From the NCBI GenBank assembly GCA_002163135.1, contig MAAN01000041.1, positions 62,001-126,000 of the forward strand: a stretch of DNA of 64,000 nt, given 5' to 3'. Below are positions 1 through 64,000 of the stretch, one piece after another; the first letter of the stretch is position 1, and each line of letters opens with the position of its first letter. The notes under the pieces are model-generated. The model was given only the letters and a program-made list of their open reading frames with translations. It was not told where the DNA came from and searched no databases. This DNA is from Alphaproteobacteria bacterium 46_93_T64 (GTDB lineage Bacteria > Pseudomonadota > Alphaproteobacteria > Sneathiellales > Sneathiellaceae). Both the position numbers and the translations under genes were made by a program.

Positions 1-502
1 GCCAACCCCTCATTTCTGCGAAAATGGGATCTCCGAACCGATCTGGAAAATCGGATATCATCAGAAAACGGCCGCGTGATAAAAACCGTCCATTCCCGTT
101 TTTTCGGTAGTCTTTGTCGAGAAAAAGCGAGCCAATTTCTGTTGCACCTGTAAAGTCGTTGACCAGATGCAGAACATTCATCTGATTTTTTTTATCTAGA
201 CCTTTAGAAAATGAAACCAATTTTGAGACTTTGTAGGAGAAGAAGGGTTGATCCAAACCAACGCCTGCATAAATGGCGGTTGTCCCTACAATTTTGCTTG
301 TCTCACTATCTTCCATCACCATGAAATAGATTTCGCCTTCTGGCGCGCTTGCTTGCTTGGCAAAGCTTTCTTCGCTTTTTTTAATTTTTGCGGCCCAGGA
401 GTTGAGATCACTTGGCATGGACGACATACCGCTGCCTGTTGCCATAGAGATTTCCAGCAAGCAATTCAAATCGGATGTTTTTGCGGGACGAATAACTATC
501 AT
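1..502 (-). CDS. astA: Arginine N-succinyltransferase (AstA), C-terminal part cut by window edge
   Basis: Translating the minus strand from the ATG at 502 gives MIVIRPAKTSDLNCLLEISM and continues through motifs typical of AstA: an acidic VMEDSET stretch, VGLDQPFFSYKV, LHLVNDFTGATEIGSLFLD, and FADMRG-like FAEMRG near the edge. AstA transfers succinyl from succinyl-CoA to the alpha-amino group of arginine (or ornithine) in the cytoplasm, the first step of the arginine succinyltransferase pathway. About 167 residues are visible, roughly half of the usual length of about 340. The start overlaps the stop of the upstream M20 hydrolase gene (ATGA), so translation is probably coupled. Substrate specificity is inferred from family only. 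Confidence 0.85.
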   Translation of the reverse strand, partial: MIVIRPAKTSDLNCLLEISMATGSGMSSMPSDLNSWAAKIKKSEESFAKQASAPEGEIYFMVMEDSETSKIVGTTAIYAGVGLDQPFFSYKVSKLVSFSKGLDKKNQMNVLHLVNDFTGATEIGSLFLDKDYRKNGNGRFLSRGRFLMISDFPDRFGDPIFAEMRGW

Positions 503-1725
503 ATCGTTTGCCTTGTGAAAACTGGGTCTGTGGTCTGCGAAAGACGATGGAGAATAAGGGCCGATAGTTTGGCGCGTTCCGCCAAACTATCCACAATCAT
601 GTATTCCTGATCCGAATGGATGCTGGCACCGCGAACACCCAATGTGTCGATATTCGCAAGGCCCGCGGCCGCTAGGTTATTGCCATCACAACATCCCCCT
701 GTCGCCGTGTGCTGAACAGTTATTCCCAGTTCCTGCCCGCAAGAAGCTGCCAAGTTGAATAATTTTTCTAGTGTCGGCGTCATCGGTTTTGGGGGGCGAG
801 AAAAACCACCGGTTAGCTTGGTTTGAATACCATCCCGTGTATTAATGTCCCTCAGGATGGCATCCAGTTTTTCTAGAAGCCAAGGTTGATCCTCAATGGC
901 TTCCAGACGAACATTAAAACGAACTTGGGCAAGTTCAGGTACGACATTTAAAGCGCCGCCGCCAGAGATCTGCCCGACATTAACAGTAAGCCCATCGCGT
1001 TGACCCGAAAGAGTGTCGAGGCTTGTTATCACATTGGCCAACGTTGCAATGGCGTTGCGTCCCAAATGATGCTCTCTACCGGCATGGGCAGCCCGGCCGT
1101 GTACTGTTATTGTGAAGTTTCCACTTCCCTTGCGAGCGCCCGCAAAAGTGCCGTCCGGCATGGAGGGTTCGAATATCATTCCAACTTCAGCGGCCTTGGC
1201 CGCTTCTGCCAGAATACGTGCCGAGCCGAATGAGCCAATTTCCTCATCCGCATTGATAATCACCTGCCAGCCTAGATTTGAACAATCGGGACTCTTTTCA
1301 AACGCAAGTAAAGCGTTGAGCATGACCATTAGGCCGCCCTTCATGTCAGCTGTACCAGGTCCGTGCATTTGTCCATCGGCAGGATCTTTGCAAATCTGAA
1401 ACGGGTGGGACGGGCTGAAAACTGTATCCATATGACCACAGAGTAGAACCCGCCTATTAGCGTCTGGTCGTTTCGTAATCCTTAAAATCGAGCCAAGCTC
1501 CACGTCGGATATCTCACCGTTTTCGGCAGTAATAGTCATCGGATCGGATGGCAAAACTTCAATATTGGCTTCGGTTTCCGCAAAGGCTTTCTCGAGGGTT
1601 TTCGCCATCAAGGCAAGACCCGAAAGGTTCAGGGATCCCGAATTGATGTTCGACCAGCTCTGTAAATTGCGAACCATTTGATCTTGTTGGCCATCAATCC
1701 AATCAATGAATGGAGGAAGAGACAT
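499..1725 (-). CDS. M20-family zinc metallohydrolase (carboxypeptidase G2 / acetylornithine deacetylase-like)
   Basis: A 408-residue M20 peptidase-family protein. Visible metal-site motifs are GHMDTV (first ligand His and catalytic Asp), the GPGTADMKGG segment, and NADEEIGS carrying the general-base Glu. The dimerisation lid has a typical HGRAAHAG segment and a conserved His near the C-terminus (ASIHSD). Such enzymes hydrolyse N-acyl or peptide bonds of amino acids. It lies between an ornithine-type aminotransferase and AstA, with a 9-base gap on one side and a 4-base overlap on the other, so it may deacylate an intermediate of the same route. The usual AstE desuccinylase belongs to a different family. 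The exact substrate cannot be told. Confidence 0.85.
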   Translation of the reverse strand: MSLPPFIDWIDGQQDQMVRNLQSWSNINSGSLNLSGLALMAKTLEKAFAETEANIEVLPSDPMTITAENGEISDVELGSILRITKRPDANRRVLLCGHMDTVFSPSHPFQICKDPADGQMHGPGTADMKGGLMVMLNALLAFEKSPDCSNLGWQVIINADEEIGSFGSARILAEAAKAAEVGMIFEPSMPDGTFAGARKGSGNFTITVHGRAAHAGREHHLGRNAIATLANVITSLDTLSGQRDGLTVNVGQISGGGALNVVPELAQVRFNVRLEAIEDQPWLLEKLDAILRDINTRDGIQTKLTGGFSRPPKPMTPTLEKLFNLAASCGQELGITVQHTATGGCCDGNNLAAAGLANIDTLGVRGASIHSDQEYMIVDSLAERAKLSALILHRLSQTTDPVFTRQTI

Positions 1726-1734
1726 GTCTGCTCC

Positions 1735-2904
1735 CTACCAGTTTTTGAGGGTTTTGTTTAGAATGCCAAGAGCCTCGTCAATATGAGCATCCGTTAGATT
1801 TAGCGGTGGGAGAAGCCGTAAAATATCTGTTCCGGCACGCCCAGAAAGGAGCTTGTTATCACGAAGTTTAGTAAGAAAATCGACATTAGGAATGAGACAT
1901 TTCATACCGACCATCAGCCCTAGTCCCTGAACACTGGTCAATTTGTCTGGATGCAAGGAGACAAGATCTTCAAGACCGGACTTCAACGTTTCACTATGTT
2001 GGCGCACTTGACCCAAGAAACCATCTTCCAGAAGTAAATCCAGAACGGCATTCCCAACACGAGTTGCCAACGGGTTGCCGCCAAAAGTGGATCCATGGGT
2101 GCCGACAACCATGCAAGCTGCCGCTTTTTCAGTCGCAAGGCACGCGCCGATTGGAAAACCGCCGCCAAGTCCTTTTGCTGATGCCAAAATATCAGGTGTT
2201 ATATCTGACCACTCATATGCAAATAGCTTACCTGTTCGCCCCATGCCGCACTGAATTTCATCAACCATAAACAGAATGCCTGTCTCGTCGCAAAGTTTTC
2301 GAACAGCGTTCATATAGCCCTTGGGCGCAGGTAGAATACCACCTTCACCCTGCACCGGTTCCAGAATAACACCTGCCGTCTCGTCAGTAATTGCGGCTCG
2401 CAAGGCATCAATGTCACCGAATGCAACATGATCAAACCCGAGATCACCTTCGAAGAAGCCCTTTGTATGGGCTGGATTTCCGGCGGCGGCGACAGTGGCG
2501 ATAGTCCGGCCATGAAAGGACTTTTCCATTCCAATTATGCGGGTACGCTTTGTGTCTCCTCTGTCAAAGTGATACCTCCGCATCATTTTAAGGCCCGCCT
2601 CTACAGCCTCCCCGCCGGAGTTTCCAAAAAAAACGCGATCGGCGAAAGTATTGCGGGTTAAACGTTCCGCGAGAATTTCTCCGCTTTCAACGCGGAACAT
2701 GTTGGAACTATGCCAGTATTTATCCGCCTGATCTTTTAGGGCTGCCACAAGATGAGGATGATTGTGACCAAACGCGGTGACCGCAATACCGGAGATGAAG
2801 TCGAGGTATTTGTCCCCTTCCTGAGTAAACAAATAGGCGCCTTCGCCGCGTTCAAACAAGATATCGGGAGGGGAATAAGTGGCCATAAGTGCGGTGTTGG
2901 TCAT
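1735..2904 (-). CDS. Acetylornithine/succinylornithine-type class III aminotransferase (ArgD/AstC family)
   Basis: A 389-residue PLP-dependent class III aminotransferase. Hallmarks are the GNSGGEAVEAGLK phosphate-binding region, the SFHGRT motif, EPVQGEGG, VDEIQCGMGRTG, and the PLP lysine in ASAKGLGGGFP. It moves the delta-amino group of N-acylornithine to 2-oxoglutarate. It is the first gene of a minus-strand unit with the M20 hydrolase and AstA and lies opposite an Lrp-type regulator. This context points to catabolism (AstC-like) more than arginine biosynthesis, although argB is also nearby at 11259. ArgD and AstC cannot be separated by sequence alone. Confidence 0.88.
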   Translation of the reverse strand: MTNTALMATYSPPDILFERGEGAYLFTQEGDKYLDFISGIAVTAFGHNHPHLVAALKDQADKYWHSSNMFRVESGEILAERLTRNTFADRVFFGNSGGEAVEAGLKMMRRYHFDRGDTKRTRIIGMEKSFHGRTIATVAAAGNPAHTKGFFEGDLGFDHVAFGDIDALRAAITDETAGVILEPVQGEGGILPAPKGYMNAVRKLCDETGILFMVDEIQCGMGRTGKLFAYEWSDITPDILASAKGLGGGFPIGACLATEKAAACMVVGTHGSTFGGNPLATRVGNAVLDLLLEDGFLGQVRQHSETLKSGLEDLVSLHPDKLTSVQGLGLMVGMKCLIPNVDFLTKLRDNKLLSGRAGTDILRLLPPLNLTDAHIDEALGILNKTLKNW

Positions 2905-2990
2905 GCTGTCTCCATGAATTAGATCAGTAGGCTTTTCAACTTCAGGATACCAAGTGCAACAGAAAATGAGTTATCGATAATTGCGTCATT

Positions 2991-3037
2991 TTGCGAATAT
3001 TCTGCAAGTTTATTCAATTTTGCAGAATATTATTTTG
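2991..3037. promoter_or_regulatory. Putative Lrp/AsnC operator pair in the divergent promoter region
   Basis: The 12-mer TTGCAGAATATT occurs at 3020-3031, and on the other strand within 2991-3007 in a near-palindrome built on GAATATTC. The stretch 3023-3037 (CAGAATATTATTTTG) fits the E. coli Lrp consensus YAGHAWATTWTDCTR at 14 of 15 positions. The region separates the aminotransferase gene from the Lrp-family gene at 3167. Binding by that regulator is inference. Confidence 0.5.
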
Positions 3038-3166
3038 TCCCTTTAGGTGACGCATAACACTTAAGTAGAGGAGGCCGAAAATAAGTCAAATTCCTTGAAT
3101 TTGTGGGAATTCATGGCTATGAGTGAAATATCTCCAAACTAATTTTTTGGGAAATGGATTTGATAT

Positions 3167-3652
3167 ATGAAAGAAAAGCGTGCTCTGGATCGTATAGATC
3201 AGAATATTCTTTCGGTGTTGCAAGGCGCTGGTCGAATTACTAATCAGGAGCTGGCTGAAAAAGTGCACTTATCACCAAGTTCCTGCCTTACACGTGTGCG
3301 AAAGCTGGAGGCAGATGGGTGTTTAGGGCAGTTTATAGGGCAAATTAATCTGGATCGGTTATGCCGATATATTACTTGTATTGCCATGGTGTCGCTCGAG
3401 CATCATCGTCCACAGGATTTCCGGACCTTTGAGACTTTCGCTGACAGCCTACCGGAGGTCGTGCAATGCGATACTGTGAGCGGCGGGTGCGATTTTATCT
3501 TGCGTATCGTCTGCGCAGATATGGAGCGTTATCACGAAGTGAACGAGATGCTTTTGAATTCGGGAGCAAAAGTGGTGAATGTAAAAACTCATGTCGTCAT
3601 GACAGAGAATAAAAAATTCACAGGGTATCCGCTGGATCAGTTGTTAGGCTAA
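3167..3652 (+). CDS. Lrp/AsnC-family transcriptional regulator
   Basis: 161 residues with an N-terminal winged helix-turn-helix (LDRIDQNILSVLQ, then NQELAEKVHLSPSSCLTRV) and a C-terminal RAM ligand-binding domain (VVQCDTVSGGCDFILRIV). This length and layout match the Lrp/AsnC family, whose members form octamers and respond to amino acids. It is divergent from the aminotransferase/hydrolase/AstA unit, with two likely operator copies between them, so it probably controls that unit in response to arginine, ornithine or a related amino acid. The ligand is not readable from sequence. Confidence 0.93.
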   Translation: MKEKRALDRIDQNILSVLQGAGRITNQELAEKVHLSPSSCLTRVRKLEADGCLGQFIGQINLDRLCRYITCIAMVSLEHHRPQDFRTFETFADSLPEVVQCDTVSGGCDFILRIVCADMERYHEVNEMLLNSGAKVVNVKTHVVMTENKKFTGYPLDQLLG

Positions 3653-3659
3653 TGAGAAG

Positions 3660-4226
3660 CTAAAAGACGGCGCTAAGCAGCGCCTGCTGGATAAATATCG
3701 CTATTAGGAACTCCATAAACGTTAGCGCAATGGCAAGCATTGACGACACTTGAAGGGTGACGACAATTATGTACCAAAGGTAGAGGTAGCTCGCGGCAAT
3801 GAAAACCAGACCTAACAGGGTAACCGCTTGCGGACCAATTAATCCCATAACTAGAATGGAAAACAGGAACCAAATGCTGATGATTGCAAGTTGGCTCCAG
3901 TTATAGACAATCACAAAAGTGCTGAATTGAGCCGAAAACCCCATATATTTGGACACGATGCCGACCGCAAGCAGATAACAGCTCCAAGATATGACGATAG
4001 CAACGCCAAAAAGTGTGATGAATTGGAAGAAGCTCACATTGGTAGAGGCTAGATTGAACTCAATGCCTTTTTGTAGAAGCGTGACAATAAGACCGAGAAG
4101 TATAGCCGAAAACGATGTCCAAAAACCGCTCGATGACAAATTGAACAACGACAGCGCGTTTTTGTCTTTCAGTGCCAACCGGTAGCAGCCGTAGATCGAC
4201 CATGTAATTTCATTGATGCTTGCCAT
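3660..4226 (-). CDS. Small integral membrane protein of unknown function
   Basis: 188 residues with about five hydrophobic segments (around residues 33-50, 65-88, 105-130, 132-155, 160-182) and a short soluble N-terminus. I do not recognise a named family with confidence; it resembles the loosely defined Yip1-like or DUF-type membrane proteins of alphaproteobacteria. It starts only two bases downstream of the dapE stop and is probably co-transcribed with dapE. A GGCGCT-AAGC-AGCGCC hairpin at 3669-3684 lies in its last codons, followed leftward by a short T run on the coding strand, and could end the transcript. Confidence 0.7.
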   Translation of the reverse strand: MASINEITWSIYGCYRLALKDKNALSLFNLSSSGFWTSFSAILLGLIVTLLQKGIEFNLASTNVSFFQFITLFGVAIVISWSCYLLAVGIVSKYMGFSAQFSTFVIVYNWSQLAIISIWFLFSILVMGLIGPQAVTLLGLVFIAASYLYLWYIIVVTLQVSSMLAIALTFMEFLIAIFIQQALLSAVF

Positions 4227-4228
4227 TG

Positions 4229-5401
4229 TCAGTCTTTGAAATACCCTTCAAGAATACTTGTATAGATATCAGCTAGTGAATGAATATCTTCAACGGCAAC
4301 ACATTCATCAACTTTATGCATGGTTTGCCCAACGAGCCCAAATTCTACAACGGGACTGTAATTTTTAATATACCGCGCATCTGATGTGCCGCCAGTTGTG
4401 GACATTTCTGGTCGTCGTCCCAGATGTTTTTCAATCGAGCCCGCAACGAGATGGCTAAAGTCACCTTCAGCTGTCAGGAATGGCTCAGAGTTCTTCAAGA
4501 TCCTCAAATCGTATGAAGCACCGCGCTTCGTTGCAGTCTGATCAAGAAGGTGTCGGATTTTTTCGTCAAGGCCATCAAGGCTATGATGTGTGTTGAAGCG
4601 AATGTTGAACGTTGCCCTTGCTGAGGGGGGAATAACATTTGTCGCAGGGTTACCAACGTCAACTGTTGTAAACTCAAGATTGCTGGGCTGGAAGTGCTCA
4701 CTGCCATCATCAAGTTGCATAGCGTCAAGCTCAGCCATGAGCGCCACCAAATGAGGAATTGGGTTATCAGCTAGATGGGGATAAGCCGCGTGACCTTCGT
4801 TTCCGTTCACTGTTAAAAACCCGGTGAAGGAACCTCGGCGGCCGATTTTGACCATATCGCCTAATTGATTAGGGTTGGTCGGCTCACCGACGACGCAATG
4901 ATCGATATGCTCTCCGTTTTCAGCCATCCATTCGAGAACTTTGCGAGTGCCGTTAATAGCAGGGCCTTCTTCATCTCCGGTAATAAGTAAACTGATGGAG
5001 CCGTTGAGTTCGCCTTGCCGAGCCTTTATGAGCCGTTGGGCAGAGACTGCAAAACAAGCGACAGCAGCTTTCATATCCGCAGCACCGCGTCCAAATAGCA
5101 TGCCGTCCTTAATGACAGAATCGAACGGATCAACACTCCATGAGTTCAAATCGCCTGGGGGAACGACATCCGTATGCCCCGCGAAACAGAAATTGGGAGC
5201 CGTTGTCCCATATCTGGCATAAAGGTTTTCCACGTCCGGTGTATTGTCATCGGAGAAGGTCAGCCGCTTGCATTCAAATCCGATCTTTTCAAGAACGGTT
5301 TGCAGAACAGACAGGGCACCTGCATCGTGAGGCGTAACACTCGGGCAGCGCATAAGCTCCTGAGTGAGTTCAATAACTTCTAGATCATTCATATAACTCA
5401 T
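4229..5401 (-). CDS. dapE: Succinyl-diaminopimelate desuccinylase
   Basis: 390 residues, the usual DapE length. DapE hydrolyses N-succinyl-LL-2,6-diaminopimelate to LL-diaminopimelate and succinate in lysine and peptidoglycan precursor synthesis. Signature motifs are CPSVTPHDAG at the N-terminus, FAGHTDVVPPGD with the metal His and catalytic Asp, GRGAADMKAAVA, ITGDEEGPAINGT with the general-base Glu, VVGEPTNP, and the late STTGGTSDARYI. DapD, which makes the succinylated precursor, is encoded 1 kb away on the same strand (6480-7325), supporting the succinylase branch. An ATG three codons further in (MNDLEV) is an equally possible start. Confidence 0.96.
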   Translation of the reverse strand: MSYMNDLEVIELTQELMRCPSVTPHDAGALSVLQTVLEKIGFECKRLTFSDDNTPDVENLYARYGTTAPNFCFAGHTDVVPPGDLNSWSVDPFDSVIKDGMLFGRGAADMKAAVACFAVSAQRLIKARQGELNGSISLLITGDEEGPAINGTRKVLEWMAENGEHIDHCVVGEPTNPNQLGDMVKIGRRGSFTGFLTVNGNEGHAAYPHLADNPIPHLVALMAELDAMQLDDGSEHFQPSNLEFTTVDVGNPATNVIPPSARATFNIRFNTHHSLDGLDEKIRHLLDQTATKRGASYDLRILKNSEPFLTAEGDFSHLVAGSIEKHLGRRPEMSTTGGTSDARYIKNYSPVVEFGLVGQTMHKVDECVAVEDIHSLADIYTSILEGYFKD

Positions 5402-5554
5402 GTAAGAGATTTACCTGTGCAAGTTGTCTTGGTCAATGCACTTAACGCGAAGTAGATCTAATCTTTCTTGACAGTACTATTGCTCAGTGTAAATGATACG
5501 CGTCTTTCAAAAGATTATTCTGTCTTTAATCTTTCCCTTTGTGAGTTTCCTGTG

Positions 5555-6457
5555 ATGACTGGTCCTGTTGGAGTGCAGAACAAAAATCTTGCCGGTATTA
5601 TTTATATCGTGATTGCCATCTTCATGTTGGCAAGTATGGACGCTGTCGCAAAACGACTGGTGACAGCGGAGTATTCCGTTTTTCAGATCTTGTTTATTCG
5701 AGGGTGTATCAATCTTGTGATCCTCAGTTTGGCTATGCCTTTCTTTGGTGGGCTTAGACTAGTCAAGACGAACAGGTTTTTAATCCACGGGATGCGTGGT
5801 TTTTTTGGATTTTTAGCACCTTTTTGCTTTTTTACGGCTCTGTCCTCCATGCAGTTGGCAGAAACAACTGTTATCTTCTTTGTGTCTCCTTTCATCATGA
5901 CAGCGCTCTCTGTTCCTTTGTTTAAGGAAAAGGTTGGAGTTCACCGTTGGGGAGCGATATTCGTTGGGTTTTGCGGTGTGTTATTTGTCGCGCAGCCAAC
6001 GGGAGACGGTTTCAACTCTACTGTATTCATAGTTCTTGCTGGCAGCTTTTCGTATTGCTTTTTGATGTTGGCAAGCCGTTGGCTTGGACAAACAGATGCG
6101 ACTTTCACGATCGTATTCTACGTCACTTTCTGGACAATAATTTTCAGCTCAATTGGAGCGTTTTTCTTTTGGAAAGCAATGCCGATGCAGGATTTAGCTG
6201 CTGTTGGGTTGATGGCAGTTCTATCATTGGCAGGAAACGTTTGCATTGTGAAAGCGTTCAACATCGGTGAAGTGGGGGTTATCACCCCGTTTGAATATAC
6301 GGGTCTAATCTGGGCCGTGTTGTTTGGTGCTTTCTTTTTCAACGAAATTCCGGGCTTTAATGTTTGGGTGGGAAGTTCGATTATCGCGGTAAGCGGTCTT
6401 TACATGGTGTACCGGGAAAACAAAAAAAAGGCCCGCTCTGGAAGAGCAGGCCTCTGA
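5555..6457 (+). CDS. EamA-family (drug/metabolite superfamily) membrane transporter
   Basis: From the ATG at 5555 it encodes 300 residues with ten hydrophobic segments in two EamA repeats, beginning IIYIVIAIFMLASMDAVAKRL and, in the second half, LMAVLSLAGNVCIVKAFNIGE followed by PFEYTGLIWAVLFG. Such proteins usually export or exchange small metabolites across the inner membrane. A longer frame with a TTG start at 5468 exists but has no ribosome-binding site, so the ATG is preferred. The gene sits between dapE and dapD on the opposite strand. Its last codons double as the dapD terminator. Substrate unknown. Confidence 0.85.
   Translation: MTGPVGVQNKNLAGIIYIVIAIFMLASMDAVAKRLVTAEYSVFQILFIRGCINLVILSLAMPFFGGLRLVKTNRFLIHGMRGFFGFLAPFCFFTALSSMQLAETTVIFFVSPFIMTALSVPLFKEKVGVHRWGAIFVGFCGVLFVAQPTGDGFNSTVFIVLAGSFSYCFLMLASRWLGQTDATFTIVFYVTFWTIIFSSIGAFFFWKAMPMQDLAAVGLMAVLSLAGNVCIVKAFNIGEVGVITPFEYTGLIWAVLFGAFFFNEIPGFNVWVGSSIIAVSGLYMVYRENKKKARSGRAGL
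6422..6452 (-). terminator. Rho-independent terminator of dapD inside the end of the opposite gene
   Basis: Arms GGCCCGCTCT (6430-6439) and AGAGCAGGCC (6443-6452) with a GGA loop. On the minus strand the stem closes fully with one G-U wobble and is followed by eight T (A run 6422-6429 on the plus strand). On the plus strand the same position is a C-A mismatch with no T run, so it serves dapD. Confidence 0.85.
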
Positions 6458-6479
6458 TTAATTGAAATGTCCGGAAAAG

Positions 6480-7325
6480 TTAATCGCGGAGCAAATCATT
6501 GATAGATGTTTTTGAACGTGTTTGCTCATCAACAGTTTTTACAATAACAGCGCAATAAAGGCTTGGGCCCGGTGTGCCATCTGGAAGCGGCTTGCCGGGC
6601 AGGTTGCCTGGGACAACGACGGAGTATGCTGGAACACGGCCAATATGAACTTCGCCTGTTTCACGATTTACAATTTTGGTCGAAGCGCTGATGAAGACAC
6701 CCATTGAAAGAACAGCGCCTGTTTCAACAACAACGCCTTCTACAACTTCTGAACGGGCACCGATAAAACAGTTATCTTCAATGATAACAGGGCCAGCTTG
6801 AAGCGGTTCTAACACGCCGCCAATTCCGACACCGCCAGATAAATGCACGTTTTTACCGATTTGTGCGCAAGATCCAACTGTTACCCATGTGTCAACCATA
6901 GTACCACTGTCAACGAAGGCGCCGAGGTTTACAAAACTTGGCATTAGAACAACGCTTGGTGCAATGTAAGCACTGCGGCGTACAATCGAGCCTGGAACTG
7001 CCCGGAAACCGGCGCTTTGGAATTGTTCAGCATTCCAGCCTTCAAACTTACTTGGAACTTTGTCCCACCAGTTTGTGTTGGCGCCCGGTGCGCCTGCGAT
7101 CATTTCCATGTCATTGAGACGGAAAGATAGCAATACAGCTTTCTTCAGCCATTGATTGACATGCCACCCGTCGGTAGTCTTTTCTGCGACCCGCGCAGCG
7201 CCGCTATCAAGTGCTTCAAGAGCGTCATTTACAGCCTCTCTTGCTTCACCAGTTGTAGACGGGGAAATATTCTCCCGATTATCCCAAGCCGCCTCGATGA
7301 TCGGCTGTAAATCAGCTAAACTCAT
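6480..7325 (-). CDS. dapD: 2,3,4,5-tetrahydropyridine-2,6-dicarboxylate N-succinyltransferase
   Basis: 281 residues, matching DapD. It succinylates tetrahydrodipicolinate with succinyl-CoA, the step opening the succinylase branch of lysine/diaminopimelate synthesis. The N-terminal helical domain ([14 protein letters not shown]) is followed by a left-handed beta-helix of hexapeptide repeats ([52 protein letters not shown]) and the conserved C-terminal [26 protein letters not shown] ribosome-binding site lies just before the ATG. A strong terminator follows 28 bases after the stop. Confidence 0.97.
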
Positions 7326-7413
7326 AATTATTCCTCAAAATAGTGTGGAAATCCGTTGTGAAAACATACTGCCGCGGGGCGTTAAGTCAACAAGATGCGG
7401 CGGCTTGCGTGAA

Positions 7414-8106
7414 TTAGTCTTCCAGGGCTTGGGATGTCAGCTCAAACAACCAGTCTGACAAATCTTCTACGACATGGTTGATATGGTTACCTGATGATTG
7501 CTCATGCGACCACTGAGCGGTGTTTGGTATCCAAACTGTTCTCATGCCAAGCTCATGGGCAGGGACCAGATTTTTTGCCATATCTTCAAAGAAAATTGAA
7601 CGTTTTGGGTCTATGTCGAGTTCTTTCAGCATCTTCTTGTACACGGATAAATCGGGTTTAGGAATGAAGTCGCATTGATAAATATCAAACACAGCTTCAA
7701 AGTGGTGATCAATTCCCAATTGGGTAGATACATTTTGTGCATGCGCTTCGGAGGCATTGGTAAAAATGATCTTGCGTCCCTCAAGTTTGCCAAGAGCGGT
7801 GTTAAGTTTTTCATCAGGTTTGATATGGCTGACATCTATGTCATGCACAAAGTGTAAATATTCCTTGGGGTCCAAACCATGGTTTGTCATCAAACCCTTA
7901 AGTGTCGTTCCATATTCGGCAAAATATTTTTTCTGAATTGCCTTGGCTTCATCATATTCGATTTGCAAGTATGATGAGACAAACTCCCCCATCCTGACAT
8001 CCATTTGAGAGAATAAATCGCAGTGAGAGGGATAAAGAGTATTGTCCAGATCAAAAATCCAGACGTCTATGTCCGAGAAATGGGACCACATATTTTCATT
8101 TTTCAT
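7414..8106 (-). CDS. HAD-superfamily pyrimidine 5'-nucleotidase
   Basis: 230 residues with HAD motif I DLDNTLYP (nucleophile Asp), motif II IFTNAS, and motif III/IV around KPDLSVYKKML and FFEDMAKNL. The spacing and the helical cap between motifs I and II fit the pyrimidine 5'-nucleotidase subgroup (PF13419/TIGR01993 type) common in alphaproteobacteria next to dapD, argB and dapE. It would dephosphorylate nucleoside monophosphates or related phosphate esters in the cytoplasm. It lies upstream of dapD on the same strand with an 88-base gap. No clear ribosome-binding site precedes the chosen ATG. Confidence 0.85.
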   Translation of the reverse strand: MKNENMWSHFSDIDVWIFDLDNTLYPSHCDLFSQMDVRMGEFVSSYLQIEYDEAKAIQKKYFAEYGTTLKGLMTNHGLDPKEYLHFVHDIDVSHIKPDEKLNTALGKLEGRKIIFTNASEAHAQNVSTQLGIDHHFEAVFDIYQCDFIPKPDLSVYKKMLKELDIDPKRSIFFEDMAKNLVPAHELGMRTVWIPNTAQWSHEQSSGNHINHVVEDLSDWLFELTSQALED

Positions 8107-8243
8107 GGCGGGATTATGCGCTTTGCAAGTGTTGCTGCAAGTTTTTTATAAATTTTTTGAGAGAAGCGGGCTTTAAGGGGCTGTTAAGTTAAGCGCGGTA
8201 TTCTTATTGCCTTAATTAAACGAGGGGGATCATCCCCTAAACT

Positions 8244-10022
8244 ATGTGGTTGTTTATGGGCCTGTTTCGCGCGCAAATTTCATCGTTGAGTAAATGGGGA
8301 CGTTCCCCAGATGATTCCCTTGGCCAATTGCGTATCCGTAAGGAACAGCTTTTAAACGAGTTTCCCGGCCCTGCGTTCATACTGGCTGGAGACATGACAG
8401 TATTGAATTTCAACGGACACGCTGAACATTTGATTTCGTCATTGGATTTAGAGCCTGAGAGCGAATTTGGCGAAGCTTTGCGAAAAGGTTACAGGGAAAT
8501 GGGACCTGCACAGCAAACGGCGACATTTGAAGCCATCGGTGCCGAGACGGAAATCTATGACCTTACTTTTCTGCCTTTGGAAGAAATTAAGGGTACTGTC
8601 TTGGTGACTGCAAAAAATGTGACTTTGCAGCGAAATCTGACCAACGCGCTTATCGCTTCACGGCAATTATTTAAAGATTTAGTTACCTGTTCAGCTGAAT
8701 TCGTTTGGGAAACAGACAATCTTGGTCGCTTCAGATATGTGTCCCCCAGAGGAGCTGTTGGCTACAGTGCTGCCCAACTAGATGGAATGCCGGCAAAAGA
8801 CTTGGTTCTTGGAAATACGACGGACGCTGATGAACACGAAATCAATCCCTTTTATTTACCTGCTCCTGTCAGTGACAAGATAGTTTGGCTCAGAGATAAA
8901 TCCAACGCGCTTGCCTGCATGAGTGTGACCTCCATTCCTGTCTTCGATGATAAGGGTAATCACACAGGTAATCGCGGTGCTGGTCGGGATATAACAGAAG
9001 AAATGTCACGCAGGACGCAAATGGACAGGTCGGCGGCGCAAGAGGAAATGCTTGCAGCCATTGTAGACGCTATGCGGCGAGAAGTTGATCCAGAGAAATT
9101 GTTCCAAATAGCCGGCGAGGGCGCCTGTGATGCGCTCAATAGTACCCGTATATGGATTGGGCGTAAAAATACAACGGGAATTCTTGAAGCTGCGTTCAAA
9201 TCTGCAATAGATGACGAGATCGAAAATAGTCTGTTCAATTGGTTTGGGGAGAGAGAAAAAGCTGAAGAAAGTGACTACGAACTTCAAGCCGTAGATCAAG
9301 GGACTTGGCGTATTTTTTTAAGCCCGATTTTTTCCAAGGAAAAGATCGACGGCGTCATTGCCATCGTTCGGCGGAAAGACGCGTTGGAAATGGAAAAAGA
9401 CGAAGCCCGCTTACTCCACTCCTTAAGCGACCATTTAGGGGTGGCGCTTATCCAGATTAAAGCACAAGAAAAGCTGGTGGAGCTCTCCAGAACTGACGAA
9501 TTGAGCGGTTTGTTGAACCGAAGAGCCTTCCATGAAGATGTGTCCAAACGTGTAGAGCACGGGAAACGAACAAAAAAACCCAACGCTCTTTTTTATATTG
9601 ATTTAGATAATTTCAAGCCAGTAAACGATCGTTTCGGCCATGAAAAAGGAGATGAGGTTTTAAAAGGGATAAGCGAACTTCTCAAAGAACATAGCCGGGT
9701 CGGGGATCTTGTCTCTAGGTTGGGCGGTGATGAATTCGCTGTCTGGTTTGAAGATATGCCGGTGCCTGAAGCAATAGAGAAAGCAGAAGAATTACAACTG
9801 CTTTGCAATGACCTTTCTCAAAAACTGGAAGTAACTGAGCCAAGTTTAGGTTTTTCTATTGGTATCGTTGGCGCGGTTGGGGAACCAGATGAAAATCTGG
9901 AGCGATTATTAGCAGCTGCAGATGCTGCAATGTATGTGGTTAAAGCCAAAGGCAAGGGTTCTTATTCTGTCGCAAGCGAAGGCGCGCCAGAGGAAGACGT
10001 AAGCAAGGATAAGGGTATATGA
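8244..10022 (+). CDS. Diguanylate cyclase with PAS and GAF-like sensor regions
   Basis: 592 residues without clear membrane segments. A PAS-type region (about 130-260, containing FVWETDNLGRFRYVSPRGAVG and ending GAGRDITEE) is followed by a GAF-like region (about 270-415) and a GGDEF domain. The GGDEF domain opens LSRTDELSGLLNRRAFHEDV, has the catalytic GGDEF at 494-498, and an intact RVGD inhibitory site exactly five residues before it. So it should make cyclic di-GMP with product inhibition. The stop overlaps the next gene (ATGA), showing translational coupling to a DUF2336 protein. Signal sensed is unknown; an internal ATG at 8256 is an alternative start. Confidence 0.9.
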   Translation: MWLFMGLFRAQISSLSKWGRSPDDSLGQLRIRKEQLLNEFPGPAFILAGDMTVLNFNGHAEHLISSLDLEPESEFGEALRKGYREMGPAQQTATFEAIGAETEIYDLTFLPLEEIKGTVLVTAKNVTLQRNLTNALIASRQLFKDLVTCSAEFVWETDNLGRFRYVSPRGAVGYSAAQLDGMPAKDLVLGNTTDADEHEINPFYLPAPVSDKIVWLRDKSNALACMSVTSIPVFDDKGNHTGNRGAGRDITEEMSRRTQMDRSAAQEEMLAAIVDAMRREVDPEKLFQIAGEGACDALNSTRIWIGRKNTTGILEAAFKSAIDDEIENSLFNWFGEREKAEESDYELQAVDQGTWRIFLSPIFSKEKIDGVIAIVRRKDALEMEKDEARLLHSLSDHLGVALIQIKAQEKLVELSRTDELSGLLNRRAFHEDVSKRVEHGKRTKKPNALFYIDLDNFKPVNDRFGHEKGDEVLKGISELLKEHSRVGDLVSRLGGDEFAVWFEDMPVPEAIEKAEELQLLCNDLSQKLEVTEPSLGFSIGIVGAVGEPDENLERLLAAADAAMYVVKAKGKGSYSVASEGAPEEDVSKDKGI

Positions 10023-11272
10023 TATTCGGGAAGTTATTTGGCCGCGGCAAGGTTAAAGAAATTAGTTACGAAGACAGTAAGGATCTTGCGAATAGTGAGA
10101 GCCCAAAGGTTCGTGCCAAGCTAGCTGCAAATCCATCGACAAAAGCGGAAGTTCTGTATTATCTCACAGACGATAGTTCGCCGGACGTTCGCAAAGTGGT
10201 TGCCAAAAACGAAAGAACACCCCATCAGGCCAACAATATTCTTGCACGCGACACTGATATTGATGTCCGTTCGGAGCTTGCTAGAAAAATCTGTCGGTTG
10301 TTGCCCAGCCTCTCTGGAGACGAAGCGGCACAGATACGAGAGCAGACGATAGAAGTTCTGGAAGTATTGGCAGAAGACCAGCTTCCATCCATTCGCGCAA
10401 TATTGTCAGAATCCTTGAAAGACAGTCTGGTAGCACCAAAGCATGTGATTTTGGCGCTTGCAAAAGATGCAGAGGAAATTGTTGCAAGTCCGGTTCTGGA
10501 ATATTCCCCATTGCTATCTGAAACTGATTTGCTTGAAATCATCGCAAGCGGTGTTGCTAGTGGAAGCCTACCTGCCGTTGCACGCCGTGATAATCTGGGA
10601 GAAGACATTTCGGAGGCAGTTGCGGCAACTCTAGATATACCTGCTGTCGCAGCGCTACTTGCCAACAAATCGGCACGGGTGCGCGAGGAAACGCTGGATC
10701 AAATGATCAGTCAGGCAGAAGGAATTGAGACCCTGCATGAACCCTTGGTAATGCGGGTGGATCTGTCTCTTCGGGCAATGAAGCGGATTGCAGGTTTTGT
10801 GGCAATGTCACTTGTTGAGAAATTAGTGAAGAAAAATGGCCTTTCATCTGAAATTGAAAGCGAGCTAAAAAAGCAAGTTCGAAATCGAATTGAAGAGAGC
10901 AGTAGTTTGACCGAAGAAGACGAAAGCAAATCGGAAAAACGCGCCCAAAAATTGTGGTCAGCGGGCAGATTGAACGAAGAAACTATGATGGAGGCCGTGA
11001 ATAGCCGGGAAATCAGTTTCGTTCAAATGGGCCTTGGACTGATGACCGGCATGAAAATTGGGACCGTCAGGTCTATTTTAAATTCACGAAATGGCAAGGT
11101 CGTCACGGCTCTCTGCTGGAAAGCAGAGTTGTCCATGCGTCTTGCAATAAAAATGCAGACTGAAATTGCCCATGTCCCGCCTCGCGATGTCGTAAATGCA
11201 AGAGACGGGGTGGAATATCCTTTCAATGATAAGGATATGGATTGGCAGTTATCTTTCTTTACAGCTGATTAG
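10019..11272 (+). CDS. DUF2336 family protein
   Basis: 417 residues recognised as DUF2336 by its repeated helical units, similar to HEAT repeats, in the first 230 residues (for example [37 protein letters not shown]). It then has a charged linker ([20 protein letters not shown]) and a conserved C-terminal helical part. DUF2336 proteins are typical of alphaproteobacteria and have no firmly assigned role. Overlap with the diguanylate cyclase stop suggests equal production and a possible role as partner or output of that cyclase. Its 3' end overlaps the convergent argB end by 14 bases. Confidence 0.82.
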
Positions 11273-12182
11273 CGGGGTGACCGTTATGGATCATGGTCCC
11301 GATGCCATGCTCTGTAAAGGTTTCGAGCAAAAGAACATGGGGGATGCGTCCATCGAGAACATGCGCTGCATCCACGCCGTTCTCGAGTGCAAACAGGCAG
11401 GTTTCCAGTTTGGGGATCATTCCGCCGACAATCGTCCCATCTGACTGCAATTTTGCAACATCTTTAGGTGTCAATTTGTTGATCAGTTTCTTCTGTTTAT
11501 CCAGAACACCTTCAACATCTGTCAACATAATCAATTTGCTAGCGCCAATGGCTGCCGCAATATGTCCCGCCGCTGTATCGGCGTTAATGTTGAATGTTTG
11601 CCCTTTGGGCCCGACCCCAATAGGAGCGATTACCGGAATGACGTCAATTTCTTCGAAGCTTTGCAAAATTTCTGGATTGATCTGGCTTGGTTCCCCAACA
11701 AATCCCAGATCCAGAATGCGTTCTATGTTGCTGTCTGGGTCACGCTTTGTCCGCGTTAGTTTTTGAACTTCAATAAGATTGCCATCTTTGCCGGAAAGCC
11801 CGACAGCCATTCCGCCTGCGGCATTGATTTCCATTACAATATTTTTGTTGAGTGATCCAGACAGAACCATCTCCGCAATTTCAACAGTTGCGCGGTCTGT
11901 TACACGAAGACCATCAACGAACGAGCTTTGGATCTTGAGACGTTCCAGCATCTCACCGATTTGTGGGCCGCCGCCGTGAACAATGATGGGGTTAACACCA
12001 ACTTGTTTAAGGAGGGCAACATCCCGAGCGAAATCTTCGGCAAGCGATTTGTCACCCATGGCATGCCCGCCATATTTAATGACAAACGTCTGACCTGCGA
12101 ACTGGTGCATATACGGAAGCGCTTCAGATAAAATTTTTGCTTTTTTTAGCTGCTCTTCAACTGACATCTGATTTTCGCTCAT
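11259..12182 (-). CDS. argB: Acetylglutamate kinase
   Basis: 307 residues of the amino-acid kinase family. Motifs include [10 protein letters not shown] at the phosphate-binding lysine, [15 protein letters not shown] with the conserved glycines, [19 protein letters not shown], and the late [22 protein letters not shown] signature typical of arginine-sensitive enzymes. It phosphorylates N-acetylglutamate, the second step of arginine synthesis. It is downstream of engB with a 15-base gap, an arrangement common in alphaproteobacteria, and probably shares a transcript with engB and yidC. Confidence 0.97.
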
Positions 12183-12197
12183 TCGTTTCGCCCTTGT

Positions 12198-12848
12198 TTA
12201 CTCTGCCAATGAGGCTAGCTCAGCGCGGAGTTTTTCGATACCAAATCCCTTCATAGCACTGGTCAAGAAAACTTCTGGATGTGCTGCTGGCCGTTTGGTG
12301 AGTTCTTTTTCCGTTTTTTCAATAATTGATTTCAAGTCGTCTGGATTGGACTTGTCAACCTTAGTCATGATGATCTGGTAGTTGACTGCAGCAACATCCA
12401 GCATCGACATGATTTCACGATCGCTTTCTTTCAAGCCATGTCGGCTATCAATCAACAGGCAAACACGTCGCAATTTCGCGCGCCCTTTAAGGTACGTGTT
12501 TACAAGACTAGTCCAGTCCGCGATTTTTGTCTTTGAGACCTTGGCATATCCATGACCTGGTAAATCGACCAGAGATAGTCGCCCGCCAAGTTCAAAGAAA
12601 TTAATCTGTTGTGTCCGGCCAGGCGTATTGGATGTACGTGCCAAAGTATTGCGGTTTGTTAGCGCGTTAATCAGGCTTGATTTACCCACATTTGATCGCC
12701 CTGAAAAGGCGATCTCGTTCAGCGGCAATTCGGGCAGCATTTCTAAAGTTGCCGCACCGGCTACAAATTGGCATTCCTGAGCAAAAAGGAGGCGGCCTTG
12801 CTCGATGAAGGCCGCCTCTTCTTTATCGTTATTGTCTCGATCGTTCAT
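12198..12848 (-). CDS. engB: Ribosome-biogenesis GTPase EngB (YsxC/YihA)
   Basis: 216 residues with the G1 P-loop GRSNVGKSSLI at 50-60, G2 around TSNTPGRTQQ, G3 VDLPGHGYA, G4 TKVDKS and G5-like TSAMKG. This is the TrmE-Era-EngA-EngB-Septin type of GTPase; EngB acts in late assembly of the large ribosomal subunit. It sits 23 bases downstream of yidC and 15 bases upstream of argB on the same strand. Confidence 0.96.
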   Translation of the reverse strand: MNDRDNNDKEEAAFIEQGRLLFAQECQFVAGAATLEMLPELPLNEIAFSGRSNVGKSSLINALTNRNTLARTSNTPGRTQQINFFELGGRLSLVDLPGHGYAKVSKTKIADWTSLVNTYLKGRAKLRRVCLLIDSRHGLKESDREIMSMLDVAAVNYQIIMTKVDKSNPDDLKSIIEKTEKELTKRPAAHPEVFLTSAMKGFGIEKLRAELASLAE

Positions 12849-12871
12849 TGATCTGATAGACCTTTAAAAGG

Positions 12872-14593
12872 TTAGTTGTTCACCGGAACACCCATACGCC
12901 GCATGATGTACCATTGTTGGGCAATACTAAGCATATTGTTCCAAGTCCAGTAAATCACAAGGCCTGCTGGGAAGCTGGCGAGCAAGAAAGTAAAGAAGAT
13001 AGGCATAAACATGAAAATCTTAGCCTGCACAGGATCAGCCGGTTGTGGGTTGAACTTCTGTTGCATGAACATGCTGATACCCATAAGGATAGGGAGCGCG
13101 CCGATCATCATAAATTCAGGCGGCGTCCATGGAATAAGACCAAACAGGTTGAATAAATTGGTTGGATCTGGTGCCGCCAAATCGGTGATCCAGCCGTAGA
13201 ATGGTTGATGACGCATCAACAACGTTACGAACAGCACCTTGTACAAGGCGAAGAAGATTGGAATCTGCAAGACGATAGGTAAACAACCCGCCGCCGGATT
13301 TGCTTTTTCCTTCTTATACAGCGCCATCATTTCTTCGTTGAGCTTTGCACGGTCATCACCATGTTTTTCACGAAGCTTGGCCATCTCAGGTTGCAGCTTC
13401 TTCATTTTGCTCATGGAAACATATGATTTATGGGCAAGTGGCAGAAGAAGCAGTTTGATACAAACTGTTAATGCCAGAATAGCGAGGCCCAAATTTCCGA
13501 TGAGATTTGCAAGAAACTCAAGTGCAAAATAGATAGGTTTTGTTAAGAAGTAGAACCAACCCCAATCGATTGCGAGCTCAAGTCTGTCGATACCAAATTC
13601 TTTTTCGTACGAATCTAGGACTTCGACTTCTTTTGCACCTGCATACATACGGTTGGTTGTTGAGGCACTTGCACCAGCTTTTACAACAACGCCATCTTGG
13701 TTGAGATAATCTGTTTGGAAACGATCCCCTTGAGCAACATGATTAAAACGGCCTTTGAATTGTGCGCCTTGATCTGGAAGCAGTGCAGTGAGCCAGAATT
13801 TATCTGTCATACCGAGCCAGCCACCAGTTGAGGAGAGGGTTTTTCCGCCTTCTTCTACAAGGTCGTCATAATCTATTTCTTCCAACGTCTCATTGAAGAC
13901 GCCAATTGGGCCTTCATGAAGGATATAGAAACCTGTTGTTTCAGGCATACCTGTCCGTGAGATTAAGCCATATGGAAACAGAGTGATGTCGTTTGATGTG
14001 GCGTTTTCCACTTTCTGCTCGATGGTGAATAGAAAGTTGGAATCCAGGCTGTATGTACGTGTAAAGAGAAGACCTTCTCCATTATCCCAAGTAAGGATTA
14101 AAGGCGTATCAGCCGTCAACTGGTTTGAAGAGGTCGACCAAAGAGTATTTGCGTTTGGCAAAGCAACTTTAGTGTCGGCAGACACGCTCCATCCGAATTC
14201 CGCATAATATGGGTTTGGACCACCAGATGGCGATAGAAGCTTAATTTCGGGGCTTTCCGGATCAACCTCTTCTCTGTAATTGATAAGCGAGAGGTCATCA
14301 ATGCGGGCGCCCTTAAGAGCGATAGAGCCGTGCAGGGAAGGTGTGTTTATCTGGATACGAGGAGATTGGTTTAAGCTTTCTTCGCGCGTCACCAGACTCG
14401 CTGTTGATGGCAAGCCTGCCGGTGCCGATACACCTTTTGAATCTGGAGTTGGCGCAGTACCATTATCCAATTGCTCAGCAGTTTGTTGTTGCGCTTGTTC
14501 CTCGATTATCGGTGTTTCTACGAAATACTGAAACCCGAAAATAATCAGGAAACATAGTACGACAGCAAGAACCACATTCTTCTGATCTGACAT
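12872..14593 (-). CDS. yidC: Membrane protein insertase YidC
   Basis: 573 residues. It has an N-terminal signal-anchor (VVLAVVLCFLIIFGFQYFV), a large periplasmic beta-domain (about 60-340), then the conserved C-terminal core with five membrane segments, including the positively charged cytoplasmic hairpin MSKMKKLQPEMAKLREKHGD and YKKEKANPAAGCLPIVLQIP. It inserts proteins into the inner membrane alone or with SecYEG. It is in the conserved order rpmH-rnpA-yidD-yidC-engB. Confidence 0.97.
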   Translation of the reverse strand: MSDQKNVVLAVVLCFLIIFGFQYFVETPIIEEQAQQQTAEQLDNGTAPTPDSKGVSAPAGLPSTASLVTREESLNQSPRIQINTPSLHGSIALKGARIDDLSLINYREEVDPESPEIKLLSPSGGPNPYYAEFGWSVSADTKVALPNANTLWSTSSNQLTADTPLILTWDNGEGLLFTRTYSLDSNFLFTIEQKVENATSNDITLFPYGLISRTGMPETTGFYILHEGPIGVFNETLEEIDYDDLVEEGGKTLSSTGGWLGMTDKFWLTALLPDQGAQFKGRFNHVAQGDRFQTDYLNQDGVVVKAGASASTTNRMYAGAKEVEVLDSYEKEFGIDRLELAIDWGWFYFLTKPIYFALEFLANLIGNLGLAILALTVCIKLLLLPLAHKSYVSMSKMKKLQPEMAKLREKHGDDRAKLNEEMMALYKKEKANPAAGCLPIVLQIPIFFALYKVLFVTLLMRHQPFYGWITDLAAPDPTNLFNLFGLIPWTPPEFMMIGALPILMGISMFMQQKFNPQPADPVQAKIFMFMPIFFTFLLASFPAGLVIYWTWNNMLSIAQQWYIMRRMGVPVNN

Positions 14594-14608
14594 CTTTAAG
14601 CCCTAATG

Positions 14609-14890
14609 CTACTCAATGCGAACACTGTTTGGCGACTGTGCCGTGCAGTGGTGACAATTGTTAATGTTACTTGGAACAGGATCGTAACCCTGCCCTCCCC
14701 ATGGATGACATCTTCCAAAGCGTCTTAATGTGAGCCAACTCCCTTTTACCGGTCCGTGCTTCTGCAGTGCTTCCAGTGCATAAGAAGAACAGGTGGGGTG
14801 GTATCGACAATTCGCAGGAAGATAAGGGGATATGAGGTATTGGTAAACCTTTATTGGCATCTTCAGCAGAAAAGTCACAAAATTACGCAT
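14609..14890 (-). CDS. yidD: Membrane protein insertion efficiency factor YidD
   Basis: 93 residues from the ATG at 14890, preceded by a good GAGGAG ribosome-binding site. The family signature is complete: [20 protein letters not shown], then [20 protein letters not shown] and [10 protein letters not shown], with three conserved cysteines. YidD is a small membrane-associated helper of YidC. The start overlaps the end of rnpA by 8 bases. A longer reading from 14917 exists but lacks a ribosome-binding site. Confidence 0.95.
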
Positions 14891-15254
14891 TCGGTGTCTC
14901 CTCTTCATAAGCCCCAACCTTTTTAAGGGCTGTTTTCAGGTCTTTTCTGAGGGCGTCAAAATCTCGGGTAGGTGTCCCCTGACGCCCAATCAGGACATAG
15001 TCCCATCCGGTCTTGGCATATAAAGGCAAGACCTCGTCAGCAAGTGCCCGCAAACGCCGTTTTATTCGATTTCGAATAACAGCGTTTCCCGTTTTTTTAG
15101 TCGCCGTAAACCCCACACGCAAACGGCCCGCATCTACGCATGAGGGATCACACGCAGCTTGCAAGACCATTCCAGGGGTTGCCCATTTGCGACGAACGGC
15201 CGCTACGCGTAGAAACTCTGCGCGCTTTGTAAGTCGTTCGACGCCTTTCGGCAT
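14883..15254 (-). CDS. rnpA: Ribonuclease P protein component
   Basis: 123 residues, basic. The RnpA signature [11 protein letters not shown] is present with the flanking [13 protein letters not shown] strand and the N-terminal [10 protein letters not shown]. It binds the RNase P RNA and helps cleave 5' leaders from pre-tRNAs. It begins three bases after rpmH and overlaps yidD, so the three genes are likely translated from one message. Confidence 0.96.
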
Positions 15255-15257
15255 TCG

Positions 15258-15392
15258 TTACGCAGAAAGGCTCTTACGGCCTTTAGAGCGACGAGCAGAT
15301 AGAACACGGCGACCACCGACAGTCGCGCTGCGAGAGCGGAAACCGTGGCGACGAGCACGAACGAGTTTACTTGGTTGATATGTACGTTTCAC
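15258..15392 (-). CDS. rpmH: 50S ribosomal protein L34
   Basis: 44 residues, [20 protein letters not shown] onward, the invariant L34 sequence. The start is a GTG at 15392, preceded by a GGAGAAG ribosome-binding site with a seven-base spacing. The frame stays open upstream, but the extension is not L34. It heads the rpmH-rnpA-yidD-yidC-engB-argB series. Confidence 0.96.
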
Positions 15393-15449
15393 AGGACTTC
15401 TCCGTCTGTCTCCAACGCCGAACCGCGTGAAGAGGAAATTAAGCCCCGC

Positions 15450-15478
15450 TGTATAAGGGCTGCTGAGCATGAAGTCAA
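15450..15478 (-). promoter_or_regulatory. Sigma70-type promoter of the rpmH block
   Basis: On the minus strand, a TTGACT -35 box (15473-15478) and a TATACA -10 box (15450-15455) are separated by exactly 17 bases. Transcription would begin near 15443, leaving about 50 bases of leader before the GTG of rpmH. Confidence 0.75.
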
Positions 15479-15793
15479 TGGAGGACGTAACGCTTTTCAA
15501 CATGAGTAGGTATTTTAAGTATGAGTTTGTCTCTCAACAAATCTCACATTTGGTTGAACGGGACTTCTCCCAGCGTGGAAGCTGGTTATGTTGAAGAAAC
15601 ATTGAGTGCAGGAGTGCCAGCGAAAATTATAATATTTGAGCGCGTCTCACCCGCCGATACTATGCTAAATGGCTGTATAGGTGATGGTTTTCTGGTAATG
15701 TAAGGCATTGCATTCGTTTTTACGAGCAGTGGTAAATAATAGAAACATCGGTCGAGGCCGATGTTCGTCGCAGTGGGTAAGGAAAAAAACGGT
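15479..15793. other. Intergenic region between rpmH promoter and the TVP38 gene
   Basis: Together with the rpmH leader, this makes a gap of about 400 bases. It holds an unconvincing 60-codon frame (15521-15703) without a recognisable product. Just before the TVP38 gene is a CATCGG-TCGAGG-CCGATG inverted repeat (15746-15763). Nothing else is recognised. Confidence 0.5.
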
Positions 15794-16570
15794 ATGGGAA
15801 ATGTGACAAACAGCGCTGTGCCTAGTACCGCGGCAAAGATAAAAAAGTACTTCCCGCTTTTGATAATTGTAATGCTGTTTGCCTCATTTTTCGCTTTTGG
15901 CTTTGATGAATATCTGTCTTTTACCGTCTTTAGTGAGAATCGCGACAAGCTGATTTCATTTGTAGACGACCACTACATAACCGGACTTATGCTCTACTGT
16001 GTTCTGTATACAATCGCAGTTGCGGCGTCTCTCCCCGGCGGGTTGCTTCTAACAATTTGTGGCGGCTTTCTTTTTGGGTGGGGCGTCGGAGGATTGATAA
16101 CAGTTTTTTCAGCGACAATCGGTGCAACGCTGCTGTTTCTGATCGCGGCGACATCGATTGGTGATGTCCTGAAGCAGAAGGCTGGTCCGTGGCTCGCTCG
16201 ACTTGAAAAAGGATTCCAGGACAACGCTATGAGTTACCTTCTGTTTCTCAGACTTGTGCCGGCCTTCCCGTTCTGGCTTGTTAATATTGCGCCAGCATTT
16301 CTGGGTGTATCCCTTCGGACCTACGTTATTGGAACCTTCTTAGGTATTATTCCGGGAACGTTTGTTTTCTCGTTTATCGGATCTGGCGTTGATAGTGTCA
16401 TTGTCGAACAACAGGAGCGCTACGCTGCTTGTATGAAGAGTGGAGCGGAAGTCTGTACAAAAGAGTTTAATGTTGGATCCCTCATTACTATTGAAATTGT
16501 ACTCTCTCTCGTCGCTCTTGGTGTAATATCCCTTTTGCCAATACTTCTCAAAAAATGGCGCAAAGCCTGA
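15794..16570 (+). CDS. TVP38/TMEM64 (DedA-like) membrane protein
   Basis: 258 residues from the ATG at 15794, which has an AAGGA ribosome-binding site; an in-frame ATG at 15761 would add 11 residues. Six or so hydrophobic segments include the family core LPGGLLLTICGGFLFGWGVG, then the reentrant-loop region FLRLVPAFPFWLVNIAPAFL, and GTFLGIIPGTFVFSFIGSG. These proteins are VTT-domain relatives linked to lipid scrambling or ion handling. It precedes a disulfide oxidoreductase gene by 34 bases, a pairing often seen in bacteria, so the two probably form an operon. Confidence 0.9.
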   Translation: MGNVTNSAVPSTAAKIKKYFPLLIIVMLFASFFAFGFDEYLSFTVFSENRDKLISFVDDHYITGLMLYCVLYTIAVAASLPGGLLLTICGGFLFGWGVGGLITVFSATIGATLLFLIAATSIGDVLKQKAGPWLARLEKGFQDNAMSYLLFLRLVPAFPFWLVNIAPAFLGVSLRTYVIGTFLGIIPGTFVFSFIGSGVDSVIVEQQERYAACMKSGAEVCTKEFNVGSLITIEIVLSLVALGVISLLPILLKKWRKA

Positions 16571-16604
16571 TCACCCTCCCTTCTCTCATGTTCACGGAGC
16601 TAGA

Positions 16605-18038
16605 ATGCCGAAAAAGATTGTGAAAACAGATATCTGCGTCATTGGTGGGGGATCTGGCGGTTTGAGTGTCGCTGCTGGTGCGGTTCAGATGGGGGCGAAG
16701 GTTGTTTTGGTCGAAGGCACCAAAATGGGCGGAGATTGTCTGAATTATGGATGCGTGCCGTCTAAAGCTCTTATTGCTGCTGCAAAAAAAGCTTCGGCAT
16801 TGGACCACGCAAGTGAATTTGGGGTGAGCGGCGTGCGTCCCGATGTTAATTATGGGGCCGTGATGGATCACGTTGCCGAAGTTATCGCAGGGATCGCCCC
16901 CCACGATTCGGTGGAGCGATTTGAGGAATTAGGGGTTCAGGTCCTTGAAGGTTATGGCAGCTTTTTGGATGATAAACGACTTGCCGTTGACGGTACTGTG
17001 ATTGAGGCTCGACGCTTCGTTATCGCGACGGGATCATCGCCGGCAACACCTCCCATTAGCGGGATAGAAGAATGTGGTTATCTTACAAACGAAACCATGT
17101 TCGAAAATCGCACTCTACCGGAACATTTGATTGTTATCGGCGGCGGACCTATCGGAATGGAGATGGCTCAGGCACATCAGAGGCTTGGCTGTAAAGTAAC
17201 TGTTCTAGAAGCTTTCACAGCCCTTGCGAAAGATGATCCAGATTTGACGAGCGTTGCGTTGAAGGCGCTGAGAGAGGAAGGCGTGGATATTCGCGAGGGA
17301 GTGAAAATATCTAACATTTCTCGATTGGAAAACAGCAATGTTCAAATAGAGTTGGAGCAGGAAGGTAAAATCGAGGTGATTAGCGGATCGCACTTGCTTG
17401 TTGCTGCAGGGCGCAAACCAAATATCGAGAAACTGAATCTTGAAGCCGCTGAGATCAATTATTCTCGTGCTGGAATTGAAGTGGATACAAGACTTCGCAC
17501 AAGTAACAGAAAGATTTTTGCCATTGGGGATGTCGCAGGTGGACTTCAGTTTACGCACGTAGCGGGATACCACGCAGGCATTGTCATTCGAAATATACTG
17601 TTTCGACTACCCGCAAAGGCGAACTACAGCGCAATTCCATGGGTTACTTATACAGATCCGGAAATTGCCACTGTCGGATTAACAGAAGCAGCGGCCCGCG
17701 AGCAATACGGGAATGATATCAGGGTGCTTACTTTCCCATATGCTGAAAATGACCGGGCAAGAGCTGAACGGCGGAGAGAAGGATTGGTTAAGGCGATTAC
17801 CACCAAGAAAGGAAAAATACTTGGTGCTGGCATCGCTGGATTGCACGCCGGGGAACTTATCCACCCATGGGCTCTTGCGATAACAGGCGGGTTGAAAATT
17901 TCCAGTATGGCAAGCTTTGTGGCCCCGTATCCTACGTTGGGTGAGCTGAATAAGCGGGTAGCGGGAAGTTTCTATACACCGCAGTTATTCAGCGAAAAAA
18001 CGCGTAAGATTGTGCGCTTTCTACTCCGTTTTAGCTAA
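16605..18038 (+). CDS. FAD-dependent pyridine nucleotide-disulfide oxidoreductase (mercuric reductase/dihydrolipoamide dehydrogenase-like)
   Basis: 477 residues with the FAD-binding GGGSGG at 14-19 and the redox-active pair Cys45-Cys50 in GGDCLNYGCVPSK. It also has an NAD(P)-binding IGGGPIGMEMA (second Rossmann fold), the FAD-binding IFAIGDVAGG, and a C-terminal dimerisation domain. The C-terminus HAGELIHPWALAI replaces the HAHPT.SE pattern of true lipoamide dehydrogenases, and no lipoyl or HMA domain is attached. So the function is a soluble disulfide or quinone-type reductase of unknown substrate. It is downstream of the TVP38 gene with a GGAG ribosome-binding site. Confidence 0.88.
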   Translation: MPKKIVKTDICVIGGGSGGLSVAAGAVQMGAKVVLVEGTKMGGDCLNYGCVPSKALIAAAKKASALDHASEFGVSGVRPDVNYGAVMDHVAEVIAGIAPHDSVERFEELGVQVLEGYGSFLDDKRLAVDGTVIEARRFVIATGSSPATPPISGIEECGYLTNETMFENRTLPEHLIVIGGGPIGMEMAQAHQRLGCKVTVLEAFTALAKDDPDLTSVALKALREEGVDIREGVKISNISRLENSNVQIELEQEGKIEVISGSHLLVAAGRKPNIEKLNLEAAEINYSRAGIEVDTRLRTSNRKIFAIGDVAGGLQFTHVAGYHAGIVIRNILFRLPAKANYSAIPWVTYTDPEIATVGLTEAAAREQYGNDIRVLTFPYAENDRARAERRREGLVKAITTKKGKILGAGIAGLHAGELIHPWALAITGGLKISSMASFVAPYPTLGELNKRVAGSFYTPQLFSEKTRKIVRFLLRFS

Positions 18039-18133
18039 ATTCTGAAGTTTAGGGCCTTGCAGGTATCACTATCTTGGTTTGTGGAGGTGCAATCTATTGG
18101 TTTCGGCCAAGTTTTTGTATACTTTAATATCCT

Positions 18134-19525
18134 ATGATTTATTTTCGAAAACTCTTACAGGCATTTCGGAGCCTGTCTGCACGCCTTCTGTTACTCACAG
18201 TTATATTTGTGATGTTGGCAGAGGTTTTGATTTTCGTTCCCTCTATTGCCAATTTCCGCGTCAATTACCTGATCAAAAAAACAGAATTTTCTCATTTGGC
18301 CTCTTTGGCTGTCTTGGCAGCCCCAGATAAAATGGTCTCAAAGGAACTGAAAGAAGAGTTGTTGTTTCGAGTGGGGGCGCGGTCTGTCGTTTTTCGAAGT
18401 GCCAATTCATCAATGCTTATGCTGACAGAAGACATGCCCGCTACAATTGATGCAAGTTTTGATCTATCAGATAGAAGCCCATATAAGTTAATCGGAGATG
18501 CTATAGAGGCATTAACCGTGGCCGAAAATCGTATTATTCGCGTTATGACGCCGATCGAAAATGAACCTACATCATCCCTTGAAATGGTAATCGATGAGGC
18601 GCCGTTGATTTCGGCGATGTTAGAATTTTCCTGGAATATTTTCAGGCTATCCTTAGTGATTTCGTTGCTGACAGCAATTCTGGTTTATCTTGCCCTGCAC
18701 TGGATGATGGTTCGTCCCATGGGCCGGTTAAGTGCCAGCATGATAGCATTCCGCAGGTCCCCCGAAGACATCACTGCCGGTATCAATGCCTCTAGCCGTA
18801 AAGATGAAATTGGTATCGCTGAACGCGAACTTGAAATAATGCAGACACGACTTCGGTTTGCGTTAAAGCAAAAAGAACATTTGGCTGCCCTTGGGACGGC
18901 GGTTACCAAAATTAGCCATGATCTTCGAAATATTCTGTCGACATCGCATATTGTGAGTGACGGACTGGCACAGGTCGATGACCCGCATGTACAGCGGGTT
19001 GTTCCGCGGTTGGTGAACAGTATTGATAGGGCAATTGAACTTTGTACGCAGACATTGAAGTATGGCAAAGCTGAAGAGCGAGAGCCGAAGAGAGAGAAAT
19101 TTCCACTAGCGCCATTGGTGGATGAAATTGAGGCGTCGGTCATCATATCAGACGCTCTTGAAATCCGGTGGATTAATGAGGTCTCGAACAGCTTTTTGGT
19201 GAACGCAGACAAAGAACAAATGTACCGAGTATTGATGAATATGTGCAGAAATGCCGTAGAAGCCCAAAGCGATGGCGGTGTTGTCTGTATCTCGAGTGAG
19301 CTAAAACAGGGATTGAGTATTATCCGGATTAAGGATGAAGGTCCTGGTATCCCTCCGCGGGCGAAAGAACATTTGTTCGAACCTTTTGCAGGATCCGTGA
19401 AAAGTGGAGGGACAGGTCTCGGTCTTTCCATTGCGCGGGAGCTTGTCGTTGCACACGGCGGAATAATTCAAGTTGAACAGAGTGATGAGAACGGTACATG
19501 TTTTGCGATCCAGTTACCCAATTAA
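18134..19525 (+). CDS. Membrane sensor histidine kinase
   Basis: 463 residues. One membrane segment is at about 18-40 and another at about 168-190, with a small extracytoplasmic sensor between. A HAMP-like linker follows, then a dimerisation domain with phospho-acceptor His262 (KISHDLRNILS), and an HATPase domain with N-box MNMCRNAVEA, G1 DEGPGIP and G2 GGTGLGLSIA. The H-box form with HDLRN belongs to the HPK4-like group. No response regulator gene lies next to it, so it is an orphan kinase here. No ribosome-binding site precedes the ATG. Confidence 0.92.
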   Translation: MIYFRKLLQAFRSLSARLLLLTVIFVMLAEVLIFVPSIANFRVNYLIKKTEFSHLASLAVLAAPDKMVSKELKEELLFRVGARSVVFRSANSSMLMLTEDMPATIDASFDLSDRSPYKLIGDAIEALTVAENRIIRVMTPIENEPTSSLEMVIDEAPLISAMLEFSWNIFRLSLVISLLTAILVYLALHWMMVRPMGRLSASMIAFRRSPEDITAGINASSRKDEIGIAERELEIMQTRLRFALKQKEHLAALGTAVTKISHDLRNILSTSHIVSDGLAQVDDPHVQRVVPRLVNSIDRAIELCTQTLKYGKAEEREPKREKFPLAPLVDEIEASVIISDALEIRWINEVSNSFLVNADKEQMYRVLMNMCRNAVEAQSDGGVVCISSELKQGLSIIRIKDEGPGIPPRAKEHLFEPFAGSVKSGGTGLGLSIARELVVAHGGIIQVEQSDENGTCFAIQLPN

Positions 19526-19605
19526 TAATTTAGAAACCAGTTCAACTTAGAATGATAAAAAATGTAAACAGGCTTTCTTATCGAAAGTTAAGGGCGGGCT
19601 AAGTA

Positions 19606-19995
19606 ATGCGTACTATCGCAACCAGTTTTTTGCTTTTAATTTTGTTGGCGGCAACAGGATGTACAACTGCGGCTGTTGCCGTAATCGACGAGAAAATCTC
19701 ACAACTCACAGACAAAGAATGTACAAGCGTTAATATTATGTTTGGAGAAGACTACTGCCGTGAGAAAAAACGAGTGATAAAGCAAGATCCTGTATACTGC
19801 TATCGTACTTTGGGCGGCGTTGATTGTTATTCAAAGAAGGAACCCTATACCAAACCATCAGCACGTGTTCGAGAAGTAAGTGCTCTTGGATCAAAAGGGG
19901 CAAAAGTAGAATATGTCAGCGAGAAAAGAGATACTGGGCCAATTTTCAAGTGGCCGTTCTCAACCGAAAAATTGAATACGGCAGAATTGGATTAA
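19606..19995 (+). CDS. Predicted lipoprotein, unknown function
   Basis: 129 residues with a lipoprotein-type signal (hydrophobic ATSFLLLILLAATGC, lipobox Cys at about residue 19). The mature part has several cysteines (KECTSVN, DYCREKK, VYCYRTLGG, VDCYSKK), so disulfide formation in the periplasm is likely. The family is not recognised; it looks like a small outer-membrane-anchored protein restricted to relatives. It stands alone between the kinase and the methyltransferase. Confidence 0.75.
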   Translation: MRTIATSFLLLILLAATGCTTAAVAVIDEKISQLTDKECTSVNIMFGEDYCREKKRVIKQDPVYCYRTLGGVDCYSKKEPYTKPSARVREVSALGSKGAKVEYVSEKRDTGPIFKWPFSTEKLNTAELD

Positions 19996-20092
19996 TCGTT
20001 CCGAGCATCTCTTCCTAGAATTTCATTTATGTGCAACGCCATTTTTGGTAAGTTACTGTTGAAGTTGAAACTGAAGAGAAAGTTGTTGTCTG

Positions 20093-20866
20093 ATGAGCTG
20101 GAATCCAGATCAATATCACCTCTATTCCGATCACCGTTTGCGCCCTGCTTTGGATCTATTGTCTCAGGTCAACCTGATGTCCCCTATGACAATTTATGAT
20201 CTGGGATGCGGAACAGGTAATGTGACCGCTATTTTGTCTCAGCATTGGAATAAAGCGATAGTCGCTGGCCTTGATAGCTCTGAGAGTATGCTTGAAAAGG
20301 CCAAGAAAGATCATCCGGCATTAGAATGGATGCACGGGGAAATTTCAGAGTTTTCACCGTCTAGTAAAGCAAATCTTTTGTTCAGTAATGCGGCACTGCA
20401 TTGGCTTGATGATCACGAAAGCCTGTTCCCAAAACTCCTGAAAAATCTACGCCCCGGCGGTGTTTTAGCCGTGCAAATGCCAAATAACTTCAGTGCTCCC
20501 TCCCATCAGACGCTTTATGACTTGGCTCAATCAGATAAATGGTTGGACAAATTGGGTCATTTGGTGCGCCCGGCACCTGTTCATAATATAGACTGGTATT
20601 ATGATTTGCTGTCTCCATTGGTTGAAAAACTAAATTTGTGGGAGTCTAGGTATTTCCAAGTACTGGAAGGTAAAAATGCCGTACTGGAATGGACAAAAAG
20701 TACGGCCCTTCGGCCGTTTCTGGATGCTCTCGAAGGTGACGATGTCTCGGAATTTGAAGAAGAATATGCCGACTTGTTGTTAGAGGCCTACCCGCATCGT
20801 GAGGATGGCGCCACGCTCTACCCGTTTTCAAGGCTATTTATCGTTGCGCAAATCGCTGACGACTAG
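20093..20866 (+). CDS. tam: Trans-aconitate 2-methyltransferase
   Basis: 257 residues. Class I SAM methyltransferase with motif I IYDLGCGTGNVT and motif II-like GLDSSESMLEKAK. Tam-specific blocks include the N-terminal MSWNPDQYHLYSDHRLRPA, AALHWLDDHESLFP, and LRPGGVLAVQMPNNF. Tam methylates trans-aconitate, an inhibitor of aconitase formed spontaneously from cis-aconitate. It is followed nine bases later by a SAM-cleaving enzyme gene, probably on the same transcript. Confidence 0.92.
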   Translation: MSWNPDQYHLYSDHRLRPALDLLSQVNLMSPMTIYDLGCGTGNVTAILSQHWNKAIVAGLDSSESMLEKAKKDHPALEWMHGEISEFSPSSKANLLFSNAALHWLDDHESLFPKLLKNLRPGGVLAVQMPNNFSAPSHQTLYDLAQSDKWLDKLGHLVRPAPVHNIDWYYDLLSPLVEKLNLWESRYFQVLEGKNAVLEWTKSTALRPFLDALEGDDVSEFEEEYADLLLEAYPHREDGATLYPFSRLFIVAQIADD

Positions 20867-20875
20867 GCGGATGAT

Positions 20876-21598
20876 ATGATCCTGCTGTTCACAGATTTTG
20901 GATCAAGTGGGCCCTATATTGGGCAGATGACAGCCAGTATCCGTAAAGCAGGTTATTCAGGTGATGTTATTCCTGTTTTCTCTGATTTGCCTGCGTTCGG
21001 AGTAAAGGCGAGTGCTGTCTTGCTCAAGAGCTATATGCGGGATTTTCCTGAAAATAGCGTTTTCCTATGTGTTGTTGATCCAGGTGTTGGAAGTTCCCGA
21101 AAAGCAGTTGCAATCAAAAGCCAAGGGCGCTGGTTCGTAGGGCCAGATAATGGCTTGTTTGAATTGATCCTGCGAGAAGATGTGCACGCGGAAATCTTCG
21201 AAATTATATGGCAACCAAAAGAATTGTCCGCGAGTTTTCATGGGCGGGATTTGTTTGCGCCCGTTGCTGCCAAAGTTGCTTCGGGAAAGGGAATGGAAAT
21301 GTTAAAGGCCATTTCAGCAGATAGCCTTCACCGACAGGACTGGCCAGATGACATTGCGGAAGTCGTCTATATCGATCGTTACGGAAGCGCAATGACTGGG
21401 GTTTCTTCAGCTCCCTCCATCAGATCAATTAAGATAGGTGGCCATACGCTACCAATAAAGCTCACTTTTTCAAGCGTCGCGATCGGTGCGCCACTTGCTT
21501 ATGAAAACGCCAATGGTTTGATTGAAGTCGCAGTAAATCAGGGGCGTGCCGATCAGTATTTTGATCTAATCATCGGCACGCCGGTTGAGGTTCTATAG
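20876..21598 (+). CDS. SAM hydroxide adenosyltransferase (DUF62 / chlorinase-fluorinase family)
   Basis: 240 residues beginning MILLFTDFGSSGPYIGQM, with FLCVVDPGVGSSRKAVAIKS, WFVGPDNGLFELI, SFHGRDLFAPVAA and VVYIDRYGSAMTG. These match the SAM-dependent halogenase-like family in which most bacterial members use water/hydroxide to split SAM into adenosine and methionine. It is unusually short compared with the roughly 260-300 residues of many relatives. The neighbour upstream also consumes SAM. Halogenase activity is not suggested. Confidence 0.85.
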   Translation: MILLFTDFGSSGPYIGQMTASIRKAGYSGDVIPVFSDLPAFGVKASAVLLKSYMRDFPENSVFLCVVDPGVGSSRKAVAIKSQGRWFVGPDNGLFELILREDVHAEIFEIIWQPKELSASFHGRDLFAPVAAKVASGKGMEMLKAISADSLHRQDWPDDIAEVVYIDRYGSAMTGVSSAPSIRSIKIGGHTLPIKLTFSSVAIGAPLAYENANGLIEVAVNQGRADQYFDLIIGTPVEVL

Positions 21599-21599
21599 T

Positions 21600-23312
21600 C
21601 TAGTTGCCAAGAACAACACCTTCACGGCGTGGATCCGCACCACCTTGCAGGCCTTGTGCTGTCACGCGGATGCCATGAAGCCCACTATTAAGAGTTCGGA
21701 TTTTTACTTTGTAACCCATAGCCTCAAGTGCCGTTTTGTGGTCGGCAATGGCGGTGTCTTTTTCAAGATCTAAAGTGCCGTTACGATTGATGTGATGGGG
21801 TAGGTTAATGGCGGATTGCATGTCCAGTCCCCAATCCAGCACACCAATGATGGTTTTTGTAACAAAGCCGATGATCCTGCTGCCACCAGGCGATCCAATC
21901 GCCATGTTGAGTGTGTCATCTGCATTTAGGACGAGCGTTGGTGACATTGAACTGCGAGGACGCTTGCCTGCCTGTATACGATTGTTAACAAGCACGCCGT
22001 CTTTTGATGGACGGAACGAGAAGTCAGTGAGTTGGTTGTTGAGGATAAATCCGCCTGCCATCAGGCGTGATCCAAAAACATTTTCCACCGATGTTGTCAT
22101 CGAAACGGCATTGCCATTTGCATCCACGATGCTGAAATGACTGGTAGAGGGAAGTTCAATGGCATTGTCCGGCATTAGAGTGCTTGCCTGTTTGGCAGGA
22201 TCGCCCGCTGTATATGGAACATGTGTTTCTCCGGCCCTTATCAGAGCGGATCGACGTTTGATGTAGGTGGGGCTGAGAAGGGCGTCAACTGGTACATCAA
22301 CGAAGTCTTTGTCCGCTAGATATAATCCGCGATCCGCAAACGCGAGGGCGCTGGCTTCTGATATCAAATTGATGGCATTGGCACTTCCTGCGGAAATTGT
22401 ACTGAGATTTTGTTTCTCTAATAATTTCAGAATTTGCAAGCTGGTCACACCACCAGACGTTGGGGGGCCCATTCCACAAACCTTATAACCGTGATAGGGC
22501 GCGCAAACTGGCATCCGTTTTTTTGCAACGTAATTTTTCATATCAGCAAGCGTTAGGACGCCCGAGTTTTCTATATCACTCTTAACAGCCTGAACTATTT
22601 TGCTTGCAATGCTTCCTTCGTAAAGAGCTTTTGCTCCGTTTGCCGCGATATCACGAAAAGTAGCAGCTAGTTCGGGGTTTTTTAAAATCGTTCCAACTTC
22701 TTTTGCTGTGCCATCGGTATTATAAAAGTAGGTTGCGGCAGCTGATTTTGTTTTAAGATATTTGTCGCGGTTTAGAAGAAAGTGCAGACGAGGCGAAATT
22801 GCAAATCCATTTTTAGAATGTACAATTGCGGCGTCGAATAAGCTTTTCCATGGGAGTTGTCCGCGTTCTTTATGGGCTTTTTCAAGCATGGCAAGTGCCC
22901 CTGGAACCCCAACCGATTTACCCCCAACGACTGCTTCATAGAATTTAAGCGGTTTGCCATCAGTTTTAAGGAAATGATTTTCCGTAACAGCAGCCGGGGC
23001 CATTTCACGACCATCATATGTGGAAACTTCCTGCTTTTTATTGTCGTAATAAAGCAGAAAAGCGCCTCCGCCGATACCTGATGATTGAGGCTCAACAAGT
23101 GTTAGAACTAACTGGACTGCAATCGCGGCATCTACCGCATTTCCGCCTTTGGCAAGAACATCATAGCCGGCTTCTGCCGCTAAAGGATTGGCTGCAGCTA
23201 TCATGTATTTGCCTGCTGTGTTCGCAGCGGCGTTAAGTGCAAAAGCAACAACGGCAACGAATAGTACGGAAATGCTTATGGCCCTTTGAAATAGTTGACG
23301 CGAATTTACCAT
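21600..23312 (-). CDS. ggt: Gamma-glutamyltransferase (glutathione hydrolase)
   Basis: 570 residues, with a signal peptide at about 1-31 (SISVLFVAVVAFALNAAANT). It is an Ntn-hydrolase precursor that cuts itself before the nucleophile, here Thr390 in ELPSTSHFSIVD, giving large and small subunits. Other family marks are GGNAVDAAIA, SSGIGGGAFLLY with DGREMAP, and GSPGGSRIIGF near the C-terminus. It acts in the periplasm on glutathione and other gamma-glutamyl compounds. It lies opposite a P1-family peptidase and a peptide-type binding protein, so the three may serve peptide salvage. Confidence 0.95.
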   Translation of the reverse strand: MVNSRQLFQRAISISVLFVAVVAFALNAAANTAGKYMIAAANPLAAEAGYDVLAKGGNAVDAAIAVQLVLTLVEPQSSGIGGGAFLLYYDNKKQEVSTYDGREMAPAAVTENHFLKTDGKPLKFYEAVVGGKSVGVPGALAMLEKAHKERGQLPWKSLFDAAIVHSKNGFAISPRLHFLLNRDKYLKTKSAAATYFYNTDGTAKEVGTILKNPELAATFRDIAANGAKALYEGSIASKIVQAVKSDIENSGVLTLADMKNYVAKKRMPVCAPYHGYKVCGMGPPTSGGVTSLQILKLLEKQNLSTISAGSANAINLISEASALAFADRGLYLADKDFVDVPVDALLSPTYIKRRSALIRAGETHVPYTAGDPAKQASTLMPDNAIELPSTSHFSIVDANGNAVSMTTSVENVFGSRLMAGGFILNNQLTDFSFRPSKDGVLVNNRIQAGKRPRSSMSPTLVLNADDTLNMAIGSPGGSRIIGFVTKTIIGVLDWGLDMQSAINLPHHINRNGTLDLEKDTAIADHKTALEAMGYKVKIRTLNSGLHGIRVTAQGLQGGADPRREGVVLGN

Positions 23313-23430
23313 CGTTTTTGCCTTTGTTGATTAAGGTGGAAAATTGTTTTTACTCAAACAAAATAATTGATACACTGAGCAAACAAAAGTTAATCCATAT
23401 TATGTGGAAACTGACTTTAAACAAATAATA

Positions 23431-24450
23431 ATGAAACAGAAAATAGTAATGATACAGCCCGGTAAAAAAAATCTGATCACTGATGTTGACGGAATAAAAA
23501 TTGGGAATGCACATGATGCTGGCGCCTTCACCGGCGTTACAGCCATTGTACCTGACGTCGCGGCTGTTGGTGGGGTAGATGTTCGTGGCGGTGGCCCCGG
23601 CACGCGGGAGACAGAAGTTTTAAGGCCTGACTGTTTGGTGGATCGGGTGAACGCGATCGTCTTAAGTGGCGGGTCCGTCTTTGGATTAGAGGCTGCAGCT
23701 GGTGCGACAAGTGCTTTGGCGTCTTCGGGGCGCGGATATGCGATGCGGGAGTTTAACATTCCCATTGTCCCCTCTGCAGTACTGTTCGATATGTTTAATG
23801 GGGGTGATAAAGATTGGGGCGAGATGTCTCCTTATCGCGAACTTGGAAAGCAGGCAGTAAACGCAGCCACAATTGATTTTGATCTTGGCAATGTTGGCGC
23901 GGGTTATGGCGCGGGGGCAGGAACGATCAAAGGCGGCCTTGGAAGTTGTTCCGCCGTTACAGATGATGGAATTCAAGTTGGCGCTGTGATCGCTGTAAAT
24001 CCAGTTGGGAGTGTTCTGGTTCCGGGCACTCATAATTTCTGGGCTTGGCCATTTGAACAAGACGGAGAGTTCGGCGGTTTTGGAGCGCCGATAATAGACG
24101 GTAATCTGTCACTAGAAGCTATCTCGAGTGGCCGCTTGATGGAAAACACCACCATTGGTGTGGTCGCAACCAACATTACACTAACAAAATCACAGGCGCA
24201 GAGAGTTGCAATCATGGCGCAAGATGGATACGCGCGTGCAATCCGCCCTGTACATACCCCGTTTGATGGGGATACTATCTTTACATTGTCCACGGAGAAA
24301 AAGTCCCTGGATATACCCGAGCCACTTGCGTTGGCCAGAATTGGTGCCATCGCAGCGGATTGCGTCGCAAGGGCAGTAGCCCGCGCCGTTTATAATGCGA
24401 ATAGTCTGGGGAAATTACCAGGCTACCGAACTCAATTTAATAAAACATAA
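23431..24450 (+). CDS. P1-family (S58, DmpA-like) aminopeptidase
   Basis: About 339 residues from the ATG at 23431; a GTG at 23404 and an ATG at 23449 are other possible starts because no ribosome-binding site is clear. Family blocks: GVTAIVPD, VDVRGGGPGTRETEVL, LSGGSVFGLEAA, and AGAGTIKGGLGS. The late NTTIGVVATNITLTKSQAQR likely contains the self-cleavage site before the nucleophile Thr/Ser, as in DmpA and BapA. The C-terminal AIRPVHTPFDGDTIFTLST is also typical. These enzymes remove N-terminal residues, often beta- or D-amino acids, from peptides and amides. Upstream of an oligopeptide-type binding protein by 14 bases. Confidence 0.88.
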   Translation: MKQKIVMIQPGKKNLITDVDGIKIGNAHDAGAFTGVTAIVPDVAAVGGVDVRGGGPGTRETEVLRPDCLVDRVNAIVLSGGSVFGLEAAAGATSALASSGRGYAMREFNIPIVPSAVLFDMFNGGDKDWGEMSPYRELGKQAVNAATIDFDLGNVGAGYGAGAGTIKGGLGSCSAVTDDGIQVGAVIAVNPVGSVLVPGTHNFWAWPFEQDGEFGGFGAPIIDGNLSLEAISSGRLMENTTIGVVATNITLTKSQAQRVAIMAQDGYARAIRPVHTPFDGDTIFTLSTEKKSLDIPEPLALARIGAIAADCVARAVARAVYNANSLGKLPGYRTQFNKT

Positions 24451-24464
24451 AACGGGAGACTGGG

Positions 24465-25943
24465 ATGAAGAAAATATTGGTCGCCGCCGCCCTTGCATCG
24501 GCCATTTTTGCTCCGATGACAGCGCAGGCAGCTAAAACAACAGTAAACTTTGCAATGCGTCTTGAACCTCCGGGGCTTGACCCACGCACAGGAGCGGCTG
24601 CTGCGATATCACTCATTACCCTTTATAATATCTATGAAGGACTGACACGTATTGGCGCTGATGGTACCGTTAAGCCAGCTTTGGCCAAAAGCTGGACCGT
24701 AAGTCCAGATGGATTGGTATATACGTTCAATCTCGAAGGTGGTGTGAAATTCCACGACGGTTCCGAATTTGATTCATCCGACGTTAAATACACTTTTGAA
24801 GAGAATGCAGCCGAAGGCAGCAAGAATAAAAGAAAAAGCCGCTTCACAAATATGGCGAAGATCGAAACGCCTGATGCGAACACAGTTGTTATTACATTGA
24901 AAGAGCCACGCGGTGATTTGCTTGCACAACTTGGCGAATCTACGGCAGTGATTGTCGATCCAGATTCTGATGGTGGTAACGCAACTAAGCCAGTTGGTAC
25001 TGGTCCATTTAAATTTGTGCGCTGGATTAAAGGCGATTCAGTGAAAATGGTCGCAGCTGACACGTACCGTGATCCATCAAGCGTTCAGATTAAAAAAGCG
25101 ACATTCCGTTTCATCAATGACTCTGCTGCTCGCATGGCGACATTACTGACTGGTGATGTTGATTTCACTACTGTACCAAATGAGACTATTGGACAGTTTA
25201 AATTGGGCGATCAATTCCAGATTCTGGAAGGGACGACCAACGGTGAGACAATCCTCAGCACGAACAATAAAAGCGAAGCACTTTCCAAGCTGAAAGTTCG
25301 CCAAGCAATTGCTCATGCAATTAACCGCCAGGAAATTATCGATGGCGCTATGTTTGGGTATGGGACACCGATCGGCTCTCATTTTGCGCCGCATCATCCA
25401 GATTATGTGGATCTGACAAATACATATCCATATGATCCAGAAAAATCCAAAGCATTGCTTGCGGAAGCTGGTTATCCAGATGGATTGGCACTTTCTTTGA
25501 AATTGCCACCGGTTGATGATTATGCTCGTAAAGGCGGTCAGATTGTAGCCGCGCAGCTTGAAAAAGCGGGCTTTAAAATCACCATCCAGAATGTTGACTG
25601 GCCGAAGTGGTTGGACGAAGTTTACAAAAAGAAAAACTACGATCTTTCTATCGTAAGCCATGTCGAGCCTATGGATATCAACATCTATTCGCGTAAAGGC
25701 TATTACTTCAACTATTCAAACGAAGCTTTTGATAAGGTTGTTAAAGATGCTGAAACAGCCCTGACACCATCAGTTCGGAGCGCTAAGTTAAAAGAAGCGC
25801 AAATGATCTTGGCGAAAGACGCTGTAAATGGCTTTATGTTCCAATTGGCGCGTGTCGTCGTTGTTCGTAAAGGCTTGGAAGGCGTTTGGAAGGATCTGCA
25901 TCTGTTCTCAACAGATTTGGCTCGCATGAGCTGGGAAGACTAA
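24465..25943 (+). CDS. ABC transporter substrate-binding protein, family 5 (peptide/glutathione type)
   Basis: 492 residues with a signal peptide (KKILVAAALASAIFAPMTAQA) and the family 5 architecture: N-terminal lobe with YEGLTRIGADGTVKPALAKS and PDGLVYTFNLEGGVKFHDG, central KPVGTGPFKFVRW, and later LKVRQAIAHAINRQEII. It would deliver peptides or related solutes to a membrane permease, but no permease or ATPase gene is present beside it and a terminator follows at once. It follows the P1 peptidase gene closely with a GGGAG ribosome-binding site. Confidence 0.93.
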   Translation: MKKILVAAALASAIFAPMTAQAAKTTVNFAMRLEPPGLDPRTGAAAAISLITLYNIYEGLTRIGADGTVKPALAKSWTVSPDGLVYTFNLEGGVKFHDGSEFDSSDVKYTFEENAAEGSKNKRKSRFTNMAKIETPDANTVVITLKEPRGDLLAQLGESTAVIVDPDSDGGNATKPVGTGPFKFVRWIKGDSVKMVAADTYRDPSSVQIKKATFRFINDSAARMATLLTGDVDFTTVPNETIGQFKLGDQFQILEGTTNGETILSTNNKSEALSKLKVRQAIAHAINRQEIIDGAMFGYGTPIGSHFAPHHPDYVDLTNTYPYDPEKSKALLAEAGYPDGLALSLKLPPVDDYARKGGQIVAAQLEKAGFKITIQNVDWPKWLDEVYKKKNYDLSIVSHVEPMDINIYSRKGYYFNYSNEAFDKVVKDAETALTPSVRSAKLKEAQMILAKDAVNGFMFQLARVVVVRKGLEGVWKDLHLFSTDLARMSWED

Positions 25944-25962
25944 TTAGTCTCTCGATCAAAAG

Positions 25963-25996
25963 AAAAGCCCTCCGTGATTTCGGCGGGCTTTTTTAT
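25963..25996 (+). terminator. Rho-independent terminator after the binding-protein gene
   Basis: AAAAGCCC (25963-25970) pairs with GGGCTTTT (25985-25992), with an inner CCG/CGG and a six-base loop, ending in a run of six T. Confidence 0.85.
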
Positions 25997-26010
25997 TGGG
26001 CATTGTTTAG

Positions 26011-26742
26011 TTAGCTGGCGAGGTAATCTTCCAGCTCGTCCGCGCCGCCGACCTTGACGCCGTCAATGAATATCTGCGGTGTTGTGCCTGCACCAGCAAC
26101 AGCCGATAGGCTACGGTAGGTGGCGTCAGTCCCAAGGACTATTTCTTCATAGCTAAGACCAGCCTTGGAAAGTGCTGCTTTAGCACGTGTGCAATGACCG
26201 CAGCCGGGTTTTGAGAACATCGTGATGGCTTTTGGGAGCTCTGCGTTAGGATTGATGTAGTTGAGCATTGTATCCGCATCGGAGACTTCAAATGGATCTC
26301 CTTCTACTTCTGGCTCTATAAACATTTTCTCGACAACGCCATCATTGACCAGCATGGAGTAACGCCATGACCGTTTTCCAAAGCCAAGATCTGACTTGTC
26401 CACCAGCATGCCCATACCGTCAGTGAAGGTACCGCTGCCATCTGGAATGAAAGTTACATTCTCCGCGTTCTGATCTTTCTTCCATTCGTTCATAACGAAC
26501 GTGTCGTTTACGGACATACAGACAATGCTATCAATCCCATTTTCCGCAAAAGTAGATGCTAGTTCATTATAGCGGGGGAGGTGGGTGGAAGAACATGTGG
26601 GAGTGAAGGCGCCTGGTAGTGAAAACAAAACAACTTTTTTGCCTTTAAACAGATCATCTGTTTTTACTTGTATCCATTTGTCGCCTTCGCGAAGAGGGAA
26701 CGTACAAGTCGGCACGTGTTGGCCTTCCATATTCTTTAACAT
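26011..26742 (-). CDS. Peroxiredoxin-glutaredoxin hybrid (Prx5 type)
   Basis: 243 residues in two domains. Residues 1-165 are an atypical/1-Cys Prx5-like peroxiredoxin with the peroxidatic Cys50 in GAFTPTCSSTHLP. Residues 170-243 are a glutaredoxin with CGHC at 181-184 and the TPQIFIDG cis-proline site. Such fusions, first known from Haemophilus and Chromatium, use glutathione to reduce peroxides inside one chain. A strong AGGAGA ribosome-binding site precedes the ATG. An Irr/ICE-like palindrome lies about 75 bases upstream. Confidence 0.95.
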   Translation of the reverse strand: MLKNMEGQHVPTCTFPLREGDKWIQVKTDDLFKGKKVVLFSLPGAFTPTCSSTHLPRYNELASTFAENGIDSIVCMSVNDTFVMNEWKKDQNAENVTFIPDGSGTFTDGMGMLVDKSDLGFGKRSWRYSMLVNDGVVEKMFIEPEVEGDPFEVSDADTMLNYINPNAELPKAITMFSKPGCGHCTRAKAALSKAGLSYEEIVLGTDATYRSLSAVAGAGTTPQIFIDGVKVGGADELEDYLAS

Positions 26743-26790
26743 TTATGTCTCCTGAGTGTTTAGAGCGTTTACTTTAAAGGAGATATAAAC

Positions 26791-26832
26791 ATGAAATTTG
26801 TTGATACAAGTTATTTTTTAGAATTATTCTAA
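26791..26832 (+). other. Possible 13-codon leader or micro-ORF
   Basis: On the plus strand, AAAGGAG sits eight bases before an ATG that opens a 13-codon frame (MKFVDTSYFLELF, then TAA). The translation signal is excellent but no downstream gene follows on this strand. It overlaps the upstream region of the peroxiredoxin-glutaredoxin gene. Could be chance. Confidence 0.3.
26817..26832. promoter_or_regulatory. Irr/ICE-like palindrome upstream of the peroxiredoxin gene
   Basis: TTTAGAA-TTA-TTCTAA, with a perfect 13-base core TAGAATTATTCTA (26819-26831). It resembles the inverted repeat bound by the heme/iron regulator Irr in alphaproteobacteria (TTTAGAA and TTCTAAA half-sites, as remembered). 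Regulator assignment is inference. Confidence 0.4.
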
Positions 26833-26857
26833 TGTAAGGTATTTGGCAAACAGGCAC

Positions 26858-26885
26858 AAAAAAAGGCGGCGATATTATCGCCACC
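26858..26885 (-). terminator. Rho-independent terminator of the OmpA-like lipoprotein gene
   Basis: GGCGAT-ATT-ATCGCC stem (26868-26882), extended by two outer G-C pairs, followed on the minus strand by seven T (A run 26858-26864). Confidence 0.75.
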
Positions 26886-26907
26886 TCTTTTCAATTATTT
26901 TGTAGAG

Positions 26908-28131
26908 TTATCGAACGTAGATATGAACTTCGTTCGTAACAGCTTGGCCGCTGGCTGCAGCAGACAAATTAATTCGTGCTGCAGGCAATCCCATATCTGT
27001 AAGAGAGCGCAAAACTTTTTGTGCGTTGCGTGTTGCTTTTGACTGGCTTAGAGCCACGTCAGCTGCGCCGCCTTGCATCGGGGCAATGGCCACAACATCG
27101 AATACAGACTGTGGACGGCTTTGCAGGGCGCGGTTCACCGCAGTGTATAGCGCTTGCTCGTACGGAACATCTGCGCGATCGAAACGGATCACGACGAGTG
27201 GCTGTCTGTTACCTGCCGCAAAGTTCTGTGTGCTTGAGCCTGTAAAGGGTGAAGCATTTGCGATTGGAGCTGAAGAAAGATACGCCCGGTTCGCAAGACT
27301 AGCACCAAGCAATTCGCCGTTCTTGATCGAATGCGATAGCGTTGTCAGATTTGCGCGCTCGTTGCCAACATAAGCTGTTTGGCGGCTGATATCTTCTGAC
27401 AGTTCATTAAGCAGGCGATCAACAAGAACAACTGTCCGGTTTGTTTCGTCTTCAAGAATCGCAAGTTGACGATGGTCTTCTTCGATAGCACCTGAAAGGC
27501 CGTATGCTGCTTTGGTAGATTCCAGCAGATAAGCTGACATGCTGGAATCGCTTGCGACAGCATTGGCAAGGCTATTCATAGAGGAAATATCGGCGCCGAT
27601 TCGCTCAAGTTGCAACTGACCCTGATTCCATTGATTGATCAAAATCGGGTTGCCCGGTGTTGTGCCAACTTGCAAGCGGGCATTAACCGCAGCAATTGTT
27701 CCATGATAGGCCTGCGAATGGCCTGTAATGGTTGTCCGGATTTGTTGCAATTGTTGGTTGCGAAGTTTCAAGCGTTCTTGCAAGGCGCCAAGTTCGGATC
27801 TGAGGACAGAAACTTTCTGTCCAACAAAAGTTCCGGTATTTGCAGCGGCTGTAACGCCCGGTGTTATGAAGTTTGTTGTCCCAAGAGCCGGCGGTGTTCC
27901 GGTCATAATTGGTGCCGGCGCAATTGCTTGCGCTGCGGCAACCGCAGTGGCCCCACTAACTGTTGGATTTGGATTAGCTTCTGCCTGTGACGGTGCAATT
28001 GCAACGGGTCCAGCGGCGCTTTTTGGTTCACCACCAGTTAAGACTGGAAGCAAGGAATCATCAACGAAAGAACAGCCAGCTGCAAACAAAACTACTGTCA
28101 GCGCAATCGGTCGGGAAATGCGAAATACCAT
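26908..28131 (-). CDS. Lipoprotein with coiled-coil and OmpA-like C-terminal domain
   Basis: 407 residues from the ATG at 28131. A lipoprotein signal (ISRPIALTVVLFAAGC) is followed by a low-complexity Ala/Pro-rich linker (about 30-100) and a coiled-coil region (LGALQERLKLRNQQLQQIRT). The C-terminus of about 95 residues is related to OmpA peptidoglycan-binding domains (LVVIRFDRADVPYEQAL, SKATRNAQKVLRSLTDMGLP, AASGQAVTNEVHIYV). It probably sits in the outer membrane and contacts the cell wall. Two in-frame upstream starts (to 28245) would bury the signal sequence, so they are rejected. It ends at a strong terminator. Confidence 0.78.
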   Translation of the reverse strand: MVFRISRPIALTVVLFAAGCSFVDDSLLPVLTGGEPKSAAGPVAIAPSQAEANPNPTVSGATAVAAAQAIAPAPIMTGTPPALGTTNFITPGVTAAANTGTFVGQKVSVLRSELGALQERLKLRNQQLQQIRTTITGHSQAYHGTIAAVNARLQVGTTPGNPILINQWNQGQLQLERIGADISSMNSLANAVASDSSMSAYLLESTKAAYGLSGAIEEDHRQLAILEDETNRTVVLVDRLLNELSEDISRQTAYVGNERANLTTLSHSIKNGELLGASLANRAYLSSAPIANASPFTGSSTQNFAAGNRQPLVVIRFDRADVPYEQALYTAVNRALQSRPQSVFDVVAIAPMQGGAADVALSQSKATRNAQKVLRSLTDMGLPAARINLSAAASGQAVTNEVHIYVR

Positions 28132-28404
28132 ATCGTGAAACACTCTATTTTTTAGATCGTAAACGTCCATTGGCGGGTTTACGAAGCCCCCTGTTCGAAC
28201 AACTCTGTCTTTAAGTACAATAAAACAGAGGTAAATACTACCCAATCAAGTGCTTCGCGACAAGAAAGGAATTATTTTCAGTTTTTTCGTGTTTTTTTCA
28301 ATTCTGCTCTTGCAATGTCTGACGCTTTTGATTAGTTTCCCGATCCGCAGCAGACAGCAACTAAACTGTTCGCTCAGACGGTCGAAAATATTGATTGTCA
28401 CCAT

Positions 28405-28481
28405 GCACCGGTAGCTCAGCTGGATAGAGCACTAGACTACGAATCTAGGGGTCGGGGGTTCGAATCCTCCCCGGTGCACCA
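28405..28481 (+). tRNA. tRNA-Arg (anticodon ACG)
   Basis: 77 bases with acceptor stem GCACCGG/CCGGTGC, D-loop AGCTCAGCTGGATAGAGC, anticodon stem CTAGA/TCTAG around loop CTACGAA (ACG at 28439-28441), T-arm GGGGGTTCGAATCCTCCCC and an encoded CCA end. It would read CGU, CGC and CGA after wobble-base deamination of A34. Confidence 0.97.
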
Positions 28482-28559
28482 CTTTCAAAGAAATAGTGGC
28501 TACTGGCCGAAATGGCCCACGAACATTTCCAGACAATTTTTCAGCTCGAATAACGCCTA

Positions 28560-28961
28560 TTAGTCCTTTGGTCGATCTGGCCGCGATACTTGATGTTCTG
28601 TTGGCTGAGGCGTGACTGTGAAGACTTTCACTCCTTTAGGGCTTTCAAAACGATGCCAAATGTTTTGGGGAACGATAATCAGCCCACCTTGTGTCAAGAG
28701 ATGCCCCTCTTCGCCGTCTGCTGTTAACAAAACGAGTGTAGTCTCTCCCTCTAGAACGCTCACAATCTCATCCCCGGAAGTGTGGCGTTCCCACTCGCTG
28801 TAGCCGGTATAATGCCCGATATAGATCTCTCCGTCCCGATAGCTGGCGAGCATCGCAAATGCGTCTCCCATCTCGCCGTCTTTTGTCTCCGGTGTCCTAC
28901 CCTCATAGCACTTAAGGGTCTTGAGCGTCTCTGTTACGGAAATTGCTGTAGCTTTTTGCAT
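28560..28961 (-). CDS. Cupin-domain protein
   Basis: 133 residues from the ATG at 28961, which has an AGAGGA ribosome-binding site. A single beta-barrel cupin is visible: first motif YIGHYTGYSEWERHTSGDEIVSVLEG, second motif GGLIIVPQNIWHRFES with its conserved His. It may bind a metal and a small acidic or sugar-like ligand; no function can be given. The frame stays open upstream to a TTG at 29141 and would add a hydrophobic segment, but that start has no support. Confidence 0.8.
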   Translation of the reverse strand: MQKATAISVTETLKTLKCYEGRTPETKDGEMGDAFAMLASYRDGEIYIGHYTGYSEWERHTSGDEIVSVLEGETTLVLLTADGEEGHLLTQGGLIIVPQNIWHRFESPKGVKVFTVTPQPTEHQVSRPDRPKD

Positions 28962-29297
28962 AATATCCTCTGGCTTAGATTTTGTTGTTACAGATACTAT
29001 AATCAGGAATAGGGCGAAATAGATAAAGACATCTGCGCCATTAAAAGTGGATTGGTAGGTATCCATTTCCTGATTGAAGTCTGTTGATATTGTTTTGAGG
29101 AATAGATACGTCTCATGAGGTATGAGCGTATATAATTCCAATACACTTATCTAAGCGATTGTTCAGATCTCACCTGAGGTGCTCTATTTCTTAAGAAATG
29201 TGACGAATTGATAATACGCAATGAAGCGCTACCTACGTAAGAAGGTAAAGTCTTCACGGTCTCTGAAGCTAAACTTTGTAGCAACGCAGTTGGGTTG
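28962..29297. other. Intergenic region between the cupin and a hypothetical gene
   Basis: 336 bases without a convincing gene. The in-frame upstream extension of the cupin (to 29141) would encode a single membrane-like segment (VFIYFALFLIIVSV), which I consider non-coding. No repeat or RNA structure stands out. Confidence 0.4.
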
Positions 29298-29633
29298 ATG
29301 ATCATGGTGTCCGAAGTTCGCAGACTAATTTTTTCCATGTTGGAGCTGAAAAGCGCTCTTCAACTCTTCCATACCGAAAAAAAATCAATTTTCCCAAAAG
29401 GTGAAATTGTAGACATTGCCTTGATTGAGGACGAAAATGTATATGCGAAAGTCTATATAGCACTTGTTCAGAGTTCCGGAGGAAATGAAGTCACAGTGGA
29501 TACAAATACTCTGGCAGCGGCATTGCTTTTTTACTGTAAGAGATTTCAGATACCTATCCCGAAAGGGTCCGAAAAGGGACTTGCAAAAGTCGGAAACGAA
29601 GTATCACTGAATATCTTACTCACCAGCCGTTGA
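29298..29633 (+). CDS. Hypothetical protein, about 111 residues
   Basis: An open frame from ATG 29298 (second ATG at 29304) to 29633. The product is soluble, with LKSALQLFHTEKKSIFPKGE, DTNTLAAALLFYCKRFQIP and IPKGSEKGLAKVGNEVSLNI. The family is not recognised. The mixed, codon-like composition and the conserved-looking GSEKGL stretch favour a real gene, but no good ribosome-binding site is visible. It converges with an EamA transporter gene 23 bases away. Confidence 0.5.
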   Translation: MIMVSEVRRLIFSMLELKSALQLFHTEKKSIFPKGEIVDIALIEDENVYAKVYIALVQSSGGNEVTVDTNTLAAALLFYCKRFQIPIPKGSEKGLAKVGNEVSLNILLTSR

Positions 29634-29656
29634 GAGATTATCCGAACATTCAGTAG

Positions 29657-30547
29657 TTAAGATCTCTGTCGTTGAAGCCGCTGCTCTCGTCTCAGAATAT
29701 ATAAGCCGCTGGCCATCACAATAGAAATCCCGACCCATGTTGTCATCCCAGGAAAATGCCCAAAGACGACAACCCCAAAAATTGTTGCGCTGACAATTTC
29801 TGAATAGGTGAACGGGGCAAGGTGGGAGGCATCGCCACCTTCAAATGCTTTAATGATGAAGAAGTGACTTAGCGTCCCGAGGATTCCCATCGCCAGCATC
29901 AATGTCCAGCCGAATAGATCAGGGGTTTTCCAATCAAAAGGCACAAGGAGCGTCATTATCAGCGTACCAACTACGGCTGTATACAGAAGCGTGTTGAGCG
30001 GGGAACTGGTGGTTGAAAGCTTTCGCGTGAGTAATAGATAAATTGCGTAAAAGGCGGCAGACCCAAATGCAAGTAGGTAACCAAGCCACTCCCCCTCTGC
30101 TTCTGGTTTTAATATAAAAAGGGTGCCAGAAAATCCTACCAAAACTGCTGCCCATCTGTGCCAACCAACCTTTTCAGATAAGATTAGAGGCGCTAATGCT
30201 GTCATGATTAAGGGGGCAACAAAGAACACAGCCTTACCATTGGTCAATGGAATAAAAGAAAGGGCAGCGAAGAAAAGAGCTGTATCTCCAAGCAAGAATA
30301 GAGCTCGAACAAATTGAAGCTTCGGGCGAGCGGGTTTTAAGGAGAGTTTTTCCCTGAAAATTATAAACAGAGGCAGCAAGGATAGCAGGTGGAAAAAATA
30401 TCGGCCCCATACGACTTGGGCGACAGGATAGTCACGAACCAGCAGCTTCGCTGTTCCGTCCATAACAGGAACCAGCAACATGCCCAGTATCATAAAGATA
30501 GGCGCTAAACGGGCGGCCTTGGCTGAACTGTTAGATAAAGTAGTCAT
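29657..30547 (-). CDS. EamA-family membrane transporter
   Basis: 296 residues with ten hydrophobic segments in two EamA repeats (first: MILGMLLVPVMDGTAKLLVR and PLTNGKAVFFVAPLIMTALAP; second: GILGTLSHFFIIKAFEGGDA, then PFTYSEIVSATIFGVVVFGH). This is the S-adenosylmethionine- or amino-acid-exporter-like branch common in alphaproteobacteria, but the substrate is unknown. It is similar in layout to the EamA genes at 5555 and 61748. Confidence 0.9.
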   Translation of the reverse strand: MTTLSNSSAKAARLAPIFMILGMLLVPVMDGTAKLLVRDYPVAQVVWGRYFFHLLSLLPLFIIFREKLSLKPARPKLQFVRALFLLGDTALFFAALSFIPLTNGKAVFFVAPLIMTALAPLILSEKVGWHRWAAVLVGFSGTLFILKPEAEGEWLGYLLAFGSAAFYAIYLLLTRKLSTTSSPLNTLLYTAVVGTLIMTLLVPFDWKTPDLFGWTLMLAMGILGTLSHFFIIKAFEGGDASHLAPFTYSEIVSATIFGVVVFGHFPGMTTWVGISIVMASGLYILRREQRLQRQRS

Positions 30548-30592
30548 CGTTTCTTTTACGAAGAAAGTGACGGCTTTACAACGACTAGCACA

Positions 30593-31063
30593 CTAGGAGA
30601 AAAATGAATGCTTTTGCGGTATTGGCTTCTGTGTAGACATTCCCACATTCATTTTACGAGATACCAGTTCAGCCTGAGGCGTTACATTAAAGTCTGCAAA
30701 AATTCGAATCTTTGAAACGTGATCGCCTGAAAACGTCCAGATTTGCATCCAGCTAGATGTCCAAAACATCTGACTTGTCGCCAGTTTGCATTTGGTGTCA
30801 CCACGAACAATCATTTTTTCGCATTCATAATGAAAATCGGACGGTGTAGCACTTATAAACTTAAGAAAATTGCCACAAATGCTGAATAGATTACGGGCGC
30901 CGTTTTTACCCATGAATGTTGCGGAATAGCTATCAGTGTATAATTGATTGCCAAGGCAAATGTGAATTTCTGCATCATCTGTCAGGTGATTTAGAAAGTC
31001 ATCTGGCGTGCCAGCCATTAAACTATCGAGGAATTCATACGCGATGTCATCTTTGTTCCGCAT
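30593..31063 (-). CDS. SnoaL/NTF2-like small protein
   Basis: 156 residues. The N-terminal helix (DIAYEFLDSLMAGTPDDFL), the DDAEIHI strand, and the alternating strands FHYECEKMIVRGDTKCKLA, MQIWTFSGDHVSKIRIFADF fit the NTF2-like cone fold. Members are enzymes or binding proteins of many kinds; no catalytic residues can be assigned. It stands alone between an EamA transporter and the molybdenum-hydroxylase terminator. Confidence 0.7.
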   Translation of the reverse strand: MRNKDDIAYEFLDSLMAGTPDDFLNHLTDDAEIHICLGNQLYTDSYSATFMGKNGARNLFSICGNFLKFISATPSDFHYECEKMIVRGDTKCKLATSQMFWTSSWMQIWTFSGDHVSKIRIFADFNVTPQAELVSRKMNVGMSTQKPIPQKHSFFS

Positions 31064-31164
31064 TCGACTATGCCTCTCTTTGACCCATTAGGTGTTTTGA
31101 AGAGTACACATTACTTAATTAGTTCTTACTTATATATTCACCCAATTTTCAAAAAAATCAAAGA

Positions 31165-31200
31165 AAAACCTCAGAAAAAGCGAACTTTTTTTGAGGTTTT
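31165..31200 (-). terminator. Terminator after the molybdenum-hydroxylase gene
   Basis: AAAACCTCA (31165-31173) pairs with TGAGGTTTT (31192-31200), and an inner AAAAAG/CTTTTT (31175-31180, 31185-31190) closes around the CGAA loop, with one mismatch. The minus strand continues into a T-rich tract. Confidence 0.7.
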
Positions 31201-31232
31201 CCAAATCAACAGTCTAAAACCGTGAGTTATAC

Positions 31233-33572
31233 TTATGTATTAAGAAGATTCCATATTTTCTGCGGTGTCGCTGGCATATCGATATGGCTAATACCTTTAT
31301 CTTTAAGTGCATCAATGGTTGCATTTATGATCGCTGGTGGTGCTGCGATGCAGCCTGCTTCCCCGCAACCTTTGACACCCATCGGGTTCATCGTGCATGG
31401 AATATCGATAGTTTCATATTGAAGATCCATAGGGATATTGTCGGCCCTAGGCATACCATAATCCATGAATGAGCCTGTAAGTAATTGCCCACCTTCATCA
31501 TAGACCGTGTTTTCAGTAAGGGCTTGTCCGACGCCCTGTCCAATGCCACCAACTACCTGATGGCGAACCAATGCTGGGTTTACAATGGTTCCAAAATCAT
31601 CAACGATGATGTAACGCACCACGTCTGTTGCACCAGTATCGGGATCGATCTCTACTTCAGCAATATGGCATCCGTTGGGGTAGGTGAAAGCCTCTACAGT
31701 AAAGCTGGCTTCACTATCAAGTCCTTCTTCCAATCCTTCGGGGAGTTGGCCAAGGCCACGTGCCCGTTGCGCCATTTCAAGAATGCCGATTTTGCGGTCG
31801 GTTCCGGCAATGGAGAATTCACCTTCCTCAGCTGAAAATTCGATATCTTGCTGTGCGGCCTCAAGAAAATGTCCAGCTAGCTGCATGCCCTTATTAATGA
31901 CTTCATCACTGGCTGCATGAATGGCAGGGCCTTGAGTGGTCAAAGATCGCGATCCACCCGTGCCGCCGCCAGTTTTAATTTTGTCGGTATCACCCTGAAT
32001 AATGCGGATGTTTTCAAATGGGACACCCAAACGTTCAGCCAGAATTTGGGCGTACGCAGTGGCATGCCCCTGACCGCTGGATTGGGTGCCAACGGCCAAC
32101 GATACTATGTCATTTTCTTCAAAGCGAACCAATGCTGTTTCGCTAGGGTTTCCGGCAGTCGCTTCGATATAGTAACACATACCTATCCCACGGATTTTGC
32201 CAGAGTCTGCTGATTGTGTTTTGCGCGTCTCAAATTTAGCCCATTCTGAATTTTCAAGAGCTTTGTCCATCAAACGTTCAAATTCACCGCTGTCATAGAC
32301 GCAGCCAGTTGCAGTTTTGTAGGGGATCGCGGATACAGGAATAAAGTTTTTCCGGCGAATTTCATCAGGCCCGAGGCCCAGTTCATTTGCAGCAACATCC
32401 ATTAATCTCTCAATGACATAAATGGCTTCAGGTCTTCCGGCGCCGCGATAAGCATCAACAGGAACTGTATTTGTGAACACACCAACACAATGATAGTAGA
32501 GCGCAGGAATATCATAAACACCGGGAAGAACTTTTACCGCTGCCATAGTCGGGATCATAGGGCCAAACGTGGATAAATACGCCCCAAGATTTGCATTGGT
32601 CTGAACGCGCATACCTAGAATTTTATGATCTGTATCAAAGGCTAGGGAAGCTGTCGTCGTGTGGTCACGCCCATGGGTGTCTGAAAGGAAAGCATCACTG
32701 CGCTCTCCCATCCATTTGATCGGGCGTCCAATTTTACGGCTGGCCCAAACTGTCGCCACGCATTCAGAATAGAAAAATAGCTTCATGCCAAATGCGCCGC
32801 CAACATCAGGCGTGATTACTCTGATCTGGTCTTCAGGAATATGGAGAACTGCTTTGGCTAGAAGCGACTTCGTCACCCAACCACCCTGTGTTCCCATACG
32901 GACGGTCATTTTCTCGTTTTCCGTATCCCAGTCGGCGATAACACCCCGAGGCTCCATGGAATTAACGACCACTCGATTATTGATCAAATCAAGAGTTGTA
33001 ACGTGAGCTGCAGTTTCGAAAATAGTGTTCAGATCCGTCTCGGAGCCCTGTTCCCAATCAAAAGCGACATTATTCGTGATATCGCTATGGACGAGAGGTT
33101 GCCCGGCATCATTTGCAGTTTTGGTATTAGTAACAACGCCCAGTTCATCAAAATCCACATCAATCAGTTCTGCGGCATCTTTGGCCTGATCAAGAGTTTC
33201 GGCAACAATAAAAGCGATGTTATCACCGACATATCGCACTTCGTCGATTGCCATAACAGGATGGCCCGGATCAGCTCGATTGCTACCGTCCCTGTTTTTG
33301 AGCGGGATCATGCAGGGGCGCTGGTTAGCATTATCAGCAGCAAGTTCCGTCCCGACAATAATATCCACAACACCAGGAGCATCGCGCGCATCATCAATAT
33401 CCAGTGACAGAATTTTACCATGTGCAATTGGAGATCGCAGCATAAACCCGTAGAGTTGGTTTGGTAAATTTATGTCGTCTGTATATTGTCCAGCACCAGT
33501 GATTAACCGATCATCTTCGACACGGTTTACAGACTGGTTTACACCAAATTTGACCATTTTTTTATCGTCCAT
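31233..33572 (-). CDS. Molybdenum hydroxylase large subunit (xanthine dehydrogenase / form II CoxL-like)
   Basis: 779 residues with the aldehyde oxidase/xanthine dehydrogenase a/b-hammerhead N-terminus (VEDDRLITGAGQYTDDI) and the molybdopterin-binding core: DVGGAFGMK at 256-263, AYRGAGR at 374-380, and GCGEAG with the catalytic Glu738. AYRGAGR is the form II pattern; the true CO dehydrogenase AYXCSFR is absent, so CO oxidation is not supported. Such subunits hydroxylate aldehydes or N-heteroaromatic rings and normally need an FAD subunit and a 2Fe-2S subunit, neither of which is encoded nearby. It is the last gene of the CoA-enzyme series and ends at a strong terminator. Confidence 0.93.
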   Translation of the reverse strand: MDDKKMVKFGVNQSVNRVEDDRLITGAGQYTDDINLPNQLYGFMLRSPIAHGKILSLDIDDARDAPGVVDIIVGTELAADNANQRPCMIPLKNRDGSNRADPGHPVMAIDEVRYVGDNIAFIVAETLDQAKDAAELIDVDFDELGVVTNTKTANDAGQPLVHSDITNNVAFDWEQGSETDLNTIFETAAHVTTLDLINNRVVVNSMEPRGVIADWDTENEKMTVRMGTQGGWVTKSLLAKAVLHIPEDQIRVITPDVGGAFGMKLFFYSECVATVWASRKIGRPIKWMGERSDAFLSDTHGRDHTTTASLAFDTDHKILGMRVQTNANLGAYLSTFGPMIPTMAAVKVLPGVYDIPALYYHCVGVFTNTVPVDAYRGAGRPEAIYVIERLMDVAANELGLGPDEIRRKNFIPVSAIPYKTATGCVYDSGEFERLMDKALENSEWAKFETRKTQSADSGKIRGIGMCYYIEATAGNPSETALVRFEENDIVSLAVGTQSSGQGHATAYAQILAERLGVPFENIRIIQGDTDKIKTGGGTGGSRSLTTQGPAIHAASDEVINKGMQLAGHFLEAAQQDIEFSAEEGEFSIAGTDRKIGILEMAQRARGLGQLPEGLEEGLDSEASFTVEAFTYPNGCHIAEVEIDPDTGATDVVRYIIVDDFGTIVNPALVRHQVVGGIGQGVGQALTENTVYDEGGQLLTGSFMDYGMPRADNIPMDLQYETIDIPCTMNPMGVKGCGEAGCIAAPPAIINATIDALKDKGISHIDMPATPQKIWNLLNT

Positions 33573-33642
33573 TTTTTGATGAAGAGCTATGCGTAAGGAA
33601 AGCTCTCATTAGATTATGCGCCCGGATTTTTTCTTTAGGTTG

Positions 33643-34842
33643 TTATTGCTTCGGATTTTCCCAAACAATACCGTCCTGAGTCAATGCTGTAATGTCATTT
33701 TCGTCATATCCGATCTCCTTAAGTATCTCCCGGCCGTTTGCTCCAAATCCCGGTGGAACAGATCTAACCTTTCCTGGAGTTCGGCTCATTTTAACGGCTA
33801 TACCAGTTCCGGAATACCCATCTTTCTCAACTATCATTTCTCGATGCTTGGTGTGCGGGTGGTTCAGTGCTTCAGGTACAGTCATGGCTGCACCTGCAGG
33901 AACGCCTGCCTCTAGCAGAACTGTTGCAAACTCGACCCCGTCTTTATCCGCAAGTTTTTCTTCTAACAGCTTGTTGAGTGTGTCTCGATTTGCAAGACGA
34001 GCTGAGTTATCAATATAGCGCGGATCAGAGGGAACTGCCGGGCATGCTAACGCTGCACAAAGCTTACGAAACTGTCCGTTATTACCAATACCTAAGAAAA
34101 TAGGAGCTGTTTGGGTTTTGTATAGGTCGTATGGGGCGATATTCGGGTGAGAATTTCCGGTGAGAACAGGTGCTTTTCCACTCATCAAGTTGTTGGGCGC
34201 ATGGGGGTGTTGTAGTTGAATGCCAGTATCATATAACGACGCCTCAACCGACTGTCCTTTTCCTGAAGTGTGACGCTCGTTTACGGCCATCAAAATGCCA
34301 ATAACCGCATTCATACCTGTTCCCAGATCAACAAGTGGTATGCCAATACGTACGGGACCCGATTCTGGGGATCCGTTCACACTGATGAGACCGGCCCATG
34401 CTTGAATAACCGCATCGTATCCTGGAAAACCACCAAAAGGCCCATCAGCACCAAATCCTGTAACCCGGCAATGAATTAAACGTGGAAATTTTTCTCGCAG
34501 CACCTCTTCATAACCAATGTCCCATTTTTCGAGAGACCCTGTTTTGAAGTTTTCGACCATGACATCGGCATCTTCTAACAGTTTGAGGAGAATTTCTTTT
34601 CCTTTTTCATCCCTAATGTCCAAGGAAATTGAGCGTTTATTACGATTTGCGCCAGAAAAATAGGCTGAAATACCATCCTCATTGAAAGGAGGGCCCCAGA
34701 GCCGCGTCTCGTCACCTTGCGGGGGCTCAATCTTGATCACTTCGGCACCGTGGTCAGCTAAAATTTGCGTGCAGAATGGGCCGCCTAGAACGCGAGACAG
34801 ATCAATTACTTTGAGGCCGGAAAGGGCACCATTACTAGACAT
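33643..34842 (-). CDS. CaiB/BaiF-type family III CoA-transferase
   Basis: 399 residues. Typical features are LKVIDLSRVLGGPFCTQILADHGAEVIKIE at the start (quoted in part: DLSRVLGGPFCTQILADHG), then DETRLWGPPF, the NRNKRSISLDI region, and VDLGTGMNAVIG with the catalytic-Asp region. It transfers CoA between carboxylic acids such as succinate and an aromatic or hydroxy acid. It lies between the GctB-like gene and the molybdenum hydroxylase on the same strand with gaps of 60-70 bases, so it is probably co-transcribed. Substrate unknown. Confidence 0.93.
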   Translation of the reverse strand: MSSNGALSGLKVIDLSRVLGGPFCTQILADHGAEVIKIEPPQGDETRLWGPPFNEDGISAYFSGANRNKRSISLDIRDEKGKEILLKLLEDADVMVENFKTGSLEKWDIGYEEVLREKFPRLIHCRVTGFGADGPFGGFPGYDAVIQAWAGLISVNGSPESGPVRIGIPLVDLGTGMNAVIGILMAVNERHTSGKGQSVEASLYDTGIQLQHPHAPNNLMSGKAPVLTGNSHPNIAPYDLYKTQTAPIFLGIGNNGQFRKLCAALACPAVPSDPRYIDNSARLANRDTLNKLLEEKLADKDGVEFATVLLEAGVPAGAAMTVPEALNHPHTKHREMIVEKDGYSGTGIAVKMSRTPGKVRSVPPGFGANGREILKEIGYDENDITALTQDGIVWENPKQ

Positions 34843-34902
34843 TGTATTTGTGTATCCTTCGAAAGGTTTCTTCTTGTTATATAGTTGTTTTTCTAAGAAG
34901 GC

Positions 34903-35631
34903 TCAATTTACAAATATGGTTTGAGCAAATTGTGGATAGACATCTTTTATTTTTGCAGAGACCTCATTGTCCAGAACAGTTAGAAGTTCTGGATCTGGAG
35001 CGGCTGTGATCGGCGTATCTTTTTCATAGTCAAACGCAAAGCCAGTATTATCCAGAATATCTTCGAGAGAACTGTTTGAGTGGATGCTTTTTAAAGAAAA
35101 TCGTTTTTCGTTTTTATTAAACTTGAAGAAAGCTTTGTTCGTTAGCAGACCAAAAGGGCCGCCGGTACGGTAAGTATTGTCGTCGCTAGTGCCAGGCGCG
35201 CTAATAAAATCGACCTTATCGACAAGAACCCTTCTCGTATGTTCTTCGCGAAAAAGAATGACTTTGGGGATGAGGAAATACAGATAGGCGGATCCAAATG
35301 TACCGGGCCATCTGGGGGTGTTGAGCGGGTATTCTCCGCGTCCCATCAAATTGATATTGGCCGCGCCATCTATTTGGCCACCGCCAAGGAAGAAAGCATC
35401 AATCCGTCCTTGAGCTGCGCAATCAAAAAGTTCCTGCGAGCCATTGGTGAAAAAGTTGTTTTTGGTGGAGCCTAGGATATTAACATGCCGCGGAGAAGAC
35501 CAAACCGCTTTCGCCAACAATGCGGCGGCCCCAGGAATAGGAGAGGAGGCGCCAACTGCGACGTGATTACAATCTCGAAGGAGTTTTGCGATAAAGCAAA
35601 TTAGTGCTTTCTTTTGTGATGCAGCAGTCAT
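34903..35631 (-). CDS. GctB-like CoA-transferase family I, beta subunit (catalytic Glu missing)
   Basis: 242 residues aligning end to end with glutaconate CoA-transferase subunit B (FLGGGQIDGAANINLMGRG, then KVDFISAPGTSDDN, and SLEDILDNTGFAFD). In the known enzyme a Glu (Glu54 in VESG) forms the CoA thioester intermediate. Here the equivalent stretch is NILGST at 51-56, without Glu. The mycobacterial IpdAB pair also lacks that Glu and is a hydrolase, so this protein may hydrolyse or open a CoA-linked ring rather than transfer CoA. Its gene overlaps the GctA-like gene (ATGA at 35628-35631). Confidence 0.85.
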   Translation of the reverse strand: MTAASQKKALICFIAKLLRDCNHVAVGASSPIPGAAALLAKAVWSSPRHVNILGSTKNNFFTNGSQELFDCAAQGRIDAFFLGGGQIDGAANINLMGRGEYPLNTPRWPGTFGSAYLYFLIPKVILFREEHTRRVLVDKVDFISAPGTSDDNTYRTGGPFGLLTNKAFFKFNKNEKRFSLKSIHSNSSLEDILDNTGFAFDYEKDTPITAAPDPELLTVLDNEVSAKIKDVYPQFAQTIFVN

Positions 35632-36440
35632 GATTTCTCTCCGGAGTATACGAATTTCTGGAGATATTCATTGAAGCCTTCTTCTGTGGCAGCCATCGTT
35701 TTATATAAGTTGAGATGTTCACTGTCTTCTGAACCTCCTTGCCAAAACGCAAGAGGCCACGTCCCTGATGGGACTTCGGCAATCGCACCTACATAAAGAC
35801 TTGGTAAGACGCCCGCAGCCAGCTCTTCATCATCGAGCAAGTTGCCCTCAATAATCTTTTCAACGGTGACATAGGCAGTTTTAGAGGCTTGTGCCATATT
35901 GATTTGTTCCCGGCGACGGCCAACCCATACGTTGCCCTCTTGATCAGCTAACGGTGCGTGAAACAGGGCCGCATCTGGTTGAATTGCCGGAATGGCAACG
36001 ATTTTGTCTTCCGTATCTGAGAACGGATTTTGAATTACTTTCCAATCAGGATGATTATTTAGAATGTCGCTGCCGATTATTCCGCGTAGCGGCATAAAGG
36101 GGAGGCCTTTTTGGGAAGCTTGCAAGGCAGCATGTATTGCTGGACACGTTGCGTCCACGATCTTGACGCTTCCTTCATTAATCGCCGCACTAAATCTTGG
36201 CGCAGGATTGTATTCTCCTAACGTGAGGGCGGAGCTTTCGAAAATTGAAACGCAGCCTGCGCCAATTAGCAACTCAGCTTGTAATCCTGATGTAGGGACG
36301 CCGATAAGGTGAAGGTTTTTAGTGCCTTGACGAATGATCTGGCGTGTCGCTTCCATCGCAATACCGCTATAATCTGCCGGAACGGCGAGTTTAAAGCCGT
36401 CTTTAATGTGCGCGGTGAGGGCCTCAATAGACGTGAGCAT
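35628..36440 (-). CDS. GctA-like CoA-transferase family I, alpha subunit
   Basis: 270 residues related to glutaconate CoA-transferase subunit A: DGFKLAVPADYSGIAMEATR, NLHLIGVPTSGLQAELLIGAG, GLPFMPLRGIIGSDIL, PFSDTEDKIVAIPAIQPDAA and the LADQEGNVWVGRRREQ region. It would pair with the beta subunit as a heterodimer or heterotetramer. It heads the CoA-enzyme part of the series, 15 bases downstream of the TIGR02186 gene. The partner's missing catalytic Glu makes the reaction uncertain. Confidence 0.88.
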   Translation of the reverse strand: MLTSIEALTAHIKDGFKLAVPADYSGIAMEATRQIIRQGTKNLHLIGVPTSGLQAELLIGAGCVSIFESSALTLGEYNPAPRFSAAINEGSVKIVDATCPAIHAALQASQKGLPFMPLRGIIGSDILNNHPDWKVIQNPFSDTEDKIVAIPAIQPDAALFHAPLADQEGNVWVGRRREQINMAQASKTAYVTVEKIIEGNLLDDEELAAGVLPSLYVGAIAEVPSGTWPLAFWQGGSEDSEHLNLYKTMAATEEGFNEYLQKFVYSGEKS

Positions 36441-36455
36441 TTTTTTTGTTTTCCT

Positions 36456-37229
36456 TTAGTCTTTGCGAAATATAGCAGACGCGATCCATCCTGCAATCAG
36501 GGCTAATAATATTGCAGCAATTCCGTGCAATATTGGGTAGCTCTGCGCAAACTCAAAAATTTGGCGGCCAATCCCAAATTTTTTAATGAAAAGTGGAGAT
36601 GTCTGGGCGCTGATAAGTTCGCCGTCCTGTAGCAGATAAACTTCTGCGACATAGTTCCCGACCGGTACGTTTGCCGGAAAGTGGATGGAGGTTCTGAAAA
36701 GGGACGCCCCAAGAAAATAAACAGCAGTTTGATTGCTCGTATATAGCTCCACATTTGTTTGTTTTCGGACAATTGCCTGCTTGAAGTCCTGTAGATCTTT
36801 TGGCTCGGATTTCGAGGAAAAATTTAGCCGATTGGGCCCGATTCTGAGTCTTTCCAGCGTCCCGGGCGGTGCTATTTCATCAACGGGACGATTGCTGGCA
36901 ATAGCGTAAAAACCTGGAACCTTGCTGATTTCAATCGAACGTGTGTTTACCCAAATACCAGCGACACGCTCTTTCTTTCGAACAGTTACTTCCTTTTGCG
37001 GACCTCTGACAACGACAATTATATCACCATGGTCAGCAGGAGCGGCGCCTTCAGCTGATGTGACCGTTCCAAATAAAAGGAGATCTGTTCCCGTAAAATC
37101 GGAGGTTACTGAAATCAAATGCGATGAAATGTCAGTGACTAAAGTGTTATCGGCGCTAGCCGGTAGTATGCGTACAAAACATGTGAGAGCAGCAAGTAGG
37201 AGCAGTAAAGAGCGAACGGTTCCCGTCAT
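36456..37229 (-). CDS. TIGR02186-type membrane-anchored periplasmic protein
   Basis: 257 residues from the ATG at 37229, one base after the stop of the exporter gene. An N-terminal signal (SLLLLLAALTCFVRILPASA) is followed by a periplasmic beta-rich domain (SHLISVTSDFTGTDLLLFG, IIVVVRGPQKEVTVRKKERV, GIWVNTRSIEISKVPGFYAI) and a C-terminal membrane segment (ILHGIAAILLALIAGWIASA). This pattern and the pairing with a TSUP exporter fit TIGR02186. The family is described only as conserved and transmembrane; it probably works with the exporter. An in-frame start at 37292 lies inside the exporter gene and is rejected. Confidence 0.82.
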   Translation of the reverse strand: MTGTVRSLLLLLAALTCFVRILPASADNTLVTDISSHLISVTSDFTGTDLLLFGTVTSAEGAAPADHGDIIVVVRGPQKEVTVRKKERVAGIWVNTRSIEISKVPGFYAIASNRPVDEIAPPGTLERLRIGPNRLNFSSKSEPKDLQDFKQAIVRKQTNVELYTSNQTAVYFLGASLFRTSIHFPANVPVGNYVAEVYLLQDGELISAQTSPLFIKKFGIGRQIFEFAQSYPILHGIAAILLALIAGWIASAIFRKD

Positions 37230-37230
37230 C

Positions 37231-38154
37231 TTAGTGGGTTCCCTCCACAAATGTGAACGAGAAAAGGTCATCTGGTGTGAGCACAAGGTCAAAAGCCAAT
37301 TTGGCGCATACGAGCAAAACCATAAGCCCCAAAAGGGAGCGTAATTGTTCCCCTTTCATCTTGGTCCCAATTCGAGTGCCAATTTGGGCCCCTATCACAG
37401 CACTGCTCATAAGCAGAAGGGCAAGCAAAACATCAACAGTTTGTGTGGTTACAGAGTGTAAGAAGGTTACGTTAGCCGTGACAAAGATAATCTGAAAAAG
37501 GCTGGTGCCAATCACAATGGACGTTGGCATTCCCATAAGATAGATCATGGCAGGAACCATCACAAAACCGCCACCAACACCCATAATTGCAGATAAAATG
37601 CCAACAAAGAACCCAAGCACTAGCGGCAATAAAGCGCTGATGTAGAGTTTCGATTTTCGAAACCGCATCTTAAACGGCAGGCCATGGATCCAATAATGTT
37701 GGTGTAGTTTTTTCCGCTTTACCGTGCCTTTGCGGCTTCGAAGCAGGGCGCCAACGCTCTCCACCATCATCAGGCCGCCAATGACACCCAAAAATAGAAC
37801 GTAGGACAAAGAAATTAGCAGATCAACTTGTCCTGCGCTTTTCAATAGTGCAAAAATCCAGGTGCCGAGCGCAGAGCCAACAACGCCGCCAACGAGCAGA
37901 ACAGTCCCCATTTTGAAATCAACATTGCCGCGCCGCCAATGGGCGAGAACACCAGAAACACTTGCGGCAATCAATTGGTTTGCGCCAGTGGCAACGGCAA
38001 CGGCGGGCGGTATCCCAATGAAGATGAGAAGTGGCGTCATTAAAAAACCGCCACCAACACCAAACATACCGGAAAGCAGACCAACAGCTCCGCCCATGCC
38101 TAAAATCAGGAATAAATTCACTGAAATTTCGGCAATTGGAAGATAGACTGGCAT
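37231..38154 (-). CDS. Sulfite exporter TauE/SafE (TSUP) family permease
   Basis: 307 residues with eight or so hydrophobic segments in two repeats, each with the GVGGGF signature (GMFGVGGGFLMTPLLIFIG and IMGVGGGFVMVPAMIYLMG). TSUP members move sulfite, sulfoacetate, taurine or other sulfonates across the inner membrane. It is followed within one base by a TIGR02186 gene and preceded by an ArsR/BigR-like regulator, a pairing known from sulfide/sulfite handling loci. The cargo is inferred from family. Confidence 0.92.
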   Translation of the reverse strand: MPVYLPIAEISVNLFLILGMGGAVGLLSGMFGVGGGFLMTPLLIFIGIPPAVAVATGANQLIAASVSGVLAHWRRGNVDFKMGTVLLVGGVVGSALGTWIFALLKSAGQVDLLISLSYVLFLGVIGGLMMVESVGALLRSRKGTVKRKKLHQHYWIHGLPFKMRFRKSKLYISALLPLVLGFFVGILSAIMGVGGGFVMVPAMIYLMGMPTSIVIGTSLFQIIFVTANVTFLHSVTTQTVDVLLALLLMSSAVIGAQIGTRIGTKMKGEQLRSLLGLMVLLVCAKLAFDLVLTPDDLFSFTFVEGTH

Positions 38155-38205
38155 ATGGGCGTTGACCCTGAATAGAACTGATGAAGGTGTTGTTAGTTCA
38201 GCCTA

Positions 38206-38229
38206 TACAATAAATCCGTTGCAATTGTA
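38206..38229. promoter_or_regulatory. Inverted repeat upstream of the exporter gene
   Basis: TACAAT and ATTGTA arms separated by 12 bases, in the AT-rich gap between the ArsR-like gene and the exporter. It could be the ArsR-like regulator's operator; binding is a guess. Confidence 0.3.
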
Positions 38230-38278
38230 ATAACTTGATGACGAAAAATGTAAAAATTTTCACCATCCCCCCAAATTA

Positions 38279-38590
38279 TTAAGCTGCCATCTGTACAGAA
38301 AGCAATAAGTTCCGGATATTTTCACTATACAAAGAATAGTAAATGGTTTGAGCTTCCCGGCGGGTAGTGACAATGTCATCTCTACGAAGTCTTCCCAAGT
38401 GCTGAGAGAGTGCTGACTGGCTGATATTTATTTTTCTTTCCAGTTGACCAACAGATAGCTCTTGCTCTGACAGGCATGTCAGTATTTCAAGGCGTCTCTG
38501 GTTTCCTAGAGATTTTAGTATTTTACTCGCCTTGTAAAGAGAGCTGAATAGCTGAGTGTAATCTTTCTCGATGTGATTGATGTTGTTCAT
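38279..38590 (-). CDS. ArsR-family regulator (BigR/SqrR-like)
   Basis: 103 residues, a winged helix-turn-helix with SLGNQRRLEILTCLSEQELSVGQLERKINISQSALSQHLGRLR (read in parts: LGNQRRLEILTCLSEQ, SQSALSQHLGRLR, TTRREAQTIYYSL). This resembles BigR and SqrR, which sense reactive sulfur with two cysteines. Only one Cys (in ILTCLSEQ) is present; the C-terminal partner Cys is missing. It lies directly upstream of a TSUP exporter on the same strand, so it likely controls that operon. Confidence 0.88.
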   Translation of the reverse strand: MNNINHIEKDYTQLFSSLYKASKILKSLGNQRRLEILTCLSEQELSVGQLERKINISQSALSQHLGRLRRDDIVTTRREAQTIYYSLYSENIRNLLLSVQMAA

Positions 38591-38634
38591 TTTGTGCCTC
38601 CCCCCAGAGGTAACAAGTCATGTGCTAGCTGTCG

Positions 38635-38964
38635 CTATCTAACACTATAAAGTTTTAATTCTTTGCCAATATTCCCACTTAACCACAATAGGTACATTCT
38701 AAAATCGCTAATGAGTGACCAAAAGGGATAATCGAATGTTGCAGGTCTGTTTTTCTCAATGAAAAAATGCCCAATCCATGCGGGTCCATATCCACATAGA
38801 ACAGATGCTGCAATATAAGCTGGTGACTTAGTGACTAAGAAGACGACTAAAATTACAAGGGCGAGTGTTGTCCCGCCATAGTGGAGCAATCTGCAAACCG
38901 GATTGGAATGCTCCCCCAAATAATAGGGCCAGAATTCCTTGTACGTGGAAAACCTTTTTGGCAT
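38635..38964 (-). CDS. Mpo1-like/DUF962 membrane protein
   Basis: 109 residues from the ATG at 38964, with a GGAAGG ribosome-binding site. Family signature is clear: YYLGEHSNPVCRLLHYGGTT (His-containing), then PAWIGHFFIEKNRPATFDYP. Two membrane segments lie between. Yeast Mpo1 of this family is an iron-dependent dioxygenase acting on 2-hydroxy fatty acids; the conserved HxxxN-type histidines (HSN, HYGG, HFFIEKN) are present. The bacterial role may be odd-chain or hydroxy fatty acid breakdown, fitting the fatty-acid genes to the right. Confidence 0.85.
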   Translation of the reverse strand: MPKRFSTYKEFWPYYLGEHSNPVCRLLHYGGTTLALVILVVFLVTKSPAYIAASVLCGYGPAWIGHFFIEKNRPATFDYPFWSLISDFRMYLLWLSGNIGKELKLYSVR

Positions 38965-39087
38965 CTTACGCACCTTCCCCCATGCGCATAAGTTTCATTA
39001 ATGCGCGTTATGATATCAAATACTTTTCATAAATGCACCTATTTGTAGGCTACATTTCAAATTTTATTCCGTTGACGTAAACGGAAG

Positions 39088-39109
39088 TTGACGTTTACGT
39101 AAACGTCAA
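39088..39109. promoter_or_regulatory. LiuR-type operator palindrome upstream of the MerR gene
   Basis: A perfect 22-base palindrome: half TTGACGTTTAC followed by its exact complement GTAAACGTCAA. A related partial copy, TTGACGTAAACG, lies just upstream at 39072-39083. The position, 45 bases before the MerR-type gene, fits autoregulation. A near-identical site is at 60151-60172. Confidence 0.75.
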
Positions 39110-39153
39110 GTAAGTTTGCGGATGATTAAAAGGCGTTCTTGTTGGGAGATAGA

Positions 39154-39555
39154 ATGGATAAGAATAGGTATTCCATCACCGATTTAGCTGAGGAGTTTCA
39201 GGTAACTTCTCGCACTATCAGGTTCTATGAGGATAAAGGAATGGTCTCTCCTGAGAGGGATGGGCTAACGCGCATATATTCTCGCAGCGATCGCGCACGA
39301 TTAAAATTGATTTTAAGAGGGCGTCGACTCGGCTTTAGTCTGCAAGACATCAAGAAAATGATCGACTTGTATGATCCTGAAGCAGATTCCAAGGAGCAGC
39401 TCAAATTCACATTGCAAAAATGTGAGGACCAACTTGGTAAGCTAAAAAGTCAACGACACGATATTGACGAGGCTATCGACGAACTAGAGACAAGCATTTC
39501 TGATTTGATGACTCATCTTAACGATGCGGCAAATGACGGAAAGAAACTTGCTTGA
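39154..39555 (+). CDS. MerR-family regulator, LiuR-like
   Basis: 133 residues from the ATG at 39154 (GGGAG ribosome-binding site). The N-terminal helix-turn-helix reads YSITDLAEEFQVTSRTIRFY, then EDKGMVSPERDG, RIYSRSDRARLKLILRGRRL and GFSLQDIKKMIDLYD, followed by a long dimerisation coiled coil. These blocks match LiuR, the regulator of branched-chain acid and fatty-acid breakdown in proteobacteria. No metal-binding cysteines typical of MerR proper. It precedes the beta-oxidation genes by 117 bases and follows its own perfect operator. Confidence 0.9.
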   Translation: MDKNRYSITDLAEEFQVTSRTIRFYEDKGMVSPERDGLTRIYSRSDRARLKLILRGRRLGFSLQDIKKMIDLYDPEADSKEQLKFTLQKCEDQLGKLKSQRHDIDEAIDELETSISDLMTHLNDAANDGKKLA

Positions 39556-39672
39556 GTATATTTTAAAACGCTATTTTGAGCCGTCTCGATTCGGTTTGTC
39601 TAAATAGTGTCAACATACATCCCCCCTTGCCTGAAATACGATACAGGCTTTAGTTTGAAAGGATTTTAGATC

Positions 39673-40809
39673 ATGAAGAATGTGGTCATTGCCGGGTACG
39701 CCCGCTCACCGTTTACACTTGCTAATAAGGGCGAATTGATCAAGGTGCGCCCTGATGAAATGACTGGCCAAGTGGTGCGCGGTCTTATCGAAAAAACCGG
39801 TGTAAATGTTGAGGATATCGAAGATGTGATCATCGGTAGCGCCTTTCCTGAAGCAGAGCAGGGCCTCAACGTAGCGCGGATCATCAGCTTTCTAGCAGGT
39901 ATTCCAAAAACTGCCTCAGCGACAACAGTAAATCGGTTTTGTGGATCTTCCATGCAGGCTATTCACATGGCAGCTGGCGCTATTCAAATGGGTGCTGGCG
40001 ACGTATTTATTTGCGGTGGCATCGAAAGCATGAGCCGTGTGCCTATGGGCGGATTTAATCCGGCGCCGCATCCTGCTTTATATAAAGAATATCCAGACGC
40101 ATATATTTCAATGGGTATTACTGCTGAAAATTTGGCAAATCAATATAAAATTTCTCGTCAAGAGCAAGAGGAAATGGCGGTTGAAAGTCATGCTCGTGCT
40201 GCCGCGGCTCGTGCCGCAGGTAAATTTACCGATGAAATTATTCCAATAGTTGATGGCAATATACGTGTCGAACAAGATGGATGTATCCGTCCGGAAACAA
40301 CACTTGAAACTCTTGCGGGTTTGAAACCAGCGTTTGATGCAAATGGGAGCGTTACTGCAGCAACCTCCTCACCGCTGACAGATGGTGCGTCTGCGACTTT
40401 GGTTTGCTCAGAAGAATATGCAGATGCAAACGGCCTGACAAAGCTCGCTCGTATCAGATCCATTGCGGTCGCAGGTTGCGGTCCGGAAGTAATGGGCATC
40501 GGCCCTGTTCCAGCGACGAAGAAAGCGCTAGAGCGTGCTGGCCTGACATTAAAAGATATCGACATCATCGAATTGAACGAAGCGTTCGCAGCGCAATCTC
40601 TTGCCGTGCTGAAAGAAGCGGGCATGAACTACGACATCACTAATATTGATGGTGGTGCGATTGCATTGGGACATCCGATGGGTGCAACAGGCGCGCGCAT
40701 CACAGGTAAATTGGCCAGCTTAATGCAACGTGAAGGCAAAACCTTAGGTCTTGCAACGCAATGTATTGGTGGCGGTCAAGGTATCGCGACTGTTCTTGAG
40801 GCTTGCTAA
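39673..40809 (+). CDS. Acetyl-CoA C-acyltransferase (thiolase), set A
   Basis: 378 residues with both thiolase cysteines: the acyl-accepting Cys in NRFCGSSMQAIHMAAG and the general-base Cys in CIGGGQGIA, plus GHPMGATGARI and the NEAFAAQS histidine/asparagine block. It cleaves 3-ketoacyl-CoA with CoA, the last step of beta-oxidation. It is first in a three-gene series with the bifunctional enzyme (3 bases later) and an acyl-CoA dehydrogenase. Confidence 0.95.
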   Translation: MKNVVIAGYARSPFTLANKGELIKVRPDEMTGQVVRGLIEKTGVNVEDIEDVIIGSAFPEAEQGLNVARIISFLAGIPKTASATTVNRFCGSSMQAIHMAAGAIQMGAGDVFICGGIESMSRVPMGGFNPAPHPALYKEYPDAYISMGITAENLANQYKISRQEQEEMAVESHARAAAARAAGKFTDEIIPIVDGNIRVEQDGCIRPETTLETLAGLKPAFDANGSVTAATSSPLTDGASATLVCSEEYADANGLTKLARIRSIAVAGCGPEVMGIGPVPATKKALERAGLTLKDIDIIELNEAFAAQSLAVLKEAGMNYDITNIDGGAIALGHPMGATGARITGKLASLMQREGKTLGLATQCIGGGQGIATVLEAC

Positions 40810-40811
40810 TT

Positions 40812-43145
40812 ATGGCTATTGAAAAAGTTGCCGTAATTGGCGCGGGTGTTATGGGTGCTGCGATTGCCGCCCATGTCACCAATGCAGGATATCAGGCGGT
40901 TCTGTTGGATATTGTACCTGAAGGTGCAAAAAACCGGAATATGCTTGCCGAAGGCGCTGTCGCAACAATGTTGAAGACAAAACCTGCGCCGTTTATGCAT
41001 AAAAAAAATGCACGGATGATCACTACTGGAAATCTGGAAGATAATCTGGATCTGGTTGCTGATTGTGACTGGATAATTGAAGCAATTATCGAACGCCCTG
41101 ACTTGAAGCAGGATCTTTACAAAAAACTGGAAACAGTCCGTAAAGAAGGTTCGATCGTTTCGTCCAATACGTCTACCATTCCACTCAAAACACTGATGGC
41201 GGGACTGCCTGAAAGTCTTCAAAAAGACTTTGCGATTACGCATTTCTTTAATCCGCCGCGTTATATGCGTTTGTTCGAGTTGGTTAAAGGTGAACTGACC
41301 CGTCAGGATGCCATCGACGAATTGCGTCAGTTTGCTGATGTTGCGCTCGGTAAAGAAGTTGTTGATTGCTACGACACTCCTGGGTTTATCGGGAACCGTA
41401 TTGGCATTTACTGGTCGTTTGTTGCGATCAAGTCAGCTTTTGATTTGGGTATGACAGTTGAAGAAGCCGACGCCGTATGTGGCAAACCAATGGGTATTCC
41501 AAGTACCGGAATTTTTGGTCTTGGTGATTTGACCGGTATTGATTTGGGGCCAAAAGTAAACGCGTCCATGCTCGCAGAATTGCCTGCAAGCGATCCGTTC
41601 TGTCAGGAATATGATGCCGACCATGCGTTGGTGACGACCATCGAAAAAATGATTGCTGATGGTTACACTGGCCGTAAGGGTAAAGGCGGCTTTTACCGAA
41701 TGAATAAGGACGGCGGGCGTAAAGTTAAAGAAGCTCGCAATCTTATCACGGGAGAATATGCCAAAGCGCAAAAACCAAAATTGGGTTCAGTTAGGGCTGC
41801 TAAAAAAGGCCTACAAGCGCTTATAGAATTTGATGATGTTGGCGGTAAATACGCGTGGGAAATCTTGAAAAAGGTTATCTCCTACTCTGCGTCGCTTGTC
41901 GGTGAAATTGCAGACGATATTATCGCCATCGATAACGCCATGAAAACAGGCTATGCGTGGAAATACGGACCGTTTGAGCAGCTTAACCAGATGGGCGTGC
42001 AATTCTTTATTGATCGCCTTGAAACTGAAGGAATGGAAGTTCCAGCCTTCTTGAAAAAAGTAGGTGATCGCCCGCTTTATAAAGAAGAAGGTGAAGACGC
42101 ACTTTATATGACTGTGGACGGCGAATACGCCAAAGTTCCAGTCGCTGAAGGTGCTTGGATGCTTGCCGATATCAAACGCGGAAAAACACCGTTTAAATCC
42201 AATAAGGGTGCCAGCATCTGGGATTTGGGAGATGGGGTCGCCTGTCTTGAGCTTCACACTAAAATGAACAGCATTGATCAAGATGTGGTCGATATGCTGC
42301 GTGAAGCTGGAAAACTTGATAAAAAAGGCTTCAAAGCACTTGTTATTGGCACAGATGCAGATAATTTCTCTGTTGGTGCGAATGTTGGTTTGGCTTTGTT
42401 TGCGGCAAATGCGGCGATGTGGCCTGTGATTGAAAACTCAATCAGTGAAGGTCAAACGGCGCTTTATAAGCTCAAATACGCGCCATTCCCTGTTGTTGCT
42501 GCACCTGCTGGTATGGCACTTGGCGGGGGCTGTGAAATTGTTCTGGCTGCTGATGCTGTTCAGGCCCATGCAGAAAGCTACATGGGATTGGTTGAAGTCG
42601 GCGTCGGTGTCATTCCAGGTTTTGGTGGCTGTAAAGAACTGGTTATGCGGTCTATCCAAAACAAAAAACGTCCAAGTGGCCCAATGCCTGCACTGGCATC
42701 TGTTTTCGAAAGCATTTCTACTGCGAAGGTTTGTACAAGTGCTGCAGAAGCACGCGACATGCTTATTTTGCGCCCCGGGGACAATGTTACGATGAACCGT
42801 AAACGTGTTCTTGCTGATGCGAAAAAGAAGGCGCTGGACCTTGTGGAAGGCTACGAGCCACCAGTTTCTGAAGATGTTCATCTTCCGGGACCAACTGCAG
42901 CAGCTGCCTTTGATATGGCAGTCTCCGGTTTCGTAACCCAAGGTAAAGCGACAGCATATGATGCGGTTGTTGGCGGTGAAGTCGGACGGGTTCTCTCTGG
43001 CGGCGATACTGACATCACACAACCGGTTTCAGAGAAGAAGCTTCTTGAACTTGAAAAAGAAGGTTTCATGACTTTGATCCGCAATCACAAAACTCTCGAC
43101 CGGATTGAGCATATGCTTACAACCGGCAAACCACTTCGCAATTAG
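40812..43145 (+). CDS. 3-hydroxyacyl-CoA dehydrogenase / enoyl-CoA hydratase, dehydrogenase domain first
   Basis: 777 residues from the ATG at 40812. The NAD-binding 3-hydroxyacyl-CoA dehydrogenase domain comes first (IGAGVMGAAIAAH at residues 9-21; ITHFFNPPRYMRLFE; GFIGNRIG), then the C-terminal dehydrogenase domains, and the crotonase domain last (about 460-650). That domain has both catalytic glutamates, in LGGGCEIVL and YMGLVEVGVGVIPG. The order is the reverse of FadB/FadJ and matches the FadB-like proteins of many alphaproteobacteria. It does hydration and oxidation of enoyl-CoA. Part of set A. Confidence 0.95.
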   Translation: MAIEKVAVIGAGVMGAAIAAHVTNAGYQAVLLDIVPEGAKNRNMLAEGAVATMLKTKPAPFMHKKNARMITTGNLEDNLDLVADCDWIIEAIIERPDLKQDLYKKLETVRKEGSIVSSNTSTIPLKTLMAGLPESLQKDFAITHFFNPPRYMRLFELVKGELTRQDAIDELRQFADVALGKEVVDCYDTPGFIGNRIGIYWSFVAIKSAFDLGMTVEEADAVCGKPMGIPSTGIFGLGDLTGIDLGPKVNASMLAELPASDPFCQEYDADHALVTTIEKMIADGYTGRKGKGGFYRMNKDGGRKVKEARNLITGEYAKAQKPKLGSVRAAKKGLQALIEFDDVGGKYAWEILKKVISYSASLVGEIADDIIAIDNAMKTGYAWKYGPFEQLNQMGVQFFIDRLETEGMEVPAFLKKVGDRPLYKEEGEDALYMTVDGEYAKVPVAEGAWMLADIKRGKTPFKSNKGASIWDLGDGVACLELHTKMNSIDQDVVDMLREAGKLDKKGFKALVIGTDADNFSVGANVGLALFAANAAMWPVIENSISEGQTALYKLKYAPFPVVAAPAGMALGGGCEIVLAADAVQAHAESYMGLVEVGVGVIPGFGGCKELVMRSIQNKKRPSGPMPALASVFESISTAKVCTSAAEARDMLILRPGDNVTMNRKRVLADAKKKALDLVEGYEPPVSEDVHLPGPTAAAAFDMAVSGFVTQGKATAYDAVVGGEVGRVLSGGDTDITQPVSEKKLLELEKEGFMTLIRNHKTLDRIEHMLTTGKPLRN

Positions 43146-43156
43146 GGAGACACAAA

Positions 43157-44947
43157 ATGCCTATTTATAATGCTCCTGTTAAAGACATTAAGTTTGTTCT
43201 CAATGACCTTCTAGGTGTCGACAAAATGTCGAATATGCCGGGTTTTGAAGATGCAACGCCGGATATGATCGATGCGATCCTGACGGAGGGCGCGAAAATC
43301 GTTGAAGATGTGGTGCAACCTCTCAATCAGGTTGGCGATACAGAAGGCTGTACTTGGAATGACGGTGAGGTCACGACCCCAACCGGATTTAAAGAAGCCT
43401 ATGATGCTTACCGTGAAGGCGGTTGGACTGGTATCGATATGCCTGAAGAATATGGCGGGCAGGGTCTTCCACATGTTATTGGCACCAGCCTTGCTGAGAT
43501 GATGAGCTCTGCAAATATGGCCTTCGGTATGTATCCGGGCCTGACCCATGGTGCATCTGCCGCGATCCTGAAGCATGGTACGGATGAACAGAAGAGAATG
43601 TATCTTCCAAAAATGACGTCTGGTGACTGGTCCGGCACTATGAACCTGACGGAACCTCATTGCGGAACTGATCTGGGCTTGATGCGGACGAAAGCTGTTC
43701 CCCAAGAATACGACACCTATAAAATCTCCGGGACCAAGATTTTCATCTCTGCTGGTGAGCACGATATGACAGACAACATCATTCATTTGGTGTTGGCGAA
43801 AATTCCTGGCGGACCGGATGGCATTAAGGGTGTTTCCCTGTTCATCGTTCCAAAATTTATCTTGGACGAAAATGAAAACCCAGGTGAGCGGAATGGCGTA
43901 ACCTGTGGTTCAATCGAACATAAGATGGGGATCCACGGAAATTCCACCTGTGTCATGAACTATGAAGATGCAACCGGATATCTTTTGGGCGATGCCCATA
44001 AAGGTATGCGTGCCATGTTCACAATGATGAATGCTGCCCGTCTTGGGGTTGGTATTCAGGGATTGTCCCAAGCAGAAGTGGCCTATCAAAACGCTGTTGA
44101 ATATTCTAAAGACCGTATTCAAGGACGCTCAATCTCAGGTGTGAAAGCCCCTGAAAAAGCAGCTGATCCAATCATCGTTCATCCGGATATCCGCCGGAAT
44201 TTGTTGATGTGCCGTGCTTTCACAGAAGGCGCACGCGCCTTGGGTTTGTGGGCTGGCTTGCAAGTGGATATGGTTGAAAAGCACCCAGATGCAGAAGGCC
44301 GCCAAGCGGCTGACGAGTTTCTTGGTATTTTGACACCTGTCATTAAAGCCTACTTCACAGATATGGGCTTCGAATTGGCGGCAACTGCCCAACAATGTTT
44401 CGGTGGTCATGGTTATATTCACGAGTGGGGCATGGAACAATTCGTTCGGGATGCGCGTATCACACAAATCTACGAAGGTGCGAACGGAATTCAGGCTCTA
44501 GATCTTGTGGGCCGTAAAATTCCGGCAAATCTTGGCCGGTCCCTACGCCAGTTCTTCCATCCTGTGGATGCTTTCATTCAAGAAAACATGATGAACCCGG
44601 ATATGAAGGATTACATCATGCCACTTGCGAAGTCTTTCGCGAAGCTACAGCAAGGTACAGCCATGTTGGCTGAAAAAGGCATGAAGAATCCAGACGAAGC
44701 CGGTGCTGCTTCCACTGAATATCTGCGAATGTTTGGTTTGGTTGCGCTTGGCTATATGTGGGCGCAGATGGCTAAAATCGCAAAAGAAAAACTGGCAGAA
44801 GGCGCGGAAGATAAAGAATTCTTCGAAACCAAAATTGTTACTGCCCGCTTCTTCTTTGAGCGTATGATTCCTGATGTTTCCTCATTGCTTGTAAAAATGA
44901 GCGCAGGATCACGGACCATGATGGAGCTTGATGCAGAAGCATTTTAA
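43157..44947 (+). CDS. Acyl-CoA dehydrogenase with C-terminal extension, set A
   Basis: 596 residues, the longer DUF/AcylCoA_dh C-terminal type (family with a four-helix C-terminal domain after residue about 460). Signatures are YGGQGLPHVIGTSLAEMM, MNLTEPHCGTDLGLMRTKA, GGHGYIHEWGMEQFVRDARI, and the catalytic-Glu motif QIYEGANGIQALDLVGRK. It oxidises fatty acyl-CoA with FAD at the first step of beta-oxidation. A GGGAG ribosome-binding site precedes it. It closes the set A series; a stable hairpin follows. Confidence 0.94.
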   Translation: MPIYNAPVKDIKFVLNDLLGVDKMSNMPGFEDATPDMIDAILTEGAKIVEDVVQPLNQVGDTEGCTWNDGEVTTPTGFKEAYDAYREGGWTGIDMPEEYGGQGLPHVIGTSLAEMMSSANMAFGMYPGLTHGASAAILKHGTDEQKRMYLPKMTSGDWSGTMNLTEPHCGTDLGLMRTKAVPQEYDTYKISGTKIFISAGEHDMTDNIIHLVLAKIPGGPDGIKGVSLFIVPKFILDENENPGERNGVTCGSIEHKMGIHGNSTCVMNYEDATGYLLGDAHKGMRAMFTMMNAARLGVGIQGLSQAEVAYQNAVEYSKDRIQGRSISGVKAPEKAADPIIVHPDIRRNLLMCRAFTEGARALGLWAGLQVDMVEKHPDAEGRQAADEFLGILTPVIKAYFTDMGFELAATAQQCFGGHGYIHEWGMEQFVRDARITQIYEGANGIQALDLVGRKIPANLGRSLRQFFHPVDAFIQENMMNPDMKDYIMPLAKSFAKLQQGTAMLAEKGMKNPDEAGAASTEYLRMFGLVALGYMWAQMAKIAKEKLAEGAEDKEFFETKIVTARFFFERMIPDVSSLLVKMSAGSRTMMELDAEAF

Positions 44948-44962
44948 TTCCGAGACTTGATG

Positions 44963-44998
44963 GAAAGGCAATAATAGTGAAGAGTGTTATTGCCTTTC
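44963..44998 (+). terminator. Stable hairpin between the two beta-oxidation sets
   Basis: GAAAGGCAATAA (44963-44974) pairs perfectly with TTATTGCCTTTC (44987-44998) across a 12-base loop. A T run follows only after about 15 bases, so it may be a processing or attenuating hairpin rather than a classic terminator. Confidence 0.55.
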
Positions 44999-45032
44999 TG
45001 CAATTCTGCGGGATTTTTTTGTATTCAAAAAA

Positions 45033-45045
45033 TGACAAAATGTCA
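45033..45045. promoter_or_regulatory. Inverted repeat upstream of set B
   Basis: TGACA-AAA-TGTCA, 50 bases before the acyl-CoA dehydrogenase gene at 45095. It could be a regulator site for set B; not the same as the LiuR-like palindrome. Confidence 0.35.
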
Positions 45046-45094
45046 ATCATGACTATTAATGTAATTAAAAACAATAATTTAGGGAAAATCTATT

Positions 45095-46231
45095 ATGATT
45101 AAGAGAGAGATTTTCAGTGAAGAGCACAATATTTTTCGTGAATCCGTCCGCCGGTTTTACGAAGATCACATTACGCCTCATCATGCAAAGTGGGAAAAAG
45201 AAGGACAAGTAAGCCGTGAAGCATGGTTGGAGGCAGGATCACAAGGTCTGCTTTGTATGTCCATTCCAGAAGAGTATGGCGGCCTTGGTGCAGAAAAACT
45301 CTACAGTGTGATCATGATGGAAGAGCAGGCTCGTGCGGGAACTTCTGGTCCGGGATTTGGCCTGCATTCAGAAATCGTAGCGCCTTACATTCTGAATTAC
45401 GGCACGGAAGAGCAAAAAAAGAAATATCTGCCTAAACTCGTCAGCGGAGAGATGATTGGTGCGATTGCCATGACAGAACCCGCTGCAGGCTCTGATCTGC
45501 AAGGGATCAAAACACGGGCAGTAAAAGACGGTGACGACTTCATCATTAATGGCTCTAAAACCTTTATTACTAACGGATATATGTGTGATCTTGTGATCGT
45601 GGTGGCAAAAACAGATCCGGAGGCTGGTGCTAAAGGCACAAGTCTTTTCCTTGTGGAAACGGGAACACCTGGTTTCGACAAAGGCCGCAATCTTGATAAG
45701 CTTGGTTTAAAGGCGCAAGACACTGCCGAGCTTTTCTTCGATGATGTCCGTGTTCCAGCCAGCAGCCTTTTGGGCGGAGAAGGTAAAGGCTTCTTCTGCC
45801 TGATGCAGGAACTGGCTTGGGAGCGGCTGCAAATTGCCATTGGTGCAACGGCGACCATGGAAGCGGTTCTGGAAGAGACGATTGAATACACAAAAGTACG
45901 TTCAGCGTTTGGTAAGAATGTTATTCAGTTTCAGAATACCAAATTCAAATTAGCGGAGCTTAAAACCGAAGCGCAAATTGCCCGTGTCTTTGTTGACCGT
46001 TGCCTTGAAGAATTGCTGAAAGGCGAGCTTGAAGTCGATACAGCGGCTATGGCTAAATATTGGTGTTCTGACCTTGAAAATAAACTCATTGATGAGTGCC
46101 TGCAATTACATGGTGGGTACGGTTTTATGTGGGAATACCGCGTTGCTCGTGCCTATGCTGATGCCCGTGTCCAGCGCATCTATGGCGGCACCAACGAAAT
46201 CATGAAAGAAATCATCAGCCGGTCTTTATAG
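45095..46231 (+). CDS. Acyl-CoA dehydrogenase, set B
   Basis: 378 residues. FAD/substrate blocks AMTEPAAGSDLQGIKT, KTFITNGYMCDLVIVVAKT, DKLGLKAQDTAELFFDDVRV and the C-terminal QRIYGGTNEIMKEII. The usual YEGT Glu is replaced by Gly (YGGT), while Glu256 in ATMEAVLEET lies where long-chain and isovaleryl-CoA dehydrogenases carry their base. So it belongs to the LCAD/IVD-like group. It opens the set B series (ACAD-thiolase-FadJ). Confidence 0.93.
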   Translation: MIKREIFSEEHNIFRESVRRFYEDHITPHHAKWEKEGQVSREAWLEAGSQGLLCMSIPEEYGGLGAEKLYSVIMMEEQARAGTSGPGFGLHSEIVAPYILNYGTEEQKKKYLPKLVSGEMIGAIAMTEPAAGSDLQGIKTRAVKDGDDFIINGSKTFITNGYMCDLVIVVAKTDPEAGAKGTSLFLVETGTPGFDKGRNLDKLGLKAQDTAELFFDDVRVPASSLLGGEGKGFFCLMQELAWERLQIAIGATATMEAVLEETIEYTKVRSAFGKNVIQFQNTKFKLAELKTEAQIARVFVDRCLEELLKGELEVDTAAMAKYWCSDLENKLIDECLQLHGGYGFMWEYRVARAYADARVQRIYGGTNEIMKEIISRSL

Positions 46232-46252
46232 ACTTGTTAAAGGGAGAATAAA

Positions 46253-47461
46253 ATGACTGAAGCATTTGTATATGATGCGGTAAGAACGCCTCGCGGCAAA
46301 GGACGTGCGAGCGGAAGCCTGCACGAAGTAACTCCGATCAACCTTGCGGCAGCGGCGCTAAAAGCGGTGCGGGATCGCAACGATCTTGATACGTCTCTTG
46401 TGGATGATGTGGTCCTTGGTTGTGTTGAGCCTGTTGGCGAACAAGGTGCTGTAATTGGCCGTGTTGCCCCGTTGCATGCGGGATATGCAGAAACAGCTTC
46501 TGGCGTACAGATCAACCGTTTCTGCGCATCTGGCCTTGAAGCCGTTAATATGGCGGCAGCCCAAGTGATGTCAGGTCAAAGTGATCTGACAGTCGGCGGC
46601 GGCGTTGAAAGCATGTCGCGTGTTCCAATGGGATCTTCCGGCGGGGCGTGGTCAGCCGATCCGCAAGTGGCGTATGGCACTTATTTCGCACCACAAGGCA
46701 TCGGTGCAGACTTGATTTGCACCAAATGGGACTATAGCCGCGATGACGTTGATGCTTACGCCGTGGAAAGCCAGCGGCGTGCAAAACATTCATGGGACGA
46801 AGGTTATTTTAAGAACTCTGTCATTCCTGTGACTGATATGAACGGTTTGACCATTTTGGACCATGACGAACACATGCGCCCGCAAACAACTATGCAGTCA
46901 TTAGGGTCCCTTGACCCCGCGTTCGCAGTTCAGGGTGCTCAATACGGTTTCGATGCCGTTATTAAACAGCGCTACCCTGAAGTGGAAGAACTTAACCACG
47001 TGCATCATGCAGGTAACTCCTCTGGTATCGTTGACGGGGCTGCAGCTGTTCTGATCGGGAACAAAGAAGCCGGGACGAAAATTGGAATGAAGGCGCGCGC
47101 GCGGTTTAAATCGTTTGCTTCTATTGGGAGTGAGCCATCAATCATGTTGACGGGCCCAAGTTATGCCGCTGAAAAAGCGCTTAAACGGGCAGGGATGACA
47201 GCTGCTGATATCGATCTTTGGGAATTGAACGAAGCCTTTGCTGGCGTGGTTCTACGTTTCATGGACGTGATGAATGTGGATCACAGCGAGATTAACGTAA
47301 ATGGCGGAGCTATTGCTATGGGGCATCCTTTGGGTGCGACAGGTGCCATGATCCTCGGCACGGTATTGGACGAGCTGGAACGCCGTGATCTAAACACAGC
47401 GCTTATCACACTGTGTGTTGGTGCCGGTATGGGTACAGCAACCATCATCGAACGCGTTTAA
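46253..47461 (+). CDS. Acetyl-CoA C-acetyltransferase (thiolase), set B
   Basis: 402 residues with the nucleophile Cys in [39 protein letters not shown] and the second Cys in [11 protein letters not shown]. It completes the second beta-oxidation set. Preceded by AGGGAG, 21 bases after the dehydrogenase gene, and followed 15 bases later by FadJ. It belongs to a different thiolase subgroup from the 378-residue enzyme at 39673, as the insert around [16 protein letters not shown] shows. Confidence 0.95.
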
Positions 47462-47476
47462 GGGACATTTAGGACT

Positions 47477-49612
47477 ATGATCAATTACTCAGTAGATAGG
47501 GATGGTATCGCAACCATTTCATGGGATATGCCCGGACGCAGCATGAATGTGCTGAACAACGACAGTATTCCGGCATTTGCCGATGCTATTCAAAAAGCCA
47601 TTTCCGATGACGCTGTAAAAGGCGCGATTATCACCTCGGGCAAACCTGACTTTATCGCAGGCGCTGATCTTGAAATGCTCCAAGGCTGGAGCGGCGCAGA
47701 AGAAATGTTCAATAACGGGATGGAACTTCAATTGATGTTCCGCTCCATTGAAAAATCAGGTAAGCCTTTTGTTGCTGCCATTAACGGAACGGCACTTGGG
47801 GGCGGTTTCGAAATTTGCCTCGCCTGTCATCACAGAATTGCAGCGGATAATCCAAAAGCCAAAATTGGTCTTCCTGAAGTCAAAGTCGGCTTGCTTCCGG
47901 GAGGCGGCGGAACACAACGCCTTCCGCGCCTTATCGGTATTCAGGCGGCGCTTCCACTTCTTCTGGAAGGGAAACATCTTAGCCCTGAAAAAGCCTTGAA
48001 AGCTGGTGCGATCAATGCCGTTGTGCCTGCAGAGGAATTGCTGACAGCCGCGAAAAGCTGGCTGATGAATGCGAAGCCCGAAGATGCCGTTCAACCTTGG
48101 GATAACAAACGTTTTCGTATTCCGGGCGGTGCCCCGATGAGTGCGACGGGCATGATGACGTTTACTGCTGGCAACGCCATGCTCCGGGAGAAGACCCATG
48201 GCAATTATCCGGCAGCACTTAACATCATGTCTTGTGTCTATGAAGGGTGTTGCGTTGATATCGACAGTGGACTTCGTATTGAAACTCGGTATTTCGTGAA
48301 GACATGCATGTCTCCCGAAGCCAAAAACATGATCCGGTCGCTATTCTTTGGAATTGGCAATGCAAACAAATTGGCATCGCGTCCGAAAGATGTTGAAAAG
48401 CAATCCTATTCCAAAGTTGGTGTCCTCGGCGCGGGCATGATGGGGGCTGGTATTGCGTATTCTTCTGCCATGGCTGGCATCGAAGTCGTTCTGATCGACC
48501 GTGATCAGGGGGCCGCTGAAAAAGGGAAAGCCTATTCAGAAGCTCTGCTTAAAAAAGCGGTTAGCCGAAAGCGTATGAGCGAAGAGAAAGCTGAGCAAGT
48601 GCTTGGCTTGATCACGCCAACAACAGATTATGCATTGCTGGATAGTGCTGAAATGGTGATCGAGGCGGTTTTTGAAAGCCGTGAGATTAAAGCAGATGTG
48701 ACAGCAAAATCTGAAGCTGTTCTGCCGGAGACAGCAATATTTGCCTCCAATACATCGACGCTTCCAATTACTGGGCTTGCCGAAGCAAGCAAACGACCTG
48801 CTAATTTTATCGGCCTGCATTTCTTCTCACCAGTAGACAAAATGCCGCTGGTGGAAATTATTTGCGGTAAAGAAACCAGTAAGGAAACCCTCGCCCGTTC
48901 AATGGATTATGTGAAAGCGATCCGTAAAACGCCGATTGTTGTAAATGACAGTCGTGGTTTCTACACAAGTCGCGTGTTTGCAACTTATGTGAGCGAAGGC
49001 ATCTCCCTTCTTGCGGAAGGCGTCAGTCCGGCTCTGATCGAAAATGCGGGTAAAATGGCGGGTATGCCGGTTGGGCCGTTGGCGCTAGCCGATGAAGTGT
49101 CATTGGACTTGATGTATAAAATCTCCAATCAGACAAAAGCTGATCTGGGAGATAAGTATGTTTCCTCTCCAAGCGAACCTGTGGTCAACAAAATGGTTGA
49201 AGACTTGAAGCGCGTCGGTAAGCGGGAAAGCAAAGGGTTTTATGAGTATCCAGAAGATGGAAAGAAACATCTTTGGAAAGACCTACCTGCACATTTCCCA
49301 GTATTGCCAGAAGCCGAACAACCGTCTGTTGAAGATGTGATTAAACGCTTGATTTATATTCAGTCCGTTGAAACAGCCCGCTGCATGGAAGAAAATGTTG
49401 TGACTTCAGCTGAAGATGCGGATGTGGGTTCCATCCTCGGATGGGGTTTTGCACCGTTTCGGGGTGGTTCGATCAGTCAGATCCACACCGTTGGTGTCGA
49501 TAATTTCGTCTCTGAATGTGATGTGATGGCACAGAAGTATGGTGCGCGTTTCACACCACCGCAAATGCTTCGGGATATGGCCGCAAAAGGGGAAACGTTC
49601 TACGCTGCATAA
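47477..49612 (+). CDS. fadJ: Enoyl-CoA hydratase / 3-hydroxyacyl-CoA dehydrogenase (FadJ type), hydratase domain first
   Basis: 711 residues. The crotonase domain is N-terminal with both catalytic glutamates ([15 protein letters not shown] and [20 protein letters not shown]). The dehydrogenase follows, with NAD-binding [19 protein letters not shown] at about residue 313, [16 protein letters not shown] and a C-terminal domain. This is the FadB/FadJ order, the reverse of the bifunctional enzyme at 40812. It ends set B and is followed by a strong terminator. Confidence 0.95.
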
Positions 49613-49627
49613 ACTTAAGGTCATGAA

Positions 49628-49668
49628 AATAAAAGATGCGGCACTGTCGCGGTGCCGTATCTTTTATT
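49628..49668. terminator. Strong terminator between set B and the convergent thioesterase gene
   Basis: A 17-pair stem: AATAAAAGATGCGGCAC (49628-49644) and GTGCCGTATCTTTTATT (49652-49668), one G-T wobble, seven-base loop. Both ends are A/T-rich, so it can act on either strand. Confidence 0.8.
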
Positions 49669-49733
49669 CTGAAATTTCGGGTGAATATTACTGCGCGGGA
49701 AACAGTCGAAAAAGAAATAACCGCCCATTTGCC

Positions 49734-50651
49734 TCACATTTGACTTCGAAGAAGCTGTTCTTCCGGTATCGCAACATACTCTTCCGGCAACGGAACAGAT
49801 TTTCTTGCTGTCATATCGAAATAGCATCCCAGTACAGTGGTTGAGTTTAGAATATCACCGGTGTCGCAATTGATCATATGATGTCCAAAGACGAAGTTTT
49901 TAGGCTTTCTGTCAAGCAACCCACTTTTCAGAATAATGGCGTTGGCCATTTTGATAGGCTTGTTAAATTCCACATAATAATCCAGTGCGGCTGATCCCAA
50001 ATTCCGCTCATGTTGGATCGCTCGGGTAATGCCAACGGAAGAGACAATATGCGAAGCCGCGTCAGAAAATCTGCCAATGATATGGCGAATTTCCATATTG
50101 TTATATTGATCACATTCCCACACATTTACGGCTGTTCTACTGGTTTCGAACATATGATCCATCGGTGTTGCCGGTAGGATCAGTGTTTTCATCGGTGCAG
50201 GGCAGTACAAATCCTCATGCTCATCAGCAAGAGACTTCGCTTTTTCAAGTACATCTACTGGAATTGGGTGTTCTTCACCTGTATCCAAATCTGCATATCG
50301 CAAATTAAACTCGCTGATGGACGACAATGTATCGTCGATTGCTTTGAATAAATGGGTAAAACCATGGATACCATCTGGGCCCGCGGAGCGGATGCCGGAG
50401 ACGCCATACATTAATTCACCGCCCAGCATTTCCGCTTTGTATTGAATTCTCAAATCCCGATATGTAAGGGATTTTCTATCCTGGCGGATGCGTGAGGGGG
50501 GCAGTCCCAATGCATTTAGAAGGTGTGAAAACGATATGGATGCCTTCGAGCTATAAAACTGGACATTCATGTGCTTCATCTGGTCGCATTCCCAAGTCTC
50601 GACAGCGCCGCGAAAACCGGGAATTAGTTTATCTGATGAGGAAAAAGTCAT
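49734..50651 (-). CDS. Tandem hot-dog acyl-CoA thioesterase
   Basis: 305 residues made of two hot-dog modules. The first begins ETWECDQMKHMNVQFYSS (about 18-35), the second NVWECDQYNNMEIRHIIGRF (about 176-195); each has the acidic residue/Asn pattern of 4-hydroxybenzoyl-CoA-thioesterase-like enzymes. The C-terminal half ends with a DMTARKSVPLPEE segment that resembles DMKARKAIAFDEE of the neighbouring single-domain protein. It would hydrolyse acyl-CoA thioesters. Its start overlaps the stop of the upstream thioesterase gene (50648-50651). Confidence 0.85.
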   Translation of the reverse strand: MTFSSSDKLIPGFRGAVETWECDQMKHMNVQFYSSKASISFSHLLNALGLPPSRIRQDRKSLTYRDLRIQYKAEMLGGELMYGVSGIRSAGPDGIHGFTHLFKAIDDTLSSISEFNLRYADLDTGEEHPIPVDVLEKAKSLADEHEDLYCPAPMKTLILPATPMDHMFETSRTAVNVWECDQYNNMEIRHIIGRFSDAASHIVSSVGITRAIQHERNLGSAALDYYVEFNKPIKMANAIILKSGLLDRKPKNFVFGHHMINCDTGDILNSTTVLGCYFDMTARKSVPLPEEYVAIPEEQLLRSQM

Positions 50652-51079
50652 GCCGCGATCTCCTGAATTTTCACAGACTGCAATACCTTGAGCGTTTCCT
50701 CATCAAAAGCGATTGCTTTTCGTGCTTTCATATCGAAATGCAGAGCGGTTACTTTCGTCTCATAGGAAAGGGCGCCTGTCGCACTGTTAATCAAGCGATG
50801 ATGAATGGTCAGTGACTTGCTGGTATAATCAATGACGGCGCTTTCCATGTGCATGATGTCGCCGGCTAGTAGTTCACCGCAAAATTTTGTTTGTTGATCA
50901 ACTGCCGCAAAGCCTTTTTGAACTTTCTTTACGAAATCGGGAGTGAATCCAATAGTCGAAAACATGTGTTTCATGGCTTTGCTGACACAGGATCCATAGA
51001 ACTGAATGTTCATGTGGCCCATCATGTCGCACTCACTCGACAAAACGTGGCCGCGATAACTCTCTACATATTCGTTCAT
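50648..51079 (-). CDS. Single-domain hot-dog thioesterase
   Basis: 143 residues, one hot-dog module: SSECDMMGHMNIQFYGSCVS (about 14-33), a central helix, and LTIHHRLINSATGALSYETK strands. It is clearly homologous to each half of the next protein, so the pair probably arose by duplication. It sits between a TetR gene (34-base gap) and the tandem enzyme and is likely an acyl-CoA thioesterase. Confidence 0.85.
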   Translation of the reverse strand: MNEYVESYRGHVLSSECDMMGHMNIQFYGSCVSKAMKHMFSTIGFTPDFVKKVQKGFAAVDQQTKFCGELLAGDIMHMESAVIDYTSKSLTIHHRLINSATGALSYETKVTALHFDMKARKAIAFDEETLKVLQSVKIQEIAA

Positions 51080-51113
51080 GAAAGGGGGCTCCCATTTTTC
51101 TTGTTGTTCTTTT

Positions 51114-51746
51114 TTAGGTTTCTAATCTTTTTAGCATTTGTCCTATGTAGCGGTCGATCATTTCTTGCGGATTTGCACCGAAAGTATTCAATCTGCCTGT
51201 TGTATGAAGGAGGAGGATGCCGGTTATATGGCTAATAGCATCCAATGTTTCCTGTTGAGCGATGCTTGCGGAGACTTCTTCAATTTCATGCAGGCAGTTT
51301 GCCATATACCCCATCAATGACATTAGTTTCCCATTTAGATGACGGTTTGTATCCTCTGAAAAACCTCTCCGCTTTATCTCTCCACTTGAGAAAAGATAAA
51401 GGCCTAACTGCAAATCTTCTGAATGTTCGTAATAATACTCAAAATATGCAGAAAAACGATGCCGGGCGCTTTCTGAAGTAGACGAAATATTGCGACCCGC
51501 ATCTTTGACAGCCTTACTCAAATTTCCAAGCGAAATACCCAAGAGCTCCGCATATATCTCTTCTTTGGATTGGAAGTAGGTGTAAGGCGCCCCAGTTGAG
51601 TAACCGGCTTCAGTGGCGATGGCACGCATGGTCGCCCCCTCCAGTCCTTTCTCACGGAAAAGGGTTGTTGCGGCAGTTAGAATTTTTTGCCTTTTATAGG
51701 CCTGCACTTCTTCCTTGCGATTGGCTTTTTGGGTTAGCTTTGACAT
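51114..51746 (-). CDS. TetR-family transcriptional regulator
   Basis: 210 residues with the N-terminal TetR helix-turn-helix ILTAATTLFREKGLEGATMRA then IATEAGYSTGAPYTYFQSKEEIYAEL, and a helical ligand domain. Its start overlaps the stop of the crotonase gene (TAATG), so it is made with the enzyme. It likely controls the crotonase-TetR-thioesterase unit, probably through the GTTCAT/ATGAAC repeat at 52606. Ligand unknown, perhaps an acyl-CoA. Confidence 0.92.
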   Translation of the reverse strand: MSKLTQKANRKEEVQAYKRQKILTAATTLFREKGLEGATMRAIATEAGYSTGAPYTYFQSKEEIYAELLGISLGNLSKAVKDAGRNISSTSESARHRFSAYFEYYYEHSEDLQLGLYLFSSGEIKRRGFSEDTNRHLNGKLMSLMGYMANCLHEIEEVSASIAQQETLDAISHITGILLLHTTGRLNTFGANPQEMIDRYIGQMLKRLET

Positions 51747-52579
51747 TAGTCCAGATTATCGCCACTATCACGTTCTTGCACAGCTTGAAGAAAACCAACT
51801 TCTTCTGCACGCTTTTTGAATCCGACGCCTTCTGGGCTGTGACGTGTGATGCCGTCGAATATGGTTGCTGTCATTTGGGTGGAGGCAAGACCCATATTAT
51901 CCAGAGATTGATTGATCATCATTTTTTGCATCATGAGTTGGTTCTTTGGAACAGATCCGATTTTGTTGGCAAATTCCATTACACGGGCTTCCAGTTGATC
52001 GGAAGGAACAGCATCCAGCACAAGACCAAGTTCCTTGGCTTCTCGTCCGTCCACTAGATCACCGGTAAGTAACATGCGTTTGGCTTTTTCAGCACCTAAT
52101 CTGTAGACCCACATTGCGGTTGTAGGGCAACCCCAGAGGCGGGCCGGTGGATACCCGATTTTTGCGTCTTCTTCCATTATTACAATATCCGCGCAGAGGG
52201 CGATGTCACTGCCACCAGCAACTGCATAGCCATGAACTTTGGCGATAACCGGTTTGTAGGAGCGGAAAATGCTCATGAAATCCTGAGTGTTTCTCATCAT
52301 CATTTTGTAATCGATGGTTGGATCCCAAGGCATTTCCTGAAATCCAGGATTAGTTCCCGGGATTTCTGCATAGATTTTCAAATCATAGCCCGAGCAAAAA
52401 GCACGACCTGCACCTTGCAGAATAATAACGTGCACGTCGTCATCATCGTTTGCCCGCTCGATGGCTTGTCGTATAGCGCGAGGCATTTCTTCGTTAATAG
52501 CATTTAGCGCCTTCGGCCGATTAAGAGTAATGCGTGCGATCCGGCCATCACTTTCATATAAAACAACTTCTTTAGACAT
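51746..52579 (-). CDS. Crotonase-family protein lacking the standard hydratase glutamates
   Basis: 277 residues of the enoyl-CoA hydratase/isomerase fold: ITLNRPKALNAINEEM, the oxyanion-hole-type FCSGYDLKIY, VHGYAVAGGSDIALCADIV and IGYPPARLWGCPTTAMW. The two hydratase glutamates are absent: Asp125 replaces the first and Pro145 the second. So simple hydration of enoyl-CoA is doubtful; other crotonase reactions (isomerase, hydrolase, decarboxylase) are possible. It heads a four-gene unit with TetR and two thioesterases and faces an EF-hand gene. Confidence 0.88.
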   Translation of the reverse strand: MSKEVVLYESDGRIARITLNRPKALNAINEEMPRAIRQAIERANDDDDVHVIILQGAGRAFCSGYDLKIYAEIPGTNPGFQEMPWDPTIDYKMMMRNTQDFMSIFRSYKPVIAKVHGYAVAGGSDIALCADIVIMEEDAKIGYPPARLWGCPTTAMWVYRLGAEKAKRMLLTGDLVDGREAKELGLVLDAVPSDQLEARVMEFANKIGSVPKNQLMMQKMMINQSLDNMGLASTQMTATIFDGITRHSPEGVGFKKRAEEVGFLQAVQERDSGDNLD

Positions 52580-52605
52580 GGTAATTTCCTATTTTTTTGT
52601 CATTA

Positions 52606-52621
52606 GTTCATAAAAATGAAC
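52606..52621. promoter_or_regulatory. Putative TetR operator before the crotonase gene
   Basis: GTTCAT-AAAA-ATGAAC, a perfect inverted repeat 27 bases upstream of the crotonase start, followed by another GTTCAA. The downstream-encoded TetR protein is the likely ligand; inference. Confidence 0.5.
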
Positions 52622-52711
52622 AAGGTTCAATAATTTTCTATTCAAATTTTTTCGACGGATCGAATTTTGTCACTCGTTAAAGGGGGGAGAACCATTTGAA
52701 AGGACTAAAAA

Positions 52712-53167
52712 ATGAAACGGGTTATTATTGTTTCCGCTGTTATCGCTGCTATCGCCATTCCAACGGCAGTATACGCCACGAAAAATGCTGGTAACTGGGG
52801 ACATGCAGCGCTTTCGACTATGTTTGAAAAACATGACGCAAATAAAGACGGTGTGATGACACGGGATGAAATGCCAGAAAAGTGGGCAAGCCGTTTTGAT
52901 AAACTGGATGAAGATAAAAACGGTTCATTAACTCTGGCCGAGATTGAAAAATCTCACCGTTCGCATAAAGAAAAGCGTATGGAAAAAATGATGTCGAAAT
53001 TTGATGAAGATAAAGACGGCAAAATCTCTGAAGCAGAAGTGACTGCTTTTGTTCTTGAGAAATTTCGTGAAGCGGATGCAGATGGCGACGGAAACCTAAC
53101 AATGGAAGAGATTAAAAGTCTTCGGCATATGAAAGGGTTTGGTCGTGGTCACCACGAAAAAGGATGA
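52712..53167 (+). CDS. Secreted EF-hand calcium-binding protein
   Basis: 151 residues with a signal peptide (about 1-22, IIVSAVIAAIAIPTAVYA). Four EF-hand loops are visible: DANKDGVMTRDE, DEDKNGSLTLAE, DEDKDGKISEAE and DADGDGNLTMEE, each with Asp/Asn at positions 1, 3 and 5 and Glu at 12. A His-rich tail (GRGHHEKG) may bind metal. It probably buffers or senses calcium in the periplasm. It lies between two catabolic units but faces away from them. Confidence 0.92.
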   Translation: MKRVIIVSAVIAAIAIPTAVYATKNAGNWGHAALSTMFEKHDANKDGVMTRDEMPEKWASRFDKLDEDKNGSLTLAEIEKSHRSHKEKRMEKMMSKFDEDKDGKISEAEVTAFVLEKFREADADGDGNLTMEEIKSLRHMKGFGRGHHEKG

Positions 53168-53184
53168 TCTGATATGACCGCATT

Positions 53185-53210
53185 GATCAGGCGCTAAAAC
53201 GCGCCTGATC
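53185..53210. terminator. Hairpin between the EF-hand gene and the acyl-CoA dehydrogenase gene
   Basis: GATCAGGCGC-TAAAAC-GCGCCTGATC, a perfect ten-pair stem. It separates two converging genes; the T run is weak on both sides. Confidence 0.6.
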
Positions 53211-53212
53211 TT

Positions 53213-54367
53213 CTATATTCCTAACTGACGAGAAGCAAGGTCGCGCATAATTTCTTCGGCACCGCCGCCGATGGCATTTACTCGAACCTCACGATAGATG
53301 CGTTCAACCTTGGGGCCGCGCATAAAACCGGCACCGCCCATTATTTGGACGCCTTCACGGGCGCAAAATTCCATAGTTTCCGTGGCCTGATTTTTTAACA
53401 TACAGATATCTGCAATTGGCTGTTCCCCGTTTTGTACGCGGTAGGATACCTGATCCAGATACGCTTGAGTTGCGTTCACAGCTTGTGCCATTTGAACAAG
53501 TTTATGGCGGATGACTTGTTTCTCAGTGAGGGGTTTTCCAAAGACATTGCGTTCTTTGGCGTATGCAACAACCTCGTTAAAGCATGTTCGTGCGAAGGAT
53601 ACCGCGCCCGCCGCCAGCCAGAGACGTTCAGAGTTAAAATTCAGCATGATGGCTTGAAAGCCTTTGTTTTCCTCACCAAGCAAGTTTTCAACAGGAACCC
53701 GGCAATCATCGAAATAAAGCGTTGCCGTGTCTGACGCCCACCAACCCATTTTCTTTAGAGGCGTCCGGTCAAAGCCGGGTGTGTCGCGATCGATAAGTAA
53801 CAAGGAGACACCGTCCTTGCCGGACTCACCCGTACGGACAGCAACGGTATATACGTCGGCCCGCATTCCAGATGTGATAAACGTTTTTGAGCCATTAACG
53901 ACGAAATAATCTCCGTCGCGTTTTGCCGTTGTTTTTAAGTTGGCAACATCTGATCCACCAGATGGTTCTGTAATCCCAAGAGCACTAATCAACTCACCGG
54001 ACAAAATTTTTGTAAGGTATTTTTGCTTTTGCTCTGTGTTCCCAACATTCTTGATGGGCGGTGCACCGATCGTATGACTTAATAGGCTGGCAACAAGTCC
54101 ACCTGCGCCGCAACGGGCCAATTCTTCGGCACCAATCAGGCTGTAATATATATCGCCTTCAATGCCGCCATACTCTTCTGGGTACCCAATACCAAGTAGG
54201 CCGATATCAGCAGCTTTTTTATAAAGCTCGCGGGGAAATGTTTCCGCCTCATCCCAATCTGCAACGAAGGGTTCTATTTCAGTCTCCACAAACCGTCGAA
54301 GAGTATCTCGAAAAGCATTGTGCTCTTCCGTGAAGAAGTGCGGGGGCGTGCGTTCCAGTAAATCCAT
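53213..54367 (-). CDS. Acyl-CoA dehydrogenase family protein
   Basis: 384 residues. FAD-binding blocks GITEPSGGSDVANLKTTAK, KTFITSGMRADVYTVAVRTG and the C-terminal NAIGGGAEEIMRDLASRQLG. The usual catalytic Glu positions look altered: YEGT is replaced by GGGA, and the helix-G site holds Arg260 (SFARTCF). This matches a known subgroup with GGG(A/S)EEIM ends. It is the last gene of the SDR-carboxylase operon, 12 bases after the biotin carboxylase gene. Confidence 0.9.
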   Translation of the reverse strand: MDLLERTPPHFFTEEHNAFRDTLRRFVETEIEPFVADWDEAETFPRELYKKAADIGLLGIGYPEEYGGIEGDIYYSLIGAEELARCGAGGLVASLLSHTIGAPPIKNVGNTEQKQKYLTKILSGELISALGITEPSGGSDVANLKTTAKRDGDYFVVNGSKTFITSGMRADVYTVAVRTGESGKDGVSLLLIDRDTPGFDRTPLKKMGWWASDTATLYFDDCRVPVENLLGEENKGFQAIMLNFNSERLWLAAGAVSFARTCFNEVVAYAKERNVFGKPLTEKQVIRHKLVQMAQAVNATQAYLDQVSYRVQNGEQPIADICMLKNQATETMEFCAREGVQIMGGAGFMRGPKVERIYREVRVNAIGGGAEEIMRDLASRQLGI

Positions 54368-54379
54368 TAGTCTTTCCCT

Positions 54380-56344
54380 TTACGCAGGTTCAATTTCGAC
54401 AAGTAACGCACGTGTTGCAACTTGATCTTCAGGGGCAGCGGCCACTTTGGAGACAATGCCATCGATTTTTGCCGTGATCTCATGCTCCATTTTCATGGCT
54501 TCCAGCGTTGCAAGTGTTTGCCCGCGTTTAACGGGTTGGCCTGCGGTAACCTTAATATCGATAATACGTCCATTCATCGGGGCTAGAACGCGCCCGTCTC
54601 CTGCGGCTTCACCCGCGTTTGTTGGTGCAAGGGTTACTTCTTGAGACTTGAATTGGCTTGATCCCGCAGACAGGTGTAAATCCGAACCTTCAAATACAAA
54701 ATTCGCTGTCATTTGATGACCATCGATTTCTACGCGGACCAAAGGAGACGAGACATCCATGAGTGTTACCTCGCTGATGTTGTCGTCTGCTGACACCTGA
54801 TATTGGTTAGGTCCCATTTGCTCGATAGAAAAATGTTTTTTCTCACCTTCAACTTGTAGAACCAGTGGTGCCGCGGCGCAGGCACTACTAATCCAGCCAT
54901 CAGTTACGGATGCGGAACGGTGCTGATCATGTGAGAAATGCAATGCCGCAGCAATACGAAGGGCAGCATTACTGGGGATAGGGCGGGTACGTATCTTCTT
55001 TGGAAAATGTGTTTCAATAAATGCAGTTGTTGCCCCGCCGTCTGCAAAGTTCTCATGGCTCAGGCAATCTATCAAGAACTGCCTGTTGGTAACTAATCCT
55101 AGATCAAGTGTTTCTTTTAAGGAACTGATAAGCCGCCGCCGGGCGTCTTCTCGCGTATCACCGTAGGCGATTATCTTGGCGATCATAGCGTCGTAGTGTG
55201 GGGTGACTTCTGATCCGTTTTCAAGGCCGTGGTCACAACGACGGCCGGGACCTTCGGAAATCTGCCATTTAAGCAATTTACCAACTTTGGGCAGGAAGTT
55301 TTTGTAGGGATCTTCTGCGTAAAGCCGTGCTTCCATTGCATGGCCCGCTAGCTTAATTCCATCCTGCATATTGGGCAGCGTTTCTCCGCGCGCAACGCGA
55401 AGTTGCCATTCCACCAAATCGAACCCTGTGATTAGTTCAGTAACAGGGTGTTCCACTTGAAGGCGCGTATTCATTTCTAGAAAGTAAAACACTCCATCGC
55501 TTGTTAGTAGAAACTCCACTGTTCCGGCACCGGAATAATTGATGGCTTTGGCGGCTGCAACTGCTGCAGCGCCCATTTCAGCACGCAAATTTTCTGATAC
55601 GGCTGGGGACGGGGCTTCTTCGATCACTTTTTGATGCCGGCGCTGGATGGAGCAGTCGCGCTCCCCCATGTGGACAACATTGCCTTGATTGTCTGCAAAT
55701 ATTTGAATTTCTATATGGCGCGGCTCAATCACGGCTTTCTCAAGGATTAGCTCCCCGGAACCAAAGGCGTTCTGGGCCTCAGAGCGGGCGGCAGAGAGCG
55801 CTTTTTCAAGTTTCTCTGGTGTTGCCACAAGGCGCATACCGCGACCGCCGCCACCGGCCGCCGCTTTGACCATAACCGGAAATCCTATTTTTTCCGCAGC
55901 GGTTACAAACTTCTGATCTGATTGATCCTGTCCTTCGTAGCCCGGAACACATGGTACGTTGGCTTCAATCATCCGGCGTTTGGCTTCCGCCTTATTCCCC
56001 ATCAAGGTAATCGCGTTGGAGGAGGGGCCGATAAACGTTAAGCCATTCTTGGCACACGCATCAGCGAAGTCAGCGTTCTCAGATAGAAAGCCATATCCCG
56101 GATGAATGGCATCAGCCCCTGTTTGGCCGGCGGCATTCAGAATATTTTCAATTCTCAAGTAACTTTCACCAACAGCCGCGGGGCCAATGCAAATGGCCTC
56201 TGTTGCCAGTTTTACATGCAATGCGTTCTTGTCTGCTTCGGAAAATACAGCGACAGTTTCATATCCCATGTCATGGGCTGTCTTGATAACCCGACAAGCA
56301 ATTTCACCTCTGTTCGCAATCAGAATTTTGGAAAACGACGCCAT
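54380..56344 (-). CDS. Acyl-CoA carboxylase, biotin carboxylase/biotin carrier subunit
   Basis: 654 residues. Biotin carboxylase (about 1-450): ILIANRGEIACRVIKTAHDM, GYGFLSENADFADAC, VMVKAAAGGGGRGMR, EMNTRLQVEHPVTE; a linker domain; and a C-terminal biotin domain with the biotinylated Lys618 in EAMKMEHE. It uses ATP and bicarbonate to carboxylate its own biotin for the carboxyltransferase encoded at 57530. Family members act on propionyl-, methylcrotonyl- or geranyl-CoA; the neighbouring dehydrogenase suggests the geranyl/methylcrotonyl type. Confidence 0.93.
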   Translation of the reverse strand: MASFSKILIANRGEIACRVIKTAHDMGYETVAVFSEADKNALHVKLATEAICIGPAAVGESYLRIENILNAAGQTGADAIHPGYGFLSENADFADACAKNGLTFIGPSSNAITLMGNKAEAKRRMIEANVPCVPGYEGQDQSDQKFVTAAEKIGFPVMVKAAAGGGGRGMRLVATPEKLEKALSAARSEAQNAFGSGELILEKAVIEPRHIEIQIFADNQGNVVHMGERDCSIQRRHQKVIEEAPSPAVSENLRAEMGAAAVAAAKAINYSGAGTVEFLLTSDGVFYFLEMNTRLQVEHPVTELITGFDLVEWQLRVARGETLPNMQDGIKLAGHAMEARLYAEDPYKNFLPKVGKLLKWQISEGPGRRCDHGLENGSEVTPHYDAMIAKIIAYGDTREDARRRLISSLKETLDLGLVTNRQFLIDCLSHENFADGGATTAFIETHFPKKIRTRPIPSNAALRIAAALHFSHDQHRSASVTDGWISSACAAAPLVLQVEGEKKHFSIEQMGPNQYQVSADDNISEVTLMDVSSPLVRVEIDGHQMTANFVFEGSDLHLSAGSSQFKSQEVTLAPTNAGEAAGDGRVLAPMNGRIIDIKVTAGQPVKRGQTLATLEAMKMEHEITAKIDGIVSKVAAAPEDQVATRALLVEIEPA

Positions 56345-56350
56345 TATGAG

Positions 56351-57511
56351 TTAGCCCCTTTTTTTCTTTGGAAGCGTATCCATCAATTTACAAATGATAC
56401 CTAGCATTACTTCATCGGCACCACCGCCGATGGAGCCCAAACGGCCATCGCGATAAGCCCGGGAAATGTGCGTTTCATTCATGAAACCCATACCGCCGTA
56501 ATATTGAAGGCAGGCATCATTTACTTCGCGCATTAAGCGTCCGGCCTTCAACTTAGCCATAGACGCCAACATTGTTACGTTTTCACCGCTGATATACTCT
56601 TCAACGGCCCGATACGTGAGAGAGCGCAAGCATTCAATTTCGGTTTTAAGTTCCCCAAGGCGGAAATGAACGACCTGATTATCCAAAATCGGCTTACCAA
56701 ATGCTTCTCGTTGGCTTGTATATTCGATTGTATCGAGTACCGCTTTATCGAGGCTCTGTAGCGCGTTTCCAGCCGCCCAAAGACGTTCTTCCTGGAACTG
56801 CAGCATTTGGTACGTGAAACCCATACCTTCTTCGCCAATGATATTCCTCTGTGGAACGCGAACATCTTCAAAATAGAGCTGGGCAGTATCTGAGGAACGC
56901 ATACCGAGCTTGTCGAGCTTGCGCTCTACCGTGATGCCCGGTGTATCCATAGGTATAATCACCAGCGATTTACTAGAATGCATGGGGCCATCGCTTGTGT
57001 TGACCAGCATGCACATAAAGTCTGCTTGTGTCCCGTTGGTAATCCACATTTTCTGGCCATTGATGACATAGTCATCGCCGTCTTTTCTCGCCTGTGATTT
57101 AATTCCAGCGACATCGGATCCAGCAGAAGGTTCAGACACACCGATACAGGCTACATAATCGCCGGAAATTGCCGGGCGCAGGAAGTTTTCTTTCACATAG
57201 TCGGATCCAAATCTTGCGAGGGCTGGGGTTGCCATATCCGTCTGAACACCGATTGCCATCGGAACGCCGCCACAGTGAATTTTGCCCAAGGTTTCCGACA
57301 TAGCAAGACTGAAAGAATAGTCGAGACCCATGCCGCCATACTCTTCTGGCTTGCAAACACCGAGAAAACCCTGATCTCCCATTTTTTTGAAAAGCTCATG
57401 AGCCGGGAAAATGCCTTCATCTTCCCAAGCATCCACATGGGGATTGATTTCTTGTTCGATGAATTTACTGAGTGAGCTCATAAATTCTTTATGTTCTGGT
57501 CCGTAAAGCAT
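56351..57511 (-). CDS. Acyl-CoA dehydrogenase, citronellyl-CoA dehydrogenase (AtuD)-like
   Basis: 386 residues. Beyond ordinary blocks (GVSEPSAGSDVAGIKSQARK, KMWITNGTQADFMCMLVNTS), it carries AtuD-like stretches GGVPMAIGVQTDMATPALARF, FTYQMLQFQEERLWAAGNAL and the C-terminal SIGGGADEVMLGIICKLM. AtuD acts on citronellyl-CoA in acyclic terpene breakdown in Pseudomonas. The YEGT Glu is Gly and the helix-G site holds Asp255. Placed between the two carboxylase subunits, as in liu and atu clusters. Assignment to AtuD is by memory of its sequence. Confidence 0.82.
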   Translation of the reverse strand: MLYGPEHKEFMSSLSKFIEQEINPHVDAWEDEGIFPAHELFKKMGDQGFLGVCKPEEYGGMGLDYSFSLAMSETLGKIHCGGVPMAIGVQTDMATPALARFGSDYVKENFLRPAISGDYVACIGVSEPSAGSDVAGIKSQARKDGDDYVINGQKMWITNGTQADFMCMLVNTSDGPMHSSKSLVIIPMDTPGITVERKLDKLGMRSSDTAQLYFEDVRVPQRNIIGEEGMGFTYQMLQFQEERLWAAGNALQSLDKAVLDTIEYTSQREAFGKPILDNQVVHFRLGELKTEIECLRSLTYRAVEEYISGENVTMLASMAKLKAGRLMREVNDACLQYYGGMGFMNETHISRAYRDGRLGSIGGGADEVMLGIICKLMDTLPKKKRG

Positions 57512-57529
57512 GTTGTCTCTCCCAGTTTT

Positions 57530-59149
57530 CTACATTCTACCAATGCCGAATGTATTTGTGTTTGTTTGTCTTCTGGTTGCTTCCATTGAAATGGACAGGC
57601 AATAACTCAGGACTTTGCGTGTATCCCTTGGATCTATGATGCCGTCATCCCACACTCTCGCAGTTGCATAAAGTGCAGTTGATTCCTTCTTTGTGCGGGA
57701 GATGATCCCTTGTTCCATCTTTTGTATGGCCTCGCGGTCGGGCTCTTGCCCAAGGCGTTTGAATTTTTCTTCGGTGACGATGGACATCACTTTTGCAGCT
57801 TGCTCGCCGCCCATGACCGCAATCTGATTGTTGGGCCATGCGAAAATGAATTTCGGATCAAACGAGCGGCCGCACATACCATAGTTTCCGGCTCCAAAAC
57901 TCGCGCCGATATGAATTGTTATTTTGGGAACAGTTGCATTAGTTACTGCCTGTACCATCTTTGAGCCATGCTTGATGATGCCCGCCTGTTCAGCTTCTGT
58001 ACCAACCATAAACCCAGTCGTGTTTTGAAAGAAAATGATCGGAGTTCCCGATTGGCTGCAAAGCTGGATAAATTGAGCAGCCTTTGTTGCGCCATCCGCA
58101 TCAATCGGACCGTTGTTTCCAAGAATGCCAACAGCCTGACCTTCGATTTTGGCATGGCCGCAAACCGTATGGACACCATAGAGTTCTTTGAAATCAAGAA
58201 AATCGGATCCGTCGACAATACGGGCAATCATTTCATGTACATCGTAGGGTTTTCGATAATCTGTAGGAACCACTCCTATGAGCTCTTCTGAACTATAAAG
58301 TGGTTCCTCGAAGTTCCTTATTTTTTGTTCCGGTAAGGCATCGTTCCACGGAATATTATTCATTATCTCACGCGCAATGCGAATGCCATCGGCGTCATTT
58401 TCAGCAAGATATTCAGAAACACCGGAAATGGTGGAGTGCATCTCGGCGCCGCCAAGTTCTTCGTCAGTAGCAACTTCTCCAGTTGCAGCTTTTAGAAGGG
58501 GAGGACCTGCCAGAAAGACCTTTGCTCCGCCTTTAACCATGACAACATAATCGGACAAGCCCGGTAAATACGCTCCGCCTGCTGTACTTGATCCATGAAC
58601 GACAGTAATTTGCGGAATGCCAGCAGCAGACATACGTGCTTGATTGGCAAATCCCGCGCCTGCCTTTACAAAAATTTCTGCCTGATACAGAAGGTTGGCA
58701 CCGCCCGATTCCACGAGATTAATCACCGGCAGTTTGTTTTTCAGAACGATCTCTTGAGCGCGGAGTGTTTTCTCCAATCCCATTGGAGCGATTGTTCCGC
58801 CTTTTATGGCACTGTCTGATGCCGTAATCATACAGCGAATGCCGGAAACATATCCGATACCAACAATGGCACCGCCGCCGTACACGTCCTCTTTCCCATC
58901 ATCGTCATGCATGCCAAGGCCCGCTAATGTGGCCAACTGCATAAATGGGGCGCCCTTGTCCAACAACAGAGCAATTCTCTCTCGCGGTAGGAGCTGTCCG
59001 CGTTTTTGAAACTTCTCTTTTTTACTATTAGAGGAATCTCGAACTTTTTGCTCAAGTCCGCGAAATTCATCAATCATTTCCAACATTGATGCACGGTTGG
59101 TTTGAAAAACGTCGCTGTTCGGATCTATTTCAGAGTGAATAACAGACAT
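57530..59149 (-). CDS. Acyl-CoA carboxylase, carboxyltransferase subunit (MCC/GCC beta-like)
   Basis: 539 residues with the tandem crotonase-like carboxyltransferase domains. N-terminal part: RGQLLPRERIALLLDKGAPF, GGTIAPMGLEKTLRAQEI, and the oxyanion-region AYLPGLSDYVVMVKGGAKVF. C-terminal part: GILGNNGPIDADGATKAAQF, FFQNTTGFMVGTEAEQAGII and GASFGAGNYGMCGRSFDPKF. The AYLPGLSDYVVMV region is typical of methylcrotonyl- and geranyl-CoA carboxylase. It works with the biotin subunit at 54380. The two subunits are separated by the AtuD-like gene. Confidence 0.93.
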   Translation of the reverse strand: MSVIHSEIDPNSDVFQTNRASMLEMIDEFRGLEQKVRDSSNSKKEKFQKRGQLLPRERIALLLDKGAPFMQLATLAGLGMHDDDGKEDVYGGGAIVGIGYVSGIRCMITASDSAIKGGTIAPMGLEKTLRAQEIVLKNKLPVINLVESGGANLLYQAEIFVKAGAGFANQARMSAAGIPQITVVHGSSTAGGAYLPGLSDYVVMVKGGAKVFLAGPPLLKAATGEVATDEELGGAEMHSTISGVSEYLAENDADGIRIAREIMNNIPWNDALPEQKIRNFEEPLYSSEELIGVVPTDYRKPYDVHEMIARIVDGSDFLDFKELYGVHTVCGHAKIEGQAVGILGNNGPIDADGATKAAQFIQLCSQSGTPIIFFQNTTGFMVGTEAEQAGIIKHGSKMVQAVTNATVPKITIHIGASFGAGNYGMCGRSFDPKFIFAWPNNQIAVMGGEQAAKVMSIVTEEKFKRLGQEPDREAIQKMEQGIISRTKKESTALYATARVWDDGIIDPRDTRKVLSYCLSISMEATRRQTNTNTFGIGRM

Positions 59150-59160
59150 GCATCTCTCTC

Positions 59161-60051
59161 CTATTTTTCGTCGTCGGAAGGCGGTGTTTCCTGAAACAGT
59201 TTTGGTGTTGTTGCGAGATGAAATCCGTTGAAGGCGTCATTGTTCTTATGGGCAGGAAGTGGCCAGTGCCTGCGGGCATTTGGCGCACCGCCATCCACTC
59301 GTATGCAATCACCGGAAACAAAGGCTGCAGCCTCCGACAATAAAAATACGATAGCAGCGGACGTTTCCGATTCTGTACCCAAACGATGCGCAGGTGTGTG
59401 TGTCGCCAATTGGCGGATTTGGTCCTGGAACCAATCAGGATACGTGTCCATGCCTGAGGACATGATCCACCCAGGTGCGACCGCATTTACACGCACTCCC
59501 GCACAGCCCCACTCCACAGCAGCTGTTTCAGTAAAACTAAGCATGCCTTTCCTTGCCGCACCGGAATGCCCCATGCCGGGCATGGAGGTCCACATATCCG
59601 CGACAATATTGACGATGGAGCCGCCGCCATTTTCTTTCATCCACTGAGTGTAACACTCGCGGGAAAAAAGAAATCCACCGGTCAAATTGTTATTCACAAC
59701 GGCGTCCCAGCCATTTTTGCTGATGCTTTCCAAGGGTGCAGGGAATTGCCCGCCTGCATTATTCACCAAGCCGTCAATGGCGCCATGGAAGTCCAATATC
59801 GCTGCGACAGTATCGCGAACCGCGGCTTCATCCCGAATGTCACAAGAATGGGTCGAAGCAATGCCGCCAGCGTCTTTGATCTCGGTCTGAACAGTATCAA
59901 GTTTGTCTTGAGACCGACCGACGAGGGCGATGTCAGCACCTAACGAGACAAGTTCATGGGCAGTGCAGCGTCCAATGCCGCTTCCACCGCCTGTTACGAT
60001 AATTTTTTTCCCTTTAAACAGGTCCGGGCGAAAAATGGATCGGTATCCCAT
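59161..60051 (-). CDS. Short-chain dehydrogenase/reductase, PECR/2,4-dienoyl-CoA reductase-like
   Basis: 296 residues from the ATG at 60051, which has a GGAGG ribosome-binding site. The Rossmann motif is TGGGSGIGR (20-28), with VNNAGG (97-102). The usual YxxxK is absent: the matching stretch is GHSGAARKGM, giving Ser163 and Arg167. The same change is seen in peroxisomal trans-2-enoyl-CoA reductase (PECR) and its relatives, so this is probably an NADP-dependent enoyl- or dienoyl-CoA reductase. It is first in the operon, 11 bases before the carboxyltransferase gene. Confidence 0.88.
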   Translation of the reverse strand: MGYRSIFRPDLFKGKKIIVTGGGSGIGRCTAHELVSLGADIALVGRSQDKLDTVQTEIKDAGGIASTHSCDIRDEAAVRDTVAAILDFHGAIDGLVNNAGGQFPAPLESISKNGWDAVVNNNLTGGFLFSRECYTQWMKENGGGSIVNIVADMWTSMPGMGHSGAARKGMLSFTETAAVEWGCAGVRVNAVAPGWIMSSGMDTYPDWFQDQIRQLATHTPAHRLGTESETSAAIVFLLSEAAAFVSGDCIRVDGGAPNARRHWPLPAHKNNDAFNGFHLATTPKLFQETPPSDDEK

Positions 60052-60150
60052 GACTAATAGCCTCCAGTATTTGTGGTTTGTTTTTCTGTGGGCCATACCA
60101 TTTGAATTATTAGTTGGTACGTATGACATCACTATTTGACTTCATGGTAG

Positions 60151-60172
60151 GTGACGTTTACGTTAACGTCAA
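60151..60172. promoter_or_regulatory. LiuR-type operator between the SDR and SCP2 genes
   Basis: TGACGTTTACGTTAACGTCA (60152-60171), matching the perfect palindrome at 39088 except at one central base and the first outer base. It lies in the 198-base divergent region and could control both the carboxylase operon and the SCP2 gene. Regulator: the LiuR-like MerR protein at 39154 (inference). Confidence 0.75.
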
Positions 60173-60249
60173 GTAACGAGTTGGTTGGAAAGACCGGTGG
60201 AATTGATAGGCCGGGCTTCTGCTTAGATGACAGGAAAGGATCCTTAATA

Positions 60250-60552
60250 ATGGCAACACTTGAAGAAATCACAGAAGCAATGCGCGAGCGTATTGGTGAA
60301 GATTGTGGACTTGGCGCGACCTTGAAATTTGATTTTAAAGGTGAGGGTATTATCCATGTGGATGCCGACACTGTTCCAAACGTCGTTAGCAATGACGATG
60401 CGGATGCGGAGTGCACGATTAAAATTTCAGTAGAAAATTTTGAAGCATTGGCCAAAGGCGATTTGGATCCAACAACTGCCTTTATGATGGGTAAGTTGAA
60501 AATTGAAGGCAATATGGGCATTGCCATGAAATTACAAAGCGTCTTTAACTAA
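60250..60552 (+). CDS. SCP2 sterol-binding domain protein
   Basis: 100 residues from the ATG at 60250 with an AGGAAAGGA ribosome-binding site. The SCP2 fold shows as ATLKFDFKGEGIIHVDADTV, AECTIKISVENFEALAKGDL, then MMGKLKIEGNMGIAMKLQSV. Such proteins bind fatty acyl chains or CoA esters in a hydrophobic tunnel. Divergent from the carboxylase operon, with the shared operator between, it may carry the pathway's substrate. A terminator follows. Confidence 0.93.
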   Translation: MATLEEITEAMRERIGEDCGLGATLKFDFKGEGIIHVDADTVPNVVSNDDADAECTIKISVENFEALAKGDLDPTTAFMMGKLKIEGNMGIAMKLQSVFN

Positions 60553-60576
60553 GACACTTTTAGTAATAGCGACTTT

Positions 60577-60605
60577 AAAACAGCTCCTTTTGGGGCTGTT
60601 TTTGT
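60577..60605 (+). terminator. Terminator after the SCP2 gene
   Basis: AAAACAGCTCC (60577-60587), loop TTTT, GGGGCTGTTTT (60592-60602), one G-T wobble, ending in five T. Confidence 0.8.
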
Positions 60606-60804
60606 GTTGAAGCTAGATTCTCGATTTTCGATGCGAATTCCGTCTAAGTTTACTGGAATTTCACTGAAACACACGCTTGGATCGCCCAAATTTGGAAAAA
60701 AGTGAAAAAAGCTGCTTTTAGTGAATTTTTCTCTGTACCTTTTGCAATCAACACATTATGTAAAGCGCTTCGAATTTAAACATGAACGGAACGGAGCTAG
60801 TCAC

Positions 60805-61008
60805 ATGACAGCGAGATCTGCACGGAACGGCCGCAATCAGGGCGGCAAAAGCCGCAAAAGCGGTGGCGGCGGTCGCGGTAACGGCGGAACAAAAAACTGC
60901 CGTTCGAATGCACAGCGCGCAGCGCGTAAAATTACATTGAAAACGGGTCGCCATGCTGCCCGTCGTCAATTGAAGAAAATTCAGGCTGCTACAAGCGTTG
61001 CTGCTTAA
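60805..61008 (+). CDS. Small, highly basic Gly/Arg-rich protein
   Basis: 67 residues from the ATG at 60805 (CGGAG nine bases before). Composition is extreme: a Gly/Ser/Lys/Arg-rich first half (RNGRNQGGKSRKSGGGGRGN) and a helical, basic second half (NAQRAARKITLKTGRHAARR). No family recognised. The charge pattern suggests binding to RNA or DNA. It has its own upstream region after a terminator and a very strong terminator behind it, which suggests a separately and perhaps highly expressed gene. An upstream in-frame start (60721) lacks a ribosome-binding site. Confidence 0.65.
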   Translation: MTARSARNGRNQGGKSRKSGGGGRGNGGTKNCRSNAQRAARKITLKTGRHAARRQLKKIQAATSVAA

Positions 61009-61027
61009 GTAGACTGCAAATACGATT

Positions 61028-61067
61028 AAAAAAGGCCGCCTTGGGAATTCCAGGGCGGCCTTTTTTT
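61028..61067. terminator. Strong bidirectional terminator
   Basis: GGCCGCCTTGG (61034-61044), loop GAATT, CCAGGGCGGCC (61050-61060), 11 pairs with one wobble. Six A precede and seven T follow, so it serves both the basic-protein gene and the convergent exonuclease gene. Confidence 0.92.
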
Positions 61068-61083
61068 GTGAAAAATTGATATA

Positions 61084-61638
61084 TTACGCGCTATCTTCCG
61101 GTGCGGAATAACGCTCGCCAACATGTTCAAACCCTGTATCAAATCCCCAGCCATCATTTTCTGCTGCGATGATGATGTTGGCGCAGGCACGGCTGTCCGA
61201 TAGGGCGTCATGGTGATTGAGCTCTAATCCTAGATAGTTGGCGACATTGGGTAGCTTGGTTGGACGCACGTTCCACAATTTCCGTGCCAATTTTACTGTG
61301 CAGATGAATTCTGTATCCGGTGCAAGCACAGAATAGGTCTCGCAGCAGCTCTTCAATACTTTCGAATCAAATCCTGAATTATGGGCTGCTAGAAAATCAA
61401 CGCCTTCGAAATAGGGGGCGATGTCTTGCCACACGTCACCGAAATCGGGCTCTCCCTTCACATTTCCCCATGTGAGACCGTGGATATGCGTGAAAAAGAA
61501 ATCACGGGTAGGAGGTCGGATCAGGCGAACCTCTTCGTCAATAATTGTGCCGTTTTCGACAAGAACGAGACCGATAGCGCAGGCGCTATCTGATCCGTAG
61601 TTTGCGGTTTCAAAGTCGATGCTTAAAAATTTGCTCAT
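61084..61638 (-). CDS. DEDDh 3'-5' exonuclease (DnaQ-like)
   Basis: 184 residues with all three exonuclease motifs: Exo I SIDFETAN (Asp8, Glu10), Exo II AAHNSGFDSKVL, and Exo III HHDALSDSRACA with the His and Asp. This is the stand-alone epsilon-like family. It probably trims RNA or single-stranded DNA; it is not joined to a polymerase, and the true DnaQ usually also has a polymerase-binding tail, which is not obvious here. Confidence 0.88.
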   Translation of the reverse strand: MSKFLSIDFETANYGSDSACAIGLVLVENGTIIDEEVRLIRPPTRDFFFTHIHGLTWGNVKGEPDFGDVWQDIAPYFEGVDFLAAHNSGFDSKVLKSCCETYSVLAPDTEFICTVKLARKLWNVRPTKLPNVANYLGLELNHHDALSDSRACANIIIAAENDGWGFDTGFEHVGERYSAPEDSA

Positions 61639-61747
61639 TGTGACAAGATATAAAGAAATTTTGGAAGGGTCACTCTTTTATACGGGAAATGAGCTCATTT
61701 TTGTTTTTGGGACCATCCGTCACTAGCTTTATCTCGAAGATGCTACC

Positions 61748-62662
61748 TTATGATTTAACGGGAATTTGAATTCGGTGAAGAACCATTCTCAGAAATTCAG
61801 AAGGACTGAATACAATAATATTACCCGTTAGAACGATTAGTAGCCCTAGGGTGGCTGTACTATTCCAATCATACCCTTCAAAAACAGATGAAACACCGAG
61901 GGCTATCACCGGAAACAAAACTGTCGTATAGGCAGCTTTTTCAGGACCAATTCGTCCGACTAAAGTTAGGTAGGCTGTAAATCCGATCACGGATCCAGGA
62001 ATTGCCAAATATAGCAATGCACCAACATACTCGGCGGAAAAATCAAAGCTAAACGGGTGACCTAAGAAGCCGGTGAAACCAATAAGAACCATCGTCCCAT
62101 ACAACATAGCATATGCATTTCCGGTGCTTGTATCGACATTGTTAGCGGCATTCCATTTTCCAATCATGTTACCTAGTGAGAAGCAGTAGGTTCCGCAAAA
62201 TGCCAGAAGAATTCCGAGAGCTACTTCCTTGATATTTCCGTTGTCTTCTAGAGTTGGAATGATAAGTAGGGCGAGGCCAAACAGCCCCATCAGGCCACCA
62301 ATCACTGCTTTTAGTGAAACAGGGGATTTGAAAAACATCCGATTGTTTAGAACATTTAATATAGTCGCCAGCGAAAATACAACGGACACCAAACCACTAG
62401 GTATCTTGTCGGTCGCAAAATAGAAGCAAATGAAGTTTATTGAAAATAAACACAGTCCTTGCCCAAGTAATCTCAGATGCACCTGTTTTGGTAAGCGAAG
62501 ACGTTTCCGTGTCACAAACAAAAAGGCGAAAAGAACTGCAGCGGCTAATCCAAAGCGATAGGCGATGGATTGTTCGATGGGAACAGTTCCAAGCTGCAAC
62601 GATATGGCAAACCAAGTGAGCCCCCAAATGATGACGGTGAGGGCGTACAAAAATAGTGTCAT
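61748..62662 (-). CDS. EamA-family membrane transporter
   Basis: 304 residues with ten hydrophobic segments, two EamA repeats (ALTVIIWGLTWFAISLQLG at the N-terminus; LYLAIPGSVIGFTAYLTLVG and PEKAAYTTVLFPVIALGVSS in the second half). Divergent from an AraC-family regulator gene 174 bases away, which may control it. Substrate unknown. Confidence 0.9.
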   Translation of the reverse strand: MTLFLYALTVIIWGLTWFAISLQLGTVPIEQSIAYRFGLAAAVLFAFLFVTRKRLRLPKQVHLRLLGQGLCLFSINFICFYFATDKIPSGLVSVVFSLATILNVLNNRMFFKSPVSLKAVIGGLMGLFGLALLIIPTLEDNGNIKEVALGILLAFCGTYCFSLGNMIGKWNAANNVDTSTGNAYAMLYGTMVLIGFTGFLGHPFSFDFSAEYVGALLYLAIPGSVIGFTAYLTLVGRIGPEKAAYTTVLFPVIALGVSSVFEGYDWNSTATLGLLIVLTGNIIVFSPSEFLRMVLHRIQIPVKS

Positions 62663-62836
62663 TGAAAACTCCTTTATCTGAAGCCTTCATTGCAGGGTTC
62701 GCTTTGGTTTTCTTTCACATTCCGGGCTTTTTTACAGATTCTTGCGATTAATGTGCTGATTGTAACAAACGATCTGTTGTCAGTAAGTGCGTATGGTCGT
62801 AATTTCAGGGCCGGTTTGACTACATGACGGACGAAG

Positions 62837-63715
62837 ATGAACAACGCTGAAATCAATCAGGATGTTTTTAACGTATTGCGTAACGGCGGTGCGACTGCTT
62901 TGCGTTCAGCAAACATTTCTGATGGTTTGTCTGTTGCTCAATGGTTCAATCAATATGGTGAAGCTGAATATGATCAGCCCGGGCATCATACTTTTAGTAT
63001 CTATTTGAACGGCGGAGAAGCCGTTGAGCGGGTTGATGCGCATGGCGCTCATATAGGAGGGGCTCCGGGCAAGATATGCTTGTTACCAGACGATCATAGG
63101 TCCAGATGGCGAATTCCAAAAAAACTGGAAATGTTTCATCTCTATTTCAGCCCGGAGAAACTTAAATCCGTGGCGTTGAAGGTGTTCGATCGCGATCCCC
63201 GACAAGTTGGTTTGCGCGATCTTAGTTTTGAAACTGATCGGTATGCAGAAGAAATCGTCAAGCATGTTGTACTGCCCCTTAATTGGAATGATCGGGCTGA
63301 TAAACTCGCACTGTCGGCAGCGGCGGATCTCTACCTAATTCACATCCTGAAAAACTATTCAGAACTGCCAAATCAGTTGCCTGCCGTTAAAGGTGGGCTT
63401 CCGCCTTATATCGCCGCGAAAGTTAAGGATTATCTCAATATCTATTTTGCAGACGCCATAACCATAGATGATCTGGCGACCCTTGCGGGTTATAGCAGCT
63501 TTCATTTCGCCCATATGTTTAAAGAAAGCTTTGCAGAGCCGCCTCACCGATATTTGAATAATTTGCGCATTGAAAAAGCAAAAGAGATATTGAAAGATAC
63601 CCAATTGCCTTTGGCTGAGGTAGCGCTTGCCTGTGGGTATTCCTCCCAAGCCCACTTCACCTCTAGGTTCAAGCAAGCGGTAGGAGTGACACCTCGCCGG
63701 TTTCGCCTGTTCTGA
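62837..63715 (+). CDS. AraC-family transcriptional regulator
   Basis: 292 residues. The N-terminal part (1-150) is a cupin-like ligand-binding domain; the C-terminal 100 residues are an AraC DNA-binding domain with two helix-turn-helix units: ITIDDLATLAGYSSFHFAHM and LPLAEVALACGYSSQAHFTS, with FKQAVGVTPRRFR at the end. It may regulate the divergent EamA transporter. No inducer can be guessed. Confidence 0.92.
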   Translation: MNNAEINQDVFNVLRNGGATALRSANISDGLSVAQWFNQYGEAEYDQPGHHTFSIYLNGGEAVERVDAHGAHIGGAPGKICLLPDDHRSRWRIPKKLEMFHLYFSPEKLKSVALKVFDRDPRQVGLRDLSFETDRYAEEIVKHVVLPLNWNDRADKLALSAAADLYLIHILKNYSELPNQLPAVKGGLPPYIAAKVKDYLNIYFADAITIDDLATLAGYSSFHFAHMFKESFAEPPHRYLNNLRIEKAKEILKDTQLPLAEVALACGYSSQAHFTSRFKQAVGVTPRRFRLF

Positions 63716-63760
63716 GTTTTTGTTAGTTGGTGACGTTCGGCCCTTTGCCGGTTTTTACGT

Positions 63761-63821
63761 ATCAGCGAGACAGATCACTTAACAGAATATTGAAACTGTA
63801 AATGTGATCTGTACCGCTGAT
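63761..63821. repeat. Long imperfect inverted repeat between convergent genes
   Basis: Arms of about 25 bases (63761-63785 and 63796-63821) share ATCAGCG, ACAGATCAC and ACAG blocks in inverted order with few mismatches, around a ten-base loop. No T run on either side, so it is not a typical terminator. It may stop or protect transcripts from both sides. Confidence 0.6.
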
Positions 63822-63838
63822 CGAAAATATAGGTATAT

Positions 63839-64000
63839 TTATGCGCTTTCTTTTTTACGAGCGTCATATTTGATGCGTTCTTCTTCCACCAATTCCTTTT
63901 TGGAGAGTTTACCAACAAGCGTTTTAGGCAGCTCTGGGCGGAACTCAACAGCGCTTGGTAGTTCATGCTTGCCGAGCTTATCGGCGAGGAAGTCACGAAG
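63839..64000 (-). CDS. AMP-dependent acyl-CoA synthetase, C-terminal end (cut by window edge)
   Basis: The minus strand from the window end encodes 53 residues (LRDFLADKLGKHELPSAVEF and on to KKESA, stop at 63841). FRPELPKTLVGKLSKKELVE is the C-terminal catalytic-lysine region of fatty-acid and other acyl-CoA ligases (LPKT..GK). It activates carboxylic acids with ATP and CoA. The rest lies outside the window; it could supply substrates to the beta-oxidation genes. Confidence 0.85.
   Translation of the reverse strand, partial: LRDFLADKLGKHELPSAVEFRPELPKTLVGKLSKKELVEEERIKYDARKKESA

Follow-up and report, generated by a model that had tools for sequence, protein, structure and literature searches.

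A CoA-transferase-fold enzyme pair and a molybdenum hydroxylase catalytic subunit without S and M partners in cis form a candidate organic-acid catabolic operon in Sneathiella

Molybdenum hydroxylases of the xanthine oxidase family, which carry their active-site Glu in a GxGE motif, are generally portrayed as S-L-M complexes of fixed composition. Among them, form I Mo-Cu CO dehydrogenase has an AYxCSFR loop with a Cu-binding Cys, while form II 'CO dehydrogenase' S-L-M clusters encode L subunits of the AYRGAGR type. The catalytic Asp of formyl-CoA transferase is Asp169. In glutaconate CoA-transferase (GCT), the catalytic residue is Glu54 of the beta subunit, according to PMC5380842. PMC7756340 and PMC5380842 describe two systems, AibAB and IpdAB, which have lost this same Glu and are not transferases; in AibAB, Cys56 of the beta subunit stands in its place (PMC7756340). 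The regulator BigR, known from BigR-TSUP sulfide/sulfite loci, is described in PMC5823870 as possessing two regulatory cysteines, Cys42 and Cys108.

The locus studied here lies in a window of 64,000 nucleotides from the genome of a marine Sneathiella (counts given below as same-genus refer to Sneathiella), and its seven genes are all on the minus strand. They encode an ArsR/SmtB-family regulator recognized by profile search (38279..38590), a TSUP (TauE/SafE) membrane exporter (37231..38154; Pfam PF01925 above cut-off), a TIGR02186/Alph_Pro_TM membrane protein (36456..37229), GctA-like alpha (35628..36440) and GctB-like beta (34903..35631) subunits, a family III (CaiB-type) CoA-transferase (33643..34842) and the catalytic (L) subunit of a molybdenum hydroxylase, MoHL (31233..33572). 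The TIGR02186 protein scores 265.3 with PF09608 (cut-off 24.5) and 223 bits with the NCBIfam model, below its cut-off of 255.25; its open reading frame extends to 37292, with a likely ATG at 37229. The gene families named in a previous sequence-only reading of this DNA were borne out with Pfam and NCBIfam, and the gaps of 1, 15, -4, 60 and 70 nt which it gave from the exporter onward proved exact on recomputation, the ArsR-TSUP gap being 124 nt. The single end terminator that it had placed after MoHL was likewise recovered, as an intrinsic hairpin followed by a T-run on the minus strand at ~31163..31202 (-18.8 kcal/mol, z -2.2, with 6 of 200 shuffles folding equally well); a simple terminator scan did not list it. 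No hairpin above shuffles was found in the GctB/CaiB, CaiB/MoHL and TIGR02186/GctA gaps. Past the terminator, a minus-strand gene (30593..31063) encodes a small conserved protein which in several relatives also lies 3' of the L gene; it has no Pfam or NCBIfam match, and by eye we take it to be SnoaL/NTF2-like.

MoHL has MoCoBD domains and an active-site Glu within a GxGE motif, as in a molybdenum hydroxylase, and its loop reads AYRGAGR and not AYxCSFR, in agreement with its earlier assignment as a form II large subunit. It is ~49-50% identical to the L subunit of a complete form II cluster (G000:C24) but, unlike that cluster, its locus contains neither S nor M. The window genome holds five L subunits, four Fer2_2 and three FAD domains, and MoHL is the only one of the five L without a nearby partner. 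A search for S and M beside MoHL in relatives covered 23 GctAB-linked loci with such an L and returned no match. Partnerless L genes of this type are common in Alphaproteobacteria: of 78 L matches in 28 genomes, 56 lack an S within 3.5 kb, and 21 of the 30 L loci retrieved are without both S and M. In the L tree, GctAB-linked L subunits fall outside the group of L subunits from S-L-M clusters, apart from the distant L127; one other orphan L, in G072, falls inside this group. Most orphan L genes outside Sneathiellaceae are located away from GctAB, and the genes surrounding orphan L genes are varied. Pfam analysis of orphan-L neighbours (63 of 75 listed ORFs at 19 of 20 loci) revealed no common partner naming a substrate, the top tallies being inositol phosphatase (3) and class II aldolase (2).

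L/S co-occurrence, paired gene losses and S-M pairs with no L between them suggest that one shared S-M module may serve L subunits scattered across the genome. Among genomes of the class, which are related to each other and of which the SLM-positive ones are larger, 41 of the 43 without a C24-type S also have no such L, as judged with a query that was positive in 28 of 28 genomes; in genomes of at least 3 Mb only, the co-occurrence is 19/20 versus 0/5. The two exceptions are G076 (87% complete, four L) and G087 (68%, two L), and in two further genomes with L, G008 (98%, 580 contigs) and G017 (56%), neither C24-type S nor M was found. Outside Sneathiella, an M subunit (60-68% identity) is present in all six genomes with a MoHL-type L near GctAB. 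Joint loss of the L gene and of the S-L-M cluster has occurred twice within Sneathiella, in G005 and G011, at separate points of the GctAB tree: the L gene is gone, the junction that follows its start codon differing between the two genomes, and no L of the group is found anywhere in either genome, while G005 still has a truncated S. Five genomes have S directly beside M, at a distance of ~4-27 nt and with no L between them, in clusters that also contain XdhC and MobA. For four of these five S-M clusters, no L of this type was found within the 16 kb retrieved; in G063, the sole L flanks the S-M cluster at its opposite end, and the S-M cluster of G051 has a complete but more distant Mo-hydroxylase set (27-30% in L) beside it. 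GctAB itself is associated with C24-type S at the class level (9/11 versus 17/58, G025 left out), an association which is gone in genomes of at least 3 Mb (9/1 versus 12/5, p 0.36).

These patterns could also reflect shared cofactor maturation only, MoHL then using the S and M subunits of another Mo hydroxylase. The maturation genes XdhC, MobA and CoxE/AAA indeed sit in the same cluster as S-L-M, XdhC and MobA accompany all five S-M pairs without an inner L, and the 10 kb retrieved from G005 gave no match for L, M, AAA, CoxE or XdhC_C. This explanation nevertheless appears unlikely: G005 retains XdhC_CoxI and MobA matches and has still lost MoHL, G072, G028, G051 and G063 have adjacent S and M yet no AAA/CoxE match in the stretch retrieved, and an S-M pair without an L of its own would have to receive one from elsewhere. 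Less likely again is that MoHL works alone or with an unrecognized partner, for instance as a hydratase without redox function or with a different electron acceptor. Such a role would fit the abundance of stand-alone L genes and the four genomes, G008, G017, G076 and G087, having L without a detected C24-type S; against it stand the 41 of 43 genomes lacking both, the paired losses in Sneathiella and the existence of S-M pairs that enclose no L.

At the other end of the locus, the sequence-only reading had proposed a coupling to sulfite or sulfonate export. As in BigR-TSUP loci, an ArsR-type regulator adjoins a TSUP exporter, and it probably regulates the exporter pair. Its description as ArsR/BigR-like stands for the ArsR family and fails for BigR by the tests used: the BigR model gives 71.9 (cut-off 155), and the protein has one Cys only, the second regulatory cysteine being absent; the ArsR proteins of nine relatives have at most one. 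In each of the 18 same-genus loci examined, which come from 18 of 20 further GctAB-bearing genomes of the genus, the exporter pair lies upstream of GctAB; ArsR is found at nine of these loci. Near GctAB, TIGR02186 occurs in Sneathiellaceae and at one unplaced MAG locus (L070), where no TSUP was seen; outside Sneathiellaceae, it is near GctAB in 0 of the 12 class genomes with GctAB, which are mostly drafts. The linkage, whose conservation had been put forward as a check, thus holds in the same genus and not in these 12 genomes. At 15 of the 18 same-genus loci, an MFS gene with a leader of ~63-144 nt is present between TIGR02186 and GctA. The tight TIGR02186-GctA join of the window would be due to loss of this gene in the window's own subclade, which would have left the exporter pair abutting GctA. 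A promoter or terminator at this place had been named as evidence against a single operon: there is no outstanding hairpin in the gap of the window, and promoter-like matches pooled over all 18 same-genus gaps are only weakly above shuffles (139 versus a mean of 131.9, with 13 of 200 shuffles reaching 139). The conserved core is [MFS]-GctA-GctB-CaiB-Mo hydroxylase. The TSUP/TIGR02186 pair and ArsR appear to be a separate neighbouring unit, whose link to sulfur is weak.

In other taxa, sulfur-related genes do occur close to GctAB-CaiB. It has been considered whether the whole locus is one organosulfur-acid pathway, in which CaiB and GctAB would act on the CoA ester of a sulfonate or sulfinate, the released sulfite would leave via TSUP and ArsR would be the sulfur sensor. 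Such a pathway is consistent with the constant position of the exporter pair at the 18 same-genus loci and with the 15 nt between TIGR02186 and GctA in the window. It would also fit Diaphorobacter, in which GctAB-CaiB is followed ~5-6 kb downstream by genes for a cysteine dioxygenase and for a 3-sulfinopropanoyl-CoA desulfinase, and Paracoccus, whose cluster has one gene of an S/N-oxide reductase family and another with a rhodanese domain. A single sulfur pathway for the whole locus is quite improbable, being at odds with the distribution of TIGR02186 (0/12 near GctAB; the gene is present in 69 of 95 genomes), the intervening MFS gene, the irregular presence of ArsR, its missing BigR cysteine pair and L070, which has kept TIGR02186 without TSUP. 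Of the earlier interpretation, the breakdown of a CoA-activated acid is retained, since it fits the conserved unit made up of the CoA-enzyme and Mo-hydroxylase genes, and the coupling to sulfur export is unsupported.

For the GctAB-like pair, the family was correctly recognized, whereas function as a CoA-transferase is not indicated. The best PDB sequence match of both subunits is glutaconate CoA-transferase GctAB (1POI), and the fold matches AibAB, IpdAB and GCT with structural Z of 22-24 (beta) and 31-32 (alpha). The two-subunit organization and class I CoA-transferase fold are thus present, but the catalytic beta-Glu is absent: the segment of GCT beta-Glu54 is a gap in the profile alignment of the GctB-like subunit, and there is no conserved Glu at beta positions 50-66 in 112 sequences, near-duplicates included. 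The 3-methylglutaconyl-CoA decarboxylase AibA/AibB of Myxococcus xanthus (5MZW), which shares this Glu-less fold, is the top structural match for both subunits, but within ~1-1.6 Z of GCT and IpdAB; identity is 22-28%, and the segment of AibB Cys56 is absent here. The signature of the present family is alpha-Cys99, found in 107 of 110 sequences, which aligns with the Glu of 6CO6 that is replaced by Ala in 6COJ (titled E105A). The COCHEA-CoA hydrolase IpdAB (6CO6, 6CON) also shares the fold and the loss of the beta-Glu and acts on a CoA thioester, but has Glu105, presumably functional, where the window GctA has Cys99. Because the beta-Glu is absent and a conserved alpha-Cys occupies the position of IpdA Glu105, the pair probably decarboxylates or hydrolyzes a CoA thioester. 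Despite the same fold and subunit pair and the conserved alpha Glu68, Glu76 and Asp96, it is very improbable that the pair is a normal CoA-transferase whose catalytic acid has been relocated, given the missing beta-Glu54 segment, the CoA-transferase already provided by CaiB and the non-transferase nature of the related AibAB and IpdAB. Two-subunit enzymes of this family are widespread and occur in SAR116 genomes as well; the plasmid records examined label them CoA-transferase or CoA synthetase.

CaiB matches the family III CoA-transferase profile, retains the catalytic Asp172 and is encoded within 4.5 kb of GctAB at scattered points of the GctAB tree. In a Pfam tally of proteins encoded near GctAB-CaiB (107 of the 174 listed, at 19 of 28 loci), no common partner naming a substrate emerged, the top tallies being TctC (5), LysR (4), acyl-CoA dehydrogenase (3) and aldehyde dehydrogenase (2). 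A literature search, with subscription journals mostly outside its scope, found no description of such a gene set or of L subunits sharing S and M.

Collectively, we find it somewhat probable that [MFS]-GctA-GctB-CaiB-MoHL is an organic-acid catabolic operon with S and M acting in trans and the exporter unit separate. The MFS carrier would import an organic acid, the Mo hydroxylase would oxidize a C-H or aldehyde group and CaiB would transfer CoA to the acid, the GctAB-fold enzyme, probably no ordinary CoA-transferase, then decarboxylating or hydrolyzing the CoA thioester. With its gene providing the catalytic subunit only, MoHL would pass electrons out via S and M from another locus, which would also carry the maturation genes XdhC and MobA and, in some genomes, AAA and CoxE. 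More broadly, chances seem evenly balanced that Alphaproteobacteria combine one S-M pair and its own maturation genes with several interchangeable L subunits at scattered loci, the present one sharing an operon with CaiB and a new enzyme of CoA-transferase fold that lacks the Glu and bears a Cys. If L subunits do share S and M in trans, many 'CoxL-like' genes without an assigned role would be substrate-specific plug-ins, whose function can be sought from their host operons. The conserved alpha-Cys of the GctAB family, in turn, makes its mechanism open to direct test.

The minus-strand gene run at 31233-38590 of the window, in the 4.0 Mb Sneathiella genome G000, encodes ArsR, TSUP, TIGR02186, GctA, GctB, CaiB and MoHL, a molybdenum-hydroxylase catalytic (L) subunit. 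The genes, strands and intergenic gaps described in the sequence-only reading were all correct, the gene families it named were upheld by family profile searches, and a terminator hairpin is present 3' of the Mo-hydroxylase gene, where it had placed a terminator. Two small proteins are encoded nearby: one (30593-31063), without Pfam or NCBIfam match, stands after MoHL in several Sneathiella and is retained in both genomes that lost MoHL, while the other (38635-38973), upstream of ArsR and without NCBIfam match, clusters with proteins from 12-13 relatives. The earlier finding is real, but it took the wrong link as its centre: the sulfur exporter is a syntenic neighbour of a catabolic operon.

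Within the genus, 20 other genomes carry GctAB; the 18 loci compared here (L035-L052) come from all of them but G008 and G017, whose loci were not retrieved in full. The gene order expected in relatives was kept in part: TSUP and TIGR02186 lie upstream of GctA-GctB-CaiB at 18/18 loci, but at 15/18 an MFS gene intervenes between TIGR02186 and GctA. ArsR is present at 9/18 loci and MoHL at 16/18, the latter being absent from L037 (G011) and L043 (G005) and extending past the contig end in L038. The MFS protein resembles the L-lactate/oxalate-formate carrier type, with model scores under cut-off. Since the window and the MFS-less loci L035, L043 and L050 form one clade in the GctAB tree, this gene was probably lost once, in the window's clade. 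The gap after TIGR02186 measures ~63-144 nt in MFS-containing loci, and 15 nt separate TIGR02186 from the next gene in the window. A promoter between the exporter pair and GctA would have spoken against a single operon; promoter-like sites in these gaps are only slightly above shuffled sequences.

The proposed coupling to sulfur export is not supported outside the family. Among 95 genomes searched, TIGR02186 was found in 69, and GctAB in 12 outside Sneathiellaceae, mostly drafts (G025, G031, G051, G053, G067, G076, G079, G080, G083, G087, G088 and G090). TIGR02186 is near GctAB in 0/12, lying on another contig in 10 and 489 kb away in one and being absent from one, and the fetched GctAB flanks of these genomes contain neither TIGR02186 nor TSUP. 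An unplaced alphaproteobacterial MAG (L070) carries TIGR02186, acyl-CoA dehydrogenase, MFS, GctAB and MoHL together, with no TSUP match found at this locus. Unlike BigR, which depends on two cysteines (PMC5823870), the window ArsR has one.

GctAB, which is spread over Alpha- and Betaproteobacteria and SAR116 single-cell genomes, is probably not a normal CoA-transferase, judging from its sequences, because the Glu54 segment of GCT (1POI) falls in a gap of the profile alignment to the GctB-like beta subunit and no conserved Glu occurs at beta 50-66 in 112 sequences (near-duplicates included). In the alpha subunit, Cys99 is found in 107/110 sequences, at a position occupied by Glu in 6CO6 and by Ala in 6COJ, titled E105A. 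Models of the two subunits (pLDDT 90.0 and 94.6) have AibAB, IpdAB and GCT as best structural matches. Of these, AibAB acts as a decarboxylase and IpdAB as a retro-aldol hydrolase, both lacking the Glu (PMC7756340, PMC5380842). On these grounds, we infer that GctAB is probably a CoA-thioester decarboxylase or hydrolase, with Cys99 as its likely catalytic residue.

CaiB retains its Asp, and its gene is found ≤4.5 kb from GctAB on many branches that lie apart in the GctAB tree. Among the 99 tips (outgroups counted, 14 SAR116 near-duplicates left out), CaiB accompanies 54 (at least 48% identity), MoHL lies within 9 kb in 24, and 43 have neither. In L087 and 15 other SAR116 loci, the GctAB pair has no CaiB match in the fetched stretches; next to it in L087 lie genes for a membrane protein with a VTT domain and for a TPR protein. 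On plasmids of Paracoccus, Sagittula, Pseudosulfitobacter and Cereibacter, the GctAB-CaiB trio precedes genes for a 2-hydroxyacid dehydrogenase, class II aldolase, FGGY kinase, TPP enzyme and S/N-oxide reductase family Mo enzyme. This Paracoccus/roseobacter cluster is conserved (L148, L149, L150, L152, L154, L155) and also includes an ABC transporter and an IclR regulator. The neighbours of the trio in Diaphorobacter include a TPP enzyme, an aldehyde dehydrogenase, an aminoacylase and solute receptors of the tricarboxylate type, and on plasmid L151 an annotated cysteine dioxygenase and 3-sulfinopropanoyl-CoA desulfinase lie 5-6 kb away; a sulfur acid is a possible substrate in Betaproteobacteria. 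Comamonas and Bordetella loci (L096, L109) have gene clusters in common with L151. An aldehyde-to-acid-to-acyl-CoA theme fits MoHL as the oxidising step and names no substrate.

MoHL retains the Glu of the Mo site, has an AYRGAGR loop and is not a form I CO dehydrogenase. G000 encodes 5 L-type, 3 FAD (M) and 4 [2Fe-2S] (S) domains, and every L except MoHL has at least one Fe-S partner close by. By tblastn, S or M was found at 0/23 GctAB-linked loci with this L (22 genomes, L069 duplicating L050). The nearest complete cluster, G000:C24, is ordered S-L-M-AAA-CoxE-XdhC_CoxI-XdhC_C-MobA, and its L shares ~49-50% identity with MoHL. Split reading frames are seen in CaiB and in the S-L-M L gene of S. 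glossodoripedis (L050/L069 and L173), possibly through assembly errors. GctAB-linked L genes, the distant L127 excepted, cluster together next to the S-L-M group (support 1.0); adding more orphans (L genes without S and M alongside) interleaves them with unlinked L genes and leaves the deep branching order weakly supported. Outside Sneathiellaceae this L is linked to GctAB only occasionally, namely in G025 and G083 among the 12 class genomes and, of the named loci, at L070, L106 and L133.

Orphan L genes are widespread, and one S-M module may be shared by several of them. Of 30 loci from other families, fetched as the best matches to the window L, 9 carry both S and M, whereas neither occurs at the other 21 in flanks of ~1.5 kb (351 nt on one side of one locus); of 78 L matches of at least 42% identity (lower ones dropped) in 28 genomes, 22 have an S within 3.5 kb and 56 have none among the S matches listed. 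No L was found at E 1e-90 in 41/43 class genomes without an S of at least 60%, the exceptions being G076 (87% complete, 4 L) and G087 (68%, 2 L). With relatedness ignored, orphan L genes occur in 20/22 genomes with S-L-M vs 0/30 without at ≥90% completeness (Fisher p 1.8e-12), and in 19/20 vs 0/5 at ≥3 Mb (p 1.1e-4). All six non-Sneathiella genomes in which this L lies near GctAB have M, at 60-68%. In G053, G072, G028, G051 and G063, S and M are separated by ~4-27 nt without an L, their frames stay open to the C-terminal end, and XdhC and MobA accompany them. The fetched 16 kb around S-M contain no L in G053, G072 or G028; in G051 the only adjacent set is a more distantly related one (27-30% for L) that includes an S and M of its own, and in G063 the sole L lies at the opposite end, past XdhC and MobA. 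G053, with no L in its C24-type S-M cluster, carries three tandem L genes of the MoHL family on one strand (G053:C21:26992-34142).

In two Sneathiella genomes, both L genes, MoHL and that of S-L-M, are missing. Of the 18 Sneathiellaceae genomes that carry GctAB and are at least 90% complete, 15 have both MoHL and S-L-M, 2 neither, one MoHL only (G008) and none S-L-M only (p 0.02). G005 and G011 lost MoHL, leaving the start codon region with differing junctions, and contain no L of the group at 1e-60; in G005 a shortened S persists, followed by XdhC_CoxI and MobA. In the less complete genomes, both L genes occur in G004, G006 and G007, MoHL alone in G017, the S-L-M L without MoHL and GctAB in G013 and G020, and an S match without any L in G010. 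MoHL is a catalytic Mo subunit that probably borrows its redox partners, and what stands out at the locus is a catabolic operon combining a Glu-less enzyme of the CoA-transferase fold with this catalytic subunit.
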